A stretch of DNA of 64,000 bases. Origin: Streptomyces albofaciens JCM 4342 (GTDB lineage: Bacteria > Actinomycetota > Actinomycetes > Streptomycetales > Streptomycetaceae). The DNA lies in contig NZ_PDCM01000002.1 in the NCBI RefSeq assembly GCF_008634025.1, forward strand, positions 1,178,001-1,242,000, read 5' to 3'. Both the position numbers and the translations under genes were made by a program. Positions within the stretch are counted from its first letter, which is position 1, and the number at the start of each line of letters is the position of its first letter. This document shows positions 1 through 64,000 of this stretch, one piece after another. Below the pieces are notes generated by a model, which ran no database searches, had not been told where the DNA came from, and saw only the letters and a list, made by a program, of their open reading frames with translations.

Positions 1-960
1 GACCGCGTCCACCACACCGCCCGGCTGATCGTCTCGGCACTCATCGCGAAGATCCACACCGTCGAGTGGACGCCGGCGATCCTGGCCACCGAGGCCATCG
101 ACATCGGGCTGCGGACCAACTGGCAGGGCCCGCCGGACAACTGGCTCAGCAAGCTGGGGCTGTGGCTGGTCGAGGCGCACGCGCTGCGCGGCATCCCGCA
201 GACGCTGCCGGACCACCACAAGGTGCCGTACTCCCTGACCGAGGACTTCGTCACCGTCTACCGGATGCACCCGCTGATCCCCGACGACTACGAACTGCGC
301 GAGCACCGCTTCGGGCAGCGCCTGGAGACCGTCGCCTTCGACGACATCCAGGGCACGGCGGCGGAGGCGGTGGCCCGCAAGACCGGCCTGACCGACACGC
401 TGTACTCCCTCGGCATCGCCCACCCGGGCGCGATCACGCTGCACAACTACCCGAAGGCGCTGACGCACTTCGAGCGGGACGGGGAGATCATCGACCTGTC
501 GGTGGTGGACCTCGTCCGGACCCGGCGGCGCGGCGTGCCGCGCTACAACGACTTCCGCGCCGGGCTGCACAAGGGGCGGGTGCGCCGCTTCGAGGACATC
601 AGCTCCGACCCGGAGACGGTGGCGCGACTCCGGGAGGTCTACCGCGACGTGGACGAGGTCGACACGATGGTGGGGCTGTTCGCGGAGAACCCGCCGGAGG
701 GCTTCGGCTTCAGCGACACCGCCTTCCGGATCTTCATCCTGATGGCGACCCGCCGCATCCAGTCGGACCGGTTCCTGACCGTCGACTTCCGGCCGGAGCT
801 CTACACCCCGCTCGGCATGGACTGGATCGCGCGCGGCGGGATGAACTCCGTCATCCTGCGGCACTGCCCCGAGCTGGCGGCGATGCTGCCGCGCGACGCG
901 AGCGCCTTCGCGCCCTGGCGGCCGGTGCTGCCGGAGCGCGGTGGCGGCGCGGGCTCCTGA
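1..960 (+). CDS. heme peroxidase, alpha-dioxygenase/cyclooxygenase-like (5' end missing)
   Basis: C-terminal 319 residues of an animal-type heme peroxidase; the frame is open from base 1, so the gene begins left of the window. The stretch VYRMHPLIPD (bases 256-285) matches the segment of cyclooxygenases and plant alpha-dioxygenases that holds the catalytic tyrosine (Tyr87 of the visible fragment) three residues before the proximal heme-ligand histidine (His90). The upstream stretch IAKIHTVEWTP resembles the plant alpha-dioxygenase family more than classical peroxidases. Expected chemistry is heme-dependent oxygenation of a fatty acid, but the distal-histidine region is outside the window. No signal peptide or membrane segment is visible in this part. 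A 13-bp perfect hairpin follows the stop. The family is a secure call; substrate is inference. Confidence 0.85.
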   Translation, partial: DRVHHTARLIVSALIAKIHTVEWTPAILATEAIDIGLRTNWQGPPDNWLSKLGLWLVEAHALRGIPQTLPDHHKVPYSLTEDFVTVYRMHPLIPDDYELREHRFGQRLETVAFDDIQGTAAEAVARKTGLTDTLYSLGIAHPGAITLHNYPKALTHFERDGEIIDLSVVDLVRTRRRGVPRYNDFRAGLHKGRVRRFEDISSDPETVARLREVYRDVDEVDTMVGLFAENPPEGFGFSDTAFRIFILMATRRIQSDRFLTVDFRPELYTPLGMDWIARGGMNSVILRHCPELAAMLPRDASAFAPWRPVLPERGGGAGS

Positions 961-970
961 TCCGGGCGGC

Positions 971-1001
971 GCGCACCCCGGCCGGAGTGGCCGGGGTGCG
1001 C
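971..1001 (+). terminator. perfect 13-bp hairpin after the peroxidase gene
   Basis: Arms at 971-983 and 989-1001 are exact inverted repeats with a 5-base loop, beginning 10 bases after the peroxidase stop. There is no T-run, as is common for Streptomyces terminators. Confidence 0.6.
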
Positions 1002-1046
1002 GGGCCCGGCGGGAAAGCGGAGGGCGGTGCCCGATAACCTCCTGGT

Positions 1047-1508
1047 GTGGAGGAGAACACGCCCGCGCAGTTCGAGCGCGGTACGGACGGTCCCAAGGTC
1101 ATCGTCGTCGGCGTCGACGGGTCGGACTCGTCGTGGCGCGCCGCCGCCTACGCGGCGGGGCTGGCCCGCCGGCAGGGCTCCAAGCTGGCCCTGGTGTACG
1201 TACAGCCGGTGCTGCCGGCCGGGGCCGCCATGGGGGCGCCGGTCGTGGACACCACCAACGAGGTCGCCGAGGAGCTGATGGCGGAGATCCGCGCGGCGAC
1301 GGAGCGGGCGCAGGGGACGTACGACCTGCGCTGGGAGTTCCACACGCTGCGCGGCGACCCGTACTCGGGCATGGTGCAGATGGCCGACGAGCTGACGGCG
1401 GACGCCGTGGTGGTGGGCGCCTCGGAGTCCGCCGGGCACCGGATCATGGGGTCGGTGGCGGTACGGCTGGTCAAGGCGGGACGGTGGCCGGTGACGGTCG
1501 TCCCGTGA
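1047..1508 (+). CDS. universal stress protein (UspA family)
   Basis: A 153-residue single-domain UspA protein. It opens the fold with VIVVGVDGSDSSW near residue 12 and ends with the family-typical VRLVKAGRWPVTVVP. The nucleotide-binding loop normally reads G-2x-G-9x-G(S/T); here GASESAGHRIMGS lacks the second glycine, so ATP binding is uncertain. The GTG start at 1047 is preferred because a -10-like TAACCT (1035-1040) ends exactly 6 bases before it and no Shine-Dalgarno sequence is present, which suggests a leaderless transcript. Such proteins are cytoplasmic and respond to stress or dormancy; a specific role cannot be read from the neighbours. The stop codon lies within the first unit of a downstream 14-bp repeat array. 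Confidence 0.85.
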   Translation: MEENTPAQFERGTDGPKVIVVGVDGSDSSWRAAAYAAGLARRQGSKLALVYVQPVLPAGAAMGAPVVDTTNEVAEELMAEIRAATERAQGTYDLRWEFHTLRGDPYSGMVQMADELTADAVVVGASESAGHRIMGSVAVRLVKAGRWPVTVVP

Positions 1509-1610
1509 CGGGCGACGCGTATCGGCCGGTCCGTGATGGCCGGTCCATGACGGTCTGCCCATGACGCCCGGTCCGTGACGGACGGTCCGTGACGGACGGT
1601 CCGCGGCCGG
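1499..1610. repeat. 14-bp tandem repeat of small palindromes
   Basis: Units of 14 bases are in register at 1527-1540, 1541-1554, 1555-1568, 1569-1582, 1583-1596 and 1597-1610. The two at 1569 and 1583 are identical (CGGTCCGTGACGGA). A degenerate unit at 1499-1512 spans the stop codon of the stress protein gene. The core GTCCGTgACGGAC is an inverted repeat with 6-base arms and a single central base. Confidence 0.8.
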
Positions 1611-1681
1611 GGCCGCGGAGCATCCGGGCCCCGAGGGCGATTACCGGCCACCGCACCGGCCGAAATGCAAACGTCAACCAC

Positions 1682-1717
1682 ATTGGTCTGGACCACAAGG
1701 GTGGGGACGGTTAGGGT
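1682..1717 (+). promoter_or_regulatory. DasR-type operator (dre) overlapping a promoter
   Basis: TGGTCTGGACCA at 1684-1695 differs by one base from TGGTCTAGACCA, the core of the DasR-responsive element of the Streptomyces GlcNAc/chitin regulon. A -10 box TAGGGT lies at 1712-1717, and the matching -35 position (TGGACC, 1689-1694, spacer 17) falls inside the operator, as expected for repression. It sits 75 bases before the operon that starts at 1792. Confidence 0.6.
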
Positions 1718-1791
1718 CCCTTCCGTACGGCGCACCTGGCCGTACGGTTCCCGCTTCGCTCCCCCGCCAGCTCCGCACCTGGGACCGGTCC

Positions 1792-2991
1792 ATGATCGAA
1801 ATCGTGGTCGTACTCCGGGTCGAGGACGCCGTCCTCGACTTCCTCTCCGTCCTGACCGACCCCGACCCCGGCGGCGGTCCGGCCGCCGTGGTCCTCGCCG
1901 ACCGCGGCGACATCCTCCCGCTGCCCGTCGGCCTGCCGCCCGCCGAACGCCTCGCGCTGCTCGCGCCGTACGTACGGCCCGCCGAGGACGACGCCGTCTC
2001 GCCCGGCCCCGACGCCCTCGCCCATCTCGTGCGCCGGGCCGCCGGCGGCCGCCCGGCCCGCGTGTGGACCCACTCGCCCGCCGACAACCGGCGCAGCCGG
2101 GGCCGCGTCGGCCGGGACACCGCCGTCGCCTGCGCCGGCCTGGCGGACGCCGCCGGGCAGTCCGGCGGCACGCCGGTGCCGACCGTGTGGCACGCCGTCG
2201 GCTACTCCCCGTACCTCCAGTTCGTCAGCGACCTCGACCGCCCGCTCGGGCGTGCGCAGATCGCCGCCAAACTCGACTTCGTCAACGGCGCGGCCGCCGC
2301 GCTGCTCGACACGACATCGCCCCAGTTCATGGTGCGGACGCCCCGCATCCCGGCCACCGAGCGGTTCTTCACCGCCGGCCCCGACGAGCGCGAACGGCTC
2401 TTCGCGCTGCTGGCCAGCCTGGACGACGAGGCCGCCGCCGTGGTGGACCCGTGGGAGTTCGCCACCTCGCCGTACGAGGCCCGGCGGCTGGACGCGACCG
2501 CCGCGTGGGTACGGCGGCACTGTGCGCCCGGCGGGCCGCCGCTGGTGGAAGTCGGCGCCTGCGAGGGCGCGTTGACGTCCCGGCTCGCGGCGGACGGCTT
2601 CTCCGTGTACGCCACCGAGCCCAACCCGCACTTCCGGGCCCGGCTCGCCGCCGCGCAGGACGGCACCGCGGCCGTCCGCGTCGGCTCCGAGGGCCTGGCA
2701 GAGCTGGCCAAGGACGGCCCGGCCGGGGCCGCGTACCTGCTGATCGAGATGCTCTACTACGGCCAGGACCCGGCGCTCCTCGACGACCTGCCCGCCGATC
2801 TGCTGTTCCTCGCCCTGGAGCCGGAGGCGCTGGAGGCCCGGCTGCGGCCGTGGCTCGCCGCCTCCGCGGTGTGGCGGACGGTCGAGGAGACCCGCCTCGT
2901 CACGCCCCGGGTGGAGCCGGTCTGCGGCGGCCGGGCGTACCTGAGCAAGCGCGGCAGCGTCGGGCTCGTGCTGCGCCGCACCGACGGCTGA
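1792..2991 (+). CDS. NodS-like SAM methyltransferase with unassigned N-terminal domain
   Basis: A 399-residue two-part protein. Residues about 215-390 look like a class I SAM-dependent methyltransferase of the NodS type: DPWEFATSPYEARR near residue 220 is the NodS-like entry motif, VEVGACEG (252-259) is SAM motif I, and YATEPN about 20 residues later supplies the acidic post-motif. NodS methylates the free amine of a de-N-acetylated chito-oligosaccharide, which fits the PIG-L deacetylase and GH3 glycosidase downstream. Residues 1-200 are not recognised; WTHSPADNRRSRGR near residue 105 faintly recalls PIG-L proteins but without the metal ligands, so it may be a dead deacetylase-like domain. 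It is the first gene after the DasR-type promoter. The methyltransferase fold is firm; the amino-sugar substrate is inference. Confidence 0.7.
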   Translation: MIEIVVVLRVEDAVLDFLSVLTDPDPGGGPAAVVLADRGDILPLPVGLPPAERLALLAPYVRPAEDDAVSPGPDALAHLVRRAAGGRPARVWTHSPADNRRSRGRVGRDTAVACAGLADAAGQSGGTPVPTVWHAVGYSPYLQFVSDLDRPLGRAQIAAKLDFVNGAAAALLDTTSPQFMVRTPRIPATERFFTAGPDERERLFALLASLDDEAAAVVDPWEFATSPYEARRLDATAAWVRRHCAPGGPPLVEVGACEGALTSRLAADGFSVYATEPNPHFRARLAAAQDGTAAVRVGSEGLAELAKDGPAGAAYLLIEMLYYGQDPALLDDLPADLLFLALEPEALEARLRPWLAASAVWRTVEETRLVTPRVEPVCGGRAYLSKRGSVGLVLRRTDG

Positions 2992-3066
2992 TCCTCACCG
3001 GGTCGCATCCGACCGCCGTCCCGTTCCGCACGGCTGCCGCCGTTCCCCCGTACCGGAAGGCCCCCC

Positions 3067-4578
3067 ATGCGCGCCGACACAGCCCTGGTCAACGCCTGCC
3101 TGCTCCCCGCCTACGCGGGCCGATCGCCCGCCGGGTGGATCCTGCGCGCTGCGGACGAGGGGCTGGCGGGCGTCGGCCTGTTCGGCACCAACTTCCCGCC
3201 GGGCGCCGGGTCGTTGCGCGAGGAGATCACCGCTCCGCTCCGCGCGGCCCGCCCGGACCTGCTGATCGCGCTGGACGAGGAGGGCGGTGACGTGACCCGG
3301 CTCGACTACCGCCGGGGCAGCGTCCACCCGGGCAACCACGCCCTCGGCGCCGTGGACGACGTGGCGCTCACCCGGCAGGTGGGCGCGGCGATCGCCCGCG
3401 ATCTGCGGGCCGAGGGCGTCAACCTCTGCCTGGCGCCCTGCGCGGACGTCAACTCCCGCCCGGACAACCCGATCATCGGCGTCCGCTCCTTCGGCGACCG
3501 GCCGGACCTGGTGGCACGGCACACCGCGGCGTGCGTCCAAGGCATCCAGGAGCTGGGCGTGGCCGCCACCGTCAAGCACTTCCCGGGCCACGGCGACACC
3601 CGTACCGACTCGCACTCCGAACTGCCCGACATCGACCGGGACGCCGCGTCCCTGGAGGCGGTGGACCTGCCGCCGTTCCGCGCCGGGATCGCGGCCGGCG
3701 CCAAGGCGGTGATGACCGGTCACATCCGGCTCTCGCACCTGGACGGCCTGCCCGCGACGCTGAGCCGGCGGATCGTCACCGGCCTGCTGCGCGAACGGCT
3801 CGGCTACCGGGGCGTGGTACTGACCGACGCGCTGGAGATGGCGCCGATCGTGCGGCGCTGGGGGTACGGAGGCGCCGCGGTCGCCGCGCTGGCCGCGGGC
3901 GCCGACCTCGTGGTGCTCGGCGCGACCGACGGCGAGAAGCTGCTGCCCGAGGTGCACGACGCCGTCCAGGAGGCGCTGGACCGGGGCACGCTGACCCTGG
4001 AGCGGGTGGCGGAGGCCGCCTGCCGGGTGGCGTCGCTGCGGGCCTGGGCCGACCCGGCCCGGCGCGCCGGAGCGCCCACCGGCCCGCCGCTGTCCGGCGG
4101 TGAGCCCGTCGGCCTGGTCGCGGCCCGCCGGGCCCTGCTCGTCCACGGCGTCCCCCGGGCGGCCGACGGGCGCCGCCTGCACACCGTACGGCTGGCGACC
4201 GTGGCCAACATGGCGGTGGGCGAGGCGCCGTGGGGGCTGGACGCCCCGCTCCGCGGCCTCGGGGCGCTCGCCTCGGCCACCGACGTGGCGCCGGGCACCG
4301 AGCCGTCCGCGATCGGCCTGCCGCCGGACGACGGCGGCGGCGCGCTCGCGGTGGTGGTCCGGGACGCGGAGCGCGACCCCTGGCAGCGCGCCGTCCTGCG
4401 GGCGCTGCGGTCCCGGCGCCCGGACCTGATCACCGTGGACATGGGGCTGGCCCCGGCCCGGCCGCTGCCCGACGACGCCCCGGCGACGCTGTTCACCCGG
4501 GGTGCCGGGCTGGCCAACGCCACCGCGGCGGCGGAGTACCTGTCGGGCCGCGCCTGGCGCGGCCCGCTGCGGACATGA
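3067..4578 (+). CDS. glycoside hydrolase family 3, NagZ-like beta-N-acetylhexosaminidase
   Basis: A 503-residue GH3 enzyme. KHFPGHGDTRTDSH at residues 170-183 is the NagZ-subfamily signature with the Asp-His acid/base pair, and LTDALEM places the nucleophile aspartate at residue 254. The first 350 residues form the barrel; the rest resembles a C-terminal GH3 domain without catalytic residues. NagZ-type members cleave terminal N-acetylglucosamine (some act as phosphorylases). There is no signal peptide, so it should act in the cytoplasm on imported or newly made glycans. The start at 3067 is the first ATG with homology beginning at once; the stop overlaps the next gene (ATGA). The exact glycan is not readable. 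Confidence 0.85.
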   Translation: MRADTALVNACLLPAYAGRSPAGWILRAADEGLAGVGLFGTNFPPGAGSLREEITAPLRAARPDLLIALDEEGGDVTRLDYRRGSVHPGNHALGAVDDVALTRQVGAAIARDLRAEGVNLCLAPCADVNSRPDNPIIGVRSFGDRPDLVARHTAACVQGIQELGVAATVKHFPGHGDTRTDSHSELPDIDRDAASLEAVDLPPFRAGIAAGAKAVMTGHIRLSHLDGLPATLSRRIVTGLLRERLGYRGVVLTDALEMAPIVRRWGYGGAAVAALAAGADLVVLGATDGEKLLPEVHDAVQEALDRGTLTLERVAEAACRVASLRAWADPARRAGAPTGPPLSGGEPVGLVAARRALLVHGVPRAADGRRLHTVRLATVANMAVGEAPWGLDAPLRGLGALASATDVAPGTEPSAIGLPPDDGGGALAVVVRDAERDPWQRAVLRALRSRRPDLITVDMGLAPARPLPDDAPATLFTRGAGLANATAAAEYLSGRAWRGPLRT

Positions 4579-5297
4579 CCGGCGCCCGCCCCCTGGCCGG
4601 GGGCGCGGACCGCGCGGGCGGGTACGGACGAGGAGCGGGCGGCGGGTACGACCACTGCGTGGGCCTCGGCTACCACTGCGAGTCCACCTACCAGATCCGC
4701 CGTATCACCGGCGTCACCCGCGCCCACTTCTTCGACTGGCTGGACCTCGACTTCGAGTCGGTGGTGGAGGCCGTCGCGGACGGCTTCCGGAACGTGCTGC
4801 GTCCCGGGCTGGTCGAGCCGTTCGACGACGGCCGGTGCGCTCTGGACCGCGGCAGCGACATCCGCTTCTACCACGAGTTCCATCCCGCGGCCGGCGCCGG
4901 TACGCCCCTCACCCAGCGGGACATCGATGAACAACTGCCGCGCGTACGGGCGAAGTTCACCGCACTGGCCGGGCGCTGGCGGGAGCTGGCCGGCTCCGGC
5001 GCGCGGGTGCTGTACGTCCACCACGACGCCTGGGACGAGCTGACCGCCGCCGATCTGCGCCGGCTCCGCGCCGTGATCGCGGCCGAGCACCCGGGCCACC
5101 GCTTCGCCCTGCACTGGCTGCGCCGCACCGCGCCGCCGGACGCCGGCCGGCTCGGCCCCGGCATCACCTGGGGCACCGTCGCCGCCGCACCCGGCCGCTG
5201 GCAGGGCGACGACGCCGCGTGGGACGCGGCCCTCACCCCCGTACTCACCACCGCACAGCCCCCGCACCGAGGAACCGCACCAAAGAACCCGCACTAA
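4575..5297 (+). CDS. DUF1796 putative papain-like cysteine peptidase
   Basis: A 240-residue protein matching the DUF1796 pattern: the N-terminal GLGYHCESTYQIRR contains the conserved cysteine, followed by the characteristic HFFDWLDLDFESVVE segment and a later YHEFHP histidine. The family is annotated as papain-like cysteine peptidases from fold prediction and is often found in polysaccharide or glycan gene clusters, but no activity is established. The start ATG at 4575 overlaps the GH3 stop by four bases, so translation is coupled. The open frame extends upstream, but that part is antisense-like shadow of the GH3 gene. Its role next to a deacetylase and methyltransferase is unknown; hydrolase or transferase on a glycoconjugate is a guess. 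Confidence 0.7.
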   Translation: MTGARPLAGGADRAGGYGRGAGGGYDHCVGLGYHCESTYQIRRITGVTRAHFFDWLDLDFESVVEAVADGFRNVLRPGLVEPFDDGRCALDRGSDIRFYHEFHPAAGAGTPLTQRDIDEQLPRVRAKFTALAGRWRELAGSGARVLYVHHDAWDELTAADLRRLRAVIAAEHPGHRFALHWLRRTAPPDAGRLGPGITWGTVAAAPGRWQGDDAAWDAALTPVLTTAQPPHRGTAPKNPH

Positions 5298-5306
5298 GGA
5301 ACCCGC

Positions 5307-6065
5307 ATGACGCCTCCCCCGCCGCGCACCGTCATCCTCTCCCCGCACTTCGACGACGCCGTCCTCTCCCTGGCCGGACTGATACCCCGGCTCCCCGCCC
5401 CGGTCACGGTGGTGACCGTCTACGGCGGCGCGCCCGCCGCCCACCACCCCGTCTCGTGGTGGGACAGCACCTGCGGCTTCTCCACCGCCGCCGAGGCGCA
5501 CCGCGCCCGGCTCGCCGAGGACGCGCGGGCCGCGGACCTGCTCGGCGTGGACCAGGCCGTCCTGGACCACCCCGACGGGCCGTACGGCGAGAGCGACGAA
5601 CTGACGGGCGTGGACGCCTACTTGGGCGCCCTGCCGACGCCGTTCCCGCTCGTCCTGCTGCCCATCGGCACCAACCAGGCCGACCACCGGCGGGTGCGCG
5701 ACCGCGCCCTGCGCGCCCTGGACCGGCTGGGCGCTCCGCTGCCGCTGCTGTACGCCGACCTCCCGTACACCGGCCACCTGCCCGAGTGGGGCACCCCGGA
5801 CACCGACCGCGCCCTCAGCGGCGACCGGACGTACGGGCTCTCCTACCAGGACCTGCTGACCCGCTACGAGCTCGATGTCGCGCACGACCTGGTGCTGGAC
5901 GACGACGCGTGGGCCCGCAAGCGGGAAGCGGTGCTCTGCTACGGCTCGCAGCTCGCGCCGCTGGCCGCCGACCACGGGAGCCTGCTGGCCCGGCGCGGAC
6001 CGCTGCGCGCCGAGCGCGTCTGGTCGCCGGTGCGCCGTCCGGAGTCCGCCGGGGCGGTCGCATGA
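5307..6065 (+). CDS. PIG-L family N-acetylglucosamine deacetylase
   Basis: A 252-residue PIG-L/LmbE enzyme. SPHFDDAVLSLAG (residues 12-24) is the (A)HPDDE-type zinc motif with His14 and Asp17 positions intact, and NQADHRRVRDRAL near residue 125 supplies the second histidine ligand region. The family removes acetyl from GlcNAc units in mycothiol, GPI anchors and antibiotics such as teicoplanin. Nothing suggests export, so the enzyme is likely cytoplasmic. It follows the DUF1796 gene by 9 bases and overlaps the ABC ATPase start (ATGA). In this operon it would make the free amine that the NodS-like methyltransferase could methylate; that link is inference. Confidence 0.85.
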   Translation: MTPPPPRTVILSPHFDDAVLSLAGLIPRLPAPVTVVTVYGGAPAAHHPVSWWDSTCGFSTAAEAHRARLAEDARAADLLGVDQAVLDHPDGPYGESDELTGVDAYLGALPTPFPLVLLPIGTNQADHRRVRDRALRALDRLGAPLPLLYADLPYTGHLPEWGTPDTDRALSGDRTYGLSYQDLLTRYELDVAHDLVLDDDAWARKREAVLCYGSQLAPLAADHGSLLARRGPLRAERVWSPVRRPESAGAVA

Positions 6066-6841
6066 CCGCGCCGCCGCCCGTCCTGGAAGCGCACGGCCTG
6101 GTCAAGGAGTACCGCCGGGGCCGGGTCGTGGACGGCGTGCGGCTGGTCGTGCGCGAGGGCGAGCGGGTCGGCCTGCTCGGCCCGAACGGCGCGGGCAAGA
6201 CCACCACGCTGCTGATGTGCCTGGGCGCGGTCGAGGCGGACGCCGGCAGCGTGCACGTGCTGGGCCACCGGCTGCCCGCCGGGCGGTCGTCCGCCATGCG
6301 CGGCGTCGGCTTCGCGGCCGGCTATCTGCCGCTTCCCGACCGGCTGCGGGTGCGCGAGTACCTGCGGCTGTACGCGGACCTGTACGGGCTGCGCGCCCCG
6401 CGCACGGCGGTGGAGAACGCCCTGGAGCACTTCGGCATCGGCCACCTGGCCACCGCCATCGGCACCGAGCTGTCCAGCGGCCAGCGCACCCTGGTCGGCA
6501 TCGCCAAGGCGTCCCTGCACACGCCCCGGCTGCTGATCCTGGACGAACCCACCGCGGCCCTGGACCCGGACATCGCCCTGCGGGTGCGCACCGGCCTGCT
6601 GGACCTGTGCGCCCGGCACGGCACCGCGCTGCTGGTCACCAGCCACGACATGGTCGAGGTGGAGCGGCTGTGTGAACGGGTGGTCTTCCTGGCGGCCGGG
6701 CGGGTGACCGCGGACGGCACACCGGAGGAGGTGGCGCGGCAGTTCGCGCAGCAGGACCTGGAGGGGGTCTTCCTGCACCTGGCGGAGGAACGGGACCGCG
6801 AGCGCGCCGGGCGGAACCGGGCGGAGGCCGGTGCCGCATGA
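6062..6841 (+). CDS. ABC transporter ATP-binding protein
   Basis: A 259-residue ABC ATPase of the drug/polysaccharide exporter type. Walker A is GPNGAGKTT (residues 40-48), the signature is LSSGQ near residue 137, Walker B is LLILDEPTAALDPD near 158, and the H-loop is VTSHDMVE. The signature has SSGQ rather than the usual SGGQ, a common variant in ABC-2 exporters. The start ATG at 6062 overlaps the stop of the deacetylase gene, and its own stop overlaps the permease start, so the last four genes form one translationally coupled block. It powers the permease encoded next. Confidence 0.9.
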   Translation: MTAPPPVLEAHGLVKEYRRGRVVDGVRLVVREGERVGLLGPNGAGKTTTLLMCLGAVEADAGSVHVLGHRLPAGRSSAMRGVGFAAGYLPLPDRLRVREYLRLYADLYGLRAPRTAVENALEHFGIGHLATAIGTELSSGQRTLVGIAKASLHTPRLLILDEPTAALDPDIALRVRTGLLDLCARHGTALLVTSHDMVEVERLCERVVFLAAGRVTADGTPEEVARQFAQQDLEGVFLHLAEERDRERAGRNRAEAGAA

Positions 6842-7707
6842 GTGCCACGGACGCACCTGAACTGCGGGGTCCCGCCGCGGCCGGCGCGCACCGGGTCCGC
6901 GCCGTCGCCCGCCGCCACTGGCTGGTGCTGCGCCGCAGCCCGCACCGGATCTTCGACGTGCTGGTGTGGCCGGTCGTCGACACGCTGCTGTACGGCTCGA
7001 TCGGCCTGTTCGCCGCGAAGGCGGCGGGTGGCGGTACGGAGACGGGCGGGGGCGCCGCGGAGCTGGGCACCGGTCCCACGCTCGCGGTGTTCCTGCTCAG
7101 CGGGACCGTGCTGTGGCACCTGGTCCACCAGACGCAGATCTCCCTGGCCACCGGCTTTCTGGAGGAGACCTGGTCACGCAATGTGATCGGGCTGCTCAGC
7201 ACTCCGCTGCGCGGCTGGGAGTACCTGGCAGGGGTGGGGCTGTTCGCCCTGGTCCGTACGGCGCTGAGCACCCTCGCCGTGGCCTCGCTGGCCTTCGCCG
7301 CGTACGCCTTCGACGTGACGACGCTGGGCCTGGGGCTGATTCCCGTCGCGGCGCTGCTGCTGCTCTGCGGCTGGGCGGTGGCCCTCGCGGTGGTGGGGCT
7401 GGTGCTGCGGTACGGAAGCGGCGCCGAGGCCCTGGTCTGGGGCGGGCTGTCGGTGGTGATGCCCCTGTCCGGGGTGTTCTACCCGGTCTCGACTCTCCCG
7501 GCGCCGCTGCGCCCGGTCGCCGAGGCCCTGCCGACCACCCATGTCTTCGCCGCTGGGCGCGCGCTGGCCGGGGACGGGCCCACGCCGTGGCACGAACTGG
7601 CCGTGGCCACGCTGGGCACGGCGGCGCTGCTGGTCCTGGCCCTGTTCTTCCTGGGCCGGATGCTGGCGTCCTTCCGCCGCCGGGGGCTGGTCACGCGGTA
7701 CTCGTGA
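6838..7707 (+). CDS. ABC-2 type transporter permease
   Basis: A 289-residue membrane protein with a soluble N-terminus (about 30 residues) and six hydrophobic segments, the general shape of ABC-2 exporters. SGVFYPVSTLPAPLRPVAEALPTTH near residue 215-240 is the conserved C-terminal region of this family (only part is quoted as a landmark here). It starts inside the ATPase stop codon (ATGA) and ends the operon; a strong bidirectional hairpin follows at 7731. With the ATPase it should export a product made or modified by the four upstream enzymes. Substrate class (glycolipid, amino-sugar compound) is inference from context. Confidence 0.88.
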   Translation: MSATDAPELRGPAAAGAHRVRAVARRHWLVLRRSPHRIFDVLVWPVVDTLLYGSIGLFAAKAAGGGTETGGGAAELGTGPTLAVFLLSGTVLWHLVHQTQISLATGFLEETWSRNVIGLLSTPLRGWEYLAGVGLFALVRTALSTLAVASLAFAAYAFDVTTLGLGLIPVAALLLLCGWAVALAVVGLVLRYGSGAEALVWGGLSVVMPLSGVFYPVSTLPAPLRPVAEALPTTHVFAAGRALAGDGPTPWHELAVATLGTAALLVLALFFLGRMLASFRRRGLVTRYS

Positions 7708-7730
7708 ACCGTACGGACCGGTGTCGGCAC

Positions 7731-7764
7731 GGCGCCCGCCCGGCCCCAGGTCCGGGCGGGTGCC
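7731..7764. terminator. bidirectional hairpin between convergent genes
   Basis: Arms 7731-7743 and 7752-7764 pair over 13 positions with one G-T pair and an 8-base loop, between the convergent permease and dodecin genes. Confidence 0.65.
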
Positions 7765-7775
7765 GCGGGCCCGGG

Positions 7776-7997
7776 TCAGTCCTGCCCGGCGTCCTCCAGC
7801 CGGAAACCGACCTTCAGCCCGACCTGGAAGTGCTCGATCGCCCCGTCGACGATGTGGCCGCGCACCTCTTTCACCTCAAACCAGTCAAGGCCCCTGAGCG
7901 TCTGGGCCGCCCGCTGGACGCCGTTGCGGATCGCGGCGTCCACGCCCTCCGGGGACGTGCCCACGATCTCCGTCACCCGGTACGTGTGATTCGTCAT
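7776..7997 (-). CDS. dodecin
   Basis: A 73-residue dodecin. It has the family layout TYRVTEIVGTSPEGVDAAI, then LRGLDWFEVKEVRGHIVDG with the conserved tryptophan that stacks on flavin, and a closing strand HFQVGLKVGFRLED. Dodecins assemble as dodecamers that store or sequester FMN/riboflavin, or CoA in some bacteria. The start at 7997 has a good Shine-Dalgarno (GGAG, 7 bases upstream). The frame is open further upstream to 8459, but that part is a shadow of the permease gene on the other strand. It stands alone, divergent from the permease. Confidence 0.93.
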   Translation of the reverse strand: MTNHTYRVTEIVGTSPEGVDAAIRNGVQRAAQTLRGLDWFEVKEVRGHIVDGAIEHFQVGLKVGFRLEDAGQD

Positions 7998-8166
7998 GAC
8001 CGCTCCTTCAGCCTTCCGGTGTACGAGCCGCCTGTCCGTGCTCACGCCCTGGGTGCCCGGATTTCCCGGTTCCACTCCGCCGCACCGGTGGATCTCCTTC
8101 CCCTGCCGCCCCCGAAGGGCCATGATGATCGGCCGTCGGCCGACGACGGAGAGGAAGTGGTGCGGT

Positions 8167-9612
8167 ATGCGCGCGGGGCAGGGAGTGTGGCGGCGTAAAC
8201 CGATCGAACTCATCCAGGAGACGGAAGGCGGCTCGGGCGAACAGCTCAACCGGGTGCTCGGGCTGTGGCAGCTCACGGCCATCGGCGTCGGCGGCATCAT
8301 CGGCGCGGGCATCTTCACGCTCGCCGGGACCGTCGCCAACGGCAAGGCGGGCCCGGCCGTCCTGCTGTCGTTCCTGGTGGCGGGCGTGGCCAGCGCCGCG
8401 GCGGCCTTCTCGTACGCGGAGTTCGCCGGGCTCATCCCGAAGGCGGGCTCGGCGTACACGTACGGTTACGCGGTGCTCGGCGAGCTGGCGGGCTGGTTCA
8501 TCGGCTGGGACCTGCTGCTGGAGTACACGGCGATCGTGGCGGTGGTCGCGATCGGCATCTCCGGCTATTTCAGTTTCCTGCTCGGGGAGATGGGGGTGGA
8601 GCTGCCCGCCTGGATGCTGGGGGCGCCGGGGACCGGCGAGGGGCACCGGGTGGACCTGTTCGCCGCGGTGCTGTGCCTGCTCATCGCGTATCTGCTGACC
8701 CTGGGCATCAAGAACGCGGCGCGCTTCGAGACGATCGTCGTGGGCCTGAAGGTCCTGGTCGTGCTGCTGGTGATCGGGGTGGGCCTCTTCCACATCAGGA
8801 CGGGGAACTACACGCCGTTCTTCCCCTTCGGCGTCAGCGGTGCCTTCACGGGCGCGGCCACGGTGTTCTTCGCCGTGTTCGGCTACGACGCCATGAGCAC
8901 GGCCGCGGAGGAGTCGAAGGACGCCCAGCGGCACATGCCGAAGGCGATCCTGTACTCGCTGCTGATCTCGATGGTGCTGTACGTGCTGGCGTGCCTGGTG
9001 CTGACCGGCATGCAGAACTACAAGGACATCGACCCGGAGAGCGGCTTCTCCACGGCGTTCAAGTCGGTGGGGCTGAGCAGTCTGGCCGATGTGATCGCGA
9101 TCGGCGCGATCATCGGCATTCTCACGGTGATGTTCACGTTCATGCTGGGCGTGACCCGGGTGTGGTTCTCGATGAGCCGGGACGGGCTGCTGCCGAAGTG
9201 GTTCGCCAAGACCCACCCGCGGCGGCACGTGCCCACCCGGGTGACCTGGATCGTGGGCGTGGCCTCGGCCGCCATCGCGGGGTTCCTGCCGATCGGCGAG
9301 GCCGCCGAGCTGACCAACATCGGCATCCTGCTGGCGTTCGTGGTGGTGTGCGTCTCGGTGATCGTGCTGCGCTACAAGCGGCCCGACCTGCCGCGCACGT
9401 TCCGCACGCCCGGCATGCCGGTGGTGCCCGCGATCGGCGTGGTCTTCTCGCTCTGGCTGATCACGTTCCTGGAGTGGCAGACCTGGGCGCGCTTCGCGGT
9501 GTGGTTCCTGATCGGCCTGGTCGTCTACTTCGCGTACTCCCGCCGGCGCTCCGAGCTGGCGAAGGCGGAGCGGGAGATCGACGACCTGGAGGACCGCGAA
9601 GGGCGGCTCTGA
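8167..9612 (+). CDS. APC-family amino acid permease (CAT type)
   Basis: A 481-residue permease with about 12 membrane helices. The first helix carries GVGGIIGAGIFTLAG, the APC-superfamily substrate-binding loop, and FGYDAMSTAAEESKD in the middle is typical of cationic amino acid transporter (CAT) members. A short charged N-terminus and a charged C-terminal tail (RRRSELAKAEREIDD) lie in the cytoplasm. ATG 8167 is chosen because GAGGAAG at 8151-8157 is a well-placed ribosome site; the frame is open upstream to 7996, overlapping the dodecin gene on the other strand. A strong hairpin terminates it. The amino acid transported cannot be told. Confidence 0.9.
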   Translation: MRAGQGVWRRKPIELIQETEGGSGEQLNRVLGLWQLTAIGVGGIIGAGIFTLAGTVANGKAGPAVLLSFLVAGVASAAAAFSYAEFAGLIPKAGSAYTYGYAVLGELAGWFIGWDLLLEYTAIVAVVAIGISGYFSFLLGEMGVELPAWMLGAPGTGEGHRVDLFAAVLCLLIAYLLTLGIKNAARFETIVVGLKVLVVLLVIGVGLFHIRTGNYTPFFPFGVSGAFTGAATVFFAVFGYDAMSTAAEESKDAQRHMPKAILYSLLISMVLYVLACLVLTGMQNYKDIDPESGFSTAFKSVGLSSLADVIAIGAIIGILTVMFTFMLGVTRVWFSMSRDGLLPKWFAKTHPRRHVPTRVTWIVGVASAAIAGFLPIGEAAELTNIGILLAFVVVCVSVIVLRYKRPDLPRTFRTPGMPVVPAIGVVFSLWLITFLEWQTWARFAVWFLIGLVVYFAYSRRRSELAKAEREIDDLEDREGRL

Positions 9613-9635
9613 CCGCCGGCCCGCGCACGGCTTCC

Positions 9636-9689
9636 CCGCACACGACGGAGCGCCCCGGGACCGTGGTCCTGGGGCGCTCTCGTGTGCGG
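9636..9689 (+). terminator. long hairpin after the permease gene
   Basis: Left arm from 9636 and right arm ending 9689 pair over about 25 positions with a few mismatches and a very short loop around 9662-9664, 24 bases after the permease stop. It also faces the convergent SLT gene. Confidence 0.7.
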
Positions 9690-9769
9690 TCGCGGCCGTG
9701 GCCGGCCCGGCCCGGGCGGGTGGTCCCGGGCGGTGCGGCACGGGGGTCGCGCGAGCCTGCTCACCGGGC

Positions 9770-10438
9770 TCAGTACGCCGAGTTGACGTTGTCCATGGAG
9801 CCGTAGCGGTGGGCGGCGTAGTTGGCGGCGGCCGTGATGTTGGCGACCGGGTCGAACAGGTCGTTGGCGGTGCCCTCGACGTGGTAGCGCTCGAAGGTCG
9901 GCTGGATCACCTGGAGCAGGCCCTTGGACGGGATGCCGTTCTTGGCGTTGATGTCCCAGTCGTTCACGCTCTTCGGGTTGCCGCTGGACTCGCGCATGAT
10001 GTTGCGGTGCAGGCCCTCGTAGCTGCCGGGGATGCCCTTCTCCTTCATGATGGCCAGGGATTCCTTGATCCAGCCGTCCAGGTTGTTCGCGTACTTCGGC
10101 TTGGCCGGCTCGACCGGCTTGCGGTCGGCGGCCCGGCTGGCGGCCTCCCGGGCCGTGTGGCCCTGGGCGGCCACGGCCGTGACCTTGACCGAGTCGGCGA
10201 GGGTCGCGGTCTCCTCGGCGTCGCCGGCCTTGGACTCGGCGGGCTGGGCCTTCGCACCCGCGGGCTGACCGTTCGCGGAGACCTTCTTGACGGCGGCCGG
10301 CGCGGCGGCGGCGTGCGCGTCACCGGTCGCGGCGGGGACCGCCAGGGCCGCGGTCGCGCCGGCGGCGGCCAGCACGGCGACGGAGAGCTTGTGGGTCTTG
10401 GTCACGCGGACGGAGCGGAGCAGGGTGGGAGTGGGCAT
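9770..10438 (-). CDS. secreted SLT-domain lytic transglycosylase (Swl-type)
   Basis: A 222-residue exported muralytic enzyme. Residues 1-45 are a Sec signal peptide (hydrophobic core LSVAVLAAAGATAALAV, then Ala-rich cleavage zone). Residues 50-115 are an Ala/Lys-rich linker. From residue 120 a soluble lytic transglycosylase domain follows: NIMRESSGNP holds the catalytic glutamate (Glu150), with GLLQVIQPTF and NITAAANYAAHRYGS as the other family motifs. It should cut peptidoglycan during growth or germination. The ATG at 10438 has AGAGGA upstream. The transcript appears to carry a leader of about 200 bases, like the Streptomyces cell-wall hydrolase genes controlled by a riboswitch. Confidence 0.85.
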   Translation of the reverse strand: MPTPTLLRSVRVTKTHKLSVAVLAAAGATAALAVPAATGDAHAAAAPAAVKKVSANGQPAGAKAQPAESKAGDAEETATLADSVKVTAVAAQGHTAREAASRAADRKPVEPAKPKYANNLDGWIKESLAIMKEKGIPGSYEGLHRNIMRESSGNPKSVNDWDINAKNGIPSKGLLQVIQPTFERYHVEGTANDLFDPVANITAAANYAAHRYGSMDNVNSAY

Positions 10439-10660
10439 GCGGGGATTCCTCTTCCAATCACTGAAATGGGTGGGCGGCAGCCATTGGCAGGAGGTACGAG
10501 CAGGAAGCCACTGGCGGCACATGAACCGAGTGGCCTGACCGCGTATCCCCGAGGGATTTACGCGAGCTCCAACCCGGCGCCTCAGCAATGATTAGCGACG
10601 CCGAAATTGGAAAGCAATAGCGTTGCGACGGGGCCTCACTACGGCCCGGGTACGTAGAAA
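10439..10660 (-). promoter_or_regulatory. structured 5' leader of the SLT gene; candidate c-di-AMP (ydaO-type) riboswitch
   Basis: A lower-GC, non-coding leader precedes the muralytic gene. It contains a hairpin at 10540-10564 (arms CGCGTA/TACGCG plus an inner TCCC/GGGA stem). Streptomyces rpfA and swl genes are known to carry a conserved riboswitch of this length in the same place. I cannot fit the consensus securely by eye. Confidence 0.4.
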
Positions 10661-11056
10661 GGCCCGTCCGGCACCGTCTCAGTCCATGATGCCGGGCCAC
10701 GGCCGTGCGGTGCTCTTTTACTAAGCGGGGCCGTACGGGACTGAAGTCCCGTGCTGCGCGTCACTTTCCGGGCCCTGCGCGGCAGTCGCCGAAAACCGCT
10801 TGAAATGGCCCCTGGAAGCCTTTTCCAGCCAGTTCACGGAAACCCTTGTGGCCCGCGTCACCCAATAACCCGGGGGCTGCCCGAAAAGGTGGCGCCGGTC
10901 ACTTGGAAAGGGCCATGAGTGGCGCCGGTCACCCATGGAAAAGGCATTGATCGGGGAAATCTATGAACGCAATAGGCGGCGCAAACGAAAACGCGGCCGG
11001 CCTGGTGGCCGGCCGCGTGTGCGGCCCGTGCGGGCGCGGGGGCGTCCCGGGGGTCG
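10661..11056. other. intergenic stretch with direct repeats, no supported gene
   Basis: Lower GC than its surroundings. It holds a direct repeat (TGGCGCCGGTCAC at 10890-10902 and 10920-10932), a small perfect hairpin CTGGAAgccttTTCCAG near 10814-10830, and the EF-hand gene terminator at 10981-11018. A short open frame at 10721-10936 has poor codon usage and no ribosome site. Confidence 0.5.
10981..11018 (-). terminator. intrinsic terminator of the EF-hand gene
   Basis: Perfect 12-bp stem (10991-11002 with 11007-11018, loop of 4) followed on the minus strand by TTTTCGTTT, an unusually classical rho-independent terminator for this GC content. Confidence 0.8.
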
Positions 11057-11269
11057 TCAGCCCTGGAGGGACTTCCAGAACTCCTCGAAGGAGAGCTTGC
11101 CGTCGGCGTTGGCGTCCTTGGCCGCGATGACGGCCTCGGCGACCGGGCCGGTGACGTAGGGGTCGCCCATCTCCGCCATGGCCCGCTTGTACTCGTCCGC
11201 GGTGATCAGCCCGTCGCCGTCCGCGTCGAACCGGCTGAACGCGGCCTTCGCCGCCTCGATGTCTGCCAC
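11057..11269 (-). CDS. small EF-hand calcium-binding protein
   Basis: A 70-residue protein made of two EF-hands and little else. Loop 1 is DADGDGLITADE (residues 15-26) and loop 2 is DANADGKLSFEE near residues 51-62; both keep the Asp/Asn ligands at positions 1, 3, 5 and the Glu at 12, so both should bind calcium. It matches the small calmodulin-like Cab proteins of Streptomyces, which buffer calcium and influence aerial growth. GTG start at 11269 with a GGGGG-type ribosome site. It is monocistronic, with its own intrinsic terminator. Confidence 0.92.
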   Translation of the reverse strand: MADIEAAKAAFSRFDADGDGLITADEYKRAMAEMGDPYVTGPVAEAVIAAKDANADGKLSFEEFWKSLQG

Positions 11270-11370
11270 GGGGTGCCCCCTTGATGTCGGTGTCGCTGCA
11301 TTGACCTGGGTACATTAACCGACGGTCACCGGACCGCCGACCACACCCCGGCCCACCCCGTCGTCGCAGG

Positions 11371-13803
11371 TCAGCCCGCGAGGCGCCGCGCCAGGTAGGC
11401 CGCCGTACGGCTGCCGGGCGAGGCCGCCACCCGGGCCGGGGGGCCGGCGGCCACGATGCGCCCGCCCGCCGTGCCGCCGCCGGGTCCCAGGTCGATGACG
11501 TGGTCGGCGCCCGCGACCACGCCCATGTCGTGCTCGACGACCACCACCGTGTTGCCCGCGTCCACCAGCCCGTGCAGCTGCCGCAGCAGCACCTCGGTGT
11601 CGGCCGGGTGGAGGCCGGTGGTGGGCTCGTCCAGCAGGTAGAGGGTGTGGCCGCGGTGGGCGCGCTGGAGCTCGGTGGCGAGCTTGATGCGCTGGGCCTC
11701 GCCGCCGGACAGCTCGGTGGCGGGCTGGCCCAGCCGCAGGTAGCCCAGGCCCACGTCCTGGAGGGTGCGCAGGCTGCGGGCCGCGGCCGGTACGTCGGCG
11801 AGGAAGTCCGCCGCGGTGTCGACCGTCATGCCGAGCACGTCGGCGACGGTGCGGCCGCGGTAGGTGATCTCCAGGGTCTCCGGGTTGTAGCGGGCGCCGT
11901 GGCAGGCGGTGCAGGGCGCGTACGTACCGGGCAGGAAGAGCAGCTCGACGGCGACGAAGCCCTCGCCCTGGCAGGTCTCGCAGCGCCCGCTCGCGACGTT
12001 GAAGGAGAAGCGGCCCGCCGTGTAACCGCGGGCGCGGGCCTCGTCGGTGGCGGCGAAGACCTTGCGTACGGCGTCGAAGAGGCCGGTGTAGGTGGCGAGG
12101 TTGGAGCGCGGGGTGCGGCCGATGGGCTTCTGGTCGACGCGTACGAGGCGGTCGACCGCCTCCAGGCCCTTGGCCCCGGCGAGCTGCGCCCGTGCGGCGC
12201 TCTCCTCGTCCTCCTCCGGCCCGGCGCCCAGGTGGTCCGCGACGGCGTCCGCGAGGACCCGGGTGACCAGGGTGGACTTGCCGGATCCGGAGACGCCGGT
12301 GACGGCCGTGAAGACGCCGAGCGGGAAGGCGGCGTCCACCGCGCGCAGGTTGTGCAGGGTGACGCCGTGCAGGGACAGCTCCCCGCTGGGCTCGCGGGGC
12401 GGGCGCGGGGCCGGCGGCGTGCCGTCGAAGAGGAAGCGCCGGGTCGCGGACTCGGCGACCCGCGCGAGGTCCGCGACGGGCCCGCTGTGCAGAACCCGCC
12501 CGCCGTGCTCGCCCGCCCGGGGACCGACGTCCACGATCCAGTCCGCCTGCCGCACGACGTCCATGTCGTGCTCAACGACGAACAGCGTGTTGCCCGCTTC
12601 CTTGAGGCGCCCCAGCACGGTGAGCAGCGCCTCGGTGTCCGCCGGGTGGAGGCCCGCCGAGGGCTCGTCCAGGACGTAGACGACACCGAAGAGGCCCGAG
12701 CGGAGCTGGGTGGCCAGCCGCAGCCGCTGGAGTTCCCCGGCGGAGAGGGTGGGGGCCGCGCGGTCCATGCTCAGGTAGCCCAGGCCCAGCTCGGTGAGCA
12801 CGTCGATACGGGCGACCAGGTCCCGGGCCAGGGCGGGCGCCACCCCGTCCCCCGCCGTCTCCGCGGTGGGCCGCAGCAGCTGGGCCAGGCCGCTCAGCGG
12901 CAGCCCGGACAGCTCCGCGATGTCGTGTCCGGCGAACGTGACGGCCAGCGCCTCCGGCCGCAGCCGCCGCCCTCCGCAGGCGGGGCAGGCCGCGGAGACC
13001 AGGTACCGCTGGACGCGTTTGCGCAGGGTCTCGCTCTTGGAGTCGGCGAAGGTGTGCAGGACGTAGCGCTTGGCGCTCTGGTACTGGCCCTGGTACGGCC
13101 GGTGGATGCGGCCGGCTTCCCGTACGGGGTGCACGGTGACGACGGGCTGCTCGTCGGTGAACAGGATCCAGTCCCGGTCGGCGGCCGGGAGGTCCCGCCA
13201 CGGTTTGTCGATGTCGTGACCGAGCGCGGCCAGCACGTCCCGCAGGTTCTTGCCCTGCCAGGCGCCGGGCCAGGCGGCGATCGCACCGTCCCGGATGGAC
13301 AGCGAGGGGTCCGGTACGAGCGACTCCTCGGTGACCCGGTGGACGCGGCCGAGCCCGTGGCACTCCGGGCAGGCGCCCGCGGCGGTGTTCGGGGAGAAGG
13401 CGTCGGAGTCCAGCCGCTCCGGCGCGTCCTGCGGATACGTTCCGGCGCGCGAGAAGAGCATGCGCAGGGTGTTCGAGAGGGTGGTGACGGTGCCGACGGA
13501 GGACCGGGACGTGGGGGCGGAGCGCCGCTGTTCCAGGGCGACGGCGGGCGGCAGCCCGGTGATGTCCTCGACCTTCGGGGCGCCGACCTGGTGGATCAGG
13601 CGGCGCGCGTAGGGGGCCACCGACTCGAAGTAGCGGCGCTGGGCCTCGGCGTAGACGGTGCCGAAGGCGAGCGAGGACTTGCCGCTGCCGGACACGCCGG
13701 TGAACACCGTGACGGTGTCCCGCGGGATGTCCACGTCGACGTTGCGGAGGTTGTGCTCACGGGCGCCGCGCACCCGGACGTACGAGTCGGTCATGCCTTC
13801 CAT
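11371..13803 (-). CDS. uvrA2: UvrA-like ABC ATPase (UvrA2 class)
   Basis: An 810-residue paralog of excinuclease subunit A, shorter than housekeeping UvrA (about 950-1000). It has two ABC modules: GVSGSGKSS near residue 36 and GVSGSGKST near 500 are the Walker A motifs, with SAGEL and ELSGGEAQ signatures and Walker B regions VLDEPSAG and LLDEPTTG. Zinc-module cysteines are seen in CPECHGLGR, CPACGGRR and CETCQGEG/CTACHG. The UvrB-binding region is apparently missing, as in UvrA2 proteins linked to drug tolerance and DNA-intercalator resistance. Start 13803 or the second Met at 13794. A strong hairpin separates it from the upstream reductase gene, so it probably has its own promoter within 13804-13829. 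Confidence 0.9.
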   Translation of the reverse strand: MEGMTDSYVRVRGAREHNLRNVDVDIPRDTVTVFTGVSGSGKSSLAFGTVYAEAQRRYFESVAPYARRLIHQVGAPKVEDITGLPPAVALEQRRSAPTSRSSVGTVTTLSNTLRMLFSRAGTYPQDAPERLDSDAFSPNTAAGACPECHGLGRVHRVTEESLVPDPSLSIRDGAIAAWPGAWQGKNLRDVLAALGHDIDKPWRDLPAADRDWILFTDEQPVVTVHPVREAGRIHRPYQGQYQSAKRYVLHTFADSKSETLRKRVQRYLVSAACPACGGRRLRPEALAVTFAGHDIAELSGLPLSGLAQLLRPTAETAGDGVAPALARDLVARIDVLTELGLGYLSMDRAAPTLSAGELQRLRLATQLRSGLFGVVYVLDEPSAGLHPADTEALLTVLGRLKEAGNTLFVVEHDMDVVRQADWIVDVGPRAGEHGGRVLHSGPVADLARVAESATRRFLFDGTPPAPRPPREPSGELSLHGVTLHNLRAVDAAFPLGVFTAVTGVSGSGKSTLVTRVLADAVADHLGAGPEEDEESAARAQLAGAKGLEAVDRLVRVDQKPIGRTPRSNLATYTGLFDAVRKVFAATDEARARGYTAGRFSFNVASGRCETCQGEGFVAVELLFLPGTYAPCTACHGARYNPETLEITYRGRTVADVLGMTVDTAADFLADVPAAARSLRTLQDVGLGYLRLGQPATELSGGEAQRIKLATELQRAHRGHTLYLLDEPTTGLHPADTEVLLRQLHGLVDAGNTVVVVEHDMGVVAGADHVIDLGPGGGTAGGRIVAAGPPARVAASPGSRTAAYLARRLAG

Positions 13804-13829
13804 GATCGGTCACCGTGCGATGGCGGCGC

Positions 13830-13875
13830 GCGGGCCCGTCCCCACGGTCGGGGTCGGGATCGGGGACGGGCCCGC
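13830..13875 (-). terminator. perfect 14-bp hairpin after the reductase gene
   Basis: Arms 13830-13843 and 13862-13875 are exact inverted repeats. They end the P450 operon 9 bases after the reductase stop and leave only about 26 bases before UvrA2. Confidence 0.7.
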
Positions 13876-13883
13876 GGCAGCCG

Positions 13884-15161
13884 TCACGCGAGGGCGTTGC
13901 GCAGTCCCTCGCGAGCCTCTTCCCAGGGGACGGGCGTGGCGATCAGTGCCCGCAGGCCCCTGACCTGGCGGGGCGGCAGGCCGATCGCCAGCACCCCGGT
14001 GGCCCGGCCGTCGCGCCCGTAGAGGGCGACGGCCTTCCTGGAATCCGGGTCCACGACCGTGGCCTCGGACCGGTCCGCGCCGCCGAGCACGCCGTACGCC
14101 TGGATCTTCAGCCCGTACTGGTCGGACCAGAAGTACGGCACGGGCGTGAAGGGGCGGCGCTCGCGGCCCGCGGCGGGGGCCAGTGCCTCGTCCCCCTCCA
14201 GGGACTCCGCCAGTTCGGCGAGGAGGTTGCGGGCGGCGGCCATGCCCTGCTCGGTGGCGTTCATCCGGTGCTCGACGCGCAGGTCGCGGCCGTGCACCGG
14301 GTGCTGCCAGCGGGCCACGTCGCCGGCGGCGTAGACGCCGGGCGCGGCGGCGCAGTACGCGTCGCAGCGCAGCCCGTCGGTGGTGTCCAGGGCCGGGTCG
14401 CCGTGCAGCCAGCCGACGGCCGGTTCCGAGCCGATGGCGACGAGCACGGTGTCGGCGGGCAGCCGGGTGCCGTCGGCCGTCCGTACGGCGGTCACCCGCC
14501 GCGCGGGCCCGTCCCCGTCCGCCTCGAAGCCGTCGACGGCCGCGGTGTGCAGCCGGACGCCGCGCTCGTGGTGCTCGGCCGCCAGCAGCTCGCCGATCTG
14601 CGTACCGACCGTACGGGCCATCGGCAGCGCCTCGCGCCCGACGAGCGCGACCTCGTGGCCCAGCTCGCGGGCCACCGCCGCGGCCTCGCAGCCCAGTACG
14701 CCGTTGCCGATGACGACCAGGCGGTGTCCGGTGCCGGACAGCCGTTCCTTGAGGGCGAGCGCGTCCTCCAGGGTGCGCAGCGTGTGCACACCGTCGAGCC
14801 CGGCCGCCTCCGGGAGGGTGCGGGCCGCGACACCGGTCGCGACGATCACGCCGTCGCAGGCCAGCCGCTCACCGCTGTCCAGGGTGAGGGTGCGGGTCGC
14901 GGTGTCCAGGCCGGTCGCCCGGGTGCCCAGCCGCAGGTCGAGACCGAGCGCGTCGAGCTGGTCGGCGGCGCGCAGGTGCAGCTTGTCGGGCTGCCAGGCG
15001 CCCTGGAGGAGCTGCTTGGACAGCGGCGGGCGGTCGTACGGCGGGTGGGGTTCGTCGCCGACGAGGGTCAGGGTGCCGGTCCAGCCGAAGCGGCGCAGGG
15101 CCTCGGCGGCGGCGAGACCCGCCGCCGAGGCGCCCACGACGGCGATGCGGCGGGGGCTCAC
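13884..15161 (-). CDS. ferredoxin reductase (FAD, NAD(P)H)
   Basis: A 425-residue flavoprotein of the pyridine nucleotide-disulfide fold, putidaredoxin-reductase type. RIAVVGASAAGLAAAEALR at the N-terminus is the FAD dinucleotide motif; VVIGNGVLGCEAAAVAREL near residue 150 is the NAD(P)H motif; GVYAAGDVARW near 270 contacts the flavin. It should pass electrons from NAD(P)H to the ferredoxin encoded immediately upstream. The GTG start at 15161 overlaps the ferredoxin stop (GTGA). The open frame extends to 15326, but that part lies over the ferredoxin gene in another frame. It completes a class I P450 system. Confidence 0.92.
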   Translation of the reverse strand: MSPRRIAVVGASAAGLAAAEALRRFGWTGTLTLVGDEPHPPYDRPPLSKQLLQGAWQPDKLHLRAADQLDALGLDLRLGTRATGLDTATRTLTLDSGERLACDGVIVATGVAARTLPEAAGLDGVHTLRTLEDALALKERLSGTGHRLVVIGNGVLGCEAAAVARELGHEVALVGREALPMARTVGTQIGELLAAEHHERGVRLHTAAVDGFEADGDGPARRVTAVRTADGTRLPADTVLVAIGSEPAVGWLHGDPALDTTDGLRCDAYCAAAPGVYAAGDVARWQHPVHGRDLRVEHRMNATEQGMAAARNLLAELAESLEGDEALAPAAGRERRPFTPVPYFWSDQYGLKIQAYGVLGGADRSEATVVDPDSRKAVALYGRDGRATGVLAIGLPPRQVRGLRALIATPVPWEEAREGLRNALA

Positions 15162-15352
15162 TCGTCCACCTTGATGACCGCGGCCGGGCAGATCGCGGCG
15201 GCTTCGCGGACGGCGTCGTGCTGGTCGGCGGGCGGCGCGGCGTCCAGGAGGACGACGATGCCGTCCTCGTCGCGCTGGTCGAAGACCTCGGGGGCGACCA
15301 GGACGCACTGTCCGGCGGCGCAGCACTTGTCGGCGTCGAGGGTGATGTTCAT
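15158..15352 (-). CDS. [3Fe-4S] ferredoxin
   Basis: A 64-residue ferredoxin of the kind paired with Streptomyces P450s. The cluster ligands follow C-x5-C and a distant CP: KCCAAGQCVLVAPEVF and AAAICPAAV. One residue in the usual four-cysteine pattern is not a cysteine, which indicates a 3Fe-4S cluster. Start ATG 15352 has AGGAGA/GAGG upstream. It lies 49 bases after the P450 stop and overlaps the reductase start, so all three are one transcript. It carries electrons from reductase to P450. Confidence 0.92.
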   Translation of the reverse strand: MNITLDADKCCAAGQCVLVAPEVFDQRDEDGIVVLLDAAPPADQHDAVREAAAICPAAVIKVDE

Positions 15353-15401
15353 GGCAGGAGACTCCTGAGGAGGAAGGGGAAGGGGAACGGTCGGCGGGGT
15401 G

Positions 15402-16631
15402 TCACCAGGTGACGGGCAGGGTGTGGCAGCCGTAGATCGCCATGTCGCTGCGGAACGGGATCTCGTCCACCGGGACCGCGGGCCGCATCTCCGGGAAGCG
15501 GCGCAGCAGGGTGCCGATGACGACCTGGAGCTCGACGCGGGCCAGGGCCTGGCCGAGGCACTGGTGGATGCCGTAGCCGAAGGCGACGTGGTGCTGGGCG
15601 TTGGGGCGGCACACGTCGAGCGCGTCGGGGTCCGCGAAGACCTCCGGGTCGCGGTTGGCGGACGGCACGGCCACCACGACGCCCTCCCCGGCCCGGATGA
15701 GCTGCCCGCCGATCTCGATGTCCTCGGTGGCGGCGCGGCGCGGCCCGTTGCGGATGATGCTGTGGAAGCGCAGCAGTTCCTCGACGGCGCCGCGGATCAG
15801 GGCGGGTTCGGCGCGCAGCCGGTCCGCGGTCTCCCGGTCGCGCATCAGGGTGAGCGCGCTCAGGCCGATCATGTTGGCGGTGGTCTCGTGGCCCGCGATG
15901 AGCAGCAGGGCGGCGAAGGCCACCACGTCGTCGTGGGTGATCTCGCCCGGGACCTGCTGCTCGGTGATCAGGCGGCCGAGGATGTCGTCGCCGGGCGCGG
16001 CCTCCTTGGCGCTCACCAACCGGTGCAGGTAGGAGCGGAGTTCCTCCCGCGCGCCCTCGCGCTCCTCGTGGGTGACCGTGCGGGACAGCAGGGTGCCGGT
16101 GAGCCGCTGGAACAGCTCGTGGTCGTCGTACGGGACGCCGAGCAGCAGGCTGATGACGAGCGAGGGCACCGGCAGGGCCAGCGCCTCGACGAGGTCCACG
16201 TCCTGGCCCGCGCGCTTCTCCATGGCGTCGCACAGCTCGTCGGTCAGGCGCTGGATCTCCGGGCGCATGGCCTCGACGCGCTTGACCATGAACTCCCGGG
16301 TGACCATGCGGCGCAGCCGGGTGTGCTCGGGCGGGTCCATGCGGATGAAGCCGCGGTGCTCGGTGGTGGCGCCGCCGGTCATGCCGCTGAGCGGGTAGCC
16401 GGGGCGGGTGGTGTCGGAGCTGAACCGGGTGTCGCCGAGGATGGCGCGGATGTCGGCGTAGCGGGTGGCCAGCCAGGCTTCGGTGCCGTCCGGCAGCGAG
16501 ATCTTGGACAGCGGCGCCTCGGTGCGCAGCCGCGCGAACTCGGCCGGCGGGTCGAACGGGCAGCCCTGCGGCGGCTGCACGGGGAGCGCCGGTGCGGCGG
16601 CGGGGGCGGGGGAAGCGGGAGAGGGGGTCAT
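15402..16631 (-). CDS. cytochrome P450 (CYP105-like)
   Basis: A 409-residue bacterial P450. The I-helix reads LLIAGHETTANM, the K-helix ExxR is in EELLRFHS, and the heme loop FGYGIHQCLG puts the ligand cysteine at residue 358. Length, the Pro/Ala-rich N-terminus and MDPPEHTRLRRMVTREF resemble the CYP105 family of xenobiotic and antibiotic hydroxylases. ATG 16631 has AAGGAG at the right distance; the frame is open upstream to 16685 but without a ribosome site. It heads the P450-ferredoxin-reductase operon, so electron supply is encoded with it. Substrate unknown. Confidence 0.93.
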   Translation of the reverse strand: MTPSPASPAPAAAPALPVQPPQGCPFDPPAEFARLRTEAPLSKISLPDGTEAWLATRYADIRAILGDTRFSSDTTRPGYPLSGMTGGATTEHRGFIRMDPPEHTRLRRMVTREFMVKRVEAMRPEIQRLTDELCDAMEKRAGQDVDLVEALALPVPSLVISLLLGVPYDDHELFQRLTGTLLSRTVTHEEREGAREELRSYLHRLVSAKEAAPGDDILGRLITEQQVPGEITHDDVVAFAALLLIAGHETTANMIGLSALTLMRDRETADRLRAEPALIRGAVEELLRFHSIIRNGPRRAATEDIEIGGQLIRAGEGVVVAVPSANRDPEVFADPDALDVCRPNAQHHVAFGYGIHQCLGQALARVELQVVIGTLLRRFPEMRPAVPVDEIPFRSDMAIYGCHTLPVTW

Positions 16632-16683
16632 GTCGCTCCTTGGGAGCACGCGGGCAGGGGCGTGCGCCCGGTGTCGGACGTTC

Positions 16684-16714
16684 ACCTAACGCCCGTAAAC
16701 TTACATGCGTAACG
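16684..16714 (-). promoter_or_regulatory. P450 operon promoter with GTAA/TTAC operator
   Basis: On the minus strand TTACGC and TTAGGT (16684-16689) are spaced 17 bases like -35/-10 boxes. Between them are alternating GTAA and TTAC elements (16694-16714), for example TTAC-N4-GTAA, a TetR-style arrangement. The regulator is not next door. Confidence 0.4.
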
Positions 16715-16768
16715 CACGGGTGCGACGGCCGGGGGTGGGCGGGGCGCGCGAGCGCCGGGAGGCCCGGC

Positions 16769-19700
16769 TCAGCACACCTTCCGGTACGGCACCTCGGGGA
16801 TGTACGTCTCCCAGTCCGCGCGGGACAGCGAGCCGCCGGCACGGTGGCACACGTCGGCGACGAGCGCGTCCGGCGCGATGCGGTGGGTCGTCAGCGTGAC
16901 GTGCTGGCCCGCGGCGTACAGCGCCGTGCCGTCCCGGTTGAAGGTGAGGGCCAGGATCTTGTCGCCCGGCGTCGGCAGGGCGGAGCCGAGCGGCTGCTGG
17001 GAGGGCACGTCCCACAACTGGAGGCTGCCGTAGGCCCCGGCCACGGCGAGCGTCCTCCCGTCCGGGGAGAAGGCCAGCGCCGAGACGGCCTCGTGCCACT
17101 GCTGCTGACGGCCGCCGGTGAAAGCGGGCAACTGGCCGAACCGCCGCCGGATGTCGCCGTCCCACACGGTGACGTTGCCCGTCTCCTCCCCCACCGCGAA
17201 GGAGTTCCCGGTCGGGCTGAACGCGTACGCCGTGTCCTGCCGGGTGAGCCGGCGCGGCATCGGTGTCCCCGCGGGCAGCTTGACGATCTCCCCCCTGGTG
17301 ACGAGCAGCCGTCCGTCGGGACGCAGGGTCATGGGGGAGCCGCCGGAGACGGACAGGGACTTCTCGCGCCGCCGGCTGCCGATGTCCCACACCTGTACCG
17401 AACGGACCGAGGACGTGATCAGCCGGGAGCCGTCCGGGCTGAGGACGGCGCCCTCGGTGGGGCTGTTGTCCTGCCCGCCGGCGAAGGCGGCGAGGGTGCG
17501 GTGTCCGGGCACGTCCCGCACCGCGACCAGGCCGGGGGACAGGTCCCAGTTCCCGGCGTAGTCGCCGGTCACGCCGTAGGCCACCCGCGTGCCGTCGGCG
17601 CTGAAGGACAGCACCTCGTCCGGCTCGATCCGCAACTGGCCCTTGCGCCGGGGGGTCTGGGGCGGCAGCCGCATGTCGGTGGGGCTGTCCACGACCGCGC
17701 CGGACCGGGTGTCGCGCGTCTCGAACCGCGCCGTCGGGCCCCGGGTCCACACCAGGCCCAGGTGACGGGCGTCCGGGCTGAACGCCGCGCTCTGCGCTGC
17801 CGCCGGAGCCCACCGCGAGGTGGCGGCCGCCGTGAGGTCGAGGCTGCGCACCTGATTCGCGGCCAGGTAGCGCAGGGTGCCGCCGTCGAGGACGATGTCG
17901 GCCGGCCCGTCGGCGGACATGGCGCCCCGGAAGACCGGATGGTCCACCTGGCTGGTGCGCCACACCAGCACCTCACCGGGACTCCTGCCGATCAGGAACC
18001 TCCCGTCCCTGCTGAACGTGACGGTGCCCAAGGGGGACTGCGCGACCCTCGGCAGCTCCCGCCCCGTCGCCAGTTCCCATCTGCGGAGCCCGTCCCGGGT
18101 GACCAGCGCGAAGGTCCGGCTGTCGGGGCTGAAGCGGCCGTTCAGCGGGGTGCACGACTCCCCGGCACGCGCCCGGGACCACGGCGCGGGCAGCGGCTTC
18201 TTGTGCGGTACGTCCCACAGCTCGACCGTGCCGCCCGGCGAGCACACGGCCAGCAGCCGGTCGTCGGGGCTGATGGCCGCCACGTTCTCCCATTCACGGC
18301 CGCGCCGCGGGAACGCCGGGCGCTCGACGAGGAGATGCTGGTCCCGGGTGTCCCACACCTGGATCGTGCGCGCGGTCTGGATCAGCAGCCGGGCACCGCC
18401 GGGGCTGAACTGGACGCCCCACTGGTCCGAGGCGTCCAGGGTCCGGCCGGTCCAGCGCCGCGCGGCGACGTCCCACAGCGCCAGACGGCGGCCGGTGAGC
18501 TGGAAGACCACCAGCCGGGCGTCCGGGCTCATCGCGACCGCCGTCATGGCCCGCGTACCGGGCCCCGGGGTCGTCCTGACCTTCCGCCGGGTGCGCACGT
18601 CCCAGACGGTGAGGTGGCCGGGCGCCGCGGTGACCACGGTGCGCCCGTCCGCGCTCAGGAACGCCAGGGCGTCGCGGTCGGCCACGTCGAGGCTGTCCGC
18701 GAGGGGCTGGGTCCAGGCGCCGGTGAGCGCCGAACGGGTCTCGGCGGTCTCGGCGATCCGCCACGCGGCGACGGACAGCTGCCGCGCCTTGGCCGGCTCG
18801 GAGGCGCGCAGGCTCTCCGCGACCGCGGCCACCCGGCGCGCCGCGGCCTGCTCCTGCCGCGCCCGCCCGGCCCGGCTCTGCTGCCAGGCCAGCACGCCGG
18901 CCACCAGCGTCAGCGTCACCAGGACGGCCACCGCGCCGACGACGCCCTTGCGCCGCCGGGCCTCCCGGCGCCGGGCGGCGGCACCGGCGGCGAGGAAGTC
19001 CCGCTCCGAGGCGGTCAGGTCGGCCGGGTCGGCGAAGGCCTCTTGCGCCGCGGTCAGCTGCGTACCCCGGTACAGCGCGCCCGCGTCCCGGCCCAGCCGC
19101 TCCCAGGTACGGGCCGCCTCCGTCAGCCGGCGGTGCAGCCGCAGCCGGTCGCGGTCGGCGTCCACCCAGGACCGCAGGCGCGGCCAGGCGGTGATCAGCG
19201 CCTCGTGCGCCAGGTCGACGGTGTCCTCGTCCAGGGTGATCAGGCGGGCCCTGGCCAGGCGTTCGAGGACGACGGTGATGCCCGGCGAGGTCGCCGCGTC
19301 CAGTTCGGCGCGGTCCGCGGGCCGCCGGGTGTCGTGCGCGCCCTCGCCGGGCGTGACCAGCCGCAGCAGCGCCCAGCGGGCGAGCCGGGCCTGCTCCGGG
19401 GAGAGCTGGGTGTACAGGGTCTCGGCGGTCCGGGCGATGGCGCCCTGCACGCCGCCGACGGCCTCGTACACCTCCAGGGCCAGCGTCCGGCCGCGGCGGT
19501 GGCGCCAGGTCTCCAGCAGCGCGTGCGACAGCAGCGGCAGGCCGCCGGGCTGGTCGGCGGTCTCCTCGATGAGCCGGTCGGTCAGCGCGCGCTCGACGAT
19601 CAGGCCGTGCGCCGCGGCGGGTTTGACGATGGCCTCGCGCAGTTCGGCGGGGCTCATGGGGGTGACCGGCACGGTGGTGTGGCGCAGTGCCTCGGCCAGG

Positions 19701-20455
19701 GTGCGGTGCTGGAGGCAGTGGCCGTAGAAGTCGGCCCGCAGGCCCAGGACCACGCACAGCCGGCGCGCGGGGTCCTGGGCGTCGAGCAGCAGGTCGAGGA
19801 ACCGGGCGCGCTCAGCCGGGTCGCGGCAGAGGGTGAACACCTCCTCGAACTGGTCGATGACCAGCCAGGTGTCGCCCGGCCCGGCGGCCGCGGCGAACAG
19901 CTGCCGGTGCGTGCCGAACGGCCGGGCCCCGGGGGTGAACGTCCGGATGGCGGCCGGGCACGGGCCGTCGGCGGGAGGGCTCTGGAGACGCGGGATGAGC
20001 CCGGCGCGCAGCAGGGAGGACTTGCCGCTGCCGGACGGGCCCAGGACGGCCACCAGCCGGTGCCCGCCCGTCAGGCGCAGCAGCTCCTCGGTGAGCCGCT
20101 CGCGCCCGAAGAACTTCTCCCGGTCGCCGGGCTCGTAGCGGGCCAGCCCCTGGTACGGGCGGTCCGTGTCGCCCGGCGCCGCACGGACGAAGGTCTCCTC
20201 GGCGAGGCGGTGCCAGCGCGCCGTCCACTCCTCCACGTCGCCGCCGCACGCCTCCACGTACGCGCGGGTCACCGCGAGCGAGGGCAGCTGCTCGCCGGAG
20301 GCCGCCCGGGACAGGGTCGCCACCGAGTAGGGCACGCGTCCGGCCATGTCCCGGTAGGTGAGCGGACCGGCCTTGCGCCGCAGCTCCCGCAGGTCGACGG
20401 CGAACCGCTCCACGGGCCCCGCGTCCGGGTCCAGCGGCCTCTCCTTGCGCCCCAT
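16769..20455 (-). CDS. HTH - STAND NTPase - WD40 repeat membrane-anchored protein
   Basis: A 1228-residue multidomain protein. Residues about 10-75 are an XRE-like helix-turn-helix (LTYRDMAGRVPYSVATLSRAAS). A STAND-type NTPase follows: FGRE at about 115, Walker A GPSGSGKSS near 138-146, Walker B LVIDQFEEVF near 196. Residues about 505-525 form one membrane helix (VVGAVAVLVTLTLVAGVLAW). From about 590 to 1190 there are repeated FSPDGR...VWD units of a WD40 beta-propeller, and the tail YIPEVPYRKVC is the ending usual for this Streptomyces family. Such proteins are thought to be signal-gated switches, but ligand and output are unknown. Start 20455 has GAGGG upstream; 20482 is an alternative without one. 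Confidence 0.85.
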   Translation of the reverse strand: MGRKERPLDPDAGPVERFAVDLRELRRKAGPLTYRDMAGRVPYSVATLSRAASGEQLPSLAVTRAYVEACGGDVEEWTARWHRLAEETFVRAAPGDTDRPYQGLARYEPGDREKFFGRERLTEELLRLTGGHRLVAVLGPSGSGKSSLLRAGLIPRLQSPPADGPCPAAIRTFTPGARPFGTHRQLFAAAAGPGDTWLVIDQFEEVFTLCRDPAERARFLDLLLDAQDPARRLCVVLGLRADFYGHCLQHRTLAEALRHTTVPVTPMSPAELREAIVKPAAAHGLIVERALTDRLIEETADQPGGLPLLSHALLETWRHRRGRTLALEVYEAVGGVQGAIARTAETLYTQLSPEQARLARWALLRLVTPGEGAHDTRRPADRAELDAATSPGITVVLERLARARLITLDEDTVDLAHEALITAWPRLRSWVDADRDRLRLHRRLTEAARTWERLGRDAGALYRGTQLTAAQEAFADPADLTASERDFLAAGAAARRREARRRKGVVGAVAVLVTLTLVAGVLAWQQSRAGRARQEQAAARRVAAVAESLRASEPAKARQLSVAAWRIAETAETRSALTGAWTQPLADSLDVADRDALAFLSADGRTVVTAAPGHLTVWDVRTRRKVRTTPGPGTRAMTAVAMSPDARLVVFQLTGRRLALWDVAARRWTGRTLDASDQWGVQFSPGGARLLIQTARTIQVWDTRDQHLLVERPAFPRRGREWENVAAISPDDRLLAVCSPGGTVELWDVPHKKPLPAPWSRARAGESCTPLNGRFSPDSRTFALVTRDGLRRWELATGRELPRVAQSPLGTVTFSRDGRFLIGRSPGEVLVWRTSQVDHPVFRGAMSADGPADIVLDGGTLRYLAANQVRSLDLTAAATSRWAPAAAQSAAFSPDARHLGLVWTRGPTARFETRDTRSGAVVDSPTDMRLPPQTPRRKGQLRIEPDEVLSFSADGTRVAYGVTGDYAGNWDLSPGLVAVRDVPGHRTLAAFAGGQDNSPTEGAVLSPDGSRLITSSVRSVQVWDIGSRRREKSLSVSGGSPMTLRPDGRLLVTRGEIVKLPAGTPMPRRLTRQDTAYAFSPTGNSFAVGEETGNVTVWDGDIRRRFGQLPAFTGGRQQQWHEAVSALAFSPDGRTLAVAGAYGSLQLWDVPSQQPLGSALPTPGDKILALTFNRDGTALYAAGQHVTLTTHRIAPDALVADVCHRAGGSLSRADWETYIPEVPYRKVC

Positions 20456-20580
20456 CCGGCCCTCCCGCCCGCACGCCCGCACCCCCCGGCAGCCGTCACG
20501 TTAGGCAGCCCCCGGAGCGCCCGGCAAGGAGCTTGTCCGCCGAACCCGCGGCACCGGCCGGGAGGTCCGGCGCGGCGCCG

Positions 20581-21693
20581 TCAGCGGCGGCCGTTCATGG
20601 CGCGGCGCACCTCGTCGAGGGTGGCGTCGGCGATCGCGTTGGCGCGGGCCTCGCCCTCCCGCAGCACCTGCCGGACGTACCCGAGGTCCCGCTCGTAGGC
20701 GGCCCGGCGGGCGCGGATCGGCGCGAGGTGCTCGTTGACCGCCTCGGTGACGCGCTTCTTCAGCGCCCCGGCGCCCGCCGGGCCGATCTCGTCGGCGACC
20801 TGCCGGGGGTCGCGGTCCTCGCAGAGGGCCGCCAGCAGGACGAGGGAGGACACCTCGGGGCGGCCGGCCGGGTCGTAGGTGATGTGCCGCTCGGAGTCGG
20901 TCTTGGCGCCCTTGACCAGCCGGGCCGTCTCGTCGGCGCCGGCGGCCAGCGCGATGGCGTTGCCGCGGCTCTTGCTCATCTTCGTGCCGTCGGTGCCGAG
21001 CAGCAGCGGCGCGGCCGACAGCAGGGCCTCCGGCTCGGGGAAGACGGCGGTGCCCCTGCCGTAGCGGTCGTTGAAGCGGCGGGCGACGGTCCGGGTGACC
21101 TCCAGATGGGGCAGCTGGTCCTGGCCGACCGGGACGAGGTTCGCCTTGCAGAAGAGGATGTCGGCGGCCTGGTGGACGGGGTAGGTGAACATCAGGCCGC
21201 TGACGGCGGACTGCCGCGAGTGGGCGATCTCGTCCTTGACGGTGGGGTTGCGGTTCAGCTCGGCGACCGAGACCAGGCTGAGGAACGGCAGCAGCAGCTG
21301 GTTCAGCGCGGGCACCGCGCTGTGCGTGAAGACGGTGGCCCGGGCCGGATCGACGCCGGCGGCGAGATAGTCCAGGGCCAGGTCCTCGACGTGCCGGGGC
21401 AGCTGGTCGGCCACGTCCCGGTCGGTCAGCACCTGGTAGTCGGCGATCAGCACCATCATCTCGACCCCGAGGTCCTGGAGGCGGACCCGGTTGTGCAGGG
21501 TGCCGAAGTAGTGGCCGAGGTGCAGCCGGCCGGTCGGGCGGTCCCCGGTCAGCACCCGGAAGCGCCCCGGGTCCGCGCGGATCAGCCGCTCCAGCTCCGC
21601 GCTGCGGGCCTGCGCGACGGATGTGCCGAGCGTGTCGGCGGGAGCGGCTTCGGTGGCGAGGGTGCTCGCGGTGGCGTGCGGCGTAGGGCTCAT
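20581..21693 (-). CDS. trpS: tryptophanyl-tRNA synthetase, auxiliary (TrpRS1-like)
   Basis: A 370-residue class I synthetase that charges tRNA-Trp. The HIGH motif is HLGH in RPTGRLHLGHYFGTL, and KMSKS is intact (GTDGTKMSKSRGN). Where many TrpRS have DQHAIT after the second strand, this one has DYQVLT; a change at that histidine position is associated with indolmycin tolerance in other TrpRS. The ATG at 21693 has AGGAGA 4 bases upstream. The leader encodes a short peptide with tandem Trp codons followed by a terminator, the arrangement described for the antibiotic-resistant TrpRS1 of S. coelicolor. It is therefore probably a second, inducible copy expressed when charged tRNA-Trp falls. Confidence 0.93.
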   Translation of the reverse strand: MSPTPHATASTLATEAAPADTLGTSVAQARSAELERLIRADPGRFRVLTGDRPTGRLHLGHYFGTLHNRVRLQDLGVEMMVLIADYQVLTDRDVADQLPRHVEDLALDYLAAGVDPARATVFTHSAVPALNQLLLPFLSLVSVAELNRNPTVKDEIAHSRQSAVSGLMFTYPVHQAADILFCKANLVPVGQDQLPHLEVTRTVARRFNDRYGRGTAVFPEPEALLSAAPLLLGTDGTKMSKSRGNAIALAAGADETARLVKGAKTDSERHITYDPAGRPEVSSLVLLAALCEDRDPRQVADEIGPAGAGALKKRVTEAVNEHLAPIRARRAAYERDLGYVRQVLREGEARANAIADATLDEVRRAMNGRR

Positions 21694-21757
21694 GGTTTCT
21701 CCTGGTGGGTGAGTGCCGCCGGCAGGACGGCGGGTGCACCCCGGACCAGGGAACGCG

Positions 21758-21782
21758 AAAGGGCCGTCCATTCGAACGGCCC
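21758..21782 (-). terminator. attenuator terminator of the TrpRS leader
   Basis: Stem GGGCCGT/ACGGCCC (21776-21782 with 21761-21767), 8-base loop, followed on the minus strand by TTT (21758-21760). It lies between the leader peptide and the synthetase start. Confidence 0.8.
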
Positions 21783-21806
21783 GGTCATGCTGAGCAGTGG
21801 CCGCTC

Positions 21807-21848
21807 CTACGGGGAGCGCCACCAGGTCAGACACGACGAACGATGCAT
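21807..21848 (-). CDS. Trp leader peptide of the TrpRS attenuator
   Basis: A 13-codon ORF reading MHRSSCLTWWRSP, too short for routine gene calling. The tandem TGG codons lie at 21824-21822 and 21821-21819. Ribosome stalling there when charged tRNA-Trp is scarce would let the region downstream of the peptide fold into an antiterminator instead of the stem at 21761-21782. The -10-like TACAGT (21859-21854) ends 5 bases before the ATG, so the peptide is probably translated from a leaderless mRNA. The peptide itself has no expected function. Confidence 0.85.
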   Translation of the reverse strand: MHRSSCLTWWRSP

Positions 21849-21997
21849 GGGGCAACTGTAGCGGGTCGGGCTCCGGGCCGTCGCGGCCGGCCGGATTCCG
21901 GCCGGTCCGGGCCCGTACGGGGGCGCGGCTCGTACGACGGACCCCGTGCCGTACGACTGCCGTAAGGCGGGCCCCATGCCGTACGGCGGCTCCCGTC

Positions 21998-22624
21998 TCA
22001 GCCGTCCCGCTCCATCAGCAGGTGCAGGATCTCGTCCACATAGCGGTACAGCCGCCCGGTGTCCTTGGTGCTGGGCATGACCTGCCACAGCATGACCCGG
22101 CCGTGCACCGCGGCCCACAGCACGTACGGCGCCTCCTCGCGGGTGCCGCGCACCCGCCACCCGGCGGCCTCGCAGGCGGTGAGGGCGTCGTGCAGGCCCC
22201 GCACGAGGCGCCCCGCCGGGTGCCCGGCCAGGCGCTCCGGCTCGACGGGTGTCTGCCGGGTCTCGTACAGGAGGCGGTACTTGGCGGGGTGGTCGACGGC
22301 GTAGCGGCAGTACGCGCGCAGCTGGGCGCGGAGCAGGTCCACCGGGTCGTCGGTGCCCGCAGCGGCCGAGGCCTCCGCCATCGCCGCCCGCAGGCGCTCG
22401 TAGCTGACCTCCAGCGCGGCCCACACCAGCTCGGTCTTGTCGGCGAAGTGCCGGTAGATGCTGGGCGCGGCGACGCCCGCCTCGCGGGCCACCGCGCGCA
22501 GCGACAGCGCGTCCTCGCTGCCGACCTCTTCGAGGAGGCGCTCGGTGGCGCGCAGCAGCTCCTCCCGCAGGCGCTCGCCCTGCCCGCGCGGATTGCGGGG
22601 CCGTACGGCCGCACTCTCACCCAC
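21998..22624 (-). CDS. TetR family transcriptional regulator
   Basis: A 208-residue regulator. The N-terminal HTH is LSLRAVAREAGVAAPSIYRHFADKTELVWAAL (residues about 42-73, shown in part by VAAPSIYRHFADK), followed by an all-helical ligand domain resembling the TetR_C WHG subgroup (VLWAAVHGRVML). It binds DNA as a dimer and is released by a small hydrophobic ligand. The GTG start at 22624 is the only in-frame candidate near the HTH; a ribosome site is poor. It lies between the TrpRS leader and CapA-like gene, both on the same strand but with spacing of over 150 bases, so its target is not obvious. Confidence 0.88.
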   Translation of the reverse strand: MGESAAVRPRNPRGQGERLREELLRATERLLEEVGSEDALSLRAVAREAGVAAPSIYRHFADKTELVWAALEVSYERLRAAMAEASAAAGTDDPVDLLRAQLRAYCRYAVDHPAKYRLLYETRQTPVEPERLAGHPAGRLVRGLHDALTACEAAGWRVRGTREEAPYVLWAAVHGRVMLWQVMPSTKDTGRLYRYVDEILHLLMERDG

Positions 22625-22797
22625 CGCCGTTACGCCCCTTCCGCGTCCCGCACCGTCGTCACGTCGTCACCGTGCGCCGGGCGGAGCGGCCGCCCGGCGC
22701 GCCCGCCTCCGTCGTGCGCACGTCCGGTGCGGGCCGTACTCAGGGTTTCACATCGCGGAACCGTCCCGGGGCCGGCCGGGGTCCGGGCACCGGCTCC

Positions 22798-23958
22798 TCA
22801 GCCGCCCTCCGTCAGTCCGGCGGCGGCCGCGCCCCGGCTGAGGACCGCCTCGCGGATGCCCGCGCGTACGTCCTCGTGGCCTCCGGTGGCGGCGAGGTTG
22901 AGCATGCGCAGCGGCGGCCCGTGGGCGGAGAGCTGGGGGATGAACTCGGCCTTGGTGACCCGCCAGCGCTGCCCCTCCCCCGCGGGCGGCTCGAACCGGA
23001 AGCGGGCGATGGTGCCCCAGTTGCCGCGCGGCTTCTCCATGATCCCGGCGATCTGGTCGCCCATGCCGTAGACGACCCAGGTGCCGGCCAGCTTCTCGTA
23101 CGGCTGCGGGGTGTGCGCGTGGGTGCCGATGACCAGGTCGATGTCCGGTCGGCCGCCGGTGCGCGACGCGGTGAGCGCCTTGGCCACCTTCAGCTGCTGC
23201 GCGTCCGGCTCGGTCTGGTACTCGGTGCCCCAGTGCGGGCTGACCACGACGACGTCGGCCCCGGCCCGGCGGGCGGCCCGCGCGTCCGCGATGATCTTGT
23301 CGGCGTCGATGACGTCGACCGACCAGGGCTTGCCCTCCGGGAGCGGGACGCCGTTGGTGCCGTACGTGTACGAGAGCTGCGCCACGCGCGCCCCGCCGGG
23401 CGCCTTCAGCAGCGCGGGCCGGGCGGCCTCGGCGGCGTCCCGGGCGGAGCCGGCGTGCTTGATCCCGGCCCGGTCCAGCGTGTCGAGGGTGCGCCGGACG
23501 CCGTCGGCGCCGTCGTCGAGGGTGTGGTTGGAGGCCGTGGAGCAGGAGTCGTAGCCGGTGGCCTTGAGCGCGTCGGCCACCTGGGGCGGCGCCTTGAAGG
23601 CGGGGTAGCCGGTGAAGGGTCCGCCGTCCGGCCCGAAGGGCGTCTCCAGGTGGCAGATCGCCAGGTCGGCGCCCTCGATGACGGGTTTCACGCCGTCCAG
23701 GAGGGGCCGGTAGTCGTAGCCGTCGCCTCCGGCGTCCCGGCGCGCCGTGTCCAGTACGGAAGGGTACGAGGCGATCACGTCCCCGGAGGCGGCGAGGGTG
23801 AAGCCCGCGGAGGCCCGGTGGCCGGAGTGCTGGGGCGCGGCGGGGCCGGGGCTTCCGGGCGTCCGGGCGGCGGGCCGTCCGGCGCCCTGTTGGGCGGCGC
23901 AGCCCACGGCCAGCGATATCAGGAGGAGGACGGCGCCGTACGGTCGGTGCAGGCTCAT
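22798..23958 (-). CDS. CapA family lipoprotein (metallophosphatase fold)
   Basis: A 386-residue exported lipoprotein. The N-terminus LLLISLAVGC ends in a lipobox cysteine. The CapA fold follows: AASGDVIASY near residue 55 (metal-binding Asp), LAICHLETPF, DSCSTASNHTLDDG, VVVSPHWGTEY and IGTHAHTPQPYE. CapA-like proteins are calcineurin-like enzymes named after poly-gamma-glutamate synthesis; their true substrate is mostly unknown. ATG 23958 is preferred to 23970 because CAGGG lies just upstream. An inverted repeat CCGTaataaACGG (23984-23996) sits in the promoter region. It is monocistronic. Confidence 0.88.
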   Translation of the reverse strand: MSLHRPYGAVLLLISLAVGCAAQQGAGRPAARTPGSPGPAAPQHSGHRASAGFTLAASGDVIASYPSVLDTARRDAGGDGYDYRPLLDGVKPVIEGADLAICHLETPFGPDGGPFTGYPAFKAPPQVADALKATGYDSCSTASNHTLDDGADGVRRTLDTLDRAGIKHAGSARDAAEAARPALLKAPGGARVAQLSYTYGTNGVPLPEGKPWSVDVIDADKIIADARAARRAGADVVVVSPHWGTEYQTEPDAQQLKVAKALTASRTGGRPDIDLVIGTHAHTPQPYEKLAGTWVVYGMGDQIAGIMEKPRGNWGTIARFRFEPPAGEGQRWRVTKAEFIPQLSAHGPPLRMLNLAATGGHEDVRAGIREAVLSRGAAAAGLTEGG

Positions 23959-24158
23959 GCCCTGACGCATAACAGCACAAATGCCGTAATAAACGGATTA
24001 ACCGACTGGGAGACTCCGCTGGCCCCGCACCGTCCCCCGGCCGGAGGCGCACCGGCTCGCACGCCCGCCCGGAGCCGGGCCCGGCACCCGCCACCGGGCC
24101 CCGCCGCCCGCGGACAATCCGTTCGATCCGGGCCCCGTCGCGCCGTTACGCTGCCGGG

Positions 24159-25109
24159 ATGGCCCGACAAGCCCCGCTGAGCGCGGACCTCTTCCCCGCC
24201 GACCTCCCCATGTACGCCACCGTCGGACGCACCGCCTCCGGGCGCGCGTGGCTCGACGCCCTGCCCGCCACCGTCCGCGCCCTCCAGGAGGAGTGGGACC
24301 TACGGCTCGGCGCGCCGCTGCACGGCGGCAGCTGCTCGTGGGTCGCCCCGGTGGAGCTGCCGGACGGCGGCGCGGCGGTGCTCAAGGTGACCTGGCCGCA
24401 CCGCGAGGCCGCCGGGGAGGCCGCGGCCCTGCGCGCGTGGGACGGCGACGGCGCCGTACGGCTGCTGCGGCACGACCGGGAGCGGTACGCGCTGCTGATC
24501 GAGCGGTGCGCACCGGGCGAGGAACTGGACGACAGCGACCTCCCTCCGGACGAACGGCTGCTCCTGGCCGCCGGCCTGCTGCGCGGCCTGTGGTCCGCGC
24601 CCGCGCCGCCCGACGGCGAGCTGGAGCGGGTCGCCGACGTGTGCGGCGAGTGGGCCGACACGGTCGAGGAGCGCATGGCGCGGCTGCGGCCCGGCTACGA
24701 CCCCGGGCTGGTCCGGCTCGGCGTCCGCCTGCTGCGCGAACTCCCCGCCACCGCCACCCGCGAGGTCGTGGTGCACGGCGACTTCAACCCCGGCAACGTC
24801 CTGTCCGCCCGGCGCCGCCCGTGGCTGGCCATCGACCCCAAGCCGATGGTGGGCGACCCCGGATACGACCCGTGGCCGCTCCTGGAACAGATCGACGACC
24901 CCTTCGAGCACCCCGAGCCGCGCCCGGTCCTGCGCGACCGCTTCGCCCTGGTGGCCGACGCCCTCGGCGAGGACCCGGCCCGCCTGTCGGCCTGGGCGGC
25001 GGCGCGCACCGTGGAGAACGCCCTGTGGTGCGCCGACCACGGCGACGTGCCGGACGGGGCGGAGGAACTGGAGGTGGCGGCGGTGCTGGCGTCGTTGGCG
25101 GGGGTGTGA
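24159..25109 (+). CDS. aminoglycoside/hydroxyurea-type antibiotic kinase
   Basis: A 316-residue kinase of the APH(6)/hydroxyurea-resistance family. VVHGDFNPGNVL has the catalytic aspartate (Asp208), and AIDPKPMVGDPGYDPWPLL (Asp226) is the metal-binding segment diagnostic of streptomycin 6-kinase-like enzymes. An N-terminal lysine strand (GGAAVLKVTWPH) binds ATP. It would phosphorylate a hydroxyl of streptomycin or a related compound, but in Streptomyces such genes are common without a known antibiotic cluster. TACGCT (24147-24152) ends 6 bases before the ATG with no ribosome site, so the mRNA is probably leaderless. It overlaps no neighbour and converges on the nuclease-TerD gene. Confidence 0.88.
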   Translation: MARQAPLSADLFPADLPMYATVGRTASGRAWLDALPATVRALQEEWDLRLGAPLHGGSCSWVAPVELPDGGAAVLKVTWPHREAAGEAAALRAWDGDGAVRLLRHDRERYALLIERCAPGEELDDSDLPPDERLLLAAGLLRGLWSAPAPPDGELERVADVCGEWADTVEERMARLRPGYDPGLVRLGVRLLRELPATATREVVVHGDFNPGNVLSARRRPWLAIDPKPMVGDPGYDPWPLLEQIDDPFEHPEPRPVLRDRFALVADALGEDPARLSAWAAARTVENALWCADHGDVPDGAEELEVAAVLASLAGV

Positions 25110-25151
25110 GGGGCGCCGCCCGAACCGCGGGCGCCCCGGCCGACGCCCCTT

Positions 25152-27266
25152 TCAGGCCACCTCGATCCCGTACTCCCGCACCAGCGCCTCCAGGCCGCCC
25201 TCGTACCCCTTGCCGCCGATGACGAAGTCCCAGTCGCCGTTCGCGCGGCGGCGGAACGAGCCGAGGACCAGCGCGGTCTCGCCGGGGCGGCCGTCCGACA
25301 CCTCCAGCCGGCCCTGTTCCGCGCCGGATTCGTCCACGAGGCGGATCCGCGCGTCGGTGAAGCCGGACAGGTCGGCGTGCGGGTCGGCCTCCGGGTCGAC
25401 GGCCGCGACGAGGACGAGCCGGTCGGCGGTGGCGGGCAGCGCCTCGAAGACCACCTGCATCGCGGCGCGGTCGGGGGCGAAGCCGGAGAGCATCCGGACG
25501 GTGCCGTCCGGGGTGCGCGGGTTGTTGTAGAAGACGAAGTGGTCGTCGCTCAGGACGCGGTTGCCCTGGCAGACCAGCGCGCAGACGTCCAGGGCGACGC
25601 CGCCGGACCAGTTCATGCCGAGGATGTTGCCCGCCGCGCCGTCCTCCTCCGGGGCCTCGGGCGTCCGCCCGGCGCCCTCCTCGGCGGGCGCGGGGCGCTG
25701 GGCCGGGACCGCGGCGTCCCCGAGGCGTCCGCGCAGTCCGTGGCGGGCCAGCAGGTCGACCAGTTCGGGGCCGCTGACGAGGGTGAGCGGTTTGCCGTTG
25801 GCGAAGGCGTGCGCGCCGGGGCCGAAGCGGGACGTGGTGACGAGCACGCCCTTGTTGGCGCCCTCGGACTGCACGGTGCCGAACAGGTCGCGTACGGCGG
25901 TCGGCGGCACCGTGTTGCGGTAGCGCTTCACCTGCACGATGATCTTGCCGCCGCGGATCGGATCGGGGTCGAGCGCGTCCACGTCCACGCCGCCGTCCCC
26001 GGACCGCTGCGTCGTCAGCGCCTGCATGCCCATCGCCCGGAACAGCTCGGCGACCAGCCCCTCGAAGGCGATCGGGTCCATCGCGAACAGGTCGGGCTCG
26101 TCCTCGCCGCCGTGGGTGACCACACCGCCGCCCACCTCGCCCGGCTGCCGCGCCGGGCGGACCGGGGTCCGCTGGTCGGGGCGCGCGGACAACTGCCCGC
26201 GCAGCCCGTCGGTGAGGCACTCCACCGCGCTGACCTGCGCGAGGTGCAGGTGCTCGAAGGCGGCGCGGGACGCGGTGACGGTGGCCAGGAAGATCTGCGC
26301 GGGGCGGCCGGTGGCCGGGTCCACGTCGTCCACGAAGCCGTTGACCGTGACCGAGTCGAGCGCGCCCGTGGTGTCCGCCGCGAACAGATCGTGCAGCACG
26401 AGCAGCACGGACTGGGCGAGCACGTCGCGGTAGGCCGAGCGCCGCTGGGTGACCGGCCGGGCGACGTCCTTGTCCTGGTCGGCCGCGTACATGTACCGCA
26501 CCGCCTTGGCCTCGGGCACGATGTCGAAGCCGGGCAGCTCCCAGTCCAGTACGAGCTGGCGCGCGGCCGGGTCGTAGGCGGCGCGCACGCGGCGCGGGAA
26601 GCCCTGCGGGCGGCCGGTGGCGTACAGCGCGGCGGAGAAGTACTCCACCACCGCGTCGGGATCGCCGTCGCGCAGCCCCCTCAGCAGGTCCTCGACGGCG
26701 GTGTTGTGGTTCCGGACCTCCGCCAGCTGCCCGGCGGCCCACTGGTCGTACTGCCGCCGGTAGTCCTCCAGTTGACGCAGCCGCTGCGCTTCGGCGGCCT
26801 GCGCGGCGTGCCAGTCGCGCTCGTAGCGCGCGCGGGCCTCCTCCTGCGCGCGGCGGCCGCCGCCGAGACCCCAGCCGCCGGCCTGCGGCTGGTAGGCGGC
26901 CGGGTCGGGCATCGGTACGGGTACGGCCAGCCGGCCGGGCGCGAACGGCTCGACGTGCTCGGGGCGGCGCAGCGCGGCGGGTGTGAAGGCGGGGGCCCGG
27001 CAGCCGTCGGCGAGCAGGCCGGACAGCTCCGCCATGCGGGCGTCCAGTTCCTCGGTGCGGCGGCGGGCGTCGGCCTCGCGCTGTCGGCGGTACGCGGCCT
27101 GCCGTTCGCGCTGCATCCTGGCCATGGCGCGCTCGGTGTCGCGCTGCTGCCGCTCCTGGTCGCGCCGGGCCTGTTCACCGGCCCGCCACTGGGCCTCCTG
27201 CCGGCGCTGCTGCTGACGCTGCGCCTCGGCCCAGACGGCCACTAATCCGTTGGAGCGGCGACTCAT
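25152..27266 (-). CDS. coiled-coil / Mrr-type nuclease / TerD fusion protein
   Basis: A 704-residue protein of three parts. Residues 1-190 are rich in Gln, Arg and Glu and look like a long coiled coil. Residues about 390-515 form an Mrr_cat restriction endonuclease-like domain: FEGLVAELFRAMG, then GDGGVDVD (near 425) and IIVQVKRYRN (near 442) give the D...QxK active site. Residues about 550-704 are a TerD domain (GVALDVCALVCQGNRVL, then SDDHFVFYNN with the calcium-type acidic residues). TerD proteins belong to tellurite/stress systems, and fusions to DNA-processing domains have been noted in comparative work. The middle region (200-380) is unassigned. ATG 27266 is used; no ribosome site is strong. 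Confidence 0.85.
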   Translation of the reverse strand: MSRRSNGLVAVWAEAQRQQQRRQEAQWRAGEQARRDQERQQRDTERAMARMQRERQAAYRRQREADARRRTEELDARMAELSGLLADGCRAPAFTPAALRRPEHVEPFAPGRLAVPVPMPDPAAYQPQAGGWGLGGGRRAQEEARARYERDWHAAQAAEAQRLRQLEDYRRQYDQWAAGQLAEVRNHNTAVEDLLRGLRDGDPDAVVEYFSAALYATGRPQGFPRRVRAAYDPAARQLVLDWELPGFDIVPEAKAVRYMYAADQDKDVARPVTQRRSAYRDVLAQSVLLVLHDLFAADTTGALDSVTVNGFVDDVDPATGRPAQIFLATVTASRAAFEHLHLAQVSAVECLTDGLRGQLSARPDQRTPVRPARQPGEVGGGVVTHGGEDEPDLFAMDPIAFEGLVAELFRAMGMQALTTQRSGDGGVDVDALDPDPIRGGKIIVQVKRYRNTVPPTAVRDLFGTVQSEGANKGVLVTTSRFGPGAHAFANGKPLTLVSGPELVDLLARHGLRGRLGDAAVPAQRPAPAEEGAGRTPEAPEEDGAAGNILGMNWSGGVALDVCALVCQGNRVLSDDHFVFYNNPRTPDGTVRMLSGFAPDRAAMQVVFEALPATADRLVLVAAVDPEADPHADLSGFTDARIRLVDESGAEQGRLEVSDGRPGETALVLGSFRRRANGDWDFVIGGKGYEGGLEALVREYGIEVA

Positions 27267-27284
27267 GTGGATCTACGTCCTCCC

Positions 27285-27351
27285 CTGGGGCTCCCCGGCC
27301 CCGACCCTTGGGGCGCCCGGCCCCGAACCTTCCTTGGGGCAGCACCCCGAA
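27285..27351. repeat. three imperfect GC-rich repeats upstream of the nuclease-TerD gene
   Basis: Units of about 22-24 bases built on CTTGGGGCGCCCGGCCCCGA start near 27285, 27307 and 27330. The third is degenerate. They lie in the upstream region of the minus-strand gene. Confidence 0.5.
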
Positions 27352-27508
27352 CCCGGGGGCGACCAGCCCGAAACAGCCCGCACCGGCCCATCCACCAGCG
27401 GGTATTCATCCGACTTTAGCGGGATCCTGACGGGTCGTAACCCTCCGGGGCCGCCCCTGGGCCTGCCGGGGCCGCCCCGGCGCCCACCGCCGGGTTCCCG
27501 CCGCGGCC

Positions 27509-27937
27509 TCAGCGGTCCAGCAGTGCGCCGAGGCGTTCCAGCAGCGGGAGCAGGGCGGCGCGCTCCTCGGGGCCGAGGGCCCTCAGAGCGTCGTGCACGG
27601 CGTGCATGTCGGCGCGTACGCGGCGGGCGAGCGCCCGGCCTTCCTCGGTGGCGGTGACCACCTTGCTCCGCCGGTCCCGCGGCGCGGCCTCGCACCGTAC
27701 GAGTCCGCGCTCCCGCATGCGGGCGATGAGCCGGGTCGCGTTCGAGGCGTCGCAGACCAGGTGCCCGGCGAGCGCGCTCATCGACAGCGGCTCGTCCAGG
27801 GCGATGAGCGCGCGGGCCTGCGCGGTGCTCAGGCCGTGCCGCAGCGCGGCGGCGGCGAGGTCGTCGTAGTAGCCGCGGACCGTGCGGGCGACCGGCTCCA
27901 CGAGGTCGTCGGGGGTGGGCGCGGTGGTCTCGGACAC
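27509..27937 (-). CDS. MarR family transcriptional regulator
   Basis: A 142-residue winged-helix regulator. HGLSTAQARALIALDE is the first helix pair, MSALAGHLVCDASNATRLIARM the recognition region, and RRSKVVTATEEGRAL the wing. It should act as a dimer. The GTG at 27937 is chosen because on this strand TTGCTG and TACCCT are 18 bases apart and the TACCCT box (27949-27944) ends 6 bases before GTG, a leaderless promoter; the frame also opens at 27973. It is divergent from an aldehyde dehydrogenase gene, and CTTGAC elements in the 140-bp gap are the likely operators for both. Confidence 0.88.
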   Translation of the reverse strand: MSETTAPTPDDLVEPVARTVRGYYDDLAAAALRHGLSTAQARALIALDEPLSMSALAGHLVCDASNATRLIARMRERGLVRCEAAPRDRRSKVVTATEEGRALARRVRADMHAVHDALRALGPEERAALLPLLERLGALLDR

Positions 27938-27958
27938 GGGACCAGGGTAGAGCGGATT

Positions 27959-28014
27959 ACTTGACTTCAGCAATCGTTGGTATTTACATGGAACGGGTAC
28001 TTGACCTTGTCAAG
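27959..28014. promoter_or_regulatory. divergent MarR/ALDH operator region
   Basis: CTTGACcttGTCAAG at 28000-28014 is a perfect inverted repeat. A second copy of the left part, TACTTGACTTCAGCAA, begins at 27958, 40 bases earlier. TTGACT at 27961 could be the -35 box of the ALDH gene, so a bound repressor would block both directions. Confidence 0.6.
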
Positions 28015-28080
28015 CGATCACCTCCGGCGGGCCCCGCCACCCCGCCCCGCCCGCTCCACCCCGTACGCATCGGAGTCACC

Positions 28081-29400
28081 ATGACCAGCAGCACCCCCGA
28101 GCAGCCGGCCGCCGTGGTCGCACGGCTGCGCGCCACCTTCCGCACCGGCCGCAGCAAGCCCCTGGAGTGGCGCACCGGCCAGTTGCGGCAGCTCCGCGCG
28201 ATGCTCACCGAGCACGGCCCGGACTTCGCCGCCGCGCTGCGCGCGGACCTGGGCAAGGGCGAGGCCGAGGCGTACCGCACCGAGATCGACTTCACGCTGC
28301 GGGAGATCGACCACACGCTGGACCACCTGGAGGAGTGGCTGCGCCCCGAGCCCGCGCCGGTGCCGCCACACCTGGACGGCGCGGAAGCCTGGACGGTCTA
28401 CGACCCGCTGGGCGTCGTCCTGGTCATCGCGCCCTGGAACTACCCCCTGCAACTGCTGCTCGCGCCCATGGTCGGCGCCCTGGCGTCCGGCGACTGCGTG
28501 GTCGCCAAGCCCAGCGAGCTGGCGCCCGCGACCTCCGCGGCGGTGGCCCGCCTCCTGCCCCGCTTCCTGGACACGGACGCGGTCGCCGTGGTCGAAGGCG
28601 CCGTACCGGAGACGACGGCCCTGCTGGAGCAGCGCTTCGACCACATCTTCTACACGGGCAACGGCACCGTCGGCCGGATCGTGATGACCGCGGCGGCCAA
28701 GCACCTGACCCCGGTCACCCTGGAACTGGGCGGCAAGTCGCCCGCCTTCGTGGACCGCGGCACGGACCCGGACGCGGTCGCCGCCCGGCTGGTGGCCGGC
28801 AAGTTCCTCAACGCGGGCCAGACCTGCGTGGCGCCGGACTACGTCCTGACCGACCCGGAGACGGCCGCCCGCCTGGAGCCCGCCCTCGCGCGCGCCGTCA
28901 CCGCGCTCTACGGCGACGACCCGGCCGCCGCGCCGAACTACGGCCGGATCGTCAACGAGCGGCACTTCGACCGGCTGACCGGGCTGCTCGGCTCGGGCCG
29001 CACCGTCGTGGGCGGCACGCACGACCGGGACCGCAAGTACATCGCGCCGACCGTGCTCGGCGGGGTGGCGCCCGACGCGCCGGTGATGGGCGAGGAGATC
29101 TTCGGCCCGATCCTGCCCATCGTCGAGGTGGCGAACCTGGACGCGGCGATCGGCTTCATCAACGACCGCGACAAGCCGCTGGCGCTGTACGCCTTCACGG
29201 AATCCGCGGAGACCCGGCGGCGGCTGACCGGGGAGACCTCCTCGGGCGGCCTCGGCTTCGGCCTGCCGGTGGCCCATCTGACCGTCTCCGACCTGCCGTT
29301 CGGCGGCGTCGGCGAGAGCGGGATGGGCCGCTACCACGGCCGGTACTCGATCGAGACGTTCAGCCACCGCAAGGCCGTCCTGTCCAAGCCGCTGGCCTGA
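28081..29400 (+). CDS. aldehyde dehydrogenase (ALDH3-like)
   Basis: A 439-residue NAD(P)-dependent aldehyde dehydrogenase, the short form typical of the ALDH3/coniferyl aldehyde group. The general base glutamate is Glu215 in LELGGKSPAFV, and the catalytic cysteine is Cys249 in NAGQTCVAPDYVL. GVVLVIAPWNYPLQL is the cofactor-entry motif and LPFGGVGESGMGRYHG the C-terminal oligomerisation motif. It oxidises aldehydes to acids. ATG 28081 has CGGAG upstream; the frame is open from 27961 but passes through the operators. It is divergent from the MarR gene, which likely represses it in the absence of an aldehyde or phenolic. Confidence 0.93.
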   Translation: MTSSTPEQPAAVVARLRATFRTGRSKPLEWRTGQLRQLRAMLTEHGPDFAAALRADLGKGEAEAYRTEIDFTLREIDHTLDHLEEWLRPEPAPVPPHLDGAEAWTVYDPLGVVLVIAPWNYPLQLLLAPMVGALASGDCVVAKPSELAPATSAAVARLLPRFLDTDAVAVVEGAVPETTALLEQRFDHIFYTGNGTVGRIVMTAAAKHLTPVTLELGGKSPAFVDRGTDPDAVAARLVAGKFLNAGQTCVAPDYVLTDPETAARLEPALARAVTALYGDDPAAAPNYGRIVNERHFDRLTGLLGSGRTVVGGTHDRDRKYIAPTVLGGVAPDAPVMGEEIFGPILPIVEVANLDAAIGFINDRDKPLALYAFTESAETRRRLTGETSSGGLGFGLPVAHLTVSDLPFGGVGESGMGRYHGRYSIETFSHRKAVLSKPLA

Positions 29401-29502
29401 CGACTCCCCTCACCCCCTCCCACACATCACAGAAATCTCGCGAACCTGAAGAACATAACGTCTTGATCTGAGAACTTCACATGTGCTTTTGTTTCAAGCA
29501 TC

Positions 29503-30351
29503 ATGAACGACGTGATCCCTGAGCACGCGACGTCGGCGGCGGCCCGGTCCTCCGGGGCCTTCGGGCCCCCGGGAACGGGCCGCCGCCCGGTCGTCGGTGT
29601 GTCCCTGAAGCTCTACTTCGGGCTGGCCGCGACCCGGAAGTGGCTCACGGACGTGGCCGCGCTCCAGGGCGCACTCGCGGCACTCCCCCGCCCCGTCGAC
29701 CTGTTCGTCCTGCCGGCCTTCCCCGCCCTGGCCGACGCCCGGGAACTGCTGTCCGGTACGGACATCGCGTACGGCGCCCAGAACGTGCACTGGGCCGAGA
29801 CCGGCGCCTGGACCGGCGAGGTCTCCGCGGGCATGCTCGCCGAGGCGGGCGCGCGCTACGCCGAGGTCGGCCACGCCGAGCGGCGCCGGCACTTCGGCGA
29901 GACGGACGCGACCGTGGCCGCCAAGGCCGGCGCCGCCACCCGGGCCGGGCTGGTGCCCGTCATCTGCGCGGGCGAGCGGCACGACGCCGGAACCGAACAG
30001 GCCGTCGAGGAGACGCTGGTCCAGGTGCGGGCGGCCCTCGGCGGCACCGGGCCCGGCAGCGAGGTGATCGTCGCCTACGAGCCGGTCTGGGCCATCGGCG
30101 CCCGCGAACCGGCCCCCGCGCAGCACGTACGGACGGTGGCCACCGCCGTCGGCGGGTGCCTGCGCGACCACGGCGTACCCGGCCGGGTCATCTACGGCGG
30201 CACCGCCGGACCCGGCACCTTCGGCCGGCTGGCCGGCAGCGTGGACGGCCTGTTCCTCGGCCGCCTCGCGCACGACACCGCCAGCCTGCGCCGGGTCCTC
30301 GAAGAAGTCGCCGCGGCCACCGCCCCCGCCCCGCTTCCCCTCCGCCCCTAG
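29503..30351 (+). CDS. triose-phosphate isomerase-like protein (tetrulose phosphate isomerase type)
   Basis: A 282-residue TIM-barrel paralog of TpiA. The catalytic histidine/glutamate regions are AEVGHAERRRHFGE and VAYEPVWAIG; the N-terminal lysine is in VSLKLYFG, where the usual Asn of NxK is Ser. A 25-residue N-terminal extension precedes the barrel. Together with the RpiB-like gene 10 bases downstream it matches the isomerase pair of tetritol catabolism (L-erythrulose-1-phosphate and D-erythrulose-4-phosphate isomerases in Mycobacterium smegmatis). So a role in erythritol/threitol-type sugar use is likelier than glycolysis. The AT-richer gap upstream (29401-29502) carries the promoter. 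Start chosen as first ATG; ribosome site is weak. Confidence 0.8.
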   Translation: MNDVIPEHATSAAARSSGAFGPPGTGRRPVVGVSLKLYFGLAATRKWLTDVAALQGALAALPRPVDLFVLPAFPALADARELLSGTDIAYGAQNVHWAETGAWTGEVSAGMLAEAGARYAEVGHAERRRHFGETDATVAAKAGAATRAGLVPVICAGERHDAGTEQAVEETLVQVRAALGGTGPGSEVIVAYEPVWAIGAREPAPAQHVRTVATAVGGCLRDHGVPGRVIYGGTAGPGTFGRLAGSVDGLFLGRLAHDTASLRRVLEEVAAATAPAPLPLRP

Positions 30352-30361
30352 GGAGTTCACC

Positions 30362-30838
30362 GTGCAGGACACGTACCGCATCGCCCTCGGCGCCGACGAC
30401 GCCGCGATCGCCATGAAGGACGCGATGGCCGCCTACCTCGCCGCACGCGGCCACCGGGTCACCGACCTGAGCGCCACGGACGGCGAGGACTACCCGGACG
30501 TCGCGGAGCGGGTGGCGCGCAGCGTCGCGCGCGGCGAACACGAACGCGCCGTCCTGGTCTGCGGCACCGGCATCGGCATGGCCATCGCCGCCAACAAGGT
30601 GCCCGGCATCCGGGCCGCCCAGATCCCGGACAGCTACAGCGCGGAACGCGCCCGTAAGTCCAACGACGCCCAGGTGGCCTGCTTCGGCAGCCGCACCATG
30701 GGGGTCGAGGCCGCGCTGGTGTGCCTGGAGCACTGGCTGGTCTCCGACTTCGCCGGGGGCGGCTCCGCGCCCAAGGTGGAGAAGATCAAGCAGGTCGAGG
30801 CGCGCAACCTGACGTCCCCGGACGTGCCCGCGGCCTGA
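30362..30838 (+). CDS. RpiB/LacAB family sugar-phosphate isomerase
   Basis: A 158-residue RpiB-fold isomerase. RIALGADDAA at the N-terminus, the active-site loop LVCGTGIGMAIAANKVPGI with the catalytic cysteine near residue 67, and SNDAQVACFGSRTMG are family marks. In actinomycete polyol operons the protein paired with a TIM-like partner converts D-erythrulose 4-phosphate to D-erythrose 4-phosphate. GTG start with GGGAG upstream, 10 bases after the TIM-like stop, so the two are co-translated. Ribose-5-phosphate isomerase is the alternative function. Confidence 0.87.
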   Translation: MQDTYRIALGADDAAIAMKDAMAAYLAARGHRVTDLSATDGEDYPDVAERVARSVARGEHERAVLVCGTGIGMAIAANKVPGIRAAQIPDSYSAERARKSNDAQVACFGSRTMGVEAALVCLEHWLVSDFAGGGSAPKVEKIKQVEARNLTSPDVPAA

Positions 30839-30882
30839 TTCCCGCCCCGCCCACCCCCTCCCTCCGAAAGGCGGTCACCCCC

Positions 30883-31896
30883 ATGCGCGCGGTTGTCATC
30901 GAGGAGCCGAACAAACTGTCCGTCAGCCGGGTCCCCGACCCGGTGCCCGGCCCGGACGACGTGGTGCTCAAGGTCACCGCCGCCGGGCTGTGCGGCACCG
31001 ATGTACACATGCTGGCGGGCGAGTTCGGGCCGACGCGGTATCCGGTCGTCCCCGGGCACGAGTTCTCCGGCGAGGTGGTGGCGGTGGGCTCCGCGGTGAC
31101 CGGCTTCGCCGAGGGCGACGCGGTCGCCGCCGACCCGGCCGTCTACTGCGGCACCTGTCACTTCTGCGCCATCGGCCACGGCAACCTCTGTGAGAAGTGG
31201 GGCACCATCGGCATCACGATGGACGGCGCCGCCGCCGAGTACGTCCGGGTCCCGGCGGGCAACTGCTACCGCCTCCCGGACACCGTCGCCCTCCGCCACG
31301 CCCCGCTGATCGAACCGCTGTCCACCATCCTGCGCGGCTTCGACCTCGTCGGCCCCAAGCTGGGCGATCACTTCCTGATCTACGGCGCGGGCACCATGGG
31401 CCTGCTCTACCTCCAGGTCGCGCAGCGCGCCGGCGCCGCCTCCGTCTCGGTCGTGGACATCAACGAGGAGCGGCTGACGGTCGCCCGCGAACTCGGCGCC
31501 GACGCGGTCGCCACCAGCGCGGACGCGCTGACCGCCGACCATCCGCTGGGCTGGCAGGTGGTCACCGACTGCACCGGAAACGTACGCGCCATCGAGGACG
31601 GCCTGACCCGCCCCATCCGCGGCGGCACGTTCCAGCAGTTCGGCTGCGCGCCCGACCAGGAGACGGCCCGGTTCTCACCGTTCCGGATCTACAACGACGA
31701 GATCCGCATCGTCGGCAGCATGGCGATCCTGCACACCTACGGCCGGGCGGTCGAGATGCTGGGCAAGGGCGTCATCGACTGCGAGAAGATGATCACCCAC
31801 CGCTTCGGGCTCGACCAGTACGCCGAGGCTCTCAAGACGTTCGAACTGGGCACCGGCCGCAAGCTCCAGATCGTCCCGAACGGGGAGGCGGGCTGA
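30883..31896 (+). CDS. zinc-dependent polyol/alcohol dehydrogenase
   Basis: A 337-residue medium-chain dehydrogenase. The catalytic zinc ligands are in LCGTDVHM and PGHEFSGEVVAVG; the structural zinc site is CGTCHFCAIGHGNLC; the NAD(P) motif is YGAGTMGLLYL near residue 168. Its position behind TIM-like and RpiB-like isomerases makes erythritol/threitol or a related polyol the probable substrate, giving the ketose that a kinase would phosphorylate. No kinase gene is in the window. Start 30883 has GAAAGG upstream. A strong hairpin follows the stop. Confidence 0.88.
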   Translation: MRAVVIEEPNKLSVSRVPDPVPGPDDVVLKVTAAGLCGTDVHMLAGEFGPTRYPVVPGHEFSGEVVAVGSAVTGFAEGDAVAADPAVYCGTCHFCAIGHGNLCEKWGTIGITMDGAAAEYVRVPAGNCYRLPDTVALRHAPLIEPLSTILRGFDLVGPKLGDHFLIYGAGTMGLLYLQVAQRAGAASVSVVDINEERLTVARELGADAVATSADALTADHPLGWQVVTDCTGNVRAIEDGLTRPIRGGTFQQFGCAPDQETARFSPFRIYNDEIRIVGSMAILHTYGRAVEMLGKGVIDCEKMITHRFGLDQYAEALKTFELGTGRKLQIVPNGEAG

Positions 31897-31910
31897 GCGG
31901 AACGGCTCCC

Positions 31911-31934
31911 GGGGGGCCGGACCACCGGCCCCCC
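31911..31934. terminator. bidirectional hairpin between convergent genes
   Basis: Perfect 10-bp stem GGGGGGCCGG/CCGGCCCCCC with a 4-base loop, between the polyol dehydrogenase (+) and the SDR gene (-). Confidence 0.75.
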
Positions 31935-31987
31935 CCGACGGACACCCCCGCGCTACTCCCCCGGCACCTTCCACACGAGAGGCGACC

Positions 31988-32917
31988 TCAGCCCGTCAGC
32001 CCCACACCCTCCCGGAAGTAGTCTCCCGCCTCCAAGTCCTCCAGAAGCCCCGGGTGGACGGGCTCCCAGTCCAGTTGTTTCCGGGTCAAGGCGCTCGATG
32101 TGGGGTTGTCGAGCGGGACGAGGGAGCCGAGGAAGCCGAAGTAGGCGGTTGCCTCGGCGGGGGTGAGCGTGGTGGTGGGCAGGCCGAGGCCGTGGGCGAT
32201 GGACTCGGCTACGGCGCGGAACGGGAGGCCCTCTTCGGCCGTTCCGTGGAGGGTCGTGCCGGGCGGGGCGGACTCCAGGGCCAGGCGGAACAGGCGGGCG
32301 GCGTCGCGCCGGTGGACGGCGGGCCAGCGGTTGGAGCCGTCGCCGACGTACGCCGAGACGCCCTTCTCGCGGGCGGTGGCGATCAGGCGCGGGACGAAGC
32401 CCCGGTCGCCCTCGTCGTGCACGGACGGCGCGAGCCGTACGACCGAGGTGCGCACGCCGCGCCGCGCCAGCGACCTGGCGGCGTTCTCCGACGCCATCCG
32501 CGGTCCGTCCGCGCCGGGTCCGGGCACGTCCTCCTCGGTTGCGGTACGGCCCGGTGCGAGCGACGCGAGCATCAGCGTTCCCGAGGTGACCACGAGGGGC
32601 CGGCCGGTGCCTTCGAGCGCGGCTCCGAGCGCTTCGACGGCCCTGAGATCCAGTTCGGCGGCGCTGTGGAAGGCCGCCTGGTCCGAGAAGTCGTGGTGGT
32701 AGGCGAGGTGGATGACGCCGTCCGCCGCGGCCGCCCCGTCCCGCAGGCTGCCGGGGTCGTCGAGGGCGCCGCGGTGCGCCGCGGCGCCGGCGGCCGTCAG
32801 CGCCGCGGCGGCCCGGTCCGAGCGGGCCAGGCCGAGGACCGTGTGCCCGGCCCCGAGGAGTTCCCGTACCACCGCGGTTCCGATGAATCCGGTCGCTCCG
32901 GTGACGAATACGCGCAT
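31988..32917 (-). CDS. extended SDR (NAD-dependent epimerase/dehydratase-like)
   Basis: A 309-residue atypical short-chain dehydrogenase. MRVFVTGATGFIGTAVVREL is the N-terminal nucleotide-binding motif (TGATGFIG), GVIHLAYHHDF follows, and LVVTSGTL replaces the usual Ser-Tyr-Lys region, so the catalytic tyrosine is not evident. Such proteins are annotated as NAD-dependent epimerases but many act as reductases. Start 32917 has AAGGAG upstream. It is divergent from a LysR gene across 203 bases, the usual arrangement of a regulator and its target. Confidence 0.85.
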   Translation of the reverse strand: MRVFVTGATGFIGTAVVRELLGAGHTVLGLARSDRAAAALTAAGAAAHRGALDDPGSLRDGAAAADGVIHLAYHHDFSDQAAFHSAAELDLRAVEALGAALEGTGRPLVVTSGTLMLASLAPGRTATEEDVPGPGADGPRMASENAARSLARRGVRTSVVRLAPSVHDEGDRGFVPRLIATAREKGVSAYVGDGSNRWPAVHRRDAARLFRLALESAPPGTTLHGTAEEGLPFRAVAESIAHGLGLPTTTLTPAEATAYFGFLGSLVPLDNPTSSALTRKQLDWEPVHPGLLEDLEAGDYFREGVGLTG

Positions 32918-33120
32918 GCTGCGCTCCTTGCGTGAAATGGCGTGCGGATCCGGCCCGCGAGAGCCCGGCGTGGGGCTCCGGGCCGGTGGTCACATCGTCC
33001 GCGGGCGGCCCGGTCCCGGTCCAAGGCCTGTTGCGCATGGCGGCATGCGGATTGGGCATCGCGCCTGGTCAGGGGATACGCAGAGGAAAATCGCGGCGGG
33101 TGCGGGGTTACGCTTCGGGC

Positions 33121-34041
33121 ATGTCCGGTCCCCCGCCCCCACCCGACCTCGACCTGCGTCTGGTGCGCTACTTCACGGCCGTCGCCGAGCACCGGCACTT
33201 CGGCCGCGCCGCCGAGGCCCTGCGCATCACCCAGCCGTCCCTGAGCCGCCAGATACGCAACCTCGAACGGCAGCTGGGCGCCCGGCTGCTGGACCGCACC
33301 CCGCAGGGCAACCGGCTGACCGAGGCCGGGGAGATCTTCCTGCCCCGCGCCGAGGCGCTGCTGCGCTCGGCCGCGCAGGCCGCGGCCGTCACACGCGCCG
33401 CCGCCGAGCCCACCCGTGTCACCGTCGGATACACGACCGGCGTCGTCGTCACCCCGGCGGTGCGCGAGCTGCGCCGCCGGCACCCGGACGCCGAGGTGCG
33501 CACCCTCCACGTGGGCCTCCAGGACGTACGCGCCGCGCTGCTGGAACACCGGGTGGACGCGCTGGTGAGCCGGCTGCCGTTCGCGACCGGCCGGCTGGAT
33601 GTGACGGTCCTGTACGACGAGCCCCGGATGCTGCTGGTACCGCTCGACCACCGGCTCGCCGGCCGGGAATCCGTCACGTTCGACGACATCGCCGACGAGC
33701 CCGTGCCCCGCCTGCGCAGGGCCGATCCGCACTGGGAGGCCTTCTGGCGCATCGATCCCCGGCCCGACGGGCGCCCGGCGCCCGTCGGCCCGCTGATCGA
33801 CGGCCTGGAGGACAAGTTCGAAGTCGTCGCCGCGGGCCAGGCGGTGGCCATTTCGGCCGGGCCGCTCGCCCACGGGCTGCGCCCCGACCTCGCCGCGATC
33901 CCCCTGCGCGACGCCGAGCCGAGCCATGTCGTCCTGGCCACCCGCGCCGGTGACCGCGGCCGCCTGGTGGCCGCCTTCCGTACGGCGGCCCGCCGCCGGC
34001 TGACCGGCCCGGCCGACAGCAGCCCCCGTACGGGTAGGTGA
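33121..34041 (+). CDS. LysR family transcriptional regulator
   Basis: A 306-residue LysR regulator. The winged HTH is at residues 12-70 (RYFTAVAEHRHFGRAAEAL, TQPSLSRQIRNLE), followed by the two-lobed effector domain beginning RVTVGYTTGVVVTP. ATG 33121 is preferred over the upstream open frame because TACGCT (33109-33114) ends 6 bases before it, indicating a leaderless transcript. It probably controls the divergent SDR gene and itself. An acyl-CoA dehydrogenase gene follows by 40 bases on the same strand and may be co-transcribed. Confidence 0.9.
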   Translation: MSGPPPPPDLDLRLVRYFTAVAEHRHFGRAAEALRITQPSLSRQIRNLERQLGARLLDRTPQGNRLTEAGEIFLPRAEALLRSAAQAAAVTRAAAEPTRVTVGYTTGVVVTPAVRELRRRHPDAEVRTLHVGLQDVRAALLEHRVDALVSRLPFATGRLDVTVLYDEPRMLLVPLDHRLAGRESVTFDDIADEPVPRLRRADPHWEAFWRIDPRPDGRPAPVGPLIDGLEDKFEVVAAGQAVAISAGPLAHGLRPDLAAIPLRDAEPSHVVLATRAGDRGRLVAAFRTAARRRLTGPADSSPRTGR

Positions 34042-34081
34042 AGCACGTCCGCGAGCACCGCCCGCCGAAGGAGGCCGCACC

Positions 34082-35245
34082 ATGTCCGGTCACGATCCGC
34101 TCTCCCCCGAAGAACGTGCCGTCGTCGACGTCGTCCGGGACTTCGTGGACCGCGATGTGCGGCCTGCGGCGCGGGAGTTGGAGCACGCCGACCGCTACCC
34201 GGAACAGCTCGTCGAGCGGATGAAGCAGCTCGGTGTCTTCGGGCTCGCGGTGCCCGCCCCGTACGGTCCCGCCGCCGTCTCCGCGCCGTGCTTCGCCCTG
34301 GTCACCGAGGAGCTGGCGCGCGGCTGGATGAGCCTGGCCGGCGCCATGGGCGGCCATACGGTGGTGTGCTCGCTGCTCGTCCGGTACGGCACGCCGGAGC
34401 AGCGCGAGCGCTGGCTGCCGCGGCTGGCCACCGGTGAGGTGCGGGCCGCGATGGCGCTCACCGAGCCGGGCGGCGGCTCGGACCTCCAGGCGCTGCGCAC
34501 CACCGCGCGCCGCGCGGCCGACGGCACGTACGTCGTCCACGGCGCCAAGACCTGGATCACCAACGCCCGCCGCGCCGGACTGATCGCGCTGCTGGTGAAG
34601 ACCGACCCGGCGGCCGATCCCGCGCACCGCGGCATGTCCGTCCTGCTGGCCGAGCACGGTCCGGGGATGACCGTCTCGCGCGATCTGCCGAAGCTGGGCT
34701 ACAAGGGCGTGGAGAGCTGTGAGCTGGCGTTCGACGGCTTCCGGGTGCCCGGGGACGCGCTGCTCGGCGGGCAGGAGGGGCGGGGGTTCGGGCAGATGAT
34801 GCGCGGGCTGGAGATCGGCCGTATCCAGGTCGCCGCGCGGGCGGTGGGTGTCGGGCGGGCCGCGTTCGAGGATTCCGTACGGTACGCGCGGGAGCGGGAG
34901 AGTTTCGGCAGGCCGATCTGGCGGCACCAGGCGGTCGGCAGCCTGCTGGCGGAGATGGCCACATCGCTGTCGGCGGCGCGCCAGCTGGTCCTGCACGCGG
35001 CGCGGACGTACGACTGCGGGCGGCGGGCCGACCTGGAGGCGGGCATGGCGAAGCTGTTCGCGTCCGAGACGGCGATGCGCATCGCGCTGGACGCGGTGCG
35101 GGTGCACGGCGGGTACGGCTATTCCACCGAGTTCGACGTGGAGCGGTACTTCCGCGACGCGCCGCTGATGATCGTCGGCGAGGGGACCAACGAGATCCAG
35201 AAGGAGGTGATCGTGCGGCAGCTGATGCGGCGCGGCGGGCTGTGA
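34082..35245 (+). CDS. acyl-CoA dehydrogenase
   Basis: A 387-residue FAD-dependent acyl-CoA dehydrogenase. MALTEPGGGSDLQAL and KTWITNARRAG are the flavin-binding segments, and RVHGGYGYSTEFDVERYFRDA with VGEGTNEIQ is the C-terminal signature; a glutamate at the usual catalytic position lies in the latter (GEGTNE region). It introduces the alpha-beta double bond in an acyl-CoA. GGAGG lies 7 bases before the ATG. It converges on an acyl-CoA synthetase gene 21 bases away; the two could act on the same acid, the synthetase making the CoA ester. Chain type unknown. Confidence 0.92.
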   Translation: MSGHDPLSPEERAVVDVVRDFVDRDVRPAARELEHADRYPEQLVERMKQLGVFGLAVPAPYGPAAVSAPCFALVTEELARGWMSLAGAMGGHTVVCSLLVRYGTPEQRERWLPRLATGEVRAAMALTEPGGGSDLQALRTTARRAADGTYVVHGAKTWITNARRAGLIALLVKTDPAADPAHRGMSVLLAEHGPGMTVSRDLPKLGYKGVESCELAFDGFRVPGDALLGGQEGRGFGQMMRGLEIGRIQVAARAVGVGRAAFEDSVRYARERESFGRPIWRHQAVGSLLAEMATSLSAARQLVLHAARTYDCGRRADLEAGMAKLFASETAMRIALDAVRVHGGYGYSTEFDVERYFRDAPLMIVGEGTNEIQKEVIVRQLMRRGGL

Positions 35246-35266
35246 GCGGGCGCGCGGCCGGGCCGG

Positions 35267-36817
35267 TCAGATCGCGCGGTCGCGCCCGGCCCAGTACGGC
35301 TCGCGCAGCCGCCGTTTGAACAGCTTGCCGGACTCGTCGCGCGGCAGGCTCTCCTCGAAGACCACCACCTTGGGCACCTTGTACGAGGCGAGCCGGTCGG
35401 CGACCTGGGCCCGTACGTCCTCGGCGGTGAGCCCGGCGCCCGGCTCCGGCTGGACGTGCGCGGCGAGCGCTTCGCCGTACTCCTCGTCGGGGATGCCGAA
35501 GACGGCCACGTCCCGCACCCCGTCGAGGCCGAGCAGGCAGCCCTCGATCTCGGCCGGGTAGATGTTGACGCCGCCGGATATGACCAGGTCGCTGCGGCGG
35601 TCGCTGAGGTAGAGGTAGCCGTCCGCGTCGAGGTGGCCGATGTCGCCGATCGTGACGAAGCCGGGCATCCGCTCGGCCTCCATCGCCGCGCGCCCGGCGG
35701 GGTCGCCGAGATAGGTGAACTGCGGCCAGGTGTCGGCCGGCTTGAGGTAGACCTCGCCGGTGCGGCCGGTGGGCAGCGGCGCCCCGTCGGGGCCCAGGAC
35801 CGCCACCGCCGAGGTCTCCACGGCCCGGCCGACCGTACCGGGGTGCGCCAGCCACTCCCGGCTGTCGCACCAGGTCACGGCGCCGGTCTCGCTGCCGCCG
35901 TAGTACTCGCGCAGGATCGGCCCCAGCCAGTCGATCATGGCGTGCTTGACGTGCGGCGGACACGGCGCGGCGGCGTGCACCACGGAGGTGAGCGAGGACA
36001 GGTCGTAGCGCTCGCGGACCTCCTTGGGCAGCCGCAGCAGCCGTACGAACATGGTCGGCACCAGCTGCGTCTGCTCGATGCGGTGGCGCTCGACCAGCCG
36101 CAGGAACTCCTCGGCGTCGAAGCGCGGCATCAGGGTGATGTCCAGGCCGCCGGCCAGGGCGAGGACGGCGTGCTGGCTGGGTGAGGCGTGGTAGAGCGGC
36201 GCGGGGATCAGGGTGCGGCCGCCGGGGCGCACCGCGAAGTATTCGAGGAACTTTGCCACCGATTCGGCGAGTTGTTCCTCGCCGACCGGATCGCGCAGCA
36301 CGCCCTTCGGGCGGCCGGTGGTCCCGGAGCTGTAGATGACGGTGGAGGGGCGGCGGGCGGCGGCCCCGGCGAGCGGCGGGTGCCCGGCGAGCCAGGTGTC
36401 CAGGAGCGGGTGGCCGCCGGTCACCGGCGGGCGCGGGAAGCCGCAGGCCGCGGCGACGCCGTCGGGCACCGGCACCTCGACGAGGCGGGCCCGGCCGGGC
36501 AGCGCGGCGGCGACGCCGGGCAGCAGGTCGGTGTGCGCGAAGACGACCTTGCTGCCGCTGTCGCCGAGCACATGGCGCAGCTCGTCGTGCCGGAAGTGCC
36601 AGTTGACGGGGACGGCCGAGGCGCCGAGCCGGGCCGCCCCGGCGGCGATCTCCAGGTGCGCGGGTTCGTTGCGCAGCACGATCGCGATGCGCTCCCCGGG
36701 TTCGACGCCCAGGGCGCGCAGGCCGGACGCGATGCGCGCGGCACGTTCCTGGAACGCGGGGTACGAGCGCTCCACCCCGGCGCAGCGGATGGCGGGGGGC
36801 GTGGCGGCGACGTCCAT
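35267..36817 (-). CDS. acyl-CoA synthetase (AMP-forming)
   Basis: A 516-residue adenylate-forming ligase. The P-loop is TVIYSSGTTGRPKGVL near residue 157, the A5 motif is YYGGSETGAVTW, A7 is GDIGHLDADGYLYLSDR, A8 RSDLVISGGVNIYPAEIE, and the A10 lysine is in DESGKLFKRRL. It activates a carboxylic acid to the CoA thioester; the sequence fits FadD-like long- or medium-chain ligases. ATG 36817 has GGAGG. The inverted repeat TGCTGACaagccGTCAGCA (36880-36898) about 63 bases upstream is a likely repressor site. Confidence 0.92.
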   Translation of the reverse strand: MDVAATPPAIRCAGVERSYPAFQERAARIASGLRALGVEPGERIAIVLRNEPAHLEIAAGAARLGASAVPVNWHFRHDELRHVLGDSGSKVVFAHTDLLPGVAAALPGRARLVEVPVPDGVAAACGFPRPPVTGGHPLLDTWLAGHPPLAGAAARRPSTVIYSSGTTGRPKGVLRDPVGEEQLAESVAKFLEYFAVRPGGRTLIPAPLYHASPSQHAVLALAGGLDITLMPRFDAEEFLRLVERHRIEQTQLVPTMFVRLLRLPKEVRERYDLSSLTSVVHAAAPCPPHVKHAMIDWLGPILREYYGGSETGAVTWCDSREWLAHPGTVGRAVETSAVAVLGPDGAPLPTGRTGEVYLKPADTWPQFTYLGDPAGRAAMEAERMPGFVTIGDIGHLDADGYLYLSDRRSDLVISGGVNIYPAEIEGCLLGLDGVRDVAVFGIPDEEYGEALAAHVQPEPGAGLTAEDVRAQVADRLASYKVPKVVVFEESLPRDESGKLFKRRLREPYWAGRDRAI

Positions 36818-37153
36818 GTAGCCTCCAGACAGTTGCGGCTCGCGCCCATTGAACAGGTGCTTCCGCCTGCCCGCCAGGGTGCTGACAAGCCGTCAGCAGC
36901 GGAGGGGGCGGGGCGCCGGCGAGGCTCCTGGCCCTCGGGGAGCATCCGAACGGAAATCGGCGGTATGCGTCGCCCCCGATCACGGTCCCCGGCTGGGCGG
37001 CCCGCCGTCTTCGCCGGAACCAACCTCAACGAGGAATACGCGACACCTCACCATGCGAGCCCACCGGTCGAGGCCGGAGGAGGCGCGTGGCCCTCACCCA
37101 CCCGCCCGGACCGCACGTGTGCTCACGTGTCGCCGGTGATCACCCGCCTGCGA
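36818..37153. other. 336-bp intergenic region upstream of the acyl-CoA synthetase
   Basis: Contains the 7-base-arm inverted repeat TGCTGACaagccGTCAGCA (36880-36898) and two CACGTG motifs near 37110-37130. No coding ORF is supported; a plus-strand frame at 36849-37139 has unsuitable codon usage. Confidence 0.5.
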
Positions 37154-38071
37154 TCACGTGCGCATTCGCGAACGGTACTCGCCCGGGGACATGCCGCGGG
37201 CACGTCGGAAGGCCCGGCTGAAAGCGTGCGGAGAGGCGTAGCCGACCGCGCCGGAGACCGACTCGACCGGCTCGTCGGTGTCGCGGAGCCGGACGGACGC
37301 CAGGTCCATGCGCCACTGCGTCACGTAGGCGCCCGGCGTCTGTCCGAGCGCGGAGCGGAAGCGCCTGGACAGTGTCGTCCGGGAGACCGCCGTCGCGGCC
37401 GCCAGTGCCTCGGTGGTCCAGGGGTGTTCCGGTCGGGCGTGGACCCGTGCCAGGGCGTCGCGCACGACCGGATCGCGCATCGCGCCCAGCCATGAGCCGG
37501 GCCGCTCCTCCGGGTGGCGGGCCAGCCAGACGCGTATGAACTGGACGAGCAGCAGGTCGACGATGCTGTTGACGGCGGCGGTGGTACCGATCTGCGGCTG
37601 GGCGAGCTCCGCCGTGAGCAGCTCGACGGTGTTCTTGAGCTGTGCGTTCTCCCGGCTTGTGACGTGCATCGGCCGGACGAGGGAGGTGAGCACCGGCGTG
37701 CTCACCTCCGGGTCCTGCTCATAGCGCAGGACGAGCACTTCCGTCTGCGCCGGCGTGGAGCCCAGGTGCAGGGCGCTGCCGTCGGTGAGGGCCTGGTCCG
37801 CCGCCTTCCGGTCACAGGGACTCAGCGTCGTGCCCGCCCCGCCGGCTATCCCGTGGGCGGTGCCCGGCGCCAACAGGACGGCGTCCCCTGCCCGCACCTC
37901 CAGGGGGCTCCCGCCCGGGACGTGGAGCCACATGGCGCCACGGGAGACCACGTGCAGTGCCGCTGCCGGGGAGGACTCCAGCCTCAGGCCCCAGGTTCCT
38001 CCGGCCTTCAGTACGACCCCGAGCGCCCCTCGCGCACCCGATACGCGCAAGGCCTCCGCGAGTACGTCCAT
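37154..38071 (-). CDS. AraC family regulator with cupin domain
   Basis: A 305-residue regulator. Residues about 1-190 are a cupin-type sensor (RVSGARGALGVVLKAGG, then LHVVSRGAMWLHV); residues 205-300 hold two HTH motifs (AAATAVSRTTLSRRFRSALG and SVSGAVGYASPHAFSRAFRR) with the AraC signature. Cupin_6 AraC proteins in actinomycetes often control adjacent oxidoreductases. The start ATG at 38071 has GAAGGG upstream; the frame is open to 38860 but overlaps the preceding gene. It lies 23 bases after the quinone oxidoreductase stop and is probably in the same operon. Confidence 0.9.
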   Translation of the reverse strand: MDVLAEALRVSGARGALGVVLKAGGTWGLRLESSPAAALHVVSRGAMWLHVPGGSPLEVRAGDAVLLAPGTAHGIAGGAGTTLSPCDRKAADQALTDGSALHLGSTPAQTEVLVLRYEQDPEVSTPVLTSLVRPMHVTSRENAQLKNTVELLTAELAQPQIGTTAAVNSIVDLLLVQFIRVWLARHPEERPGSWLGAMRDPVVRDALARVHARPEHPWTTEALAAATAVSRTTLSRRFRSALGQTPGAYVTQWRMDLASVRLRDTDEPVESVSGAVGYASPHAFSRAFRRARGMSPGEYRSRMRT

Positions 38072-38094
38072 CGTTCCCTTCTCGTCGACGGGTG

Positions 38095-39003
38095 TCAGAC
38101 CACGTCGAGAACTATCTTTCCGTGCACCTTCCGCGCGAACAGTGCCCGGACGGCGTCGTCCACGTCCTGCCAGTCGCCCCGCAGTCCGACCGGCGCCGAG
38201 AGCCTCCCGGCGGCCATGAGGCCCAGCAGGTCCGTCAGCTCCCCGCTGGTCGGCGTCATGTCGCCGTAGGTGGCGATGGTGCGGGGTTCGCCGAAGCCGA
38301 ACAAGGTCCCGGACGGGAACGTGGTGTCCTGTCCCGAGGAGTAACCGACCAGGTGGATGGTGCCGCCCTCGGCGAGGGAACTCCACGCCTGGGCCACCAG
38401 CGGCCCGCCGACCGTGTCCAGGACGAGGTCGAACCGGCACTCGGTCCCGGCCAGGTCGGTCAGGACCTGTTCGGCCCCGAGTTCGCGGAGACCGGCGGCC
38501 CGGTCCGGCGAACCCACGAGTGCCGTCACCCGGGCGCCCGCCAGCGCCGCCAGCTGGACGGCGAAGTGCCCCACGCCCCCGCTGGCGCCGGTGACCAGGA
38601 CGTCGCGCGCCAGCACGGAACGCTTGCGCAGCACCCGCAGTGCGGTGACTCCGGCGATCCCCAGCGCGGCGGCGTCGGCCAGCTCCACACTCTCGGGGAC
38701 GGTGCCGAGCGAGGCGGTGCTGACCGCCGCCCGCTCCGCCCACGCGTGGGGGGACATCCCCAGCGCGACGCGCGTACCTTCGGGTGGCCCCGAGCCGTCG
38801 GATGCGGCGCGCACCACGACGCCGGCCGCGTCGTGACCGTGCACAGCGCCGGCCGGCCACTGGTCCACGTAATTCAGCTCTCCGAAGTTGAGACCGATGT
38901 GCCGTATGTCGACCAACGCCTCGTCGCCGGACGGCACGGGCTCATCGACATCGGCGAACCGGACGGGTCCGGCCTCGCCGTGATCGACCACCAGGGCGCG
39001 CAT
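38095..39003 (-). CDS. zinc-free MDR / quinone oxidoreductase
   Basis: A 302-residue medium-chain dehydrogenase without zinc ligands. The N-terminal half has GLNFGELNYVDQWPAGAV and HGHDAAGVVV; the NADPH motif is VTGASGGVGHFAVQLAAL near residue 133. Closest group is quinone oxidoreductase/enoyl reductase-like. It would reduce quinones or activated alkenes with NADPH. It is upstream of and probably co-transcribed with the AraC-cupin regulator, which may sense its substrate. Start 39003 has AGAAGGAA upstream. Confidence 0.88.
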   Translation of the reverse strand: MRALVVDHGEAGPVRFADVDEPVPSGDEALVDIRHIGLNFGELNYVDQWPAGAVHGHDAAGVVVRAASDGSGPPEGTRVALGMSPHAWAERAAVSTASLGTVPESVELADAAALGIAGVTALRVLRKRSVLARDVLVTGASGGVGHFAVQLAALAGARVTALVGSPDRAAGLRELGAEQVLTDLAGTECRFDLVLDTVGGPLVAQAWSSLAEGGTIHLVGYSSGQDTTFPSGTLFGFGEPRTIATYGDMTPTSGELTDLLGLMAAGRLSAPVGLRGDWQDVDDAVRALFARKVHGKIVLDVV

Positions 39004-39261
39004 GGGGATGTTTCCTTCTCTCGTGGATGCGCCTGAACACTCGGCGCGGCAGTGGACGGAGTGCGCGAATGCCGCACGCCGCCGCCTTGAAAACCCTACG
39101 CAGGACCAGCTCAGCGACCAGTCCCAGGAGAGTCGATCAGTTGACGATCTGTGTCGGTGTTCCCGGCGCCGGAGCGGCGGCCGCGCCTGCTGTGTCCGTC
39201 GTGAACACGACCGTGCGTCGCGCCGCGGTCGCTGCCGTACCCGCTTCTATCCTCGGTGGAC

Positions 39262-39885
39262 ATGAGCCAACACGAAAAGGACACGAACGGTTCCGGAAAG
39301 GGCGGAACGGGTGACCACGCTGTGCTGCTGCGCCGGCACGGTGAGGCCATCGCCCTGTTCGGGAGCCGGGTCCACCGGGTGCGCGCCGGTCAGTGGGACG
39401 ACCCGACGCCGTGCGCCGAGTGGACGGTGCGCGATCTGGTCGGCCACCTGACGGTGGAACAGCTGTGGGTGCCGCGCCTGGTACGGGACGGCGCCACGAT
39501 CGAGGAGGTGGGGGACGACTACGACGGCGACCGGCTCGGCGACGACCCGGCCGGGGCGTGGGACCGCGCGGCGGTGGCCGCGGTGGCGGCGTTCTCCGAG
39601 CCGGGCGCGCTGGACCGGACGGTGCACCTGTCCTCGGGGGATAGCCCGGCCGCGGCCTACTGCTCGCAGATGACGATGGACGCGGTGGTCCACTCCTGGG
39701 ACCTGTCGCGGGCCATCGGCACGGACGAGCGGCTGCCGCCGGAGCTGGCGAGCGCCGCGCTGCGCGAGGTCGAGCCGTACGCGGACGAACTCGCGGCCAC
39801 GTCCATGTTCGCCGACCCCGTCACGCCGCCGCCCGGGGCGGACGACCTGACCCGGCTGCTGTGCCTGCTGGGCCGCCGACCGTGA
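39262..39885 (+). CDS. TIGR03086 / mycothiol-dependent maleylpyruvate isomerase-like protein
   Basis: A 207-residue protein of the DinB/MDMPI superfamily. DPTPCAEWTVRDLVGHLTVEQLWV is the N-terminal block with the first metal histidine, and MDAVVHSWDLSRAIG carries the others. Family members use mycothiol or an unknown thiol with a divalent metal; function is not known for TIGR03086. ATG 39262 is chosen because the -10-like TATCCT (39248-39253) ends 8 bases before it; a GTG two codons earlier is only 2 bases from the box. A large hairpin terminates it. Confidence 0.83.
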   Translation: MSQHEKDTNGSGKGGTGDHAVLLRRHGEAIALFGSRVHRVRAGQWDDPTPCAEWTVRDLVGHLTVEQLWVPRLVRDGATIEEVGDDYDGDRLGDDPAGAWDRAAVAAVAAFSEPGALDRTVHLSSGDSPAAAYCSQMTMDAVVHSWDLSRAIGTDERLPPELASAALREVEPYADELAATSMFADPVTPPPGADDLTRLLCLLGRRP

Positions 39886-39911
39886 ACCTCCGGCGGCGCC
39901 GGGAGGACGGC

Positions 39912-39962
39912 GGCCGGCCGGTGTCCGCGGGCGCCCGGGCCCGCGGAGGCCGGTCGGCCGGT
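39912..39962. terminator. large GC hairpin between convergent genes
   Basis: TCCGCGGGC (39924-39932) pairs with GCCCGCGGA (39939-39947) over a 6-base loop, and the flanks extend the stem imperfectly. Confidence 0.55.
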
Positions 39963-39974
39963 GCGCCGGGGCGG

Positions 39975-40160
39975 TCAGTCGATGCCGCGGAAGATGTGGG
40001 GCTCGGCCGGGTCGTCGTCGCAGCCGGCGACTCTGACCGGGACACAGCGGCCCCAGACCTCCAGATTGCGGACTTCCCTGATCCGGCCCGGTCGCTCGCT
40101 CCGCTTGGGCCGCGGCTCTTTGCGTTGCGCGTTTTCCAATGCCACCACGCACTCCTTCAT
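39975..40160 (-). CDS. small conserved-looking hypothetical protein
   Basis: A 61-residue ORF reading from MKECVVALENAQRKEP to EPHIFRGID, basic in the first half and acidic at the end, with two cysteines. No family is recognised. In support: 85% of third positions are G or C, a terminator hairpin follows the stop, and GGAAG lies 10 bases before the ATG. Against: the frame stays open to 40412 and the upstream part is less GC3 biased, so the start could be earlier. A 10-base palindrome TTACCGGTAA at 40319-40328 lies in the AT-richer upstream segment. Confidence 0.4.
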   Translation of the reverse strand: MKECVVALENAQRKEPRPKRSERPGRIREVRNLEVWGRCVPVRVAGCDDDPAEPHIFRGID

Positions 40161-40484
40161 CAAGGGGACACTTCCGACGCGGTGGCGCCTTCGTACGAAC
40201 CGGGACATCTGCCAGGGTTCGTGGCGCTTCCCGCGACGGGCCAAGGGTGTTGGCATCTCCCAGACAGGTCGTCCGTCGTCCACCAGATTAACGACCGCGA
40301 CGGATGCGCGCTCGACATTTACCGGTAATAGAGGCAAGTCGGGGGTAATGCCTAGATTCTGCCTGGGACCGCCCCGGGCAGAAGCCGGTGCCGCGTGCCT
40401 GCCCGGCGTCACCCGTTTGCCGTACGGGACGTGGCGCGGGGCCCGGGAACCGGCGGACGGCGGGTTCGCCTCCGGCCGCGGGCG

Positions 40485-41360
40485 CTATTTCAGCAGCCGG
40501 GACATCCGCCGGTCGGCCAGCGGCTTCCCGCCGGTCTGGCACGTGGGGCAGTACTGGAGCGAGGAATCGCTGAAGGAGACCTCGCGGATGGTGTCGCCGC
40601 AGACCGGGCACGGCTCGCCGGTCCGGCCGTGCACCCGCAGCCCGCTCTTCTTCTCCTTCTTGAGCTGCCCGGCGGCCACGCCCCGGGCCCGCTCCACCGC
40701 TGCCGTGAGCGTGTCCCGTACGGCGGTGTGGAGCCGGTCCGTGTCCTCGGCGTCGAGACGGGCCGCGGGCTTGAACGGCGACATGCGGGCCGCGTGCAGG
40801 ATCTCGTCCGAATAGGCGTTGCCGATTCCGGCCAGCACGCTCTGGTCGCGCAGGAAACCCTTGATCTGGCGCCGTTCCCCTTCGAGCAGGCCCGCCAGGG
40901 CCTCCCGCGTGAAGTCCGGGGCGAGCGGGTCGGGGCCCAGACGGGCGATGCCGGGGACCTCGGCGGGATCGGTCACGCAGTAGACGGCCAGGCGTTTTTG
41001 CGTACCGGCCTCGGTGAGGTCGAAGCCGGGCGCCGGGCCGTCCCCGTCGGCACTCAGCCGTACGCGCAGCGCCAGCGGGCCTTTGCCGGGGCGCGGCGGG
41101 ACCTGCGGCAGCGCGTCCTGCCAGCGCAGCCAGCCCGCGCGCGCCAGGTGGACGACGAGATGCAGGCCGCCGACGGTGAGGTCCAGGAACTTCCCGTGCC
41201 GCGCCACCGCCGTGACCGTGCCGCCTTCGAGGGCGGTCAGCGGCGGATCGTAGGTCTTGAGCACGTTGACGGCGGTCGGCTGGGCGCGTTCCAGGACGCG
41301 GCCGACGGCGTGGCCGTCGAGGAATTCCCGCAGGGCTTCGACTTCCGGCAGTTCGGGCAT
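40485..41360 (-). CDS. Fpg/Nei family DNA glycosylase
   Basis: A 291-residue bifunctional glycosylase/AP lyase. MPELPEVEALREFL supplies the catalytic Pro2 and Glu3; the beta-hairpin lysine is in ARHGKFLDL; the H2TH region is LRDQSVLAGIGNAYSDEIL; the C-terminal zinc finger is CPVCGDTIRE...YCPTCQTGG. All catalytic features are intact, so it should excise oxidised bases. GGAGG lies 4 bases before the ATG. The frame is open upstream to 41630, over the next gene. It is divergent from the lipase maturation factor gene; a functional link is not evident. Confidence 0.94.
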   Translation of the reverse strand: MPELPEVEALREFLDGHAVGRVLERAQPTAVNVLKTYDPPLTALEGGTVTAVARHGKFLDLTVGGLHLVVHLARAGWLRWQDALPQVPPRPGKGPLALRVRLSADGDGPAPGFDLTEAGTQKRLAVYCVTDPAEVPGIARLGPDPLAPDFTREALAGLLEGERRQIKGFLRDQSVLAGIGNAYSDEILHAARMSPFKPAARLDAEDTDRLHTAVRDTLTAAVERARGVAAGQLKKEKKSGLRVHGRTGEPCPVCGDTIREVSFSDSSLQYCPTCQTGGKPLADRRMSRLLK

Positions 41361-41457
41361 GCCTCCAGCCTGCACGGTGCGGCGGTCCGGTACATCTCGC
41401 GCGCGCCGCGTGCCGGACCGGCGGCAGGGCGCCCCGGCGGTGCTAGGGATAGGTCCT

Positions 41458-42879
41458 GTGGACTGGCTGACGGAGAGCGACGTGTGGCTGGGCCGGCTGG
41501 TGTTCCAGCGGCTGCTGGCCGTGCTGTACCTGGTGGCGTTCGTGGCGGCGGCGCGGCAGTTCCGCGCGCTGATGGGCGAGCGGGGCATGACGCCGGTGCC
41601 GGACTTCGTGCGCCGGGTGCCGTTCCGCAAGGCGCCGTCGGTGTTCCAGTGGCGTTACTCGGACCGGTTCTTCGCCCTGTGGTGCTGGGCCGGTGCCCTG
41701 CTGGCCCTGGCGGTGGCGGCCGGTGCGGCGGACGCCGTCCCGCTGGGGGCCGCGATGGCGATGTGGGCGGTGCTGTGGGCGATGTACCTGTCCGTCGTCA
41801 ACGTCGGGCAGACGTGGTACGGCTTCGGCTGGGAGTCCCTGCTGCTGGAGACCGGCTTCCTGGCCGTCTTCCTCGGCAACGACGACATCGCGCCGCCCGT
41901 GCTCGTCATGTGGCTGCTGCGGTGGCTGCTGTTCCGCGTGGAGTTCGGGGCCGGGCTGATCAAGATGCGCGGCGACCACTGCTGGCGCGATCTGACCTGC
42001 CTGTACTACCACCACGAGACCCAGCCCATGCCGGGCCCGCTGAGCTGGTTCTTCCACCGGCTGCCCAAGCCGCTGCACCGGGTCGAGACGGCCGCCAACC
42101 ACGTCGCGCAACTGGGCCTGCCGGTGCTGCTGTTCACCCCGCAGCCGGTGGCCGGCTGGGCGGCGCTGGGGATCGTCGTGACGCAGCTGTGGCTCGTGCT
42201 GTCCGGCAACTTCGCCTGGCTGAACTGGCTGACCATCGTCCTGGCCCTGTCCGCGGTGGACGGGTCCTGGATCGCCGAGCCGCCCGCGTTCGCCGCCACC
42301 CCGGCCTGGTTCGGCGTGCTGAGCGTGCTCCTCACCGCCTTCGTCGCCTACCGGAGCTACCGGCCCGTACGCAACCTGCTGTCCCGGCAGCAGGTGATGA
42401 ACACCTCCTTCGACCCGCTGCACCTGGTCAACTCCTACGGGGCGTTCGGCAGCGTCACCCGGGTGCGCCGGGAGATCGTGGTGGAGGGCACGGACTCGCC
42501 GGTGGCCTCGCCGGACGCGGTGTGGCGGGAGTACGGGTTCCGGGGCAAGCCGGGCGACGTACGGCGCATGCCGCGCCAGTACGCGCCGTACCATCTCCGG
42601 CTCGACTGGCTGATGTGGTTCGCGGCGCTCTCCCCCGCCTACGCGCGCAGTTGGTTCGGGCCGTTCGTGGAGCGCCTGCTGGCGAACGACCCCGACACGC
42701 TGCGGCTGCTGCGCCACAACCCGTTCCCGGACGCGCCGCCCGCGCTGGTGCGCGCCCGGCTGTTCCAGTACCGCTTCACGACGTGGCGGGAACGGCGGCA
42801 GACCGGTGCGTGGTGGCACCGTACGGAGCTGCGGGACTTCCTGAAGCCGACGGGAGCAGTTCGGCGCGGAAGGCGATGA
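41458..42879 (+). CDS. lipase maturation factor (LMF1-like) family membrane protein
   Basis: A 473-residue polytopic membrane protein. GQTWYGFGWESLLLETGFLAVF, RWLLFRVEFGAGLIKMRGD, and WRDLTCLYYHHETQPMP (parts quoted) are the core of the lipase maturation factor family known from the vertebrate ER. About seven hydrophobic helices occupy residues 10-310; the soluble C-terminal third (YGAFGSVTRVRREIVVEG, RPPR-like tail) is also family-typical. In bacteria the function is unknown; folding of a secreted lipase is a guess. GTG 41458 is chosen from the family start; a -10-like TAGGGA (41444-41449) lies 8 bases upstream. Its last 104 bases overlap the convergent TPR gene. Confidence 0.87.
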   Translation: MDWLTESDVWLGRLVFQRLLAVLYLVAFVAAARQFRALMGERGMTPVPDFVRRVPFRKAPSVFQWRYSDRFFALWCWAGALLALAVAAGAADAVPLGAAMAMWAVLWAMYLSVVNVGQTWYGFGWESLLLETGFLAVFLGNDDIAPPVLVMWLLRWLLFRVEFGAGLIKMRGDHCWRDLTCLYYHHETQPMPGPLSWFFHRLPKPLHRVETAANHVAQLGLPVLLFTPQPVAGWAALGIVVTQLWLVLSGNFAWLNWLTIVLALSAVDGSWIAEPPAFAATPAWFGVLSVLLTAFVAYRSYRPVRNLLSRQQVMNTSFDPLHLVNSYGAFGSVTRVRREIVVEGTDSPVASPDAVWREYGFRGKPGDVRRMPRQYAPYHLRLDWLMWFAALSPAYARSWFGPFVERLLANDPDTLRLLRHNPFPDAPPALVRARLFQYRFTTWRERRQTGAWWHRTELRDFLKPTGAVRRGRR

Positions 42880-43861
42880 CCATGTCGCGGGCGTGCCGCA
42901 GTCCGATCCGGCCGAACTCGCGCTCCAGCGCGTCCAGTTCGGCGAGCGTCTCGTCCTTCGAACCGCCCAGCCGGGAACGGGACTTGACCAGGCCGAGGCG
43001 GGACAGGGCGGTGCCGCGCGGCTCGCGCATCTCCTCGAACTCGCGCAGTGCCCCGGCGTAGACCTCGCACGCCTCGGCGTACCGCCCGGCCCGGAAGAGG
43101 ACGTTGCCGCGCATCTTGTGGTTGTAGGCGAGGGCGCTCGCGAGGTCCATGGTGCGGCAGATCGTCTCGGCCTCGGTGAGCAGGGCCAGGGCCCGTTCCG
43201 TCGCGCCCTGTACGGACAGGACGTCGGCCACGCCGCGCAGCGACCAGGCGCGGCCCCGGGCGTCATCGCCGTCGTCGGCTGTCCGCGCGGCCTCCTCGAA
43301 CAGCTCCAGGGCCTTGGCGTAGTCGCCGGTGTTGCGGTGGATCTGGGCGATGCCGGACATCGCCCACACCATGTGGCGGGTTTCGCCGTGCGCCCGTGCC
43401 TGGGCGAGCAACTGCTCGTGCAGGTCGGCGACGGCTTCGTAGTCGCCCTGTATGCGGCCGGTCTCGGCGAGCCCGGCGAGCGAGTAGCCGTGGGCCAGGC
43501 GGTCCCCGCCTTCGTCGGCGAGGGTGACGGCGTGGGCCAGCAGCCTGCGGGCCAGCGCGAGGGAGCCGCACTGCCGGGCGAGCGTGCCGCCGCTCCACAG
43601 GGCCCAGGACATCGCGCCCCGGTCGCCGGCGGCACGGGCGCTGCGGTAGCTCTCGTGCCAGGCCGTGCGCGCGTCGTCCACCCGTCCCAGGCGCCGGTTG
43701 GCCTCGGCGACGGCGAGCGAGGCCCGGGCGCGCTCCAGGTCGGTGCGGGCGTCTCGCCGCGCGCGGGCGGCCGTGGCGAGCACGTCCTCGTAGGACGAGT
43801 TCACGTTCAGGGCCGCACCCAGCTCGCCTTGGTACTCCGGGGCGAATGCCTTGCCGTACAT
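42776..43861 (-). CDS. tetratricopeptide repeat protein
   Basis: A 361-residue helical repeat protein with about seven TPR units (for example NTGDYAKALELFEEAART, FRAGRYAEACEVYAGALRE). No signal peptide, HTH or enzyme domain is seen, so it is probably a cytoplasmic scaffold, perhaps the repeat part of an AfsR/SARP-like system without its other domains. ATG 43861 has CAGGAGG 11 bases upstream. The last 34 codons lie antisense to the 3' end of the lipase maturation factor gene. This tail (SPAAPYGATTHRSAAVPATS) is low complexity and may be an accidental extension. An inverted repeat TGATCA-N9-TGATCA (43878-43898) lies just upstream of the ribosome site. Confidence 0.8.
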   Translation of the reverse strand: MYGKAFAPEYQGELGAALNVNSSYEDVLATAARARRDARTDLERARASLAVAEANRRLGRVDDARTAWHESYRSARAAGDRGAMSWALWSGGTLARQCGSLALARRLLAHAVTLADEGGDRLAHGYSLAGLAETGRIQGDYEAVADLHEQLLAQARAHGETRHMVWAMSGIAQIHRNTGDYAKALELFEEAARTADDGDDARGRAWSLRGVADVLSVQGATERALALLTEAETICRTMDLASALAYNHKMRGNVLFRAGRYAEACEVYAGALREFEEMREPRGTALSRLGLVKSRSRLGGSKDETLAELDALEREFGRIGLRHARDMVIAFRAELLPSASGSPAAPYGATTHRSAAVPATS

Positions 43862-44183
43862 GTGTTCCGTGGCCTCCTGATCAGCATGTGCTTGATCACG
43901 AAGCTACGAGGCGACGGGGGCCCGGCGAATCCCTCCGCGGATTGGTCATGCCGTATGCCTCGGGTCCTACGCGAGAGGGACCCGGTCATCATCGGGACGT
44001 ACGGGGTACCCTTCCTTCCGGCCGACCGGCGCAGGCCGTCCGCGGCGCCACGGACGGCCTGCCGGAACCCACCGCTTCCCACGGCGGCCCGCCCGCCCCC
44101 AGCCGGGCCGCCGCTCCGGGGAATTCGTCACGGAGAATTCCCGGAAGGGTGGGAAGGAAATGCCTGCGGCCGGACTATCGGAT
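43862..44183. other. 322-bp intergenic region with repeats and hairpins
   Basis: Holds TGATCA-N9-TGATCA (43878-43898) before the TPR gene, a perfect 12-bp hairpin at 44031-44062, and a GGGAATTC-type hairpin at about 44112-44143 just past the Rpf-like gene. No coding ORF is supported. Confidence 0.5.
44031..44062 (-). terminator. perfect 12-bp hairpin downstream of the Rpf-LysM gene
   Basis: GCAGGCCGTCCG (44031-44042) and CGGACGGCCTGC (44051-44062) are exact inverted repeats with an 8-base loop. Confidence 0.55.
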
Positions 44184-44915
44184 TCAGCCGGCGCCGGGCC
44201 GCGGAACGGCCAGTCGCATTCCCGGGTAGATGATGTTCGGGTCCGCCCCGATCACCCGGCGGTTCAGGCGGTAGAATTCCTGCCATCCCCAGCCGTGGGC
44301 ATACGCGATTCCGCTGACCGTGTCCCCCGGATTCACCACGACCTGGCCACCGGCTTTCCGCTGCGGCCGGGCCTTGTACTGCTTGTACCGCCCGTCCTGG
44401 CTGCCGTACCGGTGCTTGCGGTGCCGCAGCCGCTCGTGGGCCCGGCCGTTGCTCCCCGTACGGGCCGGGGATCCGGCGCGCGGCGCGGACCGCGGGACGC
44501 TCGCCTCCGGCGCGCTGTGCCGCGTCCCGGAGCGCAGTCCCAGGCGGGCCGAGCAGGCCGGCCAGGCCCCCCAGCCCTGGCGCGCCAGCACCCGTTCCGC
44601 CACCCTGATCTGCTGGGCCCGGGAGGCCCGCGACGCCCGGGAGGCGTACTTGCCGCCTCCGAAGGAGCGCCAGGTGGAGTGGGCGAACTGCAGCCCGCCC
44701 GAGAAGCCGTTGCCGGTGTCGGCCCGCCAGTTGCCCCCGCTCTCACACCCGGCCAGGCGGTCCCACGTGCCACCGCCGCGGGCTTCGGCCGGCCCTTCGG
44801 CCGCCACGTTCAACGCGCCGGCGGCGAGCAGGACCACTGCCGCCGTCGCCCCTCGGGCCCCGCGCCCCCGGACCTCACCGCGTCCGCTCGTTTCCGATCC
44901 CTGAGGATATTCCAT
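44184..44915 (-). CDS. secreted resuscitation-promoting factor-like protein with LysM
   Basis: A 243-residue exported muralytic protein. Residues 1-48 include a signal peptide ([20 protein letters not shown]). Residues 49-125 are an Rpf transglycosylase domain: [13 protein letters not shown] holds the catalytic Glu58, then [17 protein letters not shown], and the paired cysteine in [12 protein letters not shown] basic linker follows and a LysM domain at about 190-240 ([26 protein letters not shown]) for cell-wall attachment. It is the RpfA layout of Streptomyces and should cleave peptidoglycan during spore germination. GGGAG precedes ATG 44915; the frame is open to 45083 but non-coding. The leader may hold a riboswitch. 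Confidence 0.9.
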
Positions 44916-45110
44916 CGATGTGCTCCCGTCCTTCACCGCGCGGTTTCCCGGCGGCCATGGGGATGCATGACATTCCGTCGGCACACGCCCTTTCCGGCTT
45001 TTCCGCGGAATGTTCTCCCGCGGTTTCACCGGTCCTCGCGCTGCGCTTTCCGGGCCGTCATGAATTCGACGAGTACGAGACAACCACGGGCACGGTCGGC
45101 ATGGTCAGAG
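44916..45110 (-). promoter_or_regulatory. 5' leader of the Rpf-LysM gene; candidate c-di-AMP (ydaO-type) riboswitch
   Basis: Non-coding leader with GGTGAAAC followed by a CGCGG/CCGCG hairpin and, near the 3' end, CGCGGTGAAGGACGGGAG. The GGTGAA and GTGAAGG pieces recall the ydaO consensus, and rpfA genes of Streptomyces are known to be under this riboswitch. The fold was not computed. Confidence 0.45.
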
Positions 45111-45399
45111 CGCGCGGGAGCGTCCGCACCGAGCGGGCTGCCACCACGCCGCCGGAGTGGAGGCCGACGGCTCCGCATGGCGCCCCCGTGTGCCGGGTAG
45201 GGGCGCACCTCCGAAGGCGGCGCGCATGGCCTGCCCGGGCGTATCGAGCGCTTGTCCGAGCCGGGGGTCTCCGTGGAGCGCACCGGGGAGCCCGGGCCGC
45301 GCGCGGCGGGGGTCCGCACACACCGCGCACGGACCCCGGCGCGGTGCACCCCCGCCATCCCGGGGGAGGGTTTCGGTTCACGGAGGGCGTGGCGCCGGG
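45111..45399. other. intergenic region, no supported gene
   Basis: Remainder of a 484-bp gap between the Rpf-LysM and modBC genes. It holds a hairpin at 45309-45337. Short minus-strand frames here (for example 45105-45323) have no ribosome site or recognisable product. Confidence 0.5.
45309..45337 (-). terminator. hairpin after the molybdate operon
   Basis: GGGGTCCG (45309-45316) and CGGACCCC (45330-45337) form a perfect 8-bp stem, 63 bases after the modBC stop. Confidence 0.6.
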
Positions 45400-47592
45400 T
45401 CACACCGGTACGAGCGTGACCTCGGTCGCCTTCACACTCACCCAGACCTCGGTGTCCTCGGCCAGCCCCAGTTCCGCCGCGGCCTGCGGGGTGATCTCGC
45501 CGACCAGATCGGGCACCTGCGGCGAGGCGATCAGGACGCGCAGCCGGCTGCCGAGCGCGGTGATCTCCCGTACCCGGCCCGGCCAGACGTTGCGGGGGCT
45601 CCCGGAGGGGCGCTGCCGGTGTACGGAGACCGCTTCCGGGCCGATGATCGCCAGTGCGGCGGTGCCTTCCGGCAGCGGGTCGGCGGCCACCAGGCGACCG
45701 GCGCCGGCGAGCCGGAGGCCGTCGCCGGTGGCCGTGCCGGACCAGGCGTTGCGGCCCAGCATCCGCGCCACCCACGGCGAGCGCGGGTGCCGGGCGACCT
45801 CGGCGGGAGCCGCGTCCTGGAGGGCGCGCCCGTCCTCCAGGACCAGGACGCGGTCGGCGAGCGAGACCGCCTCGACCGGGTCGTGGGTCACCATCAGGCA
45901 GACGCCGCCGAATCCGGCCAGGTGCCGTCGCAGGGTGTGCCGTACGTGCGCGCGGGTGCTCTGGTCGAGGGCGGCCAGCGGCTCGTCGAGCAGCAGCAGC
46001 CGGGGGCGGGCGGCCAGCGCGCGGGCCAGCGCGACGCGTCCGGCCTGGCCGCCGGAGAGCTGGGCGGGGCGGCGGTGCGCGAGGTGGCCGACGCCGAGCC
46101 GGTCCAGCCAGCGCTGGGCCTCGCGGCGGGCCTCGGCCCGGGCGGTGCCGTGGGCGCGCAGCCCGTACGCCGTGTTGCCGAGGGCCGTCAGGTGCGGGAA
46201 GAGCGCCCCGTCCTGCGGGACCCAGGCGACGTCGCGGCGGTGCGGCGGCAGCGTGGTCACCTCGCGCCCGCCGAGTCTGAGCGCGGCGTGCGCCCGGGGC
46301 GTGAGGCCGAGCAGGGCGCGCAACAGCGTGGTCTTGCCCGCGCCGTTGGGGCCCACGACGGCGATGGTGGTTCCCGGGGCGGCGTCGAGGGTGAGCCGGT
46401 TGAAGCCCGTGACGTCCGCGTGCAGCGGCCACCGCCCGGTGCTGGCGCCGTCGCCGGGGCCGCCGGGAGCGGTGGGGCCCGCGTCGGCGGCCCCGGTGTG
46501 CGCGGTGGCGGCTGCGGACGGGGCCGGGGTGGCGGACGCGCCGGGCGCTGCGGATGCGCCGGTCATGTGGTCGGGCCACGTGCCGTCGGCATCCGGCACT
46601 CCGCCGCCCTCCGCGTCCGTACGCGTCACCGCGCCGCTCGTGCGCCCCCGCACCGGGCCGCCCCCGCCCGCCCACCGGCCGCGCAGGGCGACCAGAACGG
46701 CCATCGCGACGACGAGCAGCAGCAGGGAGACGGAGGTGGCGGCCTCGGGGCTGTCCTGGAGGAGCAGGTAGACCTGGAGGGGCAGGGTCTGGGTGACGCC
46801 CGGCAGGTTGCCCGCGAAGGTGATCGTCGCGCCGAACTCGCCGAGCGCCCGCGCCCAGGTCAGGGCGGCTCCGGCGGCGAGCCCGGGGGCGACCATGGGC
46901 AGCGTGACGGTGGCGAAGACGCGCAGCGGCCCGGCGCCGAGCGAGGCGGCGGTCTCCTCGTACCGCGCGTGCAGCCCGGCCAGCGCGCCTTCGAGGCTGA
47001 TGACCAGGAACGGCATCGAGACGAAGGTGGCGGCGACCACCGCGCCCGCGGTGTGGAACGGCAGCTGCACCCCGAACCAGCTCTCCAGCCAGCCGCCCAG
47101 CAGGCCCCGCCGCCCGAAGCCGAGGAGCAGCGCCACACCGCCGACGGTCGGCGGCAGCACCATCGGCAGCAGTACCAGGGAGCGCACCAGCGCCTTGCCG
47201 GGGAAGTCGACGCGCGCCAGCAGCCAGGCGAGCGGCACGCCGAGCAGCAGGGACAGGCCGAGCGCCCAGCAGGAGACGACCAGTGAGATCCGCAGGGCTT
47301 CGACGACCCCGTCGGAGGTGAGGTGGGTGCCGATGTCGCCCCAGGAGGTGCGGGCCAGGATGCCGGCCATGGGCACCAGCAGGAACGCCACCGCCAGCAC
47401 GGCGGGCACGGCCAGGGCCAGCGGGGCGCGCCGGCCGGGGGCGGCGCGGCGGGCGCGCCCGGGGAGGAGGGCACGCCCGGCGCCGGGTCCCCGGCCGGGC
47501 TCCGTGCCGGGGGTGCGGCCCCGGCCGTCGGCGGGCGCCCGGTCGTGTTCGGCGCCGGGCCTGCGGTCGCGTCTCATGGCATCGCGGAGCAT
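45400..47592 (-). CDS. modBC: molybdate ABC transporter permease-ATPase fusion (ModB-ModC)
   Basis: A 730-residue fusion of two usually separate subunits. Residues about 55-305 are the ModB permease with six helices and the EAA loop region (EETAASLGAGPLRVFATVTLP, partly quoted). A Pro/Gly/Ala-rich linker of about 85 residues follows. Residues about 390-620 are the ModC ATPase: Walker A GPNGAGKTT near 413, signature LSGGQAGR, Walker B LLLLDEPLAALD. A TOBE domain for oxyanion sensing closes the protein. It imports molybdate using ATP. The start is uncertain (47592 or 47577; neither has a good ribosome site). It lies 24 bases after modA. Confidence 0.9.
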   Translation of the reverse strand: MLRDAMRRDRRPGAEHDRAPADGRGRTPGTEPGRGPGAGRALLPGRARRAAPGRRAPLALAVPAVLAVAFLLVPMAGILARTSWGDIGTHLTSDGVVEALRISLVVSCWALGLSLLLGVPLAWLLARVDFPGKALVRSLVLLPMVLPPTVGGVALLLGFGRRGLLGGWLESWFGVQLPFHTAGAVVAATFVSMPFLVISLEGALAGLHARYEETAASLGAGPLRVFATVTLPMVAPGLAAGAALTWARALGEFGATITFAGNLPGVTQTLPLQVYLLLQDSPEAATSVSLLLLVVAMAVLVALRGRWAGGGGPVRGRTSGAVTRTDAEGGGVPDADGTWPDHMTGASAAPGASATPAPSAAATAHTGAADAGPTAPGGPGDGASTGRWPLHADVTGFNRLTLDAAPGTTIAVVGPNGAGKTTLLRALLGLTPRAHAALRLGGREVTTLPPHRRDVAWVPQDGALFPHLTALGNTAYGLRAHGTARAEARREAQRWLDRLGVGHLAHRRPAQLSGGQAGRVALARALAARPRLLLLDEPLAALDQSTRAHVRHTLRRHLAGFGGVCLMVTHDPVEAVSLADRVLVLEDGRALQDAAPAEVARHPRSPWVARMLGRNAWSGTATGDGLRLAGAGRLVAADPLPEGTAALAIIGPEAVSVHRQRPSGSPRNVWPGRVREITALGSRLRVLIASPQVPDLVGEITPQAAAELGLAEDTEVWVSVKATEVTLVPV

Positions 47593-47616
47593 GGCGTGGT
47601 CGCGGCTCGTGCTCCG

Positions 47617-48408
47617 TTACGGCCGCTGGAAGCCCGCGTCGCGCAGGATCTTCTGCGCCTGGGCGCCGCCGAGCCACTTCACGAACGCGTCCGCCTCCTC
47701 GGCGTGCCGGGAGACCTTGAGCGTGGCGGCCGGGTACTCGGCGATCGCGTTCTGCTCGTCCGGGATCTGCACGGCGTCCACCTTGTCGGGTGCGGTCATC
47801 GCGTCGGTGGCGTAGACGATGCCCGCGTCCGCCTCGCCCAGCTCGACCTTGCTCAGCACGCCGCGCACGTCCTGCTCCTGCGAGAGCGGCTGGACCTTGA
47901 CGTGCTGCCGGTCCAGGACCTTCTTGCTGTAGCGGCCGACGGGCACGGCCGGCGCCGCGAGCACGACCTTGAGCTTCTTGGTGGCGGCCAGGTCGGCCAG
48001 CCCCTTGACGTGCTTGGGGTTGCCCTCCGGGGTGGCGATCACCAGCCGGTTCCTGGCGATGATCCGCGGCTCGGCGGTCTTGCCCTTGAGTCCGTCCATG
48101 GTCCGGGTGTCCGCGGTGACCAGGGCGTCGGCCGGGAAGTCCTGGTTGACCTGGGCGGCGAGCTGCTGCGAGCCGGCGAAGGAGAACTTCACCGTGATGT
48201 CCGGGTGTTCCTTGTGGTACGCGTCGGCGGCCTTGGCGAACACGTCGGTCAGGGACGCGGCGGCGAGCACCTTGATCGTGGTCTTGCCGCGGTCCGCGGC
48301 GGACGAGTCGTCACCGCCCCCGCAGGCGGCGGCGAGCGGGGCGAGCACGGCGACGGTCAGGGCGGCGGCGAGGGCACGGCGCCGGGTGACGCCGAGGGTG
48401 CGGGACAT
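47617..48408 (-). CDS. modA: molybdate-binding lipoprotein
   Basis: A 263-residue solute-binding protein. The N-terminus has twin-Arg-like RRR, a hydrophobic core and lipobox LAAACGGG, so it is an anchored lipoprotein. IKVLAAASLTDVF is the ModA opening (AAASL binds the oxyanion), with FSFAGSQQLAAQ and GEADAGIVYATDA as other family motifs. It captures molybdate or tungstate outside the membrane for the ModBC fusion. ATG 48408 has AAGGAG; the frame extends to 48483 over the regulator gene's end. It is second in a three-gene minus-strand group. Confidence 0.94.
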   Translation of the reverse strand: MSRTLGVTRRRALAAALTVAVLAPLAAACGGGDDSSAADRGKTTIKVLAAASLTDVFAKAADAYHKEHPDITVKFSFAGSQQLAAQVNQDFPADALVTADTRTMDGLKGKTAEPRIIARNRLVIATPEGNPKHVKGLADLAATKKLKVVLAAPAVPVGRYSKKVLDRQHVKVQPLSQEQDVRGVLSKVELGEADAGIVYATDAMTAPDKVDAVQIPDEQNAIAEYPAATLKVSRHAEEADAFVKWLGGAQAQKILRDAGFQRP

Positions 48409-48460
48409 CGGGATCGGCTCCTTGGGGACGCGGGGCGGTGACGCGGGACGGCGGCGGGCG

Positions 48461-48856
48461 TCAGGCGCGGTCGATATGGACATTGGTCGACTTCACGCGG
48501 GCGGTGGCCCGCATACCGACCTCCAGTCCGAGTTCCTCCACCGCTTCCCGTGTCAGGAGGGAGACCAGCCGGTGCGGTCCGGCCTGGATCTCCACCTGTG
48601 CCGCGACGTCGCCCAGCTTGATCGCCGTGACGATGCCAGGGAAGGCGTTGCGGACCGAGGTGTGGGAGGTGTCGTCCTCCGTGGCGCCGTTCTTGGCGAG
48701 TTCGGTGGAGAACGCGGCCAGGTCGCGGCCGTCGATCAGCCGGCGGCCGGTTTCGTCCCGGTGGGTGGGAACGCGGCCGGCGTCGGCCCAGCGGCGGGCC
48801 GTGTCGGGGCTGACGCCGAGCAGGCGTGCGGCCTGGCCGATCGTGTAGGACTGCAT
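48461..48856 (-). CDS. HTH-Mop (molbindin) one-component regulator
   Basis: A 131-residue two-domain protein. Residues 1-60 are an excisionase/MerR-like HTH (YTIGQAARLLGVSPDTARRWADAGRVP). Residues about 65-130 are a Mop/TOBE molybdate-binding domain (VRNAFPGIVTAIKLGDVAAQVEI, ATARVKSTNVHIDRA, parts quoted). It should sense molybdate and set expression of modA-modBC, which follow 52 bases downstream. TTGCAG (48893-48888) and TACGGT (48869-48864) are 18 bases apart, and TACGGT ends 7 bases before ATG 48856, so the transcript is probably leaderless; a GTG at 48865 would be too close to the box. Confidence 0.88.
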   Translation of the reverse strand: MQSYTIGQAARLLGVSPDTARRWADAGRVPTHRDETGRRLIDGRDLAAFSTELAKNGATEDDTSHTSVRNAFPGIVTAIKLGDVAAQVEIQAGPHRLVSLLTREAVEELGLEVGMRATARVKSTNVHIDRA

Positions 48857-49113
48857 ATGCGGCACCGTATGGCAGAAGCTCTCTCATCTGCAATTACTCC
48901 GTGGGAATGTACCTGGCAGATGCGAGCCGGATTGGAGGATGCGCCAAGTACCGGCGTGGGGCGCCGCAGCGGCCGTGCGGTGGGCCGGAGCCCGTGGCGC
49001 GGGGGCGCGGACCGGACAGACCAGGGGGCGGAGCGTCGGACGTGCGGGCGAAGCCGTACTCTTTTGGGAGGGATCCGGGAGGGCGTGGCGTAACACGGAG
49101 GGAGCGCGATCCG

Positions 49114-50040
49114 ATGGGTACTCCTACTTCAACTTCTTCAACCCGTTCCGCGGTCCGCGGCCGGTCGCTCATGAGGAGGCTGCGGCCGGAGGCCGCGCGC
49201 GACGCCGTACCGTCGGTGCACGAGCGCCCCGTCCTGCACACGGTCCCGCACCCCTCCCCGGACCGTCCCCTTCCGCTGCGGCTCGCCGATCTCGCAGTCG
49301 CCGCCTGCACCGCGCAGACGGTGCTCGCCCCCAAGCCGGACCCGCTCGCGCTGCACGCCGCCGAGCTGCTGCACGCCCCCTTCGCCTCCATGGCCGAGGC
49401 CGCCATGGGCAGGCCGCTGGACCGCCGGCTGCGCGAACAGCTCGGGCGGATCGGCCGGGCGGGCGAGCAGCGCGCGCTCCAGGCGGGCCCGGGCGCTCCC
49501 GGCAAGCGCGGCGCGCTGTGGTCCGTGGGCCTGCTGGTGGCCGGTGCCGCCGCCACCAACTGCCGCTCGGACGTGGAGACCTGCGAGGCGGCGGCCACAC
49601 TGGCGCGCCTGCCGGACGGCGGCGCCCCCGCGGCCAGCCGGTCACCGGGCGGCCGGGCCCGGCAGTACTACGGCGTTCCCGGCGCCGTCGGCCAGGCCCG
49701 CTCCGGCTTCCCGAACGTCCTGGGCGTGGCGCTGCCCGCGCTGCGCCAGTCCCGCGCGGCCGGCGCCTCCGAGGTGACGGCCCGCATGGACGCGCTGCTG
49801 GCGCTGCTGTCCACCCTCGACGACACCACCCTGCTCCAGCGGGGCGGTTCGCAGGGCCTGCTGTCGGTGCAGATGGACGCGCGTGACGTGCTGTCGTCGG
49901 GCGGCTTCGGCACCCCGCGCGGGCGCAAGGCGTTCGTCCGGCTGGACTCGCGGATGACCCGCAACGGGCTCACCGCCGGGGGCAGCGCGGCGCTGCTGTC
50001 GGCGACGCTCTTCCTGGATTTCCTGTTCGAGGGCCACTGA
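49114..50040 (+). CDS. CitG/MdcB-like protein, probably altered active site
   Basis: A 308-residue protein that follows the triphosphoribosyl-dephospho-CoA synthase (CitG/MdcB) pattern along its length: LAPKPDPLALH, GKRGALWSVGLLVAGAA, YGVPGAVGQARSGFPNV, STLDDTTLLQRGG, and TAGGSAALLSATLFLDFL. Several family-defining residues differ: the KPGLVD motif reads KPDPLA, the THKG loop reads PGKRG, and the NLSPGGSADLLA motif reads GLTAGGSAALLS. No citrate lyase or malonate decarboxylase genes are near, so the cofactor-synthesis role is doubtful. ATG 49114 has GGAGGG upstream. It is divergent from the HTH-Mop regulator. A perfect 21-bp hairpin begins 8 bases after the stop. Confidence 0.65.
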   Translation: MGTPTSTSSTRSAVRGRSLMRRLRPEAARDAVPSVHERPVLHTVPHPSPDRPLPLRLADLAVAACTAQTVLAPKPDPLALHAAELLHAPFASMAEAAMGRPLDRRLREQLGRIGRAGEQRALQAGPGAPGKRGALWSVGLLVAGAAATNCRSDVETCEAAATLARLPDGGAPAASRSPGGRARQYYGVPGAVGQARSGFPNVLGVALPALRQSRAAGASEVTARMDALLALLSTLDDTTLLQRGGSQGLLSVQMDARDVLSSGGFGTPRGRKAFVRLDSRMTRNGLTAGGSAALLSATLFLDFLFEGH

Positions 50041-50047
50041 GGCCTGC

Positions 50048-50096
50048 GTACGTCACGCCCGGCAGCGCTCAGGCGGCGCTGCCGGGCGTGACGTAC
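50048..50096. terminator. perfect 21-bp bidirectional hairpin
   Basis: Arms 50048-50068 and 50076-50096 are exact inverted repeats with a 7-base loop. The right arm and loop are the last codons and stop of the paaX-like gene, so one structure ends both convergent genes. Confidence 0.8.
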
Positions 50097-50842
50097 TGCC
50101 GCAGCAGATCGCGCAGCTCCGCCTCGAAGGCGTCGTAACGGCTGCGCAGCTCGGTGCCCGGCCAGTCGGCGGGCAGCAGGGCGTCCGGCAGCAGCGGGTC
50201 GGTCAGGAGGTGGCGCAGTACGGCGGCGGAGACGGTGAAGCGTCCGGCCGGTGACGTGGCGTCGGACAGCGCCGCCAGCAGGGCGCGGGCCCGCTCTGCC
50301 CAGCCGTCCAGGTCCCACAGGCCACGTGCCAGCTCCGCCGGGTCGCCGTCCGGAGCGCCGGTGAGCCAGGTGCACTGCCGGGCGGCCACGTCCGGACGGC
50401 CGCGCTCCAGGTTGCCGGGGCGCAGCCAGGTTCCTTCGCGCAGTTCGGCGAGCCGCAGTACGGCCATGGCCTGGCGCAGCGCGGTCCGCTCCGCGGCCGG
50501 GCGCGCTTCGGCGGCGACCACGGCGATCTCCCAGGCCCCGGCCCAGCGCCGGGTGCGCGGCGTACGGCTCTCGTCCTGCCGCGTCTGGCGCTCCAGCAGC
50601 CGTTCGGTGAGTCCGTACGTCCCCTCCTTCTGCTGAAGGTCCCCCGCGGCCACCATCCGGGACAGCGCGACGCGGACGGTGCCCTCGGCGATGCCGAAGA
50701 GCTCACCGACCCGCACCAGGGCGCGCGCCGGCAGGCGGGGCGGATGGTGGCCGAGGAGGGTGCTGAGCACGATGGAGCGGGCGGTGAGCGGCCGCAGGCC
50801 GAGGCGCGCCGCGGCGTCGCGTACGGAGGTGTCGTGGTCCAT
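50069..50842 (-). CDS. PaaX family transcriptional regulator
   Basis: A 257-residue regulator. The N-terminal winged helix (LTARSIVLSTLLGHHPPRLP, IAEGTVRVALSRMVAAGDL) matches PaaX, with the central GTWLRPGNLERGRPDV and a C-terminal helical PaaX_C domain. PaaX represses phenylacetate degradation and senses the CoA ester; here the nearby acyl-CoA dehydrogenase and enoyl-CoA hydratase genes (51623-54051) are plausible targets. TAGGAT (50856-50851) ends 8 bases before ATG 50842 and no ribosome site is seen, so it is likely leaderless; the frame is open to 50953. Confidence 0.88.
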   Translation of the reverse strand: MDHDTSVRDAAARLGLRPLTARSIVLSTLLGHHPPRLPARALVRVGELFGIAEGTVRVALSRMVAAGDLQQKEGTYGLTERLLERQTRQDESRTPRTRRWAGAWEIAVVAAEARPAAERTALRQAMAVLRLAELREGTWLRPGNLERGRPDVAARQCTWLTGAPDGDPAELARGLWDLDGWAERARALLAALSDATSPAGRFTVSAAVLRHLLTDPLLPDALLPADWPGTELRSRYDAFEAELRDLLRQYVTPGSAA

Positions 50843-50906
50843 CGGGCGGCATCCTAGGAGGTGCGCGGCGGGCCGGTGCGGGCCGCCCGCCCCGGCGGGG
50901 AGCCGC

Positions 50907-51506
50907 TCACCGGGCCGCGTCGCCGGGGACCGCCCCGTCCGGGGCCGCGGCACGTTCCTCCTTCGCCGCCTTTGCCCGGTTGTCCAGTTCCCACCCCAGG
51001 AAGGAGAACAGCACGATCAGGATGCCGCCGCAGACGATCGCGCAGTCGGCGAGGTTCATGATGCTGAAACCGCGTACGTGGATGAAGTCGACCACCGCGC
51101 CCCGGAAGTCGCCGGGGGTGCGGAAGAGACGGTCGGTGAGGTTGCCGAGTCCGCCGCCCAGCAGCAGGCCCAGCGCGATCGCCCAGGGGACGCTGTAGAG
51201 CTTGCGCGCCAGGCGGACGATCACCACCACCACGGCCACGGCGATGCCCGTGAACAGGATGGTGGTCGCCTCCCCGATGCCGAACGCCGCGCCGGGGTTG
51301 CGCTCCACCAGCAGTTCCAGCCAGTCGCCGAGCACCTTGACGGGGGCGCCGTTCTCCAACTCCTCGACCACGGCCACCTTGCTGCACAGATCGAGCAGAT
51401 AGGCGGCGGCCGCCACTGCCAGGAGCAGCGGCACCCGCCGTCCGCTCCCGGCCCTCGCCTCGCGGCCCGCACCCCGCGCCGCTGTGCCCCGGTCCCGTCC
51501 CCGCAC
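50907..51506 (-). CDS. lspA: lipoprotein signal peptidase (LspA)
   Basis: A 199-residue prolipoprotein signal peptidase with four membrane helices. The catalytic aspartates lie in [10 protein letters not shown] and [27 protein letters not shown] and VVDFIHV are the other conserved blocks. It removes signal peptides of lipoproteins such as ModA and the CapA-like protein in this window. GTG 51506 is chosen because GAGGGGGC lies 6 bases upstream; a second GTG at 51548 without a ribosome site would add 14 residues. It is divergent from the AidB-like gene. Confidence 0.92.
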
Positions 51507-51622
51507 GTTCCAGCCCCCTCGAAGTCCGGCGGCCGGTCGGGCCGCCACGAATCCTGAACTCTATGCCAGCCCACCCCATTACAGTCTTCCCACGCCTGTC
51601 CTGCTTCTGTAACGTCCGCGGT

Positions 51623-53269
51623 ATGACCCTCACCCATGAAGTCGTGAATCAGGCGCCGCCGCTGACCGGGTTCAGCGCGGCGGACGACCCGGCCCTGCTG
51701 GCGGCGCTGCGCCGCGCGGGCGCCGGGTGGGGCGAGCCGGAAGTGCGGGAGCTGGGCGCGCTCGCCGGGTCGCAAGCGGTGCAGGAGCAGGCCCGGATGG
51801 CCGAGGAGCAGCCGCCCCGGCTGCGCACCCACGACCGCTTCGGGCACCGGATCGACGAGGTGGAGTTCCACCCCGCCTGGCACCAGCTGATGACCGTGGC
51901 GGTGGAGCGGGGGCTGCACGCCGCGCCGTGGGCGGACCCCCGGCCCGGCGCCCATCTCGTGCGGGCGGCGAAGTTCTACGTCTGGTCCCAGGCCGAGCCG
52001 GGGCACGGCTGCCCCGTCTCCATGACGTACGCCGCCGTCCCGGCCCTGCGCGCCGAGCCGGACCTGGCGGCGCGGTACGAACCGCTGCTGGCGTCCCGCA
52101 CGTACGACTACGGACTGCGGCCCCCGCTGGGCAAGTCGGGCCTGATCGCGGGCATGTCGATGACGGAGAAGCAGGGCGGCTCGGACGTCCGGGCCAACAC
52201 GACGCGGGCGGTGCCGGCGGGCGACGGCACGTACCGCATCACCGGCCACAAGTGGTTCACGTCCGCGCCGATGAGCGATGTGTTCCTGGTGCTCGCGCAG
52301 ACGGCGGAGGGGCTGAGCTGCTTCCTGCTGCCGCGCGTCCTGCCCGACGGCACCCGCAACGGGATGCGGCTGATGCGCCTGAAGGACAAGCTCGGCAACC
52401 GCTCCAACGCCTCCGCCGAGATCGAGTACGAGGACGCGGTGGCCTGGCCGGTCGGTGCGCCGGGGCGCGGTGTGCGCACCATCGTCGAGATGGTGAACAT
52501 GACGCGGCTGGACTGTGTGATCGGCTCGGCGGCCGGGATGCGCGCCGGGCTGCGGCAGGCGCTGCACCACACCGCGCACCGGCACGCGTTCGGCCGCGCG
52601 CTGGCCGGACAGCCGCTGATGCGGGCGGTGCTGGCGGACCTGGCGATCGAGTCCGAGGCGGCGACGACGCTGGCGATGCGGCTGGCGACCGCCGTGGACA
52701 AGGCGCAGGCCGGGGACGCGGGCGAGGCCGCGCTGCGCCGGCTGGCGCTGGCCGTCGGCAAGTACTGGGTGTGCAAGCGGGGCAGCGCGCACGCGGCGGA
52801 GGCACTGGAGTGCCTGGGCGGCAACGGCTACGTGGAGGAGTCGGGCATGCCGCGCATCTACCGCGAGGCGCCGCTGCTGTCGATCTGGGAGGGCTCGGGC
52901 AACGTCGCCGCCCTGGACGTGCTGCGCGCGCTCGCCAAGGAACCGGCCTCGCTGGACGCGTACTTCGCGGAGGTGGACGCGGCGGCGGGCGCCGACCGGC
53001 GGCTGGACGCGGCCGTCGCGGGCGTCCGCAAGACGCTCGGCACACTCGGCGACCCGGACCGGGCGCAGCGCGCGGCCCGCTCACTGGCGGAGCGGATGGC
53101 GCTCGCGCTCCAGGGCGCGCTGCTCGTACAGCACAGCGACCCGGCGGTCGCGGACGCGTTCTGCGCCTCCCGGCTCGACGGGGAGTGGGGGCACGCCTTC
53201 GGGACGCTGCCCGCCACGGCCGATCTGACGGCCATTCTGGAGCGGGCGCGTACGGAGGCGGCCGGATGA
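51623..53269 (+). CDS. AidB-like acyl-CoA dehydrogenase
   Basis: A 548-residue flavoprotein, longer than ordinary acyl-CoA dehydrogenases and matching AidB: VNQAPPLTGFSAADDPALL at the N-terminus, GMSMTEKQGGSDVRANTTRA, HKWFTSAPMSDVFLVLAQT, LECLGGNGYVEESGMPRIYREAPLLSIWEGSGNV (parts quoted). AidB binds FAD and DNA and protects against alkylation, though some actinomycete members may be true dehydrogenases; its coupling to an enoyl-CoA hydratase points to the latter here. TAACGT (51610-51615) ends 7 bases before ATG 51623, suggesting a leaderless mRNA. Confidence 0.9.
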   Translation: MTLTHEVVNQAPPLTGFSAADDPALLAALRRAGAGWGEPEVRELGALAGSQAVQEQARMAEEQPPRLRTHDRFGHRIDEVEFHPAWHQLMTVAVERGLHAAPWADPRPGAHLVRAAKFYVWSQAEPGHGCPVSMTYAAVPALRAEPDLAARYEPLLASRTYDYGLRPPLGKSGLIAGMSMTEKQGGSDVRANTTRAVPAGDGTYRITGHKWFTSAPMSDVFLVLAQTAEGLSCFLLPRVLPDGTRNGMRLMRLKDKLGNRSNASAEIEYEDAVAWPVGAPGRGVRTIVEMVNMTRLDCVIGSAAGMRAGLRQALHHTAHRHAFGRALAGQPLMRAVLADLAIESEAATTLAMRLATAVDKAQAGDAGEAALRRLALAVGKYWVCKRGSAHAAEALECLGGNGYVEESGMPRIYREAPLLSIWEGSGNVAALDVLRALAKEPASLDAYFAEVDAAAGADRRLDAAVAGVRKTLGTLGDPDRAQRAARSLAERMALALQGALLVQHSDPAVADAFCASRLDGEWGHAFGTLPATADLTAILERARTEAAG

Positions 53270-54051
53270 GCGGCGACGGCCCGGCGGCGCGGCCCGTACG
53301 CGTCGAGCGCTCCGGCCCGGTGACCACCGTCATCCTGTCCCGGCCGCAGGCGCGCAACGCGGTGGACGGCGCGACGGCCGCCGCGCTGGCCGGCGCCTTC
53401 CGCGCCTTCGCGGCGGACGACACGGCGCACGTCGCCGTCCTGTGGGGCGAGGGCGGCACGTTCTGCGCGGGTGCCGACCTGAAGGCGATCGGCACCGGGC
53501 GCGGCAACCGGGTCGCGGCGGGCGGCGACGGGCCGATGGGCCCCACCCGGATGCGCCTGGACAAGCCGGTGATCGCGGCGGTCGCGGGGCACGCGGTGGC
53601 GGGCGGCCTGGAGCTGGCCCTGTGGTGTGATCTGCGGGTGGCGGAGGAGGACGCGGTCTTCGGGGTGTTCTGCCGCCGCTGGGGCGTGCCGCTGATCGAC
53701 GGCGGTACGGTGCGCCTGCCCCGTATCGTCGGCACCGGCCGCGCCCTGGACATGGTGCTGACCGGGCGGCCGGTGGGCGCGGCCGAGGCGCTGGAGATGG
53801 GCCTGGCCAACCGGGTGGTCCCGCCCGGCCGGGCCCGCGCCGAGGCCGAGGAGCTGGCGGCCGCCATCGCCCGCTTCCCCCAGGCGTGCGTGCGCAGCGA
53901 CCGCGCCTCCCTCCTGGCGCAGGAGGGCCTGTCCGAGGAGGCCGCCATGGCGCGGGAACTCCGTTACGGGCAGGGCGTCCTGGCCGAGGCGATGGCCGGC
54001 GCGGCGCGCTTCGCCGCGGGGGCGGGGCGGCACGGGGCCATGGAGACGTGA
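53266..54051 (+). CDS. enoyl-CoA hydratase/isomerase family protein
   Basis: A 261-residue crotonase. GGTFCAGADLKAI and AVAGHAVAGGLELALWCD form the oxyanion hole; the position of the second catalytic glutamate falls in FGVFCRRWGVPLIDGGTVRLP. Members hydrate, isomerise or cleave acyl-CoA esters. The ATG overlaps the AidB-like stop (ATGA), so the two proteins are made together and probably act in sequence on the same acyl-CoA. No obvious ribosome site of its own. Confidence 0.9.
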   Translation: MSGDGPAARPVRVERSGPVTTVILSRPQARNAVDGATAAALAGAFRAFAADDTAHVAVLWGEGGTFCAGADLKAIGTGRGNRVAAGGDGPMGPTRMRLDKPVIAAVAGHAVAGGLELALWCDLRVAEEDAVFGVFCRRWGVPLIDGGTVRLPRIVGTGRALDMVLTGRPVGAAEALEMGLANRVVPPGRARAEAEELAAAIARFPQACVRSDRASLLAQEGLSEEAAMARELRYGQGVLAEAMAGAARFAAGAGRHGAMET

Positions 54052-54084
54052 GGGGCGCCGGCCCCTGCCCGCGGCTCCCGCGCC

Positions 54085-55101
54085 TCACCCCGCGAGCGGC
54101 ATGTCCGGTGCCGTACGGGGAAACGCCCGCCGGTAGTCGGACGGCGAGACCCCGACGCGCTTGAGGAAGTGGTGGCGCAGGTTGTTCGCCGTGCCCAGTC
54201 CGCTGAGTTCCCCGATCTTCTCGACCGGCAGGTCCGTCGATTCCAGCAGGCTCTGGGCGCGCGCCAGGCGCTGGTCGAGGAGCCATTGCAGCGGGGTCGT
54301 GCCGGTGGCGGCCTGGAGCCGCCGGTAGAACGTCCGGGGGCTGAGCGCGGCGCGCTCCGCCAGGTCCTCGACGGTCAGCGGCCGGTCCAGGTGGGCGCGG
54401 GCCCAGGCCAGGACCGGGGCCAGGCCCTGGTCGTCGGCGGCGGGTACGGACAGGTCGATGAACTGGGCCTGTCCGCCGGGCCGGTGGGCGGGTACGACCA
54501 TGCGGCGGGCCAGCTGGTTGGCGACGTGCGCGCCCAGGTCGCGCCGCACCAGGTGGAGGCAGAGGTCGAGCCCCGCGGTGAGCCCGGCGCTGGTGAGCAC
54601 GTCGCCGTCGTCCACGTACAGCACCGAGTCGTCGACCCGCACCTTCGGGTAGCGCTCGGCGAGCTGGGCGGTGTGCATCCAGTGGGCGGTGGCGCGGCGC
54701 CCGTCGAGGAGCCCGGCCTCGGCGAGCGCGAAGGCGCCGGTGCACAGGGACACCATGCGCGCACCGGCGTCGTGCGCGCGGCGCAGCGCCGCGACCAGCC
54801 CCGGCGGCAGCGGGGCGCCCTCCTCCACACAGGGGTCGGGCACCGACGGGACGATGACCGTGTCCGCGCCCGCCAGATCGTCGAGCCCGTACGGCGTGCG
54901 CAGCGCCAGCCCGGCCGCGCCCCCGGGCCCGTCCGTGCCTCCCCGCTCCCCCGTGCCGCACAGCCGCAGGTCGTACCAGGGGTCGGCCAGGTCGGGCTGC
55001 GGCTTGCCGAAGACGGTGCAGGGGATGCTCAGTTCGTACAGGTCCCACGAGGGGACCCCGATCTCCTCGGTCACGACGACCGCGACGGAACCAGCGCTCA
55101 T
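54085..55101 (-). CDS. GlxA-type regulator (DJ-1/PfpI domain + AraC HTH)
   Basis: A 338-residue regulator. Residues 1-190 form a DJ-1/PfpI domain (VAVVVTEEIGVPSWDLYELS, SLCTGAFALAEAGLLDGRRAT with the conserved cysteine, HWMHTAQLAERYP; each quoted in part). Residues 225-325 hold two AraC HTH motifs (LAERAALSPRTFYRRLQ; GLGTANNLRHHFLKRVGVSP). GlxA-like proteins respond to small metabolites. TATCCT (55113-55108) ends 6 bases before ATG 55101, so it is probably leaderless. It is divergent from the imine reductase-like gene, its likely target. Confidence 0.9.
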   Translation of the reverse strand: MSAGSVAVVVTEEIGVPSWDLYELSIPCTVFGKPQPDLADPWYDLRLCGTGERGGTDGPGGAAGLALRTPYGLDDLAGADTVIVPSVPDPCVEEGAPLPPGLVAALRRAHDAGARMVSLCTGAFALAEAGLLDGRRATAHWMHTAQLAERYPKVRVDDSVLYVDDGDVLTSAGLTAGLDLCLHLVRRDLGAHVANQLARRMVVPAHRPGGQAQFIDLSVPAADDQGLAPVLAWARAHLDRPLTVEDLAERAALSPRTFYRRLQAATGTTPLQWLLDQRLARAQSLLESTDLPVEKIGELSGLGTANNLRHHFLKRVGVSPSDYRRAFPRTAPDMPLAG

Positions 55102-55252
55102 CCCCGCAGGATAGGCACCTCGCGGAGGTGGCAGGAATTTGGTGCCGGCCGTCACCGCTGTCACTGGTCCGGGGCTTCCCGCGCTGCGAGCGTGGTCCGT
55201 ACGTGATCAGCCGCCGGGTCCCGGACACCGGCGGACGTACGAGGAGACGCAC

Positions 55253-56137
55253 ATGGGAAGCGAACGGGCGGCCGTGACGGTGCTGGGGCTGGGCTCGATG
55301 GGGACGGCGCTGGCCGGCGCGCTGCTGAAGGGCGGCCACGCGACGACGGTGTGGAACCGTTCGGCGCACAAGGCCGGTCCGCTGGCGGAGCGCGGGGCCG
55401 CGGTGGCGGCGACGCCCGAGGAGGCGGTCGCGGCGAGCCCCCTCGTCATCGCCTGCGTGCTGGACCACGCGGCCCTGCACACCGTCCTCGACCCGGTGGC
55501 GGACTCGCTGGCGGGCAGGACCCTGGTCAACCTCACCTCCGGCTCCCCGGAACAGGCCGCGGAAGCCGCCGCGTGGGCGCGGTCGCACGGGGCGCACTAC
55601 CTGGACGGGGCGATCATGACCACTCCTCCGGGCGTCGGCAGCCCGGACATGATGGTCCTCTACAGCGGTGAGCGCGCGGTCCTCGACACCCACCGTCCGG
55701 TCCTCGCGGCCCTGGGCGACCCGCTGTACCTGGGCACCGGCCCGGGGCTGGCGTCCCTGTACGACGCGGCCCTGCTCGGTCTGATGTGGGCCGCCATGAC
55801 CGGCTGGCTGCACGGCACCGCGCTGGTCGGCGCGGAGGGCACCCCGGCCACCGCCTTCACCCCGGTGGCGATCCGCTGGCTGGGCGCGGTGACCGGCTTC
55901 CTCACCACGTACGCGCCCCAGGTGGACGCCGGCCACTACCCGGGCGACGACGCGACCGTGGACGTCCAGATCGCCGCGATCGACCACCTGATCCACGCCG
56001 CGGCGGCGCGCGGCGTCGACAACGCGCTGCCCGAACTGCTCAGGTCCACCATGGAGCGGACCCGCGCCGCGGGCCACGGCTCCAGCAGCTACGCGAGCGT
56101 CGTCGAGACCCTCAGGAAGGCGGCGGACGCCCGATGA
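55253..56137 (+). CDS. imine reductase-like NADPH-dependent dehydrogenase
   Basis: A 294-residue protein of the beta-hydroxyacid dehydrogenase/imine reductase superfamily. VTVLGLGSMGTALAGALLKG is the NADPH Rossmann motif, with VWNRS following; LVNLTSGSPEQA and YLDGAIMTTPPGVGSPDMM (part) are typical of actinomycete imine reductases, and ASLYDAALLGLMW replaces the lysine-containing region of true hydroxyacid dehydrogenases. It may reduce a cyclic imine, but natural substrates of this family are mostly unknown. GAGGAG lies 7 bases before ATG 55253. It overlaps the next gene (ATGA) and is divergent from the GlxA-type regulator. Confidence 0.87.
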   Translation: MGSERAAVTVLGLGSMGTALAGALLKGGHATTVWNRSAHKAGPLAERGAAVAATPEEAVAASPLVIACVLDHAALHTVLDPVADSLAGRTLVNLTSGSPEQAAEAAAWARSHGAHYLDGAIMTTPPGVGSPDMMVLYSGERAVLDTHRPVLAALGDPLYLGTGPGLASLYDAALLGLMWAAMTGWLHGTALVGAEGTPATAFTPVAIRWLGAVTGFLTTYAPQVDAGHYPGDDATVDVQIAAIDHLIHAAAARGVDNALPELLRSTMERTRAAGHGSSSYASVVETLRKAADAR

Positions 56138-56772
56138 CGACCGCGCCCCACGCCGCACCCTCCGCCCCCGCACCACCCGCCGCCTCCTGGCCCGGCCTCC
56201 TGGCCGCCGCCACCGACGCCTGTCTGGACGCCCTCCTCGAAAGGGCGGGCCAGGACTGGTCGCGCCCCGCGCACGGCCTGGAATGGACCCGCCGGGAAAC
56301 CCTCGACCACCTCGCCCTCGGGCTGACCGGGTACGCGGGACTGCTCATCGCCCGCCCCACCGACCGCTACATCACCCTCTTCGCCTCCCTCGACCCGCAG
56401 GCGCCGCTCCCCGCCTGCCTGGAGGGGCTGCGCATCGCGGCCTCCCTCCTCGGGTCCACGGTCCGCGACACGCCCTCCGACGTCCGGGCCTGGCACCCGT
56501 GGGGACATGCCGACGCCGCCGGTTTCGCGGCCATGGGCATCACGGAACTGCTCCTCCACACCTACGACATCACCCACGCGCCTGCCCAGGGCCCGGCCTG
56601 GGCACCGGACGACGACCTGAGTACCGCCGTCCTCACCCGGCTCTTCCCGGACGCCCCGGACGCGCCTGCCGGGCACGGTCCGTTCGACGTACTGCTGTGG
56701 TGCACGGGGCGGACCGCGCTTCCCGGCCTGCCCCGGCGTACGGCGTGGCAGTGGGACGGCCGGGTGCGCTGA
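56134..56772 (+). CDS. maleylpyruvate isomerase N-terminal-like (DinB fold) protein
   Basis: A 212-residue protein of the DinB/mycothiol-dependent superfamily. GLEWTRRETLDHLALGLTGYAGL has the first histidine, and MGITELLLHTYDITHA the later pair. Function is not known for this branch; thiol-dependent metal chemistry is possible. The ATG overlaps the imine reductase-like stop, so the two share a transcript and perhaps a pathway. The first 18 residues are Ala/Pro-rich and may be flexible. Confidence 0.8.
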   Translation: MTTAPHAAPSAPAPPAASWPGLLAAATDACLDALLERAGQDWSRPAHGLEWTRRETLDHLALGLTGYAGLLIARPTDRYITLFASLDPQAPLPACLEGLRIAASLLGSTVRDTPSDVRAWHPWGHADAAGFAAMGITELLLHTYDITHAPAQGPAWAPDDDLSTAVLTRLFPDAPDAPAGHGPFDVLLWCTGRTALPGLPRRTAWQWDGRVR

Positions 56773-56817
56773 GCACCCGCTGTCGTCCCCGGCCTCCCTG
56801 ACACCCCGGACCCGGCA

Positions 56818-56873
56818 TTGAACACGTTCAACCCGTCACGTACTGTCTGACGTGACGGGTTGAACGCGTTCAA
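56818..56873 (+). promoter_or_regulatory. 56-bp symmetric operator overlapping a promoter
   Basis: Outer blocks TTGAACACGTTCAA (56818-56831) and TTGAACGCGTTCAA (56860-56873) flank CCCGTCACGT (56832-56841) and ACGTGACGGG (56850-56859) around an 8-base centre. The two 24-base arms are inverted repeats with one mismatch. TTGAAC (56818-56823) and TACTGT (56841-56846) are 17 bases apart and form the -35/-10 of the gene at 56905. Confidence 0.8.
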
Positions 56874-56904
56874 ACCCGCTTCCCGTGACGCATCTGGGGG
56901 CATC

Positions 56905-57756
56905 GTGACCGCACTGGTCGATCTCATCGTCATGCTGGGCATGTTCGTCGTGGTCCCGACGGGCCTAGCGCTGCTCGGCGAACCCGGTACGCGGTGGCTG
57001 CGGCGCCGCTGGCCCCTTGCCGCCGCGGCGGGGGCGGTCTCGCTCTGGCTGCCCCGCGGCGCCGCCGCCACCGTGCTCGCCGCCGGCTACGCGCTCGCCA
57101 CCGTCGTCCTCGCCCTGTACGCGCCGCGCCGGCTGGCCCGCACCCGCAGCCTCGCCCCGGGCGAGATCGCCGTACTGACGGCGCTCGTCACCCCGGCCGT
57201 CGCAGGCACCGCCCTGGTCGCCGAGCGCTCCGGCCACCAGCTGTTCGGCTTCGACCTGGAGATCCTTTCGCTGACCGTGCCGCACTTCCACTTCGCCGGG
57301 TTCGCCGCCGCGCTGGTGGCCGGGCTGGTCTGCCGCGCCGCCCGCCCCGGCCGCGCCGGGCCGCTCGCCGCGCTCAGCGTGCCGGTGGGGACCCTGCTCG
57401 TCCTGGCGGGCTACTTCGTCGACGACTGGGCCGAGCTGGCCGGCGCGGTGGTCCTGACCGCCGGCATGTGGCTGGTCGCCCTGGTCACCTGGCGGGACGT
57501 CCGTACGACCGCGCCGGACCGGACCACCCGCGCGCTGCTCGGCGGCTCGGCCGCCGTGCTCGTCGCGACCATGCTGCTCGCCCTGAGCTGGGCGCTCGGC
57601 GAGGCAACCGGCGTCCCGCACCCCACACTGGCATGGATGGCGGCCACCCACGGACTCGGCAACGCGCTGGGCTTCGCCCTGTGCGCGCTGCTCGCCTGGC
57701 ACCGCCTCCGGAACGAGCCCGCCGCGTCCCGCCCGGCCGCTCCCGCGCCCGTATGA
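56905..57756 (+). CDS. multi-pass membrane protein (YndJ-like)
   Basis: A 283-residue protein with eight or so hydrophobic helices and little soluble sequence. The stretch LTVPHFHFAGFAAALVAGL is typical of YndJ-like proteins, whose function is not known. GTG 56905 with TGGGGG 5 bases upstream is preferred; a TTG at 56860 lies inside the right operator block. The transcript would start near 56853. A DUF1990 gene follows by 71 bases, and in other genomes these families occur together. It is controlled by the 56-bp operator, so probably by a TetR-type repressor not in this window. Confidence 0.75.
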   Translation: MTALVDLIVMLGMFVVVPTGLALLGEPGTRWLRRRWPLAAAAGAVSLWLPRGAAATVLAAGYALATVVLALYAPRRLARTRSLAPGEIAVLTALVTPAVAGTALVAERSGHQLFGFDLEILSLTVPHFHFAGFAAALVAGLVCRAARPGRAGPLAALSVPVGTLLVLAGYFVDDWAELAGAVVLTAGMWLVALVTWRDVRTTAPDRTTRALLGGSAAVLVATMLLALSWALGEATGVPHPTLAWMAATHGLGNALGFALCALLAWHRLRNEPAASRPAAPAPV

Positions 57757-57827
57757 CCGCCTCGTACCCGTACGACCGCCCCCCGAAGGCCACCACACCC
57801 ACCCGTACCAGAGGAAGCAGGCCCGGC

Positions 57828-58355
57828 ATGACCACCCCCGCCCCCGCCCCCTTCAACTACCCCGAGGAAGGCGCCACCCGCCGTCACCCGCTGCCCGGCG
57901 GATACCGCCATCTGCACGAGGCGACCTACCTCGGCCACGGCCGCGCCGTCCTCGAAGCGGCGGGGCACGCGGTCACCAGCTTCCGGATGCACCGCGCCGC
58001 GGGCGTACGGGTGCGGGCCTCGGCCCCGGAGGCCGCGCCCGGCGTCCGGGTGGAATGCGCGCTGGGACTCGGCCCGCTGCGGCTGTGGGCGCCGTGCCGG
58101 GTGGTATGGAGCGAGTACGAGAGCGAGCGCATCGGCTTCGCGTACGGCACGCTGGCCGGACATCCGCAGCGGGGTGAGGAGTCGTTCGTGGTGGAGATGC
58201 GGGCCGACGGCGCGGTGTGGTTCACGATGACGGCCTTCAGCGTGCCGGGCCGCTGGTACACACGGCTGGCGGGACCGGTGGTCCCGCTGTTCCAGCGCCT
58301 GTACGCGCGGCACTGCGGCCGGACGCTGCGCCGGCTGGCCCGGCGGGGCCGCTGA
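57828..58355 (+). CDS. DUF1990 (UPF0548) family protein
   Basis: A 175-residue protein matching DUF1990: FNYPEEGATRRHPLPGGY, then LGHGRAVLEAAGHAVTSFRMHRAAGV (part), GFAYGTLAGHPQRGEESFVVEM (part), and FTMTAFSVPGRWYTRLAGP. The fold suggests a lipocalin/START-like ligand pocket but no activity is known. ATG 57828 has AGAGGAAG upstream. It is downstream of the YndJ-like gene in the same direction and probably in the same transcript. Confidence 0.85.
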   Translation: MTTPAPAPFNYPEEGATRRHPLPGGYRHLHEATYLGHGRAVLEAAGHAVTSFRMHRAAGVRVRASAPEAAPGVRVECALGLGPLRLWAPCRVVWSEYESERIGFAYGTLAGHPQRGEESFVVEMRADGAVWFTMTAFSVPGRWYTRLAGPVVPLFQRLYARHCGRTLRRLARRGR

Positions 58356-58496
58356 CCGGGATGCCGCACCCACACCCTGCCGACCGGCCGCGGAACCACG
58401 CCCCGCCCCCTCCCCCACCCCGTCCTCCCCATACGTCCACACGGCGTTCATCGCTCCGTCACCAGTTGCCCCGTCACCCGTGAGAGAAAGCCAGCC

Positions 58497-59747
58497 ATGT
58501 GCGAGCTGATCCCGCCGCGGGCGGACCTGACCGAGGACCAGTGGCTGCGGACGGCGGGCCCCGGCCCGGCCGACGCCGCCGTACCGGACGCGACGCCGGA
58601 CACGGCGGCCCCGGCACCCGGTGTGCACCGGCGGACGCTGCTGGGCGGCGCGATGGCCGGCGCCGCGCTGGCCGCGCTGCCGTTCGGGAGGGCGCAACCC
58701 GCCGTCGCGGCCGCGCGGACCGGCGCTCCGGACCGCTTCCCGCTGCCGTCCGCGCCGGGCCCGTCCGGCGCGTACGCCGTCCTGGTCACCGGCGACGCCG
58801 GAACCGGCAAGGCGGAGCAGTACGCGGTCGCCGCGGCGGCCAGGGAGATCTGCCGCGCCGAAGGCGTCGGCCTGGCGGTCGGCCTCGGCGACAACCTCTA
58901 CGAGAACGGCCCGGAGTCCGACCACGACTCGGAGTTCGAGGAGAAGTTCGAGCGGCCCAACACCGGCATCGACGTGCCGTGGCTGATGGTGCTCGGCAAC
59001 CACGACTGTTCCGGGCTGGTGCCCGGCAGCGGCGGCGACCCGTCGCGCGGCGACCGGGAAGTCGCCTACGCCGCCACGTCCCGCCGCTGGTACATGCCCG
59101 GCCGCTACTACAACGTCGCCCTTCCGGCGGGCGGCGCCCAGGACGGCCCGCTCGTCGAGTTCTTCGCCCTCGACACCAACCCGGTCGCCTCCTCCGTCGT
59201 ACAGCTCGACCCGCACTACCGGTGGAACGGCCCCTACATGCGCGAGCAGCGGCGCTGGCTGGACGCCGCCCTGCGCGCCTCGCGCGCCCGCTGGAAGATC
59301 GTGCTCGGCCACCACCCGTACCTGAACAACGGCAAGCACGGCAGCGCCGGTTCCTACGACGGCTTCGTCGTCGGGCACTACACCAGCGGCGTCCACCTCA
59401 AGGAGCTGTACGAGGAGGTGGTGTGCGGACGCGCCGACGTGATCATGTCCGGCCACGACCACACCCTGCAGATCCTGGAACCCACCGACCGGACCCGCGG
59501 CACCCGTCAGCTCGTCTGCGGCGCCGCCTCCAAGACGAGCGACGGCAGGGCGCACTTCACCCACCCGGCCGCCTGGCAGGACTTCGCCCGGCACGGGTTC
59601 ATGGTGCTGAAGGTGTCGGCCGGCGCGATGACGATCGACGCGTACACGGTCGACACCGCGACGAAGAAGGCACGACTCGCCCACCGGACACGGACCACAC
59701 GGCCGGTGGCGGGGGTGCGCGCGGGGATGTCTGCGGGGGTGAGTTAG
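58497..59747 (+). CDS. Tat-exported metallophosphoesterase
   Basis: A 416-residue secreted phosphatase of the purple acid phosphatase/calcineurin fold. A Tat signal lies unusually far in, HRRTLLGGAMAGAALAAL at residues 44-61, behind a 40-residue acidic leader. Metal-binding motifs are VTGDAGTG, GLGDNLYENG, LGNHDCSG, LGHHPYLNNG and MSGHDHTLQ. It should hydrolyse phosphomonoesters outside the cell for phosphate scavenging. ATG 58497 has GAGAAAG upstream. The C-terminal tail is rich in Gly and Val. A GC hairpin follows at 59839. Confidence 0.9.
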   Translation: MCELIPPRADLTEDQWLRTAGPGPADAAVPDATPDTAAPAPGVHRRTLLGGAMAGAALAALPFGRAQPAVAAARTGAPDRFPLPSAPGPSGAYAVLVTGDAGTGKAEQYAVAAAAREICRAEGVGLAVGLGDNLYENGPESDHDSEFEEKFERPNTGIDVPWLMVLGNHDCSGLVPGSGGDPSRGDREVAYAATSRRWYMPGRYYNVALPAGGAQDGPLVEFFALDTNPVASSVVQLDPHYRWNGPYMREQRRWLDAALRASRARWKIVLGHHPYLNNGKHGSAGSYDGFVVGHYTSGVHLKELYEEVVCGRADVIMSGHDHTLQILEPTDRTRGTRQLVCGAASKTSDGRAHFTHPAAWQDFARHGFMVLKVSAGAMTIDAYTVDTATKKARLAHRTRTTRPVAGVRAGMSAGVS

Positions 59748-59838
59748 CCGGAGGGCGGGGGCGGCAGTGCGGGGGCGGCCGCCTGGGGGAGACCCGTTCA
59801 GCTGTCGAGGGATTCGACACGCAGGATCCGGACGTGCC

Positions 59839-59874
59839 GGGCGGGTGCAGGGAACGAGGTAACGGCACCCGCCC
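59839..59874 (+). terminator. hairpin after the phosphoesterase gene
   Basis: GGGCGGGTGC (59839-59848) and GCACCCGCCC (59865-59874) form a perfect 10-bp stem with a 16-base loop. Confidence 0.55.
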
Positions 59875-59919
59875 GCCCCTCGAAATGCGCAACCCCGCCC
59901 CCCGTCCTACTGTGAGCCC

Positions 59920-60090
59920 ATGGCCGCTTCCCGGTTGCGATGGTCCCCCTCGGGCGGACCGCGAACGGAAGCGGCGGGCGTGGTGGCCCCGGCGTCGCCG
60001 GTCCCGGCCGTCCGGTGGGCGGCCGGGGCCGGCGCGCCTTCGGTGGCCGGTGGCCGGCCGACGACGGCACGGGGGCGGGGCGGACCATGA
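59920..60090 (+). CDS. leaderless small ORF coupled to the SpoIIE gene
   Basis: A 56-codon ORF (MAASRLRWSPSGGPRTEAAG...) too short for routine calling. TACTGT (59908-59913) ends exactly 6 bases before its ATG, the leaderless spacing seen repeatedly in this window. Its TGA overlaps the ATG of the SpoIIE gene at 60087. The product is Ala/Gly/Pro/Arg-rich with no recognised domain, so the ORF may matter for delivering ribosomes to the phosphatase start rather than for its peptide. The open frame of the phosphatase also extends upstream to 59940, which leaves a longer start possible. Confidence 0.45.
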   Translation: MAASRLRWSPSGGPRTEAAGVVAPASPVPAVRWAAGAGAPSVAGGRPTTARGRGGP

Positions 60091-62279
60091 CGGGACACAA
60101 CGGCGCGCCGTATCCGCCGGGCCGGTACGAGCTGAGCCGGTACGACCCGCGCCGCGACGGCGGACCGTACCGGGCCGGCGGCCCGGGCGCCGGTGCCGAC
60201 GGCACCGGTCCGCCGCCGCCCCTGGACCCCATCGCCCTCGCCGACCGCCTCGCCCTCAACCGGGCCGGCACCTTCGACTGGGACCTGGACCGCGGGACGC
60301 TGGAGCTGGACGCGTGCGGGCTGGAGGTCTTCGACCTGCGGGCGGACGAGTACGACGGGCGGCCCGGTTCGCTGGCCGCCCGCATTCCGCCCGAGGAGGG
60401 CTACCGGCTCGACGCGGCGGTCTCCCAGGCGATCCAGGACGGGGCGCCCTCGTACGGCGTGTACTTCCGCGTCCACTGCCGCGACGGCACACCCCGGTGG
60501 ACGCACACCCAGGGGCACCTGCTGCGCGACGGGGACGGCCGGCCGTACCGGATCGTCGGGCTCGTCCGGGAGGCCGGGACGGAACTGGCCGACTCGGTGC
60601 TGCTGCGGTCCCTCCAGGAGAACCGGCAGCGGCAGACCGCCATGGTGCAGCAGACCACCGCCGCGCTCTCCCGAGCCCTGTCGGTCGCGGACGTGACCCG
60701 GGTGCTGACCGGGACCGGCGGGGCCCGGCGCTTCGGCGCGGACGCGCTGATCCTCGGCCTGGTCGACAACGACCGCTTCGAGGTCATCGCCATCACCGGC
60801 CTGCCCGGCACCACGCCCGAGGACATGATGGCCTCGCGGCTGGACGACACGCTGCCGCTGTCGGACGCCGCCCTCTCGCGCCGGGCCGCGTTCCTGTCGT
60901 CCCGGGGCGAACTGATCGCCCGCTATCCGCGGCTGCGCCCGTACCTGGACCGCATACCGACCGGCAGCGCCGTCTTCCTGCCCCTGGTGGCGCAGGACCG
61001 GGTCGTCGGGGCGCTCGGCCTGTTCAACGCCGAACCGAAGCAGCACACGGCGGAGGACCGGAACCTGGCGCTGGCGCTGGCCGGTGTCGTGGCCCAGTCG
61101 CTCCAGCGGGCCATGCTCTTCGACCAGGAGCGGGAGTTCGCGACCGGGTTGCAGGCCACGATGCTGCCGCGGCTGGTCCCGGACATCGCCGGGGGCGAGG
61201 TCGCCGTCCGCTACCACGCGGCGAGCACCGGCCGGGACATCGGCGGCGACTGGTACGACGTGATACCGCTGCCCCAGGGGCGGACCGGGCTGGTGGTCGG
61301 TGACGTCCAGGGGCACGACACGCACGCGGCGGCGGTGATGGGCCAGCTCCGGATCGCCCTGCGCGCCTACGCCACCGAGGGCCACACGCCGGAGACGGTG
61401 CTCGTACGGGCCTCCCGCTTCCTCGCCGAGCTGGAGACCGAGCGGTTCGCGACCTGCACGTACGTCCAGGCGGACCTGGAGTCCGGGGCGCTGCACGTGG
61501 CCCGGGCCGGCCACCTCGGCCCGCTGATCTGGGACGCGGCCGGGCACACCGACTGGCATCCGGTGCGCGGCGGGCTGCCGCTCGGGCTGGCGACCGCGTT
61601 CGGCCAGGACCACTTCCCCGAGACCCAGCTGTTCCTGGAGCCCGGCTCCCGGCTCCTGCTGTGCACGGACGGCCTGGTGGAGACGCCCGGCGAGGACATC
61701 ACCGCCGGGATCGACGCGCTGGCCGCGGCCGTGCGGGACGGGCCGGCCGAACTGGAGGCGCTGGCCGACCGGCTCTCGGACCAGCTGTGGGCACGGTCCG
61801 GTTCCGCCGACGACATGGCCCTCGTCCTCCTGCACCGCCACCCCTGCGCCGGCGCCGCCCCCACCACCCCGCGCTTGCGGCTGCACGTCCACCAGGCGGA
61901 CCCCTCGGGCGCCTCGGAGGTGCGGGCGATGCTGCGGCGCACGATGGACCAGTGGCGGGCGGGTTCCCTGGCGTACGACGTCGAGGTGGCGGCCACCGAA
62001 CTCATCACCAACGCGCTGACGCACACGGACAGCGGAGCGCTGGTCACGGTGGAGCTCCTGCCCGCGCGCCCGGGTGTGCCGGGCGGCGCCCGCCGCCGTG
62101 TCCGCCTGGAGGTCGAGGACCGCTCCAGCCGCTGGCCCCGCCGCCGCACCCCCGGCGAAACCGCCACCTCCGGACGCGGCCTGATGATGGTCGAAGCGCT
62201 CGCGGACTCCTGGGGCGCGGAGCCGAGGGGCAGCGGCAAGGCGCTGTGGTGCGAGTTCGCGCTGCCGAAGGAGGAATGA
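60087..62279 (+). CDS. PAS-GAF-SpoIIE phosphatase with HATPase domain
   Basis: A 730-residue signalling protein. Residues about 50-140 are a PAS domain (NRAGTFDWDLDRGTLELD, part), 165-340 a GAF domain, and 350-575 a PP2C-type SpoIIE phosphatase with metal aspartates in DIGGDWYDVIPL, VVGDVQGHD and SADDMALVLL. Residues 590-728 are an anti-sigma-type HATPase (ELITNALTHT, GRGLMMVEALADSWG). Such proteins dephosphorylate anti-anti-sigma factors and also bind partners through the kinase-like domain; both activities seem intact. ATG 60087 overlaps the small ORF stop. No membrane helix is present, so the signal is internal. Confidence 0.92.
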   Translation: MTGHNGAPYPPGRYELSRYDPRRDGGPYRAGGPGAGADGTGPPPPLDPIALADRLALNRAGTFDWDLDRGTLELDACGLEVFDLRADEYDGRPGSLAARIPPEEGYRLDAAVSQAIQDGAPSYGVYFRVHCRDGTPRWTHTQGHLLRDGDGRPYRIVGLVREAGTELADSVLLRSLQENRQRQTAMVQQTTAALSRALSVADVTRVLTGTGGARRFGADALILGLVDNDRFEVIAITGLPGTTPEDMMASRLDDTLPLSDAALSRRAAFLSSRGELIARYPRLRPYLDRIPTGSAVFLPLVAQDRVVGALGLFNAEPKQHTAEDRNLALALAGVVAQSLQRAMLFDQEREFATGLQATMLPRLVPDIAGGEVAVRYHAASTGRDIGGDWYDVIPLPQGRTGLVVGDVQGHDTHAAAVMGQLRIALRAYATEGHTPETVLVRASRFLAELETERFATCTYVQADLESGALHVARAGHLGPLIWDAAGHTDWHPVRGGLPLGLATAFGQDHFPETQLFLEPGSRLLLCTDGLVETPGEDITAGIDALAAAVRDGPAELEALADRLSDQLWARSGSADDMALVLLHRHPCAGAAPTTPRLRLHVHQADPSGASEVRAMLRRTMDQWRAGSLAYDVEVAATELITNALTHTDSGALVTVELLPARPGVPGGARRRVRLEVEDRSSRWPRRRTPGETATSGRGLMMVEALADSWGAEPRGSGKALWCEFALPKEE

Positions 62280-62315
62280 GGGCGGGGCCGGGCGGCGACC
62301 GCGGCCCTCGGCGGC

Positions 62316-63047
62316 TCATTCGCGCTCGCGCAGGTACGCGTCCAGCTCGGCGGCTCCGGTCAGCATCGCCCGGCCGCGGGCGGACAGGCGGCCGCGCCAG
62401 TCGTGCAGGGCGGCCTCCAGGGGTTCGAGGCCGCCGGCCGCCCGGACCCGGTCCAGCAGGGGCGCGATCTGTTCCAGCAGGTAGCCGCCTCGTCGGAGCT
62501 GGTGGGCCAGGCGGGCGTCCCGTACGTCGGCCGCGTCGTAGACGCGGTAGCCGGTGAGGGGGTCGCGGCGCGGGCGTACGAGGCCGGCGCGCTCCCAGGT
62601 GCGCAGCGTCGCGGGGCGGAGGCCGAGCTGCTTCGCCAGCGGTCCGATGAACGTGCCGCTCGTCCTCGGACCCGCGGCCGGCTCGGGTGCCGGGGTGGCG
62701 GCCAGGTCGCGCAGGGCGGCTTCCACGGCCTGGAGGGTGCGGCGGTCTTCGAGGAGCTGGGCGTGGCTCTCGTCGACGAGGCGGAACGCCTCCTCGGCCG
62801 CGTCCTCGTTCACCGCCCGCATGACCGCCGTCGCCGTCCGGTGGCCGTGGCCCGGTACGAGGGCGAGGAAGGCGCGCAGGGCCCGCGCGTGCAGCGGGGT
62901 GTAGGTGCGGTAGCCGCTGGGCGTGCGTCCGGCGGCCGGGAGGATGCCGGCCTCCTCGTAATTCCGGACGGCCTGCGTGGACAGGCCGTGAGCGCGCGCC
63001 AGGTCAACCGGCCTGAGCCGATCGCCCGTTTGAAGGTTGCGTCCCAT
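62316..63047 (-). CDS. TioE-type regulator with two MerR HTH domains
   Basis: A 243-residue regulator with two MerR-like DNA-binding domains in tandem. The first (residues about 10-60) contains VDLARAHGLSTQAVRNYEEA and GYRTYTPLHARALRAF; the second (about 125-185) contains LAKQLGLRPATLRTWERAGL and GYRVYDAADVRDARLAHQL. This layout is called TioE-like. TATGGT (63060-63055) ends 7 bases before ATG 63047 without a ribosome site, so it is probably leaderless. It is divergent from the erythromycin esterase family gene over 70 bases and likely controls both. Confidence 0.9.
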   Translation of the reverse strand: MGRNLQTGDRLRPVDLARAHGLSTQAVRNYEEAGILPAAGRTPSGYRTYTPLHARALRAFLALVPGHGHRTATAVMRAVNEDAAEEAFRLVDESHAQLLEDRRTLQAVEAALRDLAATPAPEPAAGPRTSGTFIGPLAKQLGLRPATLRTWERAGLVRPRRDPLTGYRVYDAADVRDARLAHQLRRGGYLLEQIAPLLDRVRAAGGLEPLEAALHDWRGRLSARGRAMLTGAAELDAYLRERE

Positions 63048-63117
63048 GCAACCGACCATATCGCGGGCGGGAGTTCGGGAAAGTTTACACAGAGCGTTCA
63101 ACGATAGCGTTGAGGGC
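63048..63117. promoter_or_regulatory. divergent promoter region with inverted repeat
   Basis: CAACGatagCGTTG (63099-63112) is an inverted repeat that covers the -10-like TAGCGT of the plus-strand gene (63105-63110, ending 7 bases before ATG 63118). The TATGGT box for the minus-strand regulator is at 63060-63055. Confidence 0.55.
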
Positions 63118-64000
63118 ATGGACACCGACACCAAGGGCACCCCCCTCAAGGACACCGCCCGCCCGCTCGACGCCGCCGCCGTTCTGGCGCTGCTCCCGTC
63201 CCGGCCGCGGGTGCTCGCCCTGGGCGAGCCCACCCACGGCGAGGACACACTGCTAGAAGTGCGCAACGCGCTCTTCCGGCAGCTCGTCGAGCGGGAGGGC
63301 TACCGGACGATCGCCATCGAGAGCGACTGCCTGCTGGGCCTGGCCGTCGACGACCACGTCGTCTCCGGCACGGGCACCCTCGACGAGGTCATGGAGCGCG
63401 GGTTCAGCCACGGCTTCGGCGCGTCCGCCGCCAACCGCGAACTCGTGCGCTGGATGCGGGACTTCAACGACGGCCGCCCCCGGTCCGAACGGCTGCGCTT
63501 CGCCGGGTTCGACGGCCCGCTGGAGATCACCAACGCCGAGAGCCCCCGGCGGGCCCTCATCGCGCTGTACGGCTACCTCGCGGCCCATGTGGACGCGGAC
63601 CTGCTCCCCTGCACCGCGCGTACGCTCGACCGTCTGCTCGGCCCCGACGAGCGGTGGACCGAGCCCGCCGCGATGACGGACCCGGCCCGGTCCGCGGGGC
63701 GGTCGGCCGAGGCCAGGGAGCTGCGGCTGCTGGCCGACGACCTGGTGGCGGTGCTGGACCAGCAGACACCGCACCTGATCCCGGCGACCTCACGCGACGG
63801 CTGGGACCGGGCGCGGCTGTACGGCCGCACCGCCACCGGCCTGCTGCGCTACCACTACTGGATGGCCGACACCAGCCCGGACCGTATGACACGGCTGCTG
63901 GGCATACGGGATGCGATGATGGCCGAGAACCTCCTCGCCCTCGCCGAGCGGGGCCCGGTCCTGGCCTTCGCCCACAACAGCCATTTGCAGCGGCCCAAGA
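63118..64000 (+). CDS. erythromycin esterase family protein (3' end missing)
   Basis: The first 294 residues of an erythromycin esterase (EreA/EreB-like) family protein; the frame is open to the end of the window. LGEPTHGEDTLLEVRN has the family GExTHG motif with the essential histidine, IAIESDCLLGLAVDD follows, and RDAMMAENLLALAE and FAHNSHLQRPK are the later active-site blocks. True Ere enzymes open the macrolide ring; many Streptomyces members have no shown macrolide activity. ATG 63118 is preceded by TAGCGT at leaderless distance. The divergent TioE-type regulator suggests induction by a ligand, perhaps an antibiotic. Confidence 0.88.
   Translation, partial: MDTDTKGTPLKDTARPLDAAAVLALLPSRPRVLALGEPTHGEDTLLEVRNALFRQLVEREGYRTIAIESDCLLGLAVDDHVVSGTGTLDEVMERGFSHGFGASAANRELVRWMRDFNDGRPRSERLRFAGFDGPLEITNAESPRRALIALYGYLAAHVDADLLPCTARTLDRLLGPDERWTEPAAMTDPARSAGRSAEARELRLLADDLVAVLDQQTPHLIPATSRDGWDRARLYGRTATGLLRYHYWMADTSPDRMTRLLGIRDAMMAENLLALAERGPVLAFAHNSHLQRPK

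Follow-up and report, generated by a model that had tools for sequence, protein, structure and literature searches.

A predicted leaderless Trp-Trp leader with mutually exclusive, covarying hairpins as the probable attenuator of an auxiliary tryptophanyl-tRNA synthetase gene in Streptomyces

The window, by which we mean the whole stretch of 64,000 nucleotides of Streptomyces albofaciens JCM 4342 DNA that was analysed, carries on its minus strand a -10 box followed by a short leader open reading frame (ORF), a terminator hairpin and the gene for an auxiliary tryptophanyl-tRNA synthetase (TrpRS), which we refer to as class A. An initial annotation had listed these elements without naming a strand; all of them are present, on the minus strand, and the sequence bears out its succession of a 13-codon ORF with tandem TGG codons, a hairpin with TTT and then the synthetase. 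Its terminator stem of 7 bp was counted too low, as the hairpin holds 9 pairs (one G-U) around a 4-nt loop, and its spacing of 5 bases between box and start codon is in fact 6 (TGCCCC). Hairpin arms 1 and 2, an outer helix and an antiterminator are additional to that description. With leader nucleotides counted from the leader ATG, the features are as follows:

21860-21855, minus strand: -10 box TACAGT, separated from the leader ATG by 6 nt (TGCCCC)
21848-21807, minus strand: leader ORF of 13 codons plus TAG, peptide MHRSSCLTWWRSP; its predicted start is the 5' end of the transcript
21824-21819, minus strand: regulatory codons 9 and 10, TGG TGG
21813..21822, minus strand: arm 1 of the 1:2 stem, the last base of codon 9 and codons 10, 11 and 12 (leader nt 27-36)
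21797..21807, minus strand: arm 2 of the 1:2 stem (leader nt 42-52)
21831..21836, minus strand: 5' arm of the outer helix, codons 5-6, Ser-Cys (leader nt 13-18)
21785..21790, minus strand: 3' arm of the outer helix (leader nt 59-64)
21799..21806, minus strand: antiterminator region 2, directly 3' of the stop codon (leader nt 43-50)
21774..21781, minus strand: region 3, common to antiterminator and terminator (leader nt 68-75 in the antiterminator)
21761..21782, minus strand: terminator hairpin, 9 pairs (one G-U) and a 4-nt loop (leader nt 67-75 / 80-88)
21782-21774 / 21769-21761, minus strand: GC-rich terminator arms GGGCCGTTC / GGACGGCCC
21758..21760, minus strand: short T run (TTT) after the terminator stem
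21699..21703, minus strand: AGGAG, the likely ribosome binding site of the synthetase, clear of every hairpin arm
21693 (ATG) to 20581 (TGA), minus strand: auxiliary TrpRS gene (class A), 370 amino acids, with TIGR00233 and PF00579 above cut-off

A TetR-family regulator (21998-22624, minus strand) lies just upstream of the leader promoter on the same strand, and an nSTAND1 NTPase with WD40 repeats (16769-20482, minus strand) directly downstream of the synthetase. The window additionally encodes a protein that combines an Mrr-type restriction endonuclease domain with TerD (25152-27266, minus strand).

The leader was compared across 110 class A loci, made up of the best 80 of 532 confirmed relatives, a sample biased towards close kin, and 30 Streptomyces loci including the window copy, with some species occurring in both parts. 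A leader is present at 97 of these 110 loci (best 80 of 532 plus 30 others) and was not detected at the other 13; removal of 9 exact duplicates left 88 unique leaders for alignment, the window's among them. Detection was anchored on a TGG at codon 10, on a start codon 24 or 27 nt ahead of it and on a stop of TAG or one variant form, which makes the constancy of length, codon 10 and TAG partly a matter of construction; the picture was the same when short ORFs containing Trp codons were sought under looser rules. So detected, 95 of the 97 leaders are 13 codons long. In the 86 13-codon leaders, codon 10 is always TGG (the search being anchored there), codon 9 is TGG in 84 and CGG in 2, and codon 11 is CGC in all 86 whereas codon 13 varies freely, which indicates that the constraint at codon 11 acts on the RNA. 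Exceptions in length, from beyond these loci, are an 11-codon leader before the class A gene L196 and one of 17 codons at L153 (G303), where the class A gene is split, the Trp pair occupies codons 13-14 and 6 nt still separate the -10 box from the ATG.

In the window genome the leader is the only convincing match to the covariance model built on this family (R1), with an E-value of 1.7e-20 for a sequence that is itself one of the model's 88; the next match, at E 0.16, overlaps the leader on the opposite strand, and a second copy elsewhere in the genome was rejected accordingly. Two kinds of locus without an intact leader deserve mention. About 120 nt upstream of the TrpRS match at L009, a transposase-like sequence stands in place of the 5' half of the leader while arms 2, 3 and 4 are kept, and this locus, judged by eye, may represent a natural leader knock-out. 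L081 and L111, both class A and without a leader, have in common the upstream motif TATATCTGGA.CATCTGGTCTG, perhaps another control site.

Counted from the start codon, TAnnnT stands at -12 in 77 and at -13 in 10 of the 88 unique leaders, that is, 6 or 7 nt 5' of the start codon in 87 of 88, compared with a background of 14 occurrences in 30131 upstream positions. This register, together with the precedent of the S. lividans leader trpL2, reported as leaderless (PMC8079986), makes a leaderless start likely here as well, with transcription likely beginning at or beside the leader ATG. A WblC box was considered and rejected, GAAA at -43 occurring in 9 of the 88 leaders only and being absent in the window.

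The 109-nt leader (21848-21740) folds with z = -3.5, and none of 200 shuffled sequences folded as well. Across the 88 unique leaders, paired cells amount to 99.0% in the 1:2 stem, 90.7% in the outer helix, 99.7% in the terminator helix and 98.3% in the antiterminator (region 2 with region 3), where 8 of the 12 unpaired cells (of 701) fall at the outermost pair. The 1:2 stem (UA to CG in 7 sequences, CG to UA in 8) and the antiterminator (AU to GC in 8, GC to AU in 1) each show compensatory changes although both use region 2, and the outer helix has double-sided changes in 4 of its 6 pairs. Double-sided changes number 43 in the 1:2 stem, outer helix and terminator combined versus 8.0 in shuffles, and 9 in the antiterminator versus 0.9, with 0 of 500 shuffles as high in either case, these counts being inflated by the relatedness of the sequences; for further pair types the counts did not exceed the shuffles, of which 261 and 313 of 500 reached the observed values. 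At L053 an antiterminator pair has changed from GC to AU on both sides, and the corresponding terminator pair is weakened to U-G. Covariation thus backs two mutually exclusive structures, antiterminator and terminator, that have one arm in common.

Minimum-energy folding gave a concordant picture. With nothing masked, the terminator formed in 88 of 88 leaders and the 1:2 stem in 87; with nt 1-53 masked, to represent a ribosome at the stop codon, the terminator formed in 88 of 88; and with nt 1-41 masked, to represent a ribosome stalled at Trp10, and the RNA extending to the end of region 3, the antiterminator formed in 88 of 88. Both masks use assumed distances of the ribosome edge. When the RNA was complete through the terminator, the terminator formed even with nt 1-41 masked, in all three leaders inspected (window, L004 and L005), so the switch must be kinetic and decided during transcription. 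The scan of the window returned no Rfam family at gathering score, and a T-box riboswitch was rejected on that ground.

Anatomy, conservation, covariation and computed folds together make it very probable that the auxiliary TrpRS is controlled by a ribosome-mediated transcriptional attenuator with a leaderless leader peptide, for which start site, stalling, termination and induction are predictions from sequence. The attenuation by a leaderless Trp-Trp leader proposed by the initial annotation is strongly supported by this comparative evidence. Transcription would begin at or next to the leader ATG, and a ribosome would initiate directly on the 13-codon ORF. With charged tRNA-Trp plentiful, it would reach the TAG and cover region 2, allowing the 3:4 terminator to form; with charged tRNA-Trp scarce, it would stall at Trp9 or Trp10 with its edge just short of region 2, which, left free, would pair with region 3, preclude the terminator and let the synthetase be transcribed. 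Without a ribosome, the long hairpin of 1:2 stem and outer helix can coexist with the terminator, so the default state is expected to be off.

Of the 8 nt that follow the terminator stem, 4-7 are T in 81 of 88 leaders, but in 14 of 88 the base next to the stem is not a T and the window's run is 3, so that termination may be weak or factor-dependent. These short or missing T runs in part of the family would also suit hairpins that act on translation, with the leader governing access to the synthetase start codon instead of termination. We regard this as very unlikely, since over 55 nt separate the terminator from the synthetase's AGGAG and ATG, which are outside all arms, and the approximate distance from leader to gene, 122-198 nt at the 40 loci that allowed an estimate, is unlike that of a start-codon switch. 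A further possibility is an arrest peptide sensed in the ribosome tunnel, as might be suggested by the conserved Trp pair and by a Cys6 codon kept in 80 of 86 13-codon leaders. Against this, the outer helix with its double-sided changes uses codons 5-6 as its 5' arm, residues 2-4, 7, 8 and 13 vary across the family, and the leaders of a second TrpRS class (class B, described below) keep the same geometry with a different sequence; we consider an arrest peptide slightly less probable even than a translational switch, and retain transcriptional attenuation as the working model.

The enzyme itself is distant from the housekeeping TrpRS. Absence of a second TrpRS from the genome had been named in the initial annotation as grounds against its reading; one is present (L001), and the window enzyme is 35% identical to it over the aligned part, as it is to class B enzyme L155, while L155 and the housekeeping TrpRS are 51% identical. 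A DYQVLT motif occurs in 108 of 110 class A proteins (best 80 of 532 plus 30 others; the other 2 were unmatched by the pattern), where class B has VDLHALT in 31 of 31 and the housekeeping enzyme VDLHAIT. Class A thus has Gln where the housekeeping DLHAIT motif has His, a residue that takes part in indolmycin binding. The substitution fits, and does not prove, resistance of class A to inhibitors of the indolmycin type; from its leader, class A would be induced by low charged tRNA-Trp.

The solved structures best matched by the window enzyme are 1yi8 and 2a4m, both TrpRS II, which we take to come from Deinococcus radiodurans. These matches raise the prospect that class A is a TrpRS II partnering nitric oxide synthase in Trp nitration, with the attenuator incidental. 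A nitration role of TrpRS II is summarized in PMC9437257. For class A we judge it the least probable of the alternatives: a search of the window genome for nitric oxide synthase families found no match, the same search as a control being positive in 2 of 14 named genomes, and retention of the leader at 97 of 110 loci (best 80 of 532 plus 30 others) speaks against an incidental attenuator.

Vecchione and Sello reportedly described in 2010 an attenuator of an auxiliary TrpRS gene, which we take to be S. coelicolor trpRS1 (SCO3334). The S. lividans trpS leader (trpL2) reads MMTRTCTQLWRAA (PMC8079986, Table 4) and matches class B leaders; at L171 and L182 the peptide, (V)MTRTCTQLWRAA, agrees with S. 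lividans trpL2 as given there, the GTG start codon aside. By gene numbering, SLIV_21110 would be SCO3334, and the S. lividans leader and gene order, as distinct from the SCO3334 sequence itself, suggest that SCO3334 belongs to class B. SCO3334 is also named among WblC-activated genes (PMC7157823). On this placement, and with 35% identity to class B L155, we reject the window TrpRS as an SCO3334 orthologue: the initial annotation, which assigned the gene to the S. coelicolor TrpRS1 type, holds for the mechanism and probably fails for the enzyme, which would be of another class.

Class B leaders resemble the class A device closely. S. coelicolor trpRS1 and S. lividans trpL2 likewise have a 13-codon leader ORF, described as leaderless as is predicted here, with Trp at codon 10 and a TrpRS downstream, and class B leaders also fold into 1:2 stem, antiterminator and terminator (31 of 31 loci); by promoter register they are 13 codons long in 29 of 31 and 14 in 2. 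The two classes keep a common ruler, with the predicted start at +1, a Trp codon at position 10, the stop at codon 14 and region 2 next to the stop. They differ in the TrpRS class downstream (35% identity), in Trp codons at 10-11 or at 10 alone, in ending WWAA, WRAA or WWPA followed by TGA (31 of 31 loci), in their stem sequences and in genomic setting, with proC within the flanking stretch (up to 3 kb) at 24 of 31 class B loci and at none of the class A loci compared, which led us to reject an in-place swap of the two classes at one locus.

Among other systems, the S. avermitilis candidate trpS2 attenuator similarly combines a classical leader, antiterminator and terminator before a TrpRS gene (PMC1262725), while the Trp attenuators of Actinobacteria surveyed by Seliverstov in 2005 differ in that few genomes were compared and the term 'leaderless' is absent from the text (PMC1262725). 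S. griseus SGR_3809, an indolmycin-resistant TrpRS (Vecchione and Sello 2009, cited in PMC6804068), is likewise an auxiliary Streptomyces TrpRS and possibly belongs to class A. The attenuation mechanism has reportedly been published for an auxiliary TrpRS gene. Our literature search found no description of the class A leader, although one may exist; as far as that search reaches, what is new is the distinction between the classes, the outer helix, the ruler they share and their near exclusion described below. Leaderless polycysteine attenuators reportedly occur in mycobacteria (Canestrari, 2020); these are also short leaderless ORFs that respond to an amino acid, but with Cys as the signal.

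The two classes seldom occur together. Of the first 150 of 392 Streptomyces genomes, the window genome included, at least 27 carry class A, 98 carry class B, 4 carry both (Fisher p 3e-9, relatedness ignored) and 29 carry neither (class A among the matches listed); class B accompanies 4 of the remaining 43 class A genomes of the 392 (among the matches listed). Of at least 70 class A Streptomyces genomes, 64 have a strong R1 leader match and 6 have none. Class B stands beside class A in 2 of the 64 (G047 and G293) and in all 6 without a match (G012, G073, G082, G256, G277 and G320), again with class A among the matches listed (p 2e-7, relatedness ignored). Leader absence in these six was read directly in three (L105, L111 and L112) and taken from the lack of an R1 match in the other three. 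G367, present as fragments, and G387, at 43% identity, are not among the class A calls; the 64 count G185 as well as G223, G303 and G374, whose genes are fragmentary or split; and the class B count covers the Streptomyces genomes and not the named loci that lack a leader, L009, L031 and those of Micromonospora among them. In G185, which has no class B, the leader, at a contig end, is without its start codon; counted as leader-lost, it brings class B to 6 of 7 class A genomes without the leader (among the matches listed). We give even chances to the proposal that selection keeps the attenuated slot and not the enzyme, that two non-orthologous classes with leaderless Trp attenuators of the same ruler replace one another, and that a Streptomyces genome as a rule holds one inducible TrpRS or none.

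Class A TrpRS is present in five actinobacterial orders. A quick tree built from 81 class A proteins (best 80 of 532 plus the window), many of whose forks are weak, requires 6 changes of leader state and 9 of taxonomic order, where 4 would be the minimum. Ten Streptomyces genomes have weak R1 matches only (E 1e-4 to 1e-2), three of which were inspected: L155 is a class B leader, and L152 (coding-like) and L154 (tRNA-like before a GC hairpin) were judged by eye to be chance matches. Against 394 genomes from the taxonomic class, R1 matched 20 at E <=0.001, 12 strongly and 8 more weakly, and all 8 weaker ones were examined. L203 looks like coding sequence. L197 and L198, and by its similar start L199, are short Trp leaders before chorismate-binding TrpE-like genes, and L201 is one before trpD, these four being 12-13 codons long and from other actinobacteria; L196 (class A by motif), L200 and L202 are short Trp leaders before TrpRS genes. 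Their occurrence before TrpE-like, trpD and TrpRS genes suggests that the leader device is a general actinobacterial one.

The analysis provides a map, backed by covariation, of a compact attenuator with 13 codons and no untranslated leader expected, on an auxiliary TrpRS class, and sets class A apart from S. coelicolor TrpRS1, for which it could be mistaken. With one ruler in two TrpRS classes that nearly exclude each other, it becomes testable whether an inducible TrpRS would be retained for defence against inhibitors or for Trp starvation.
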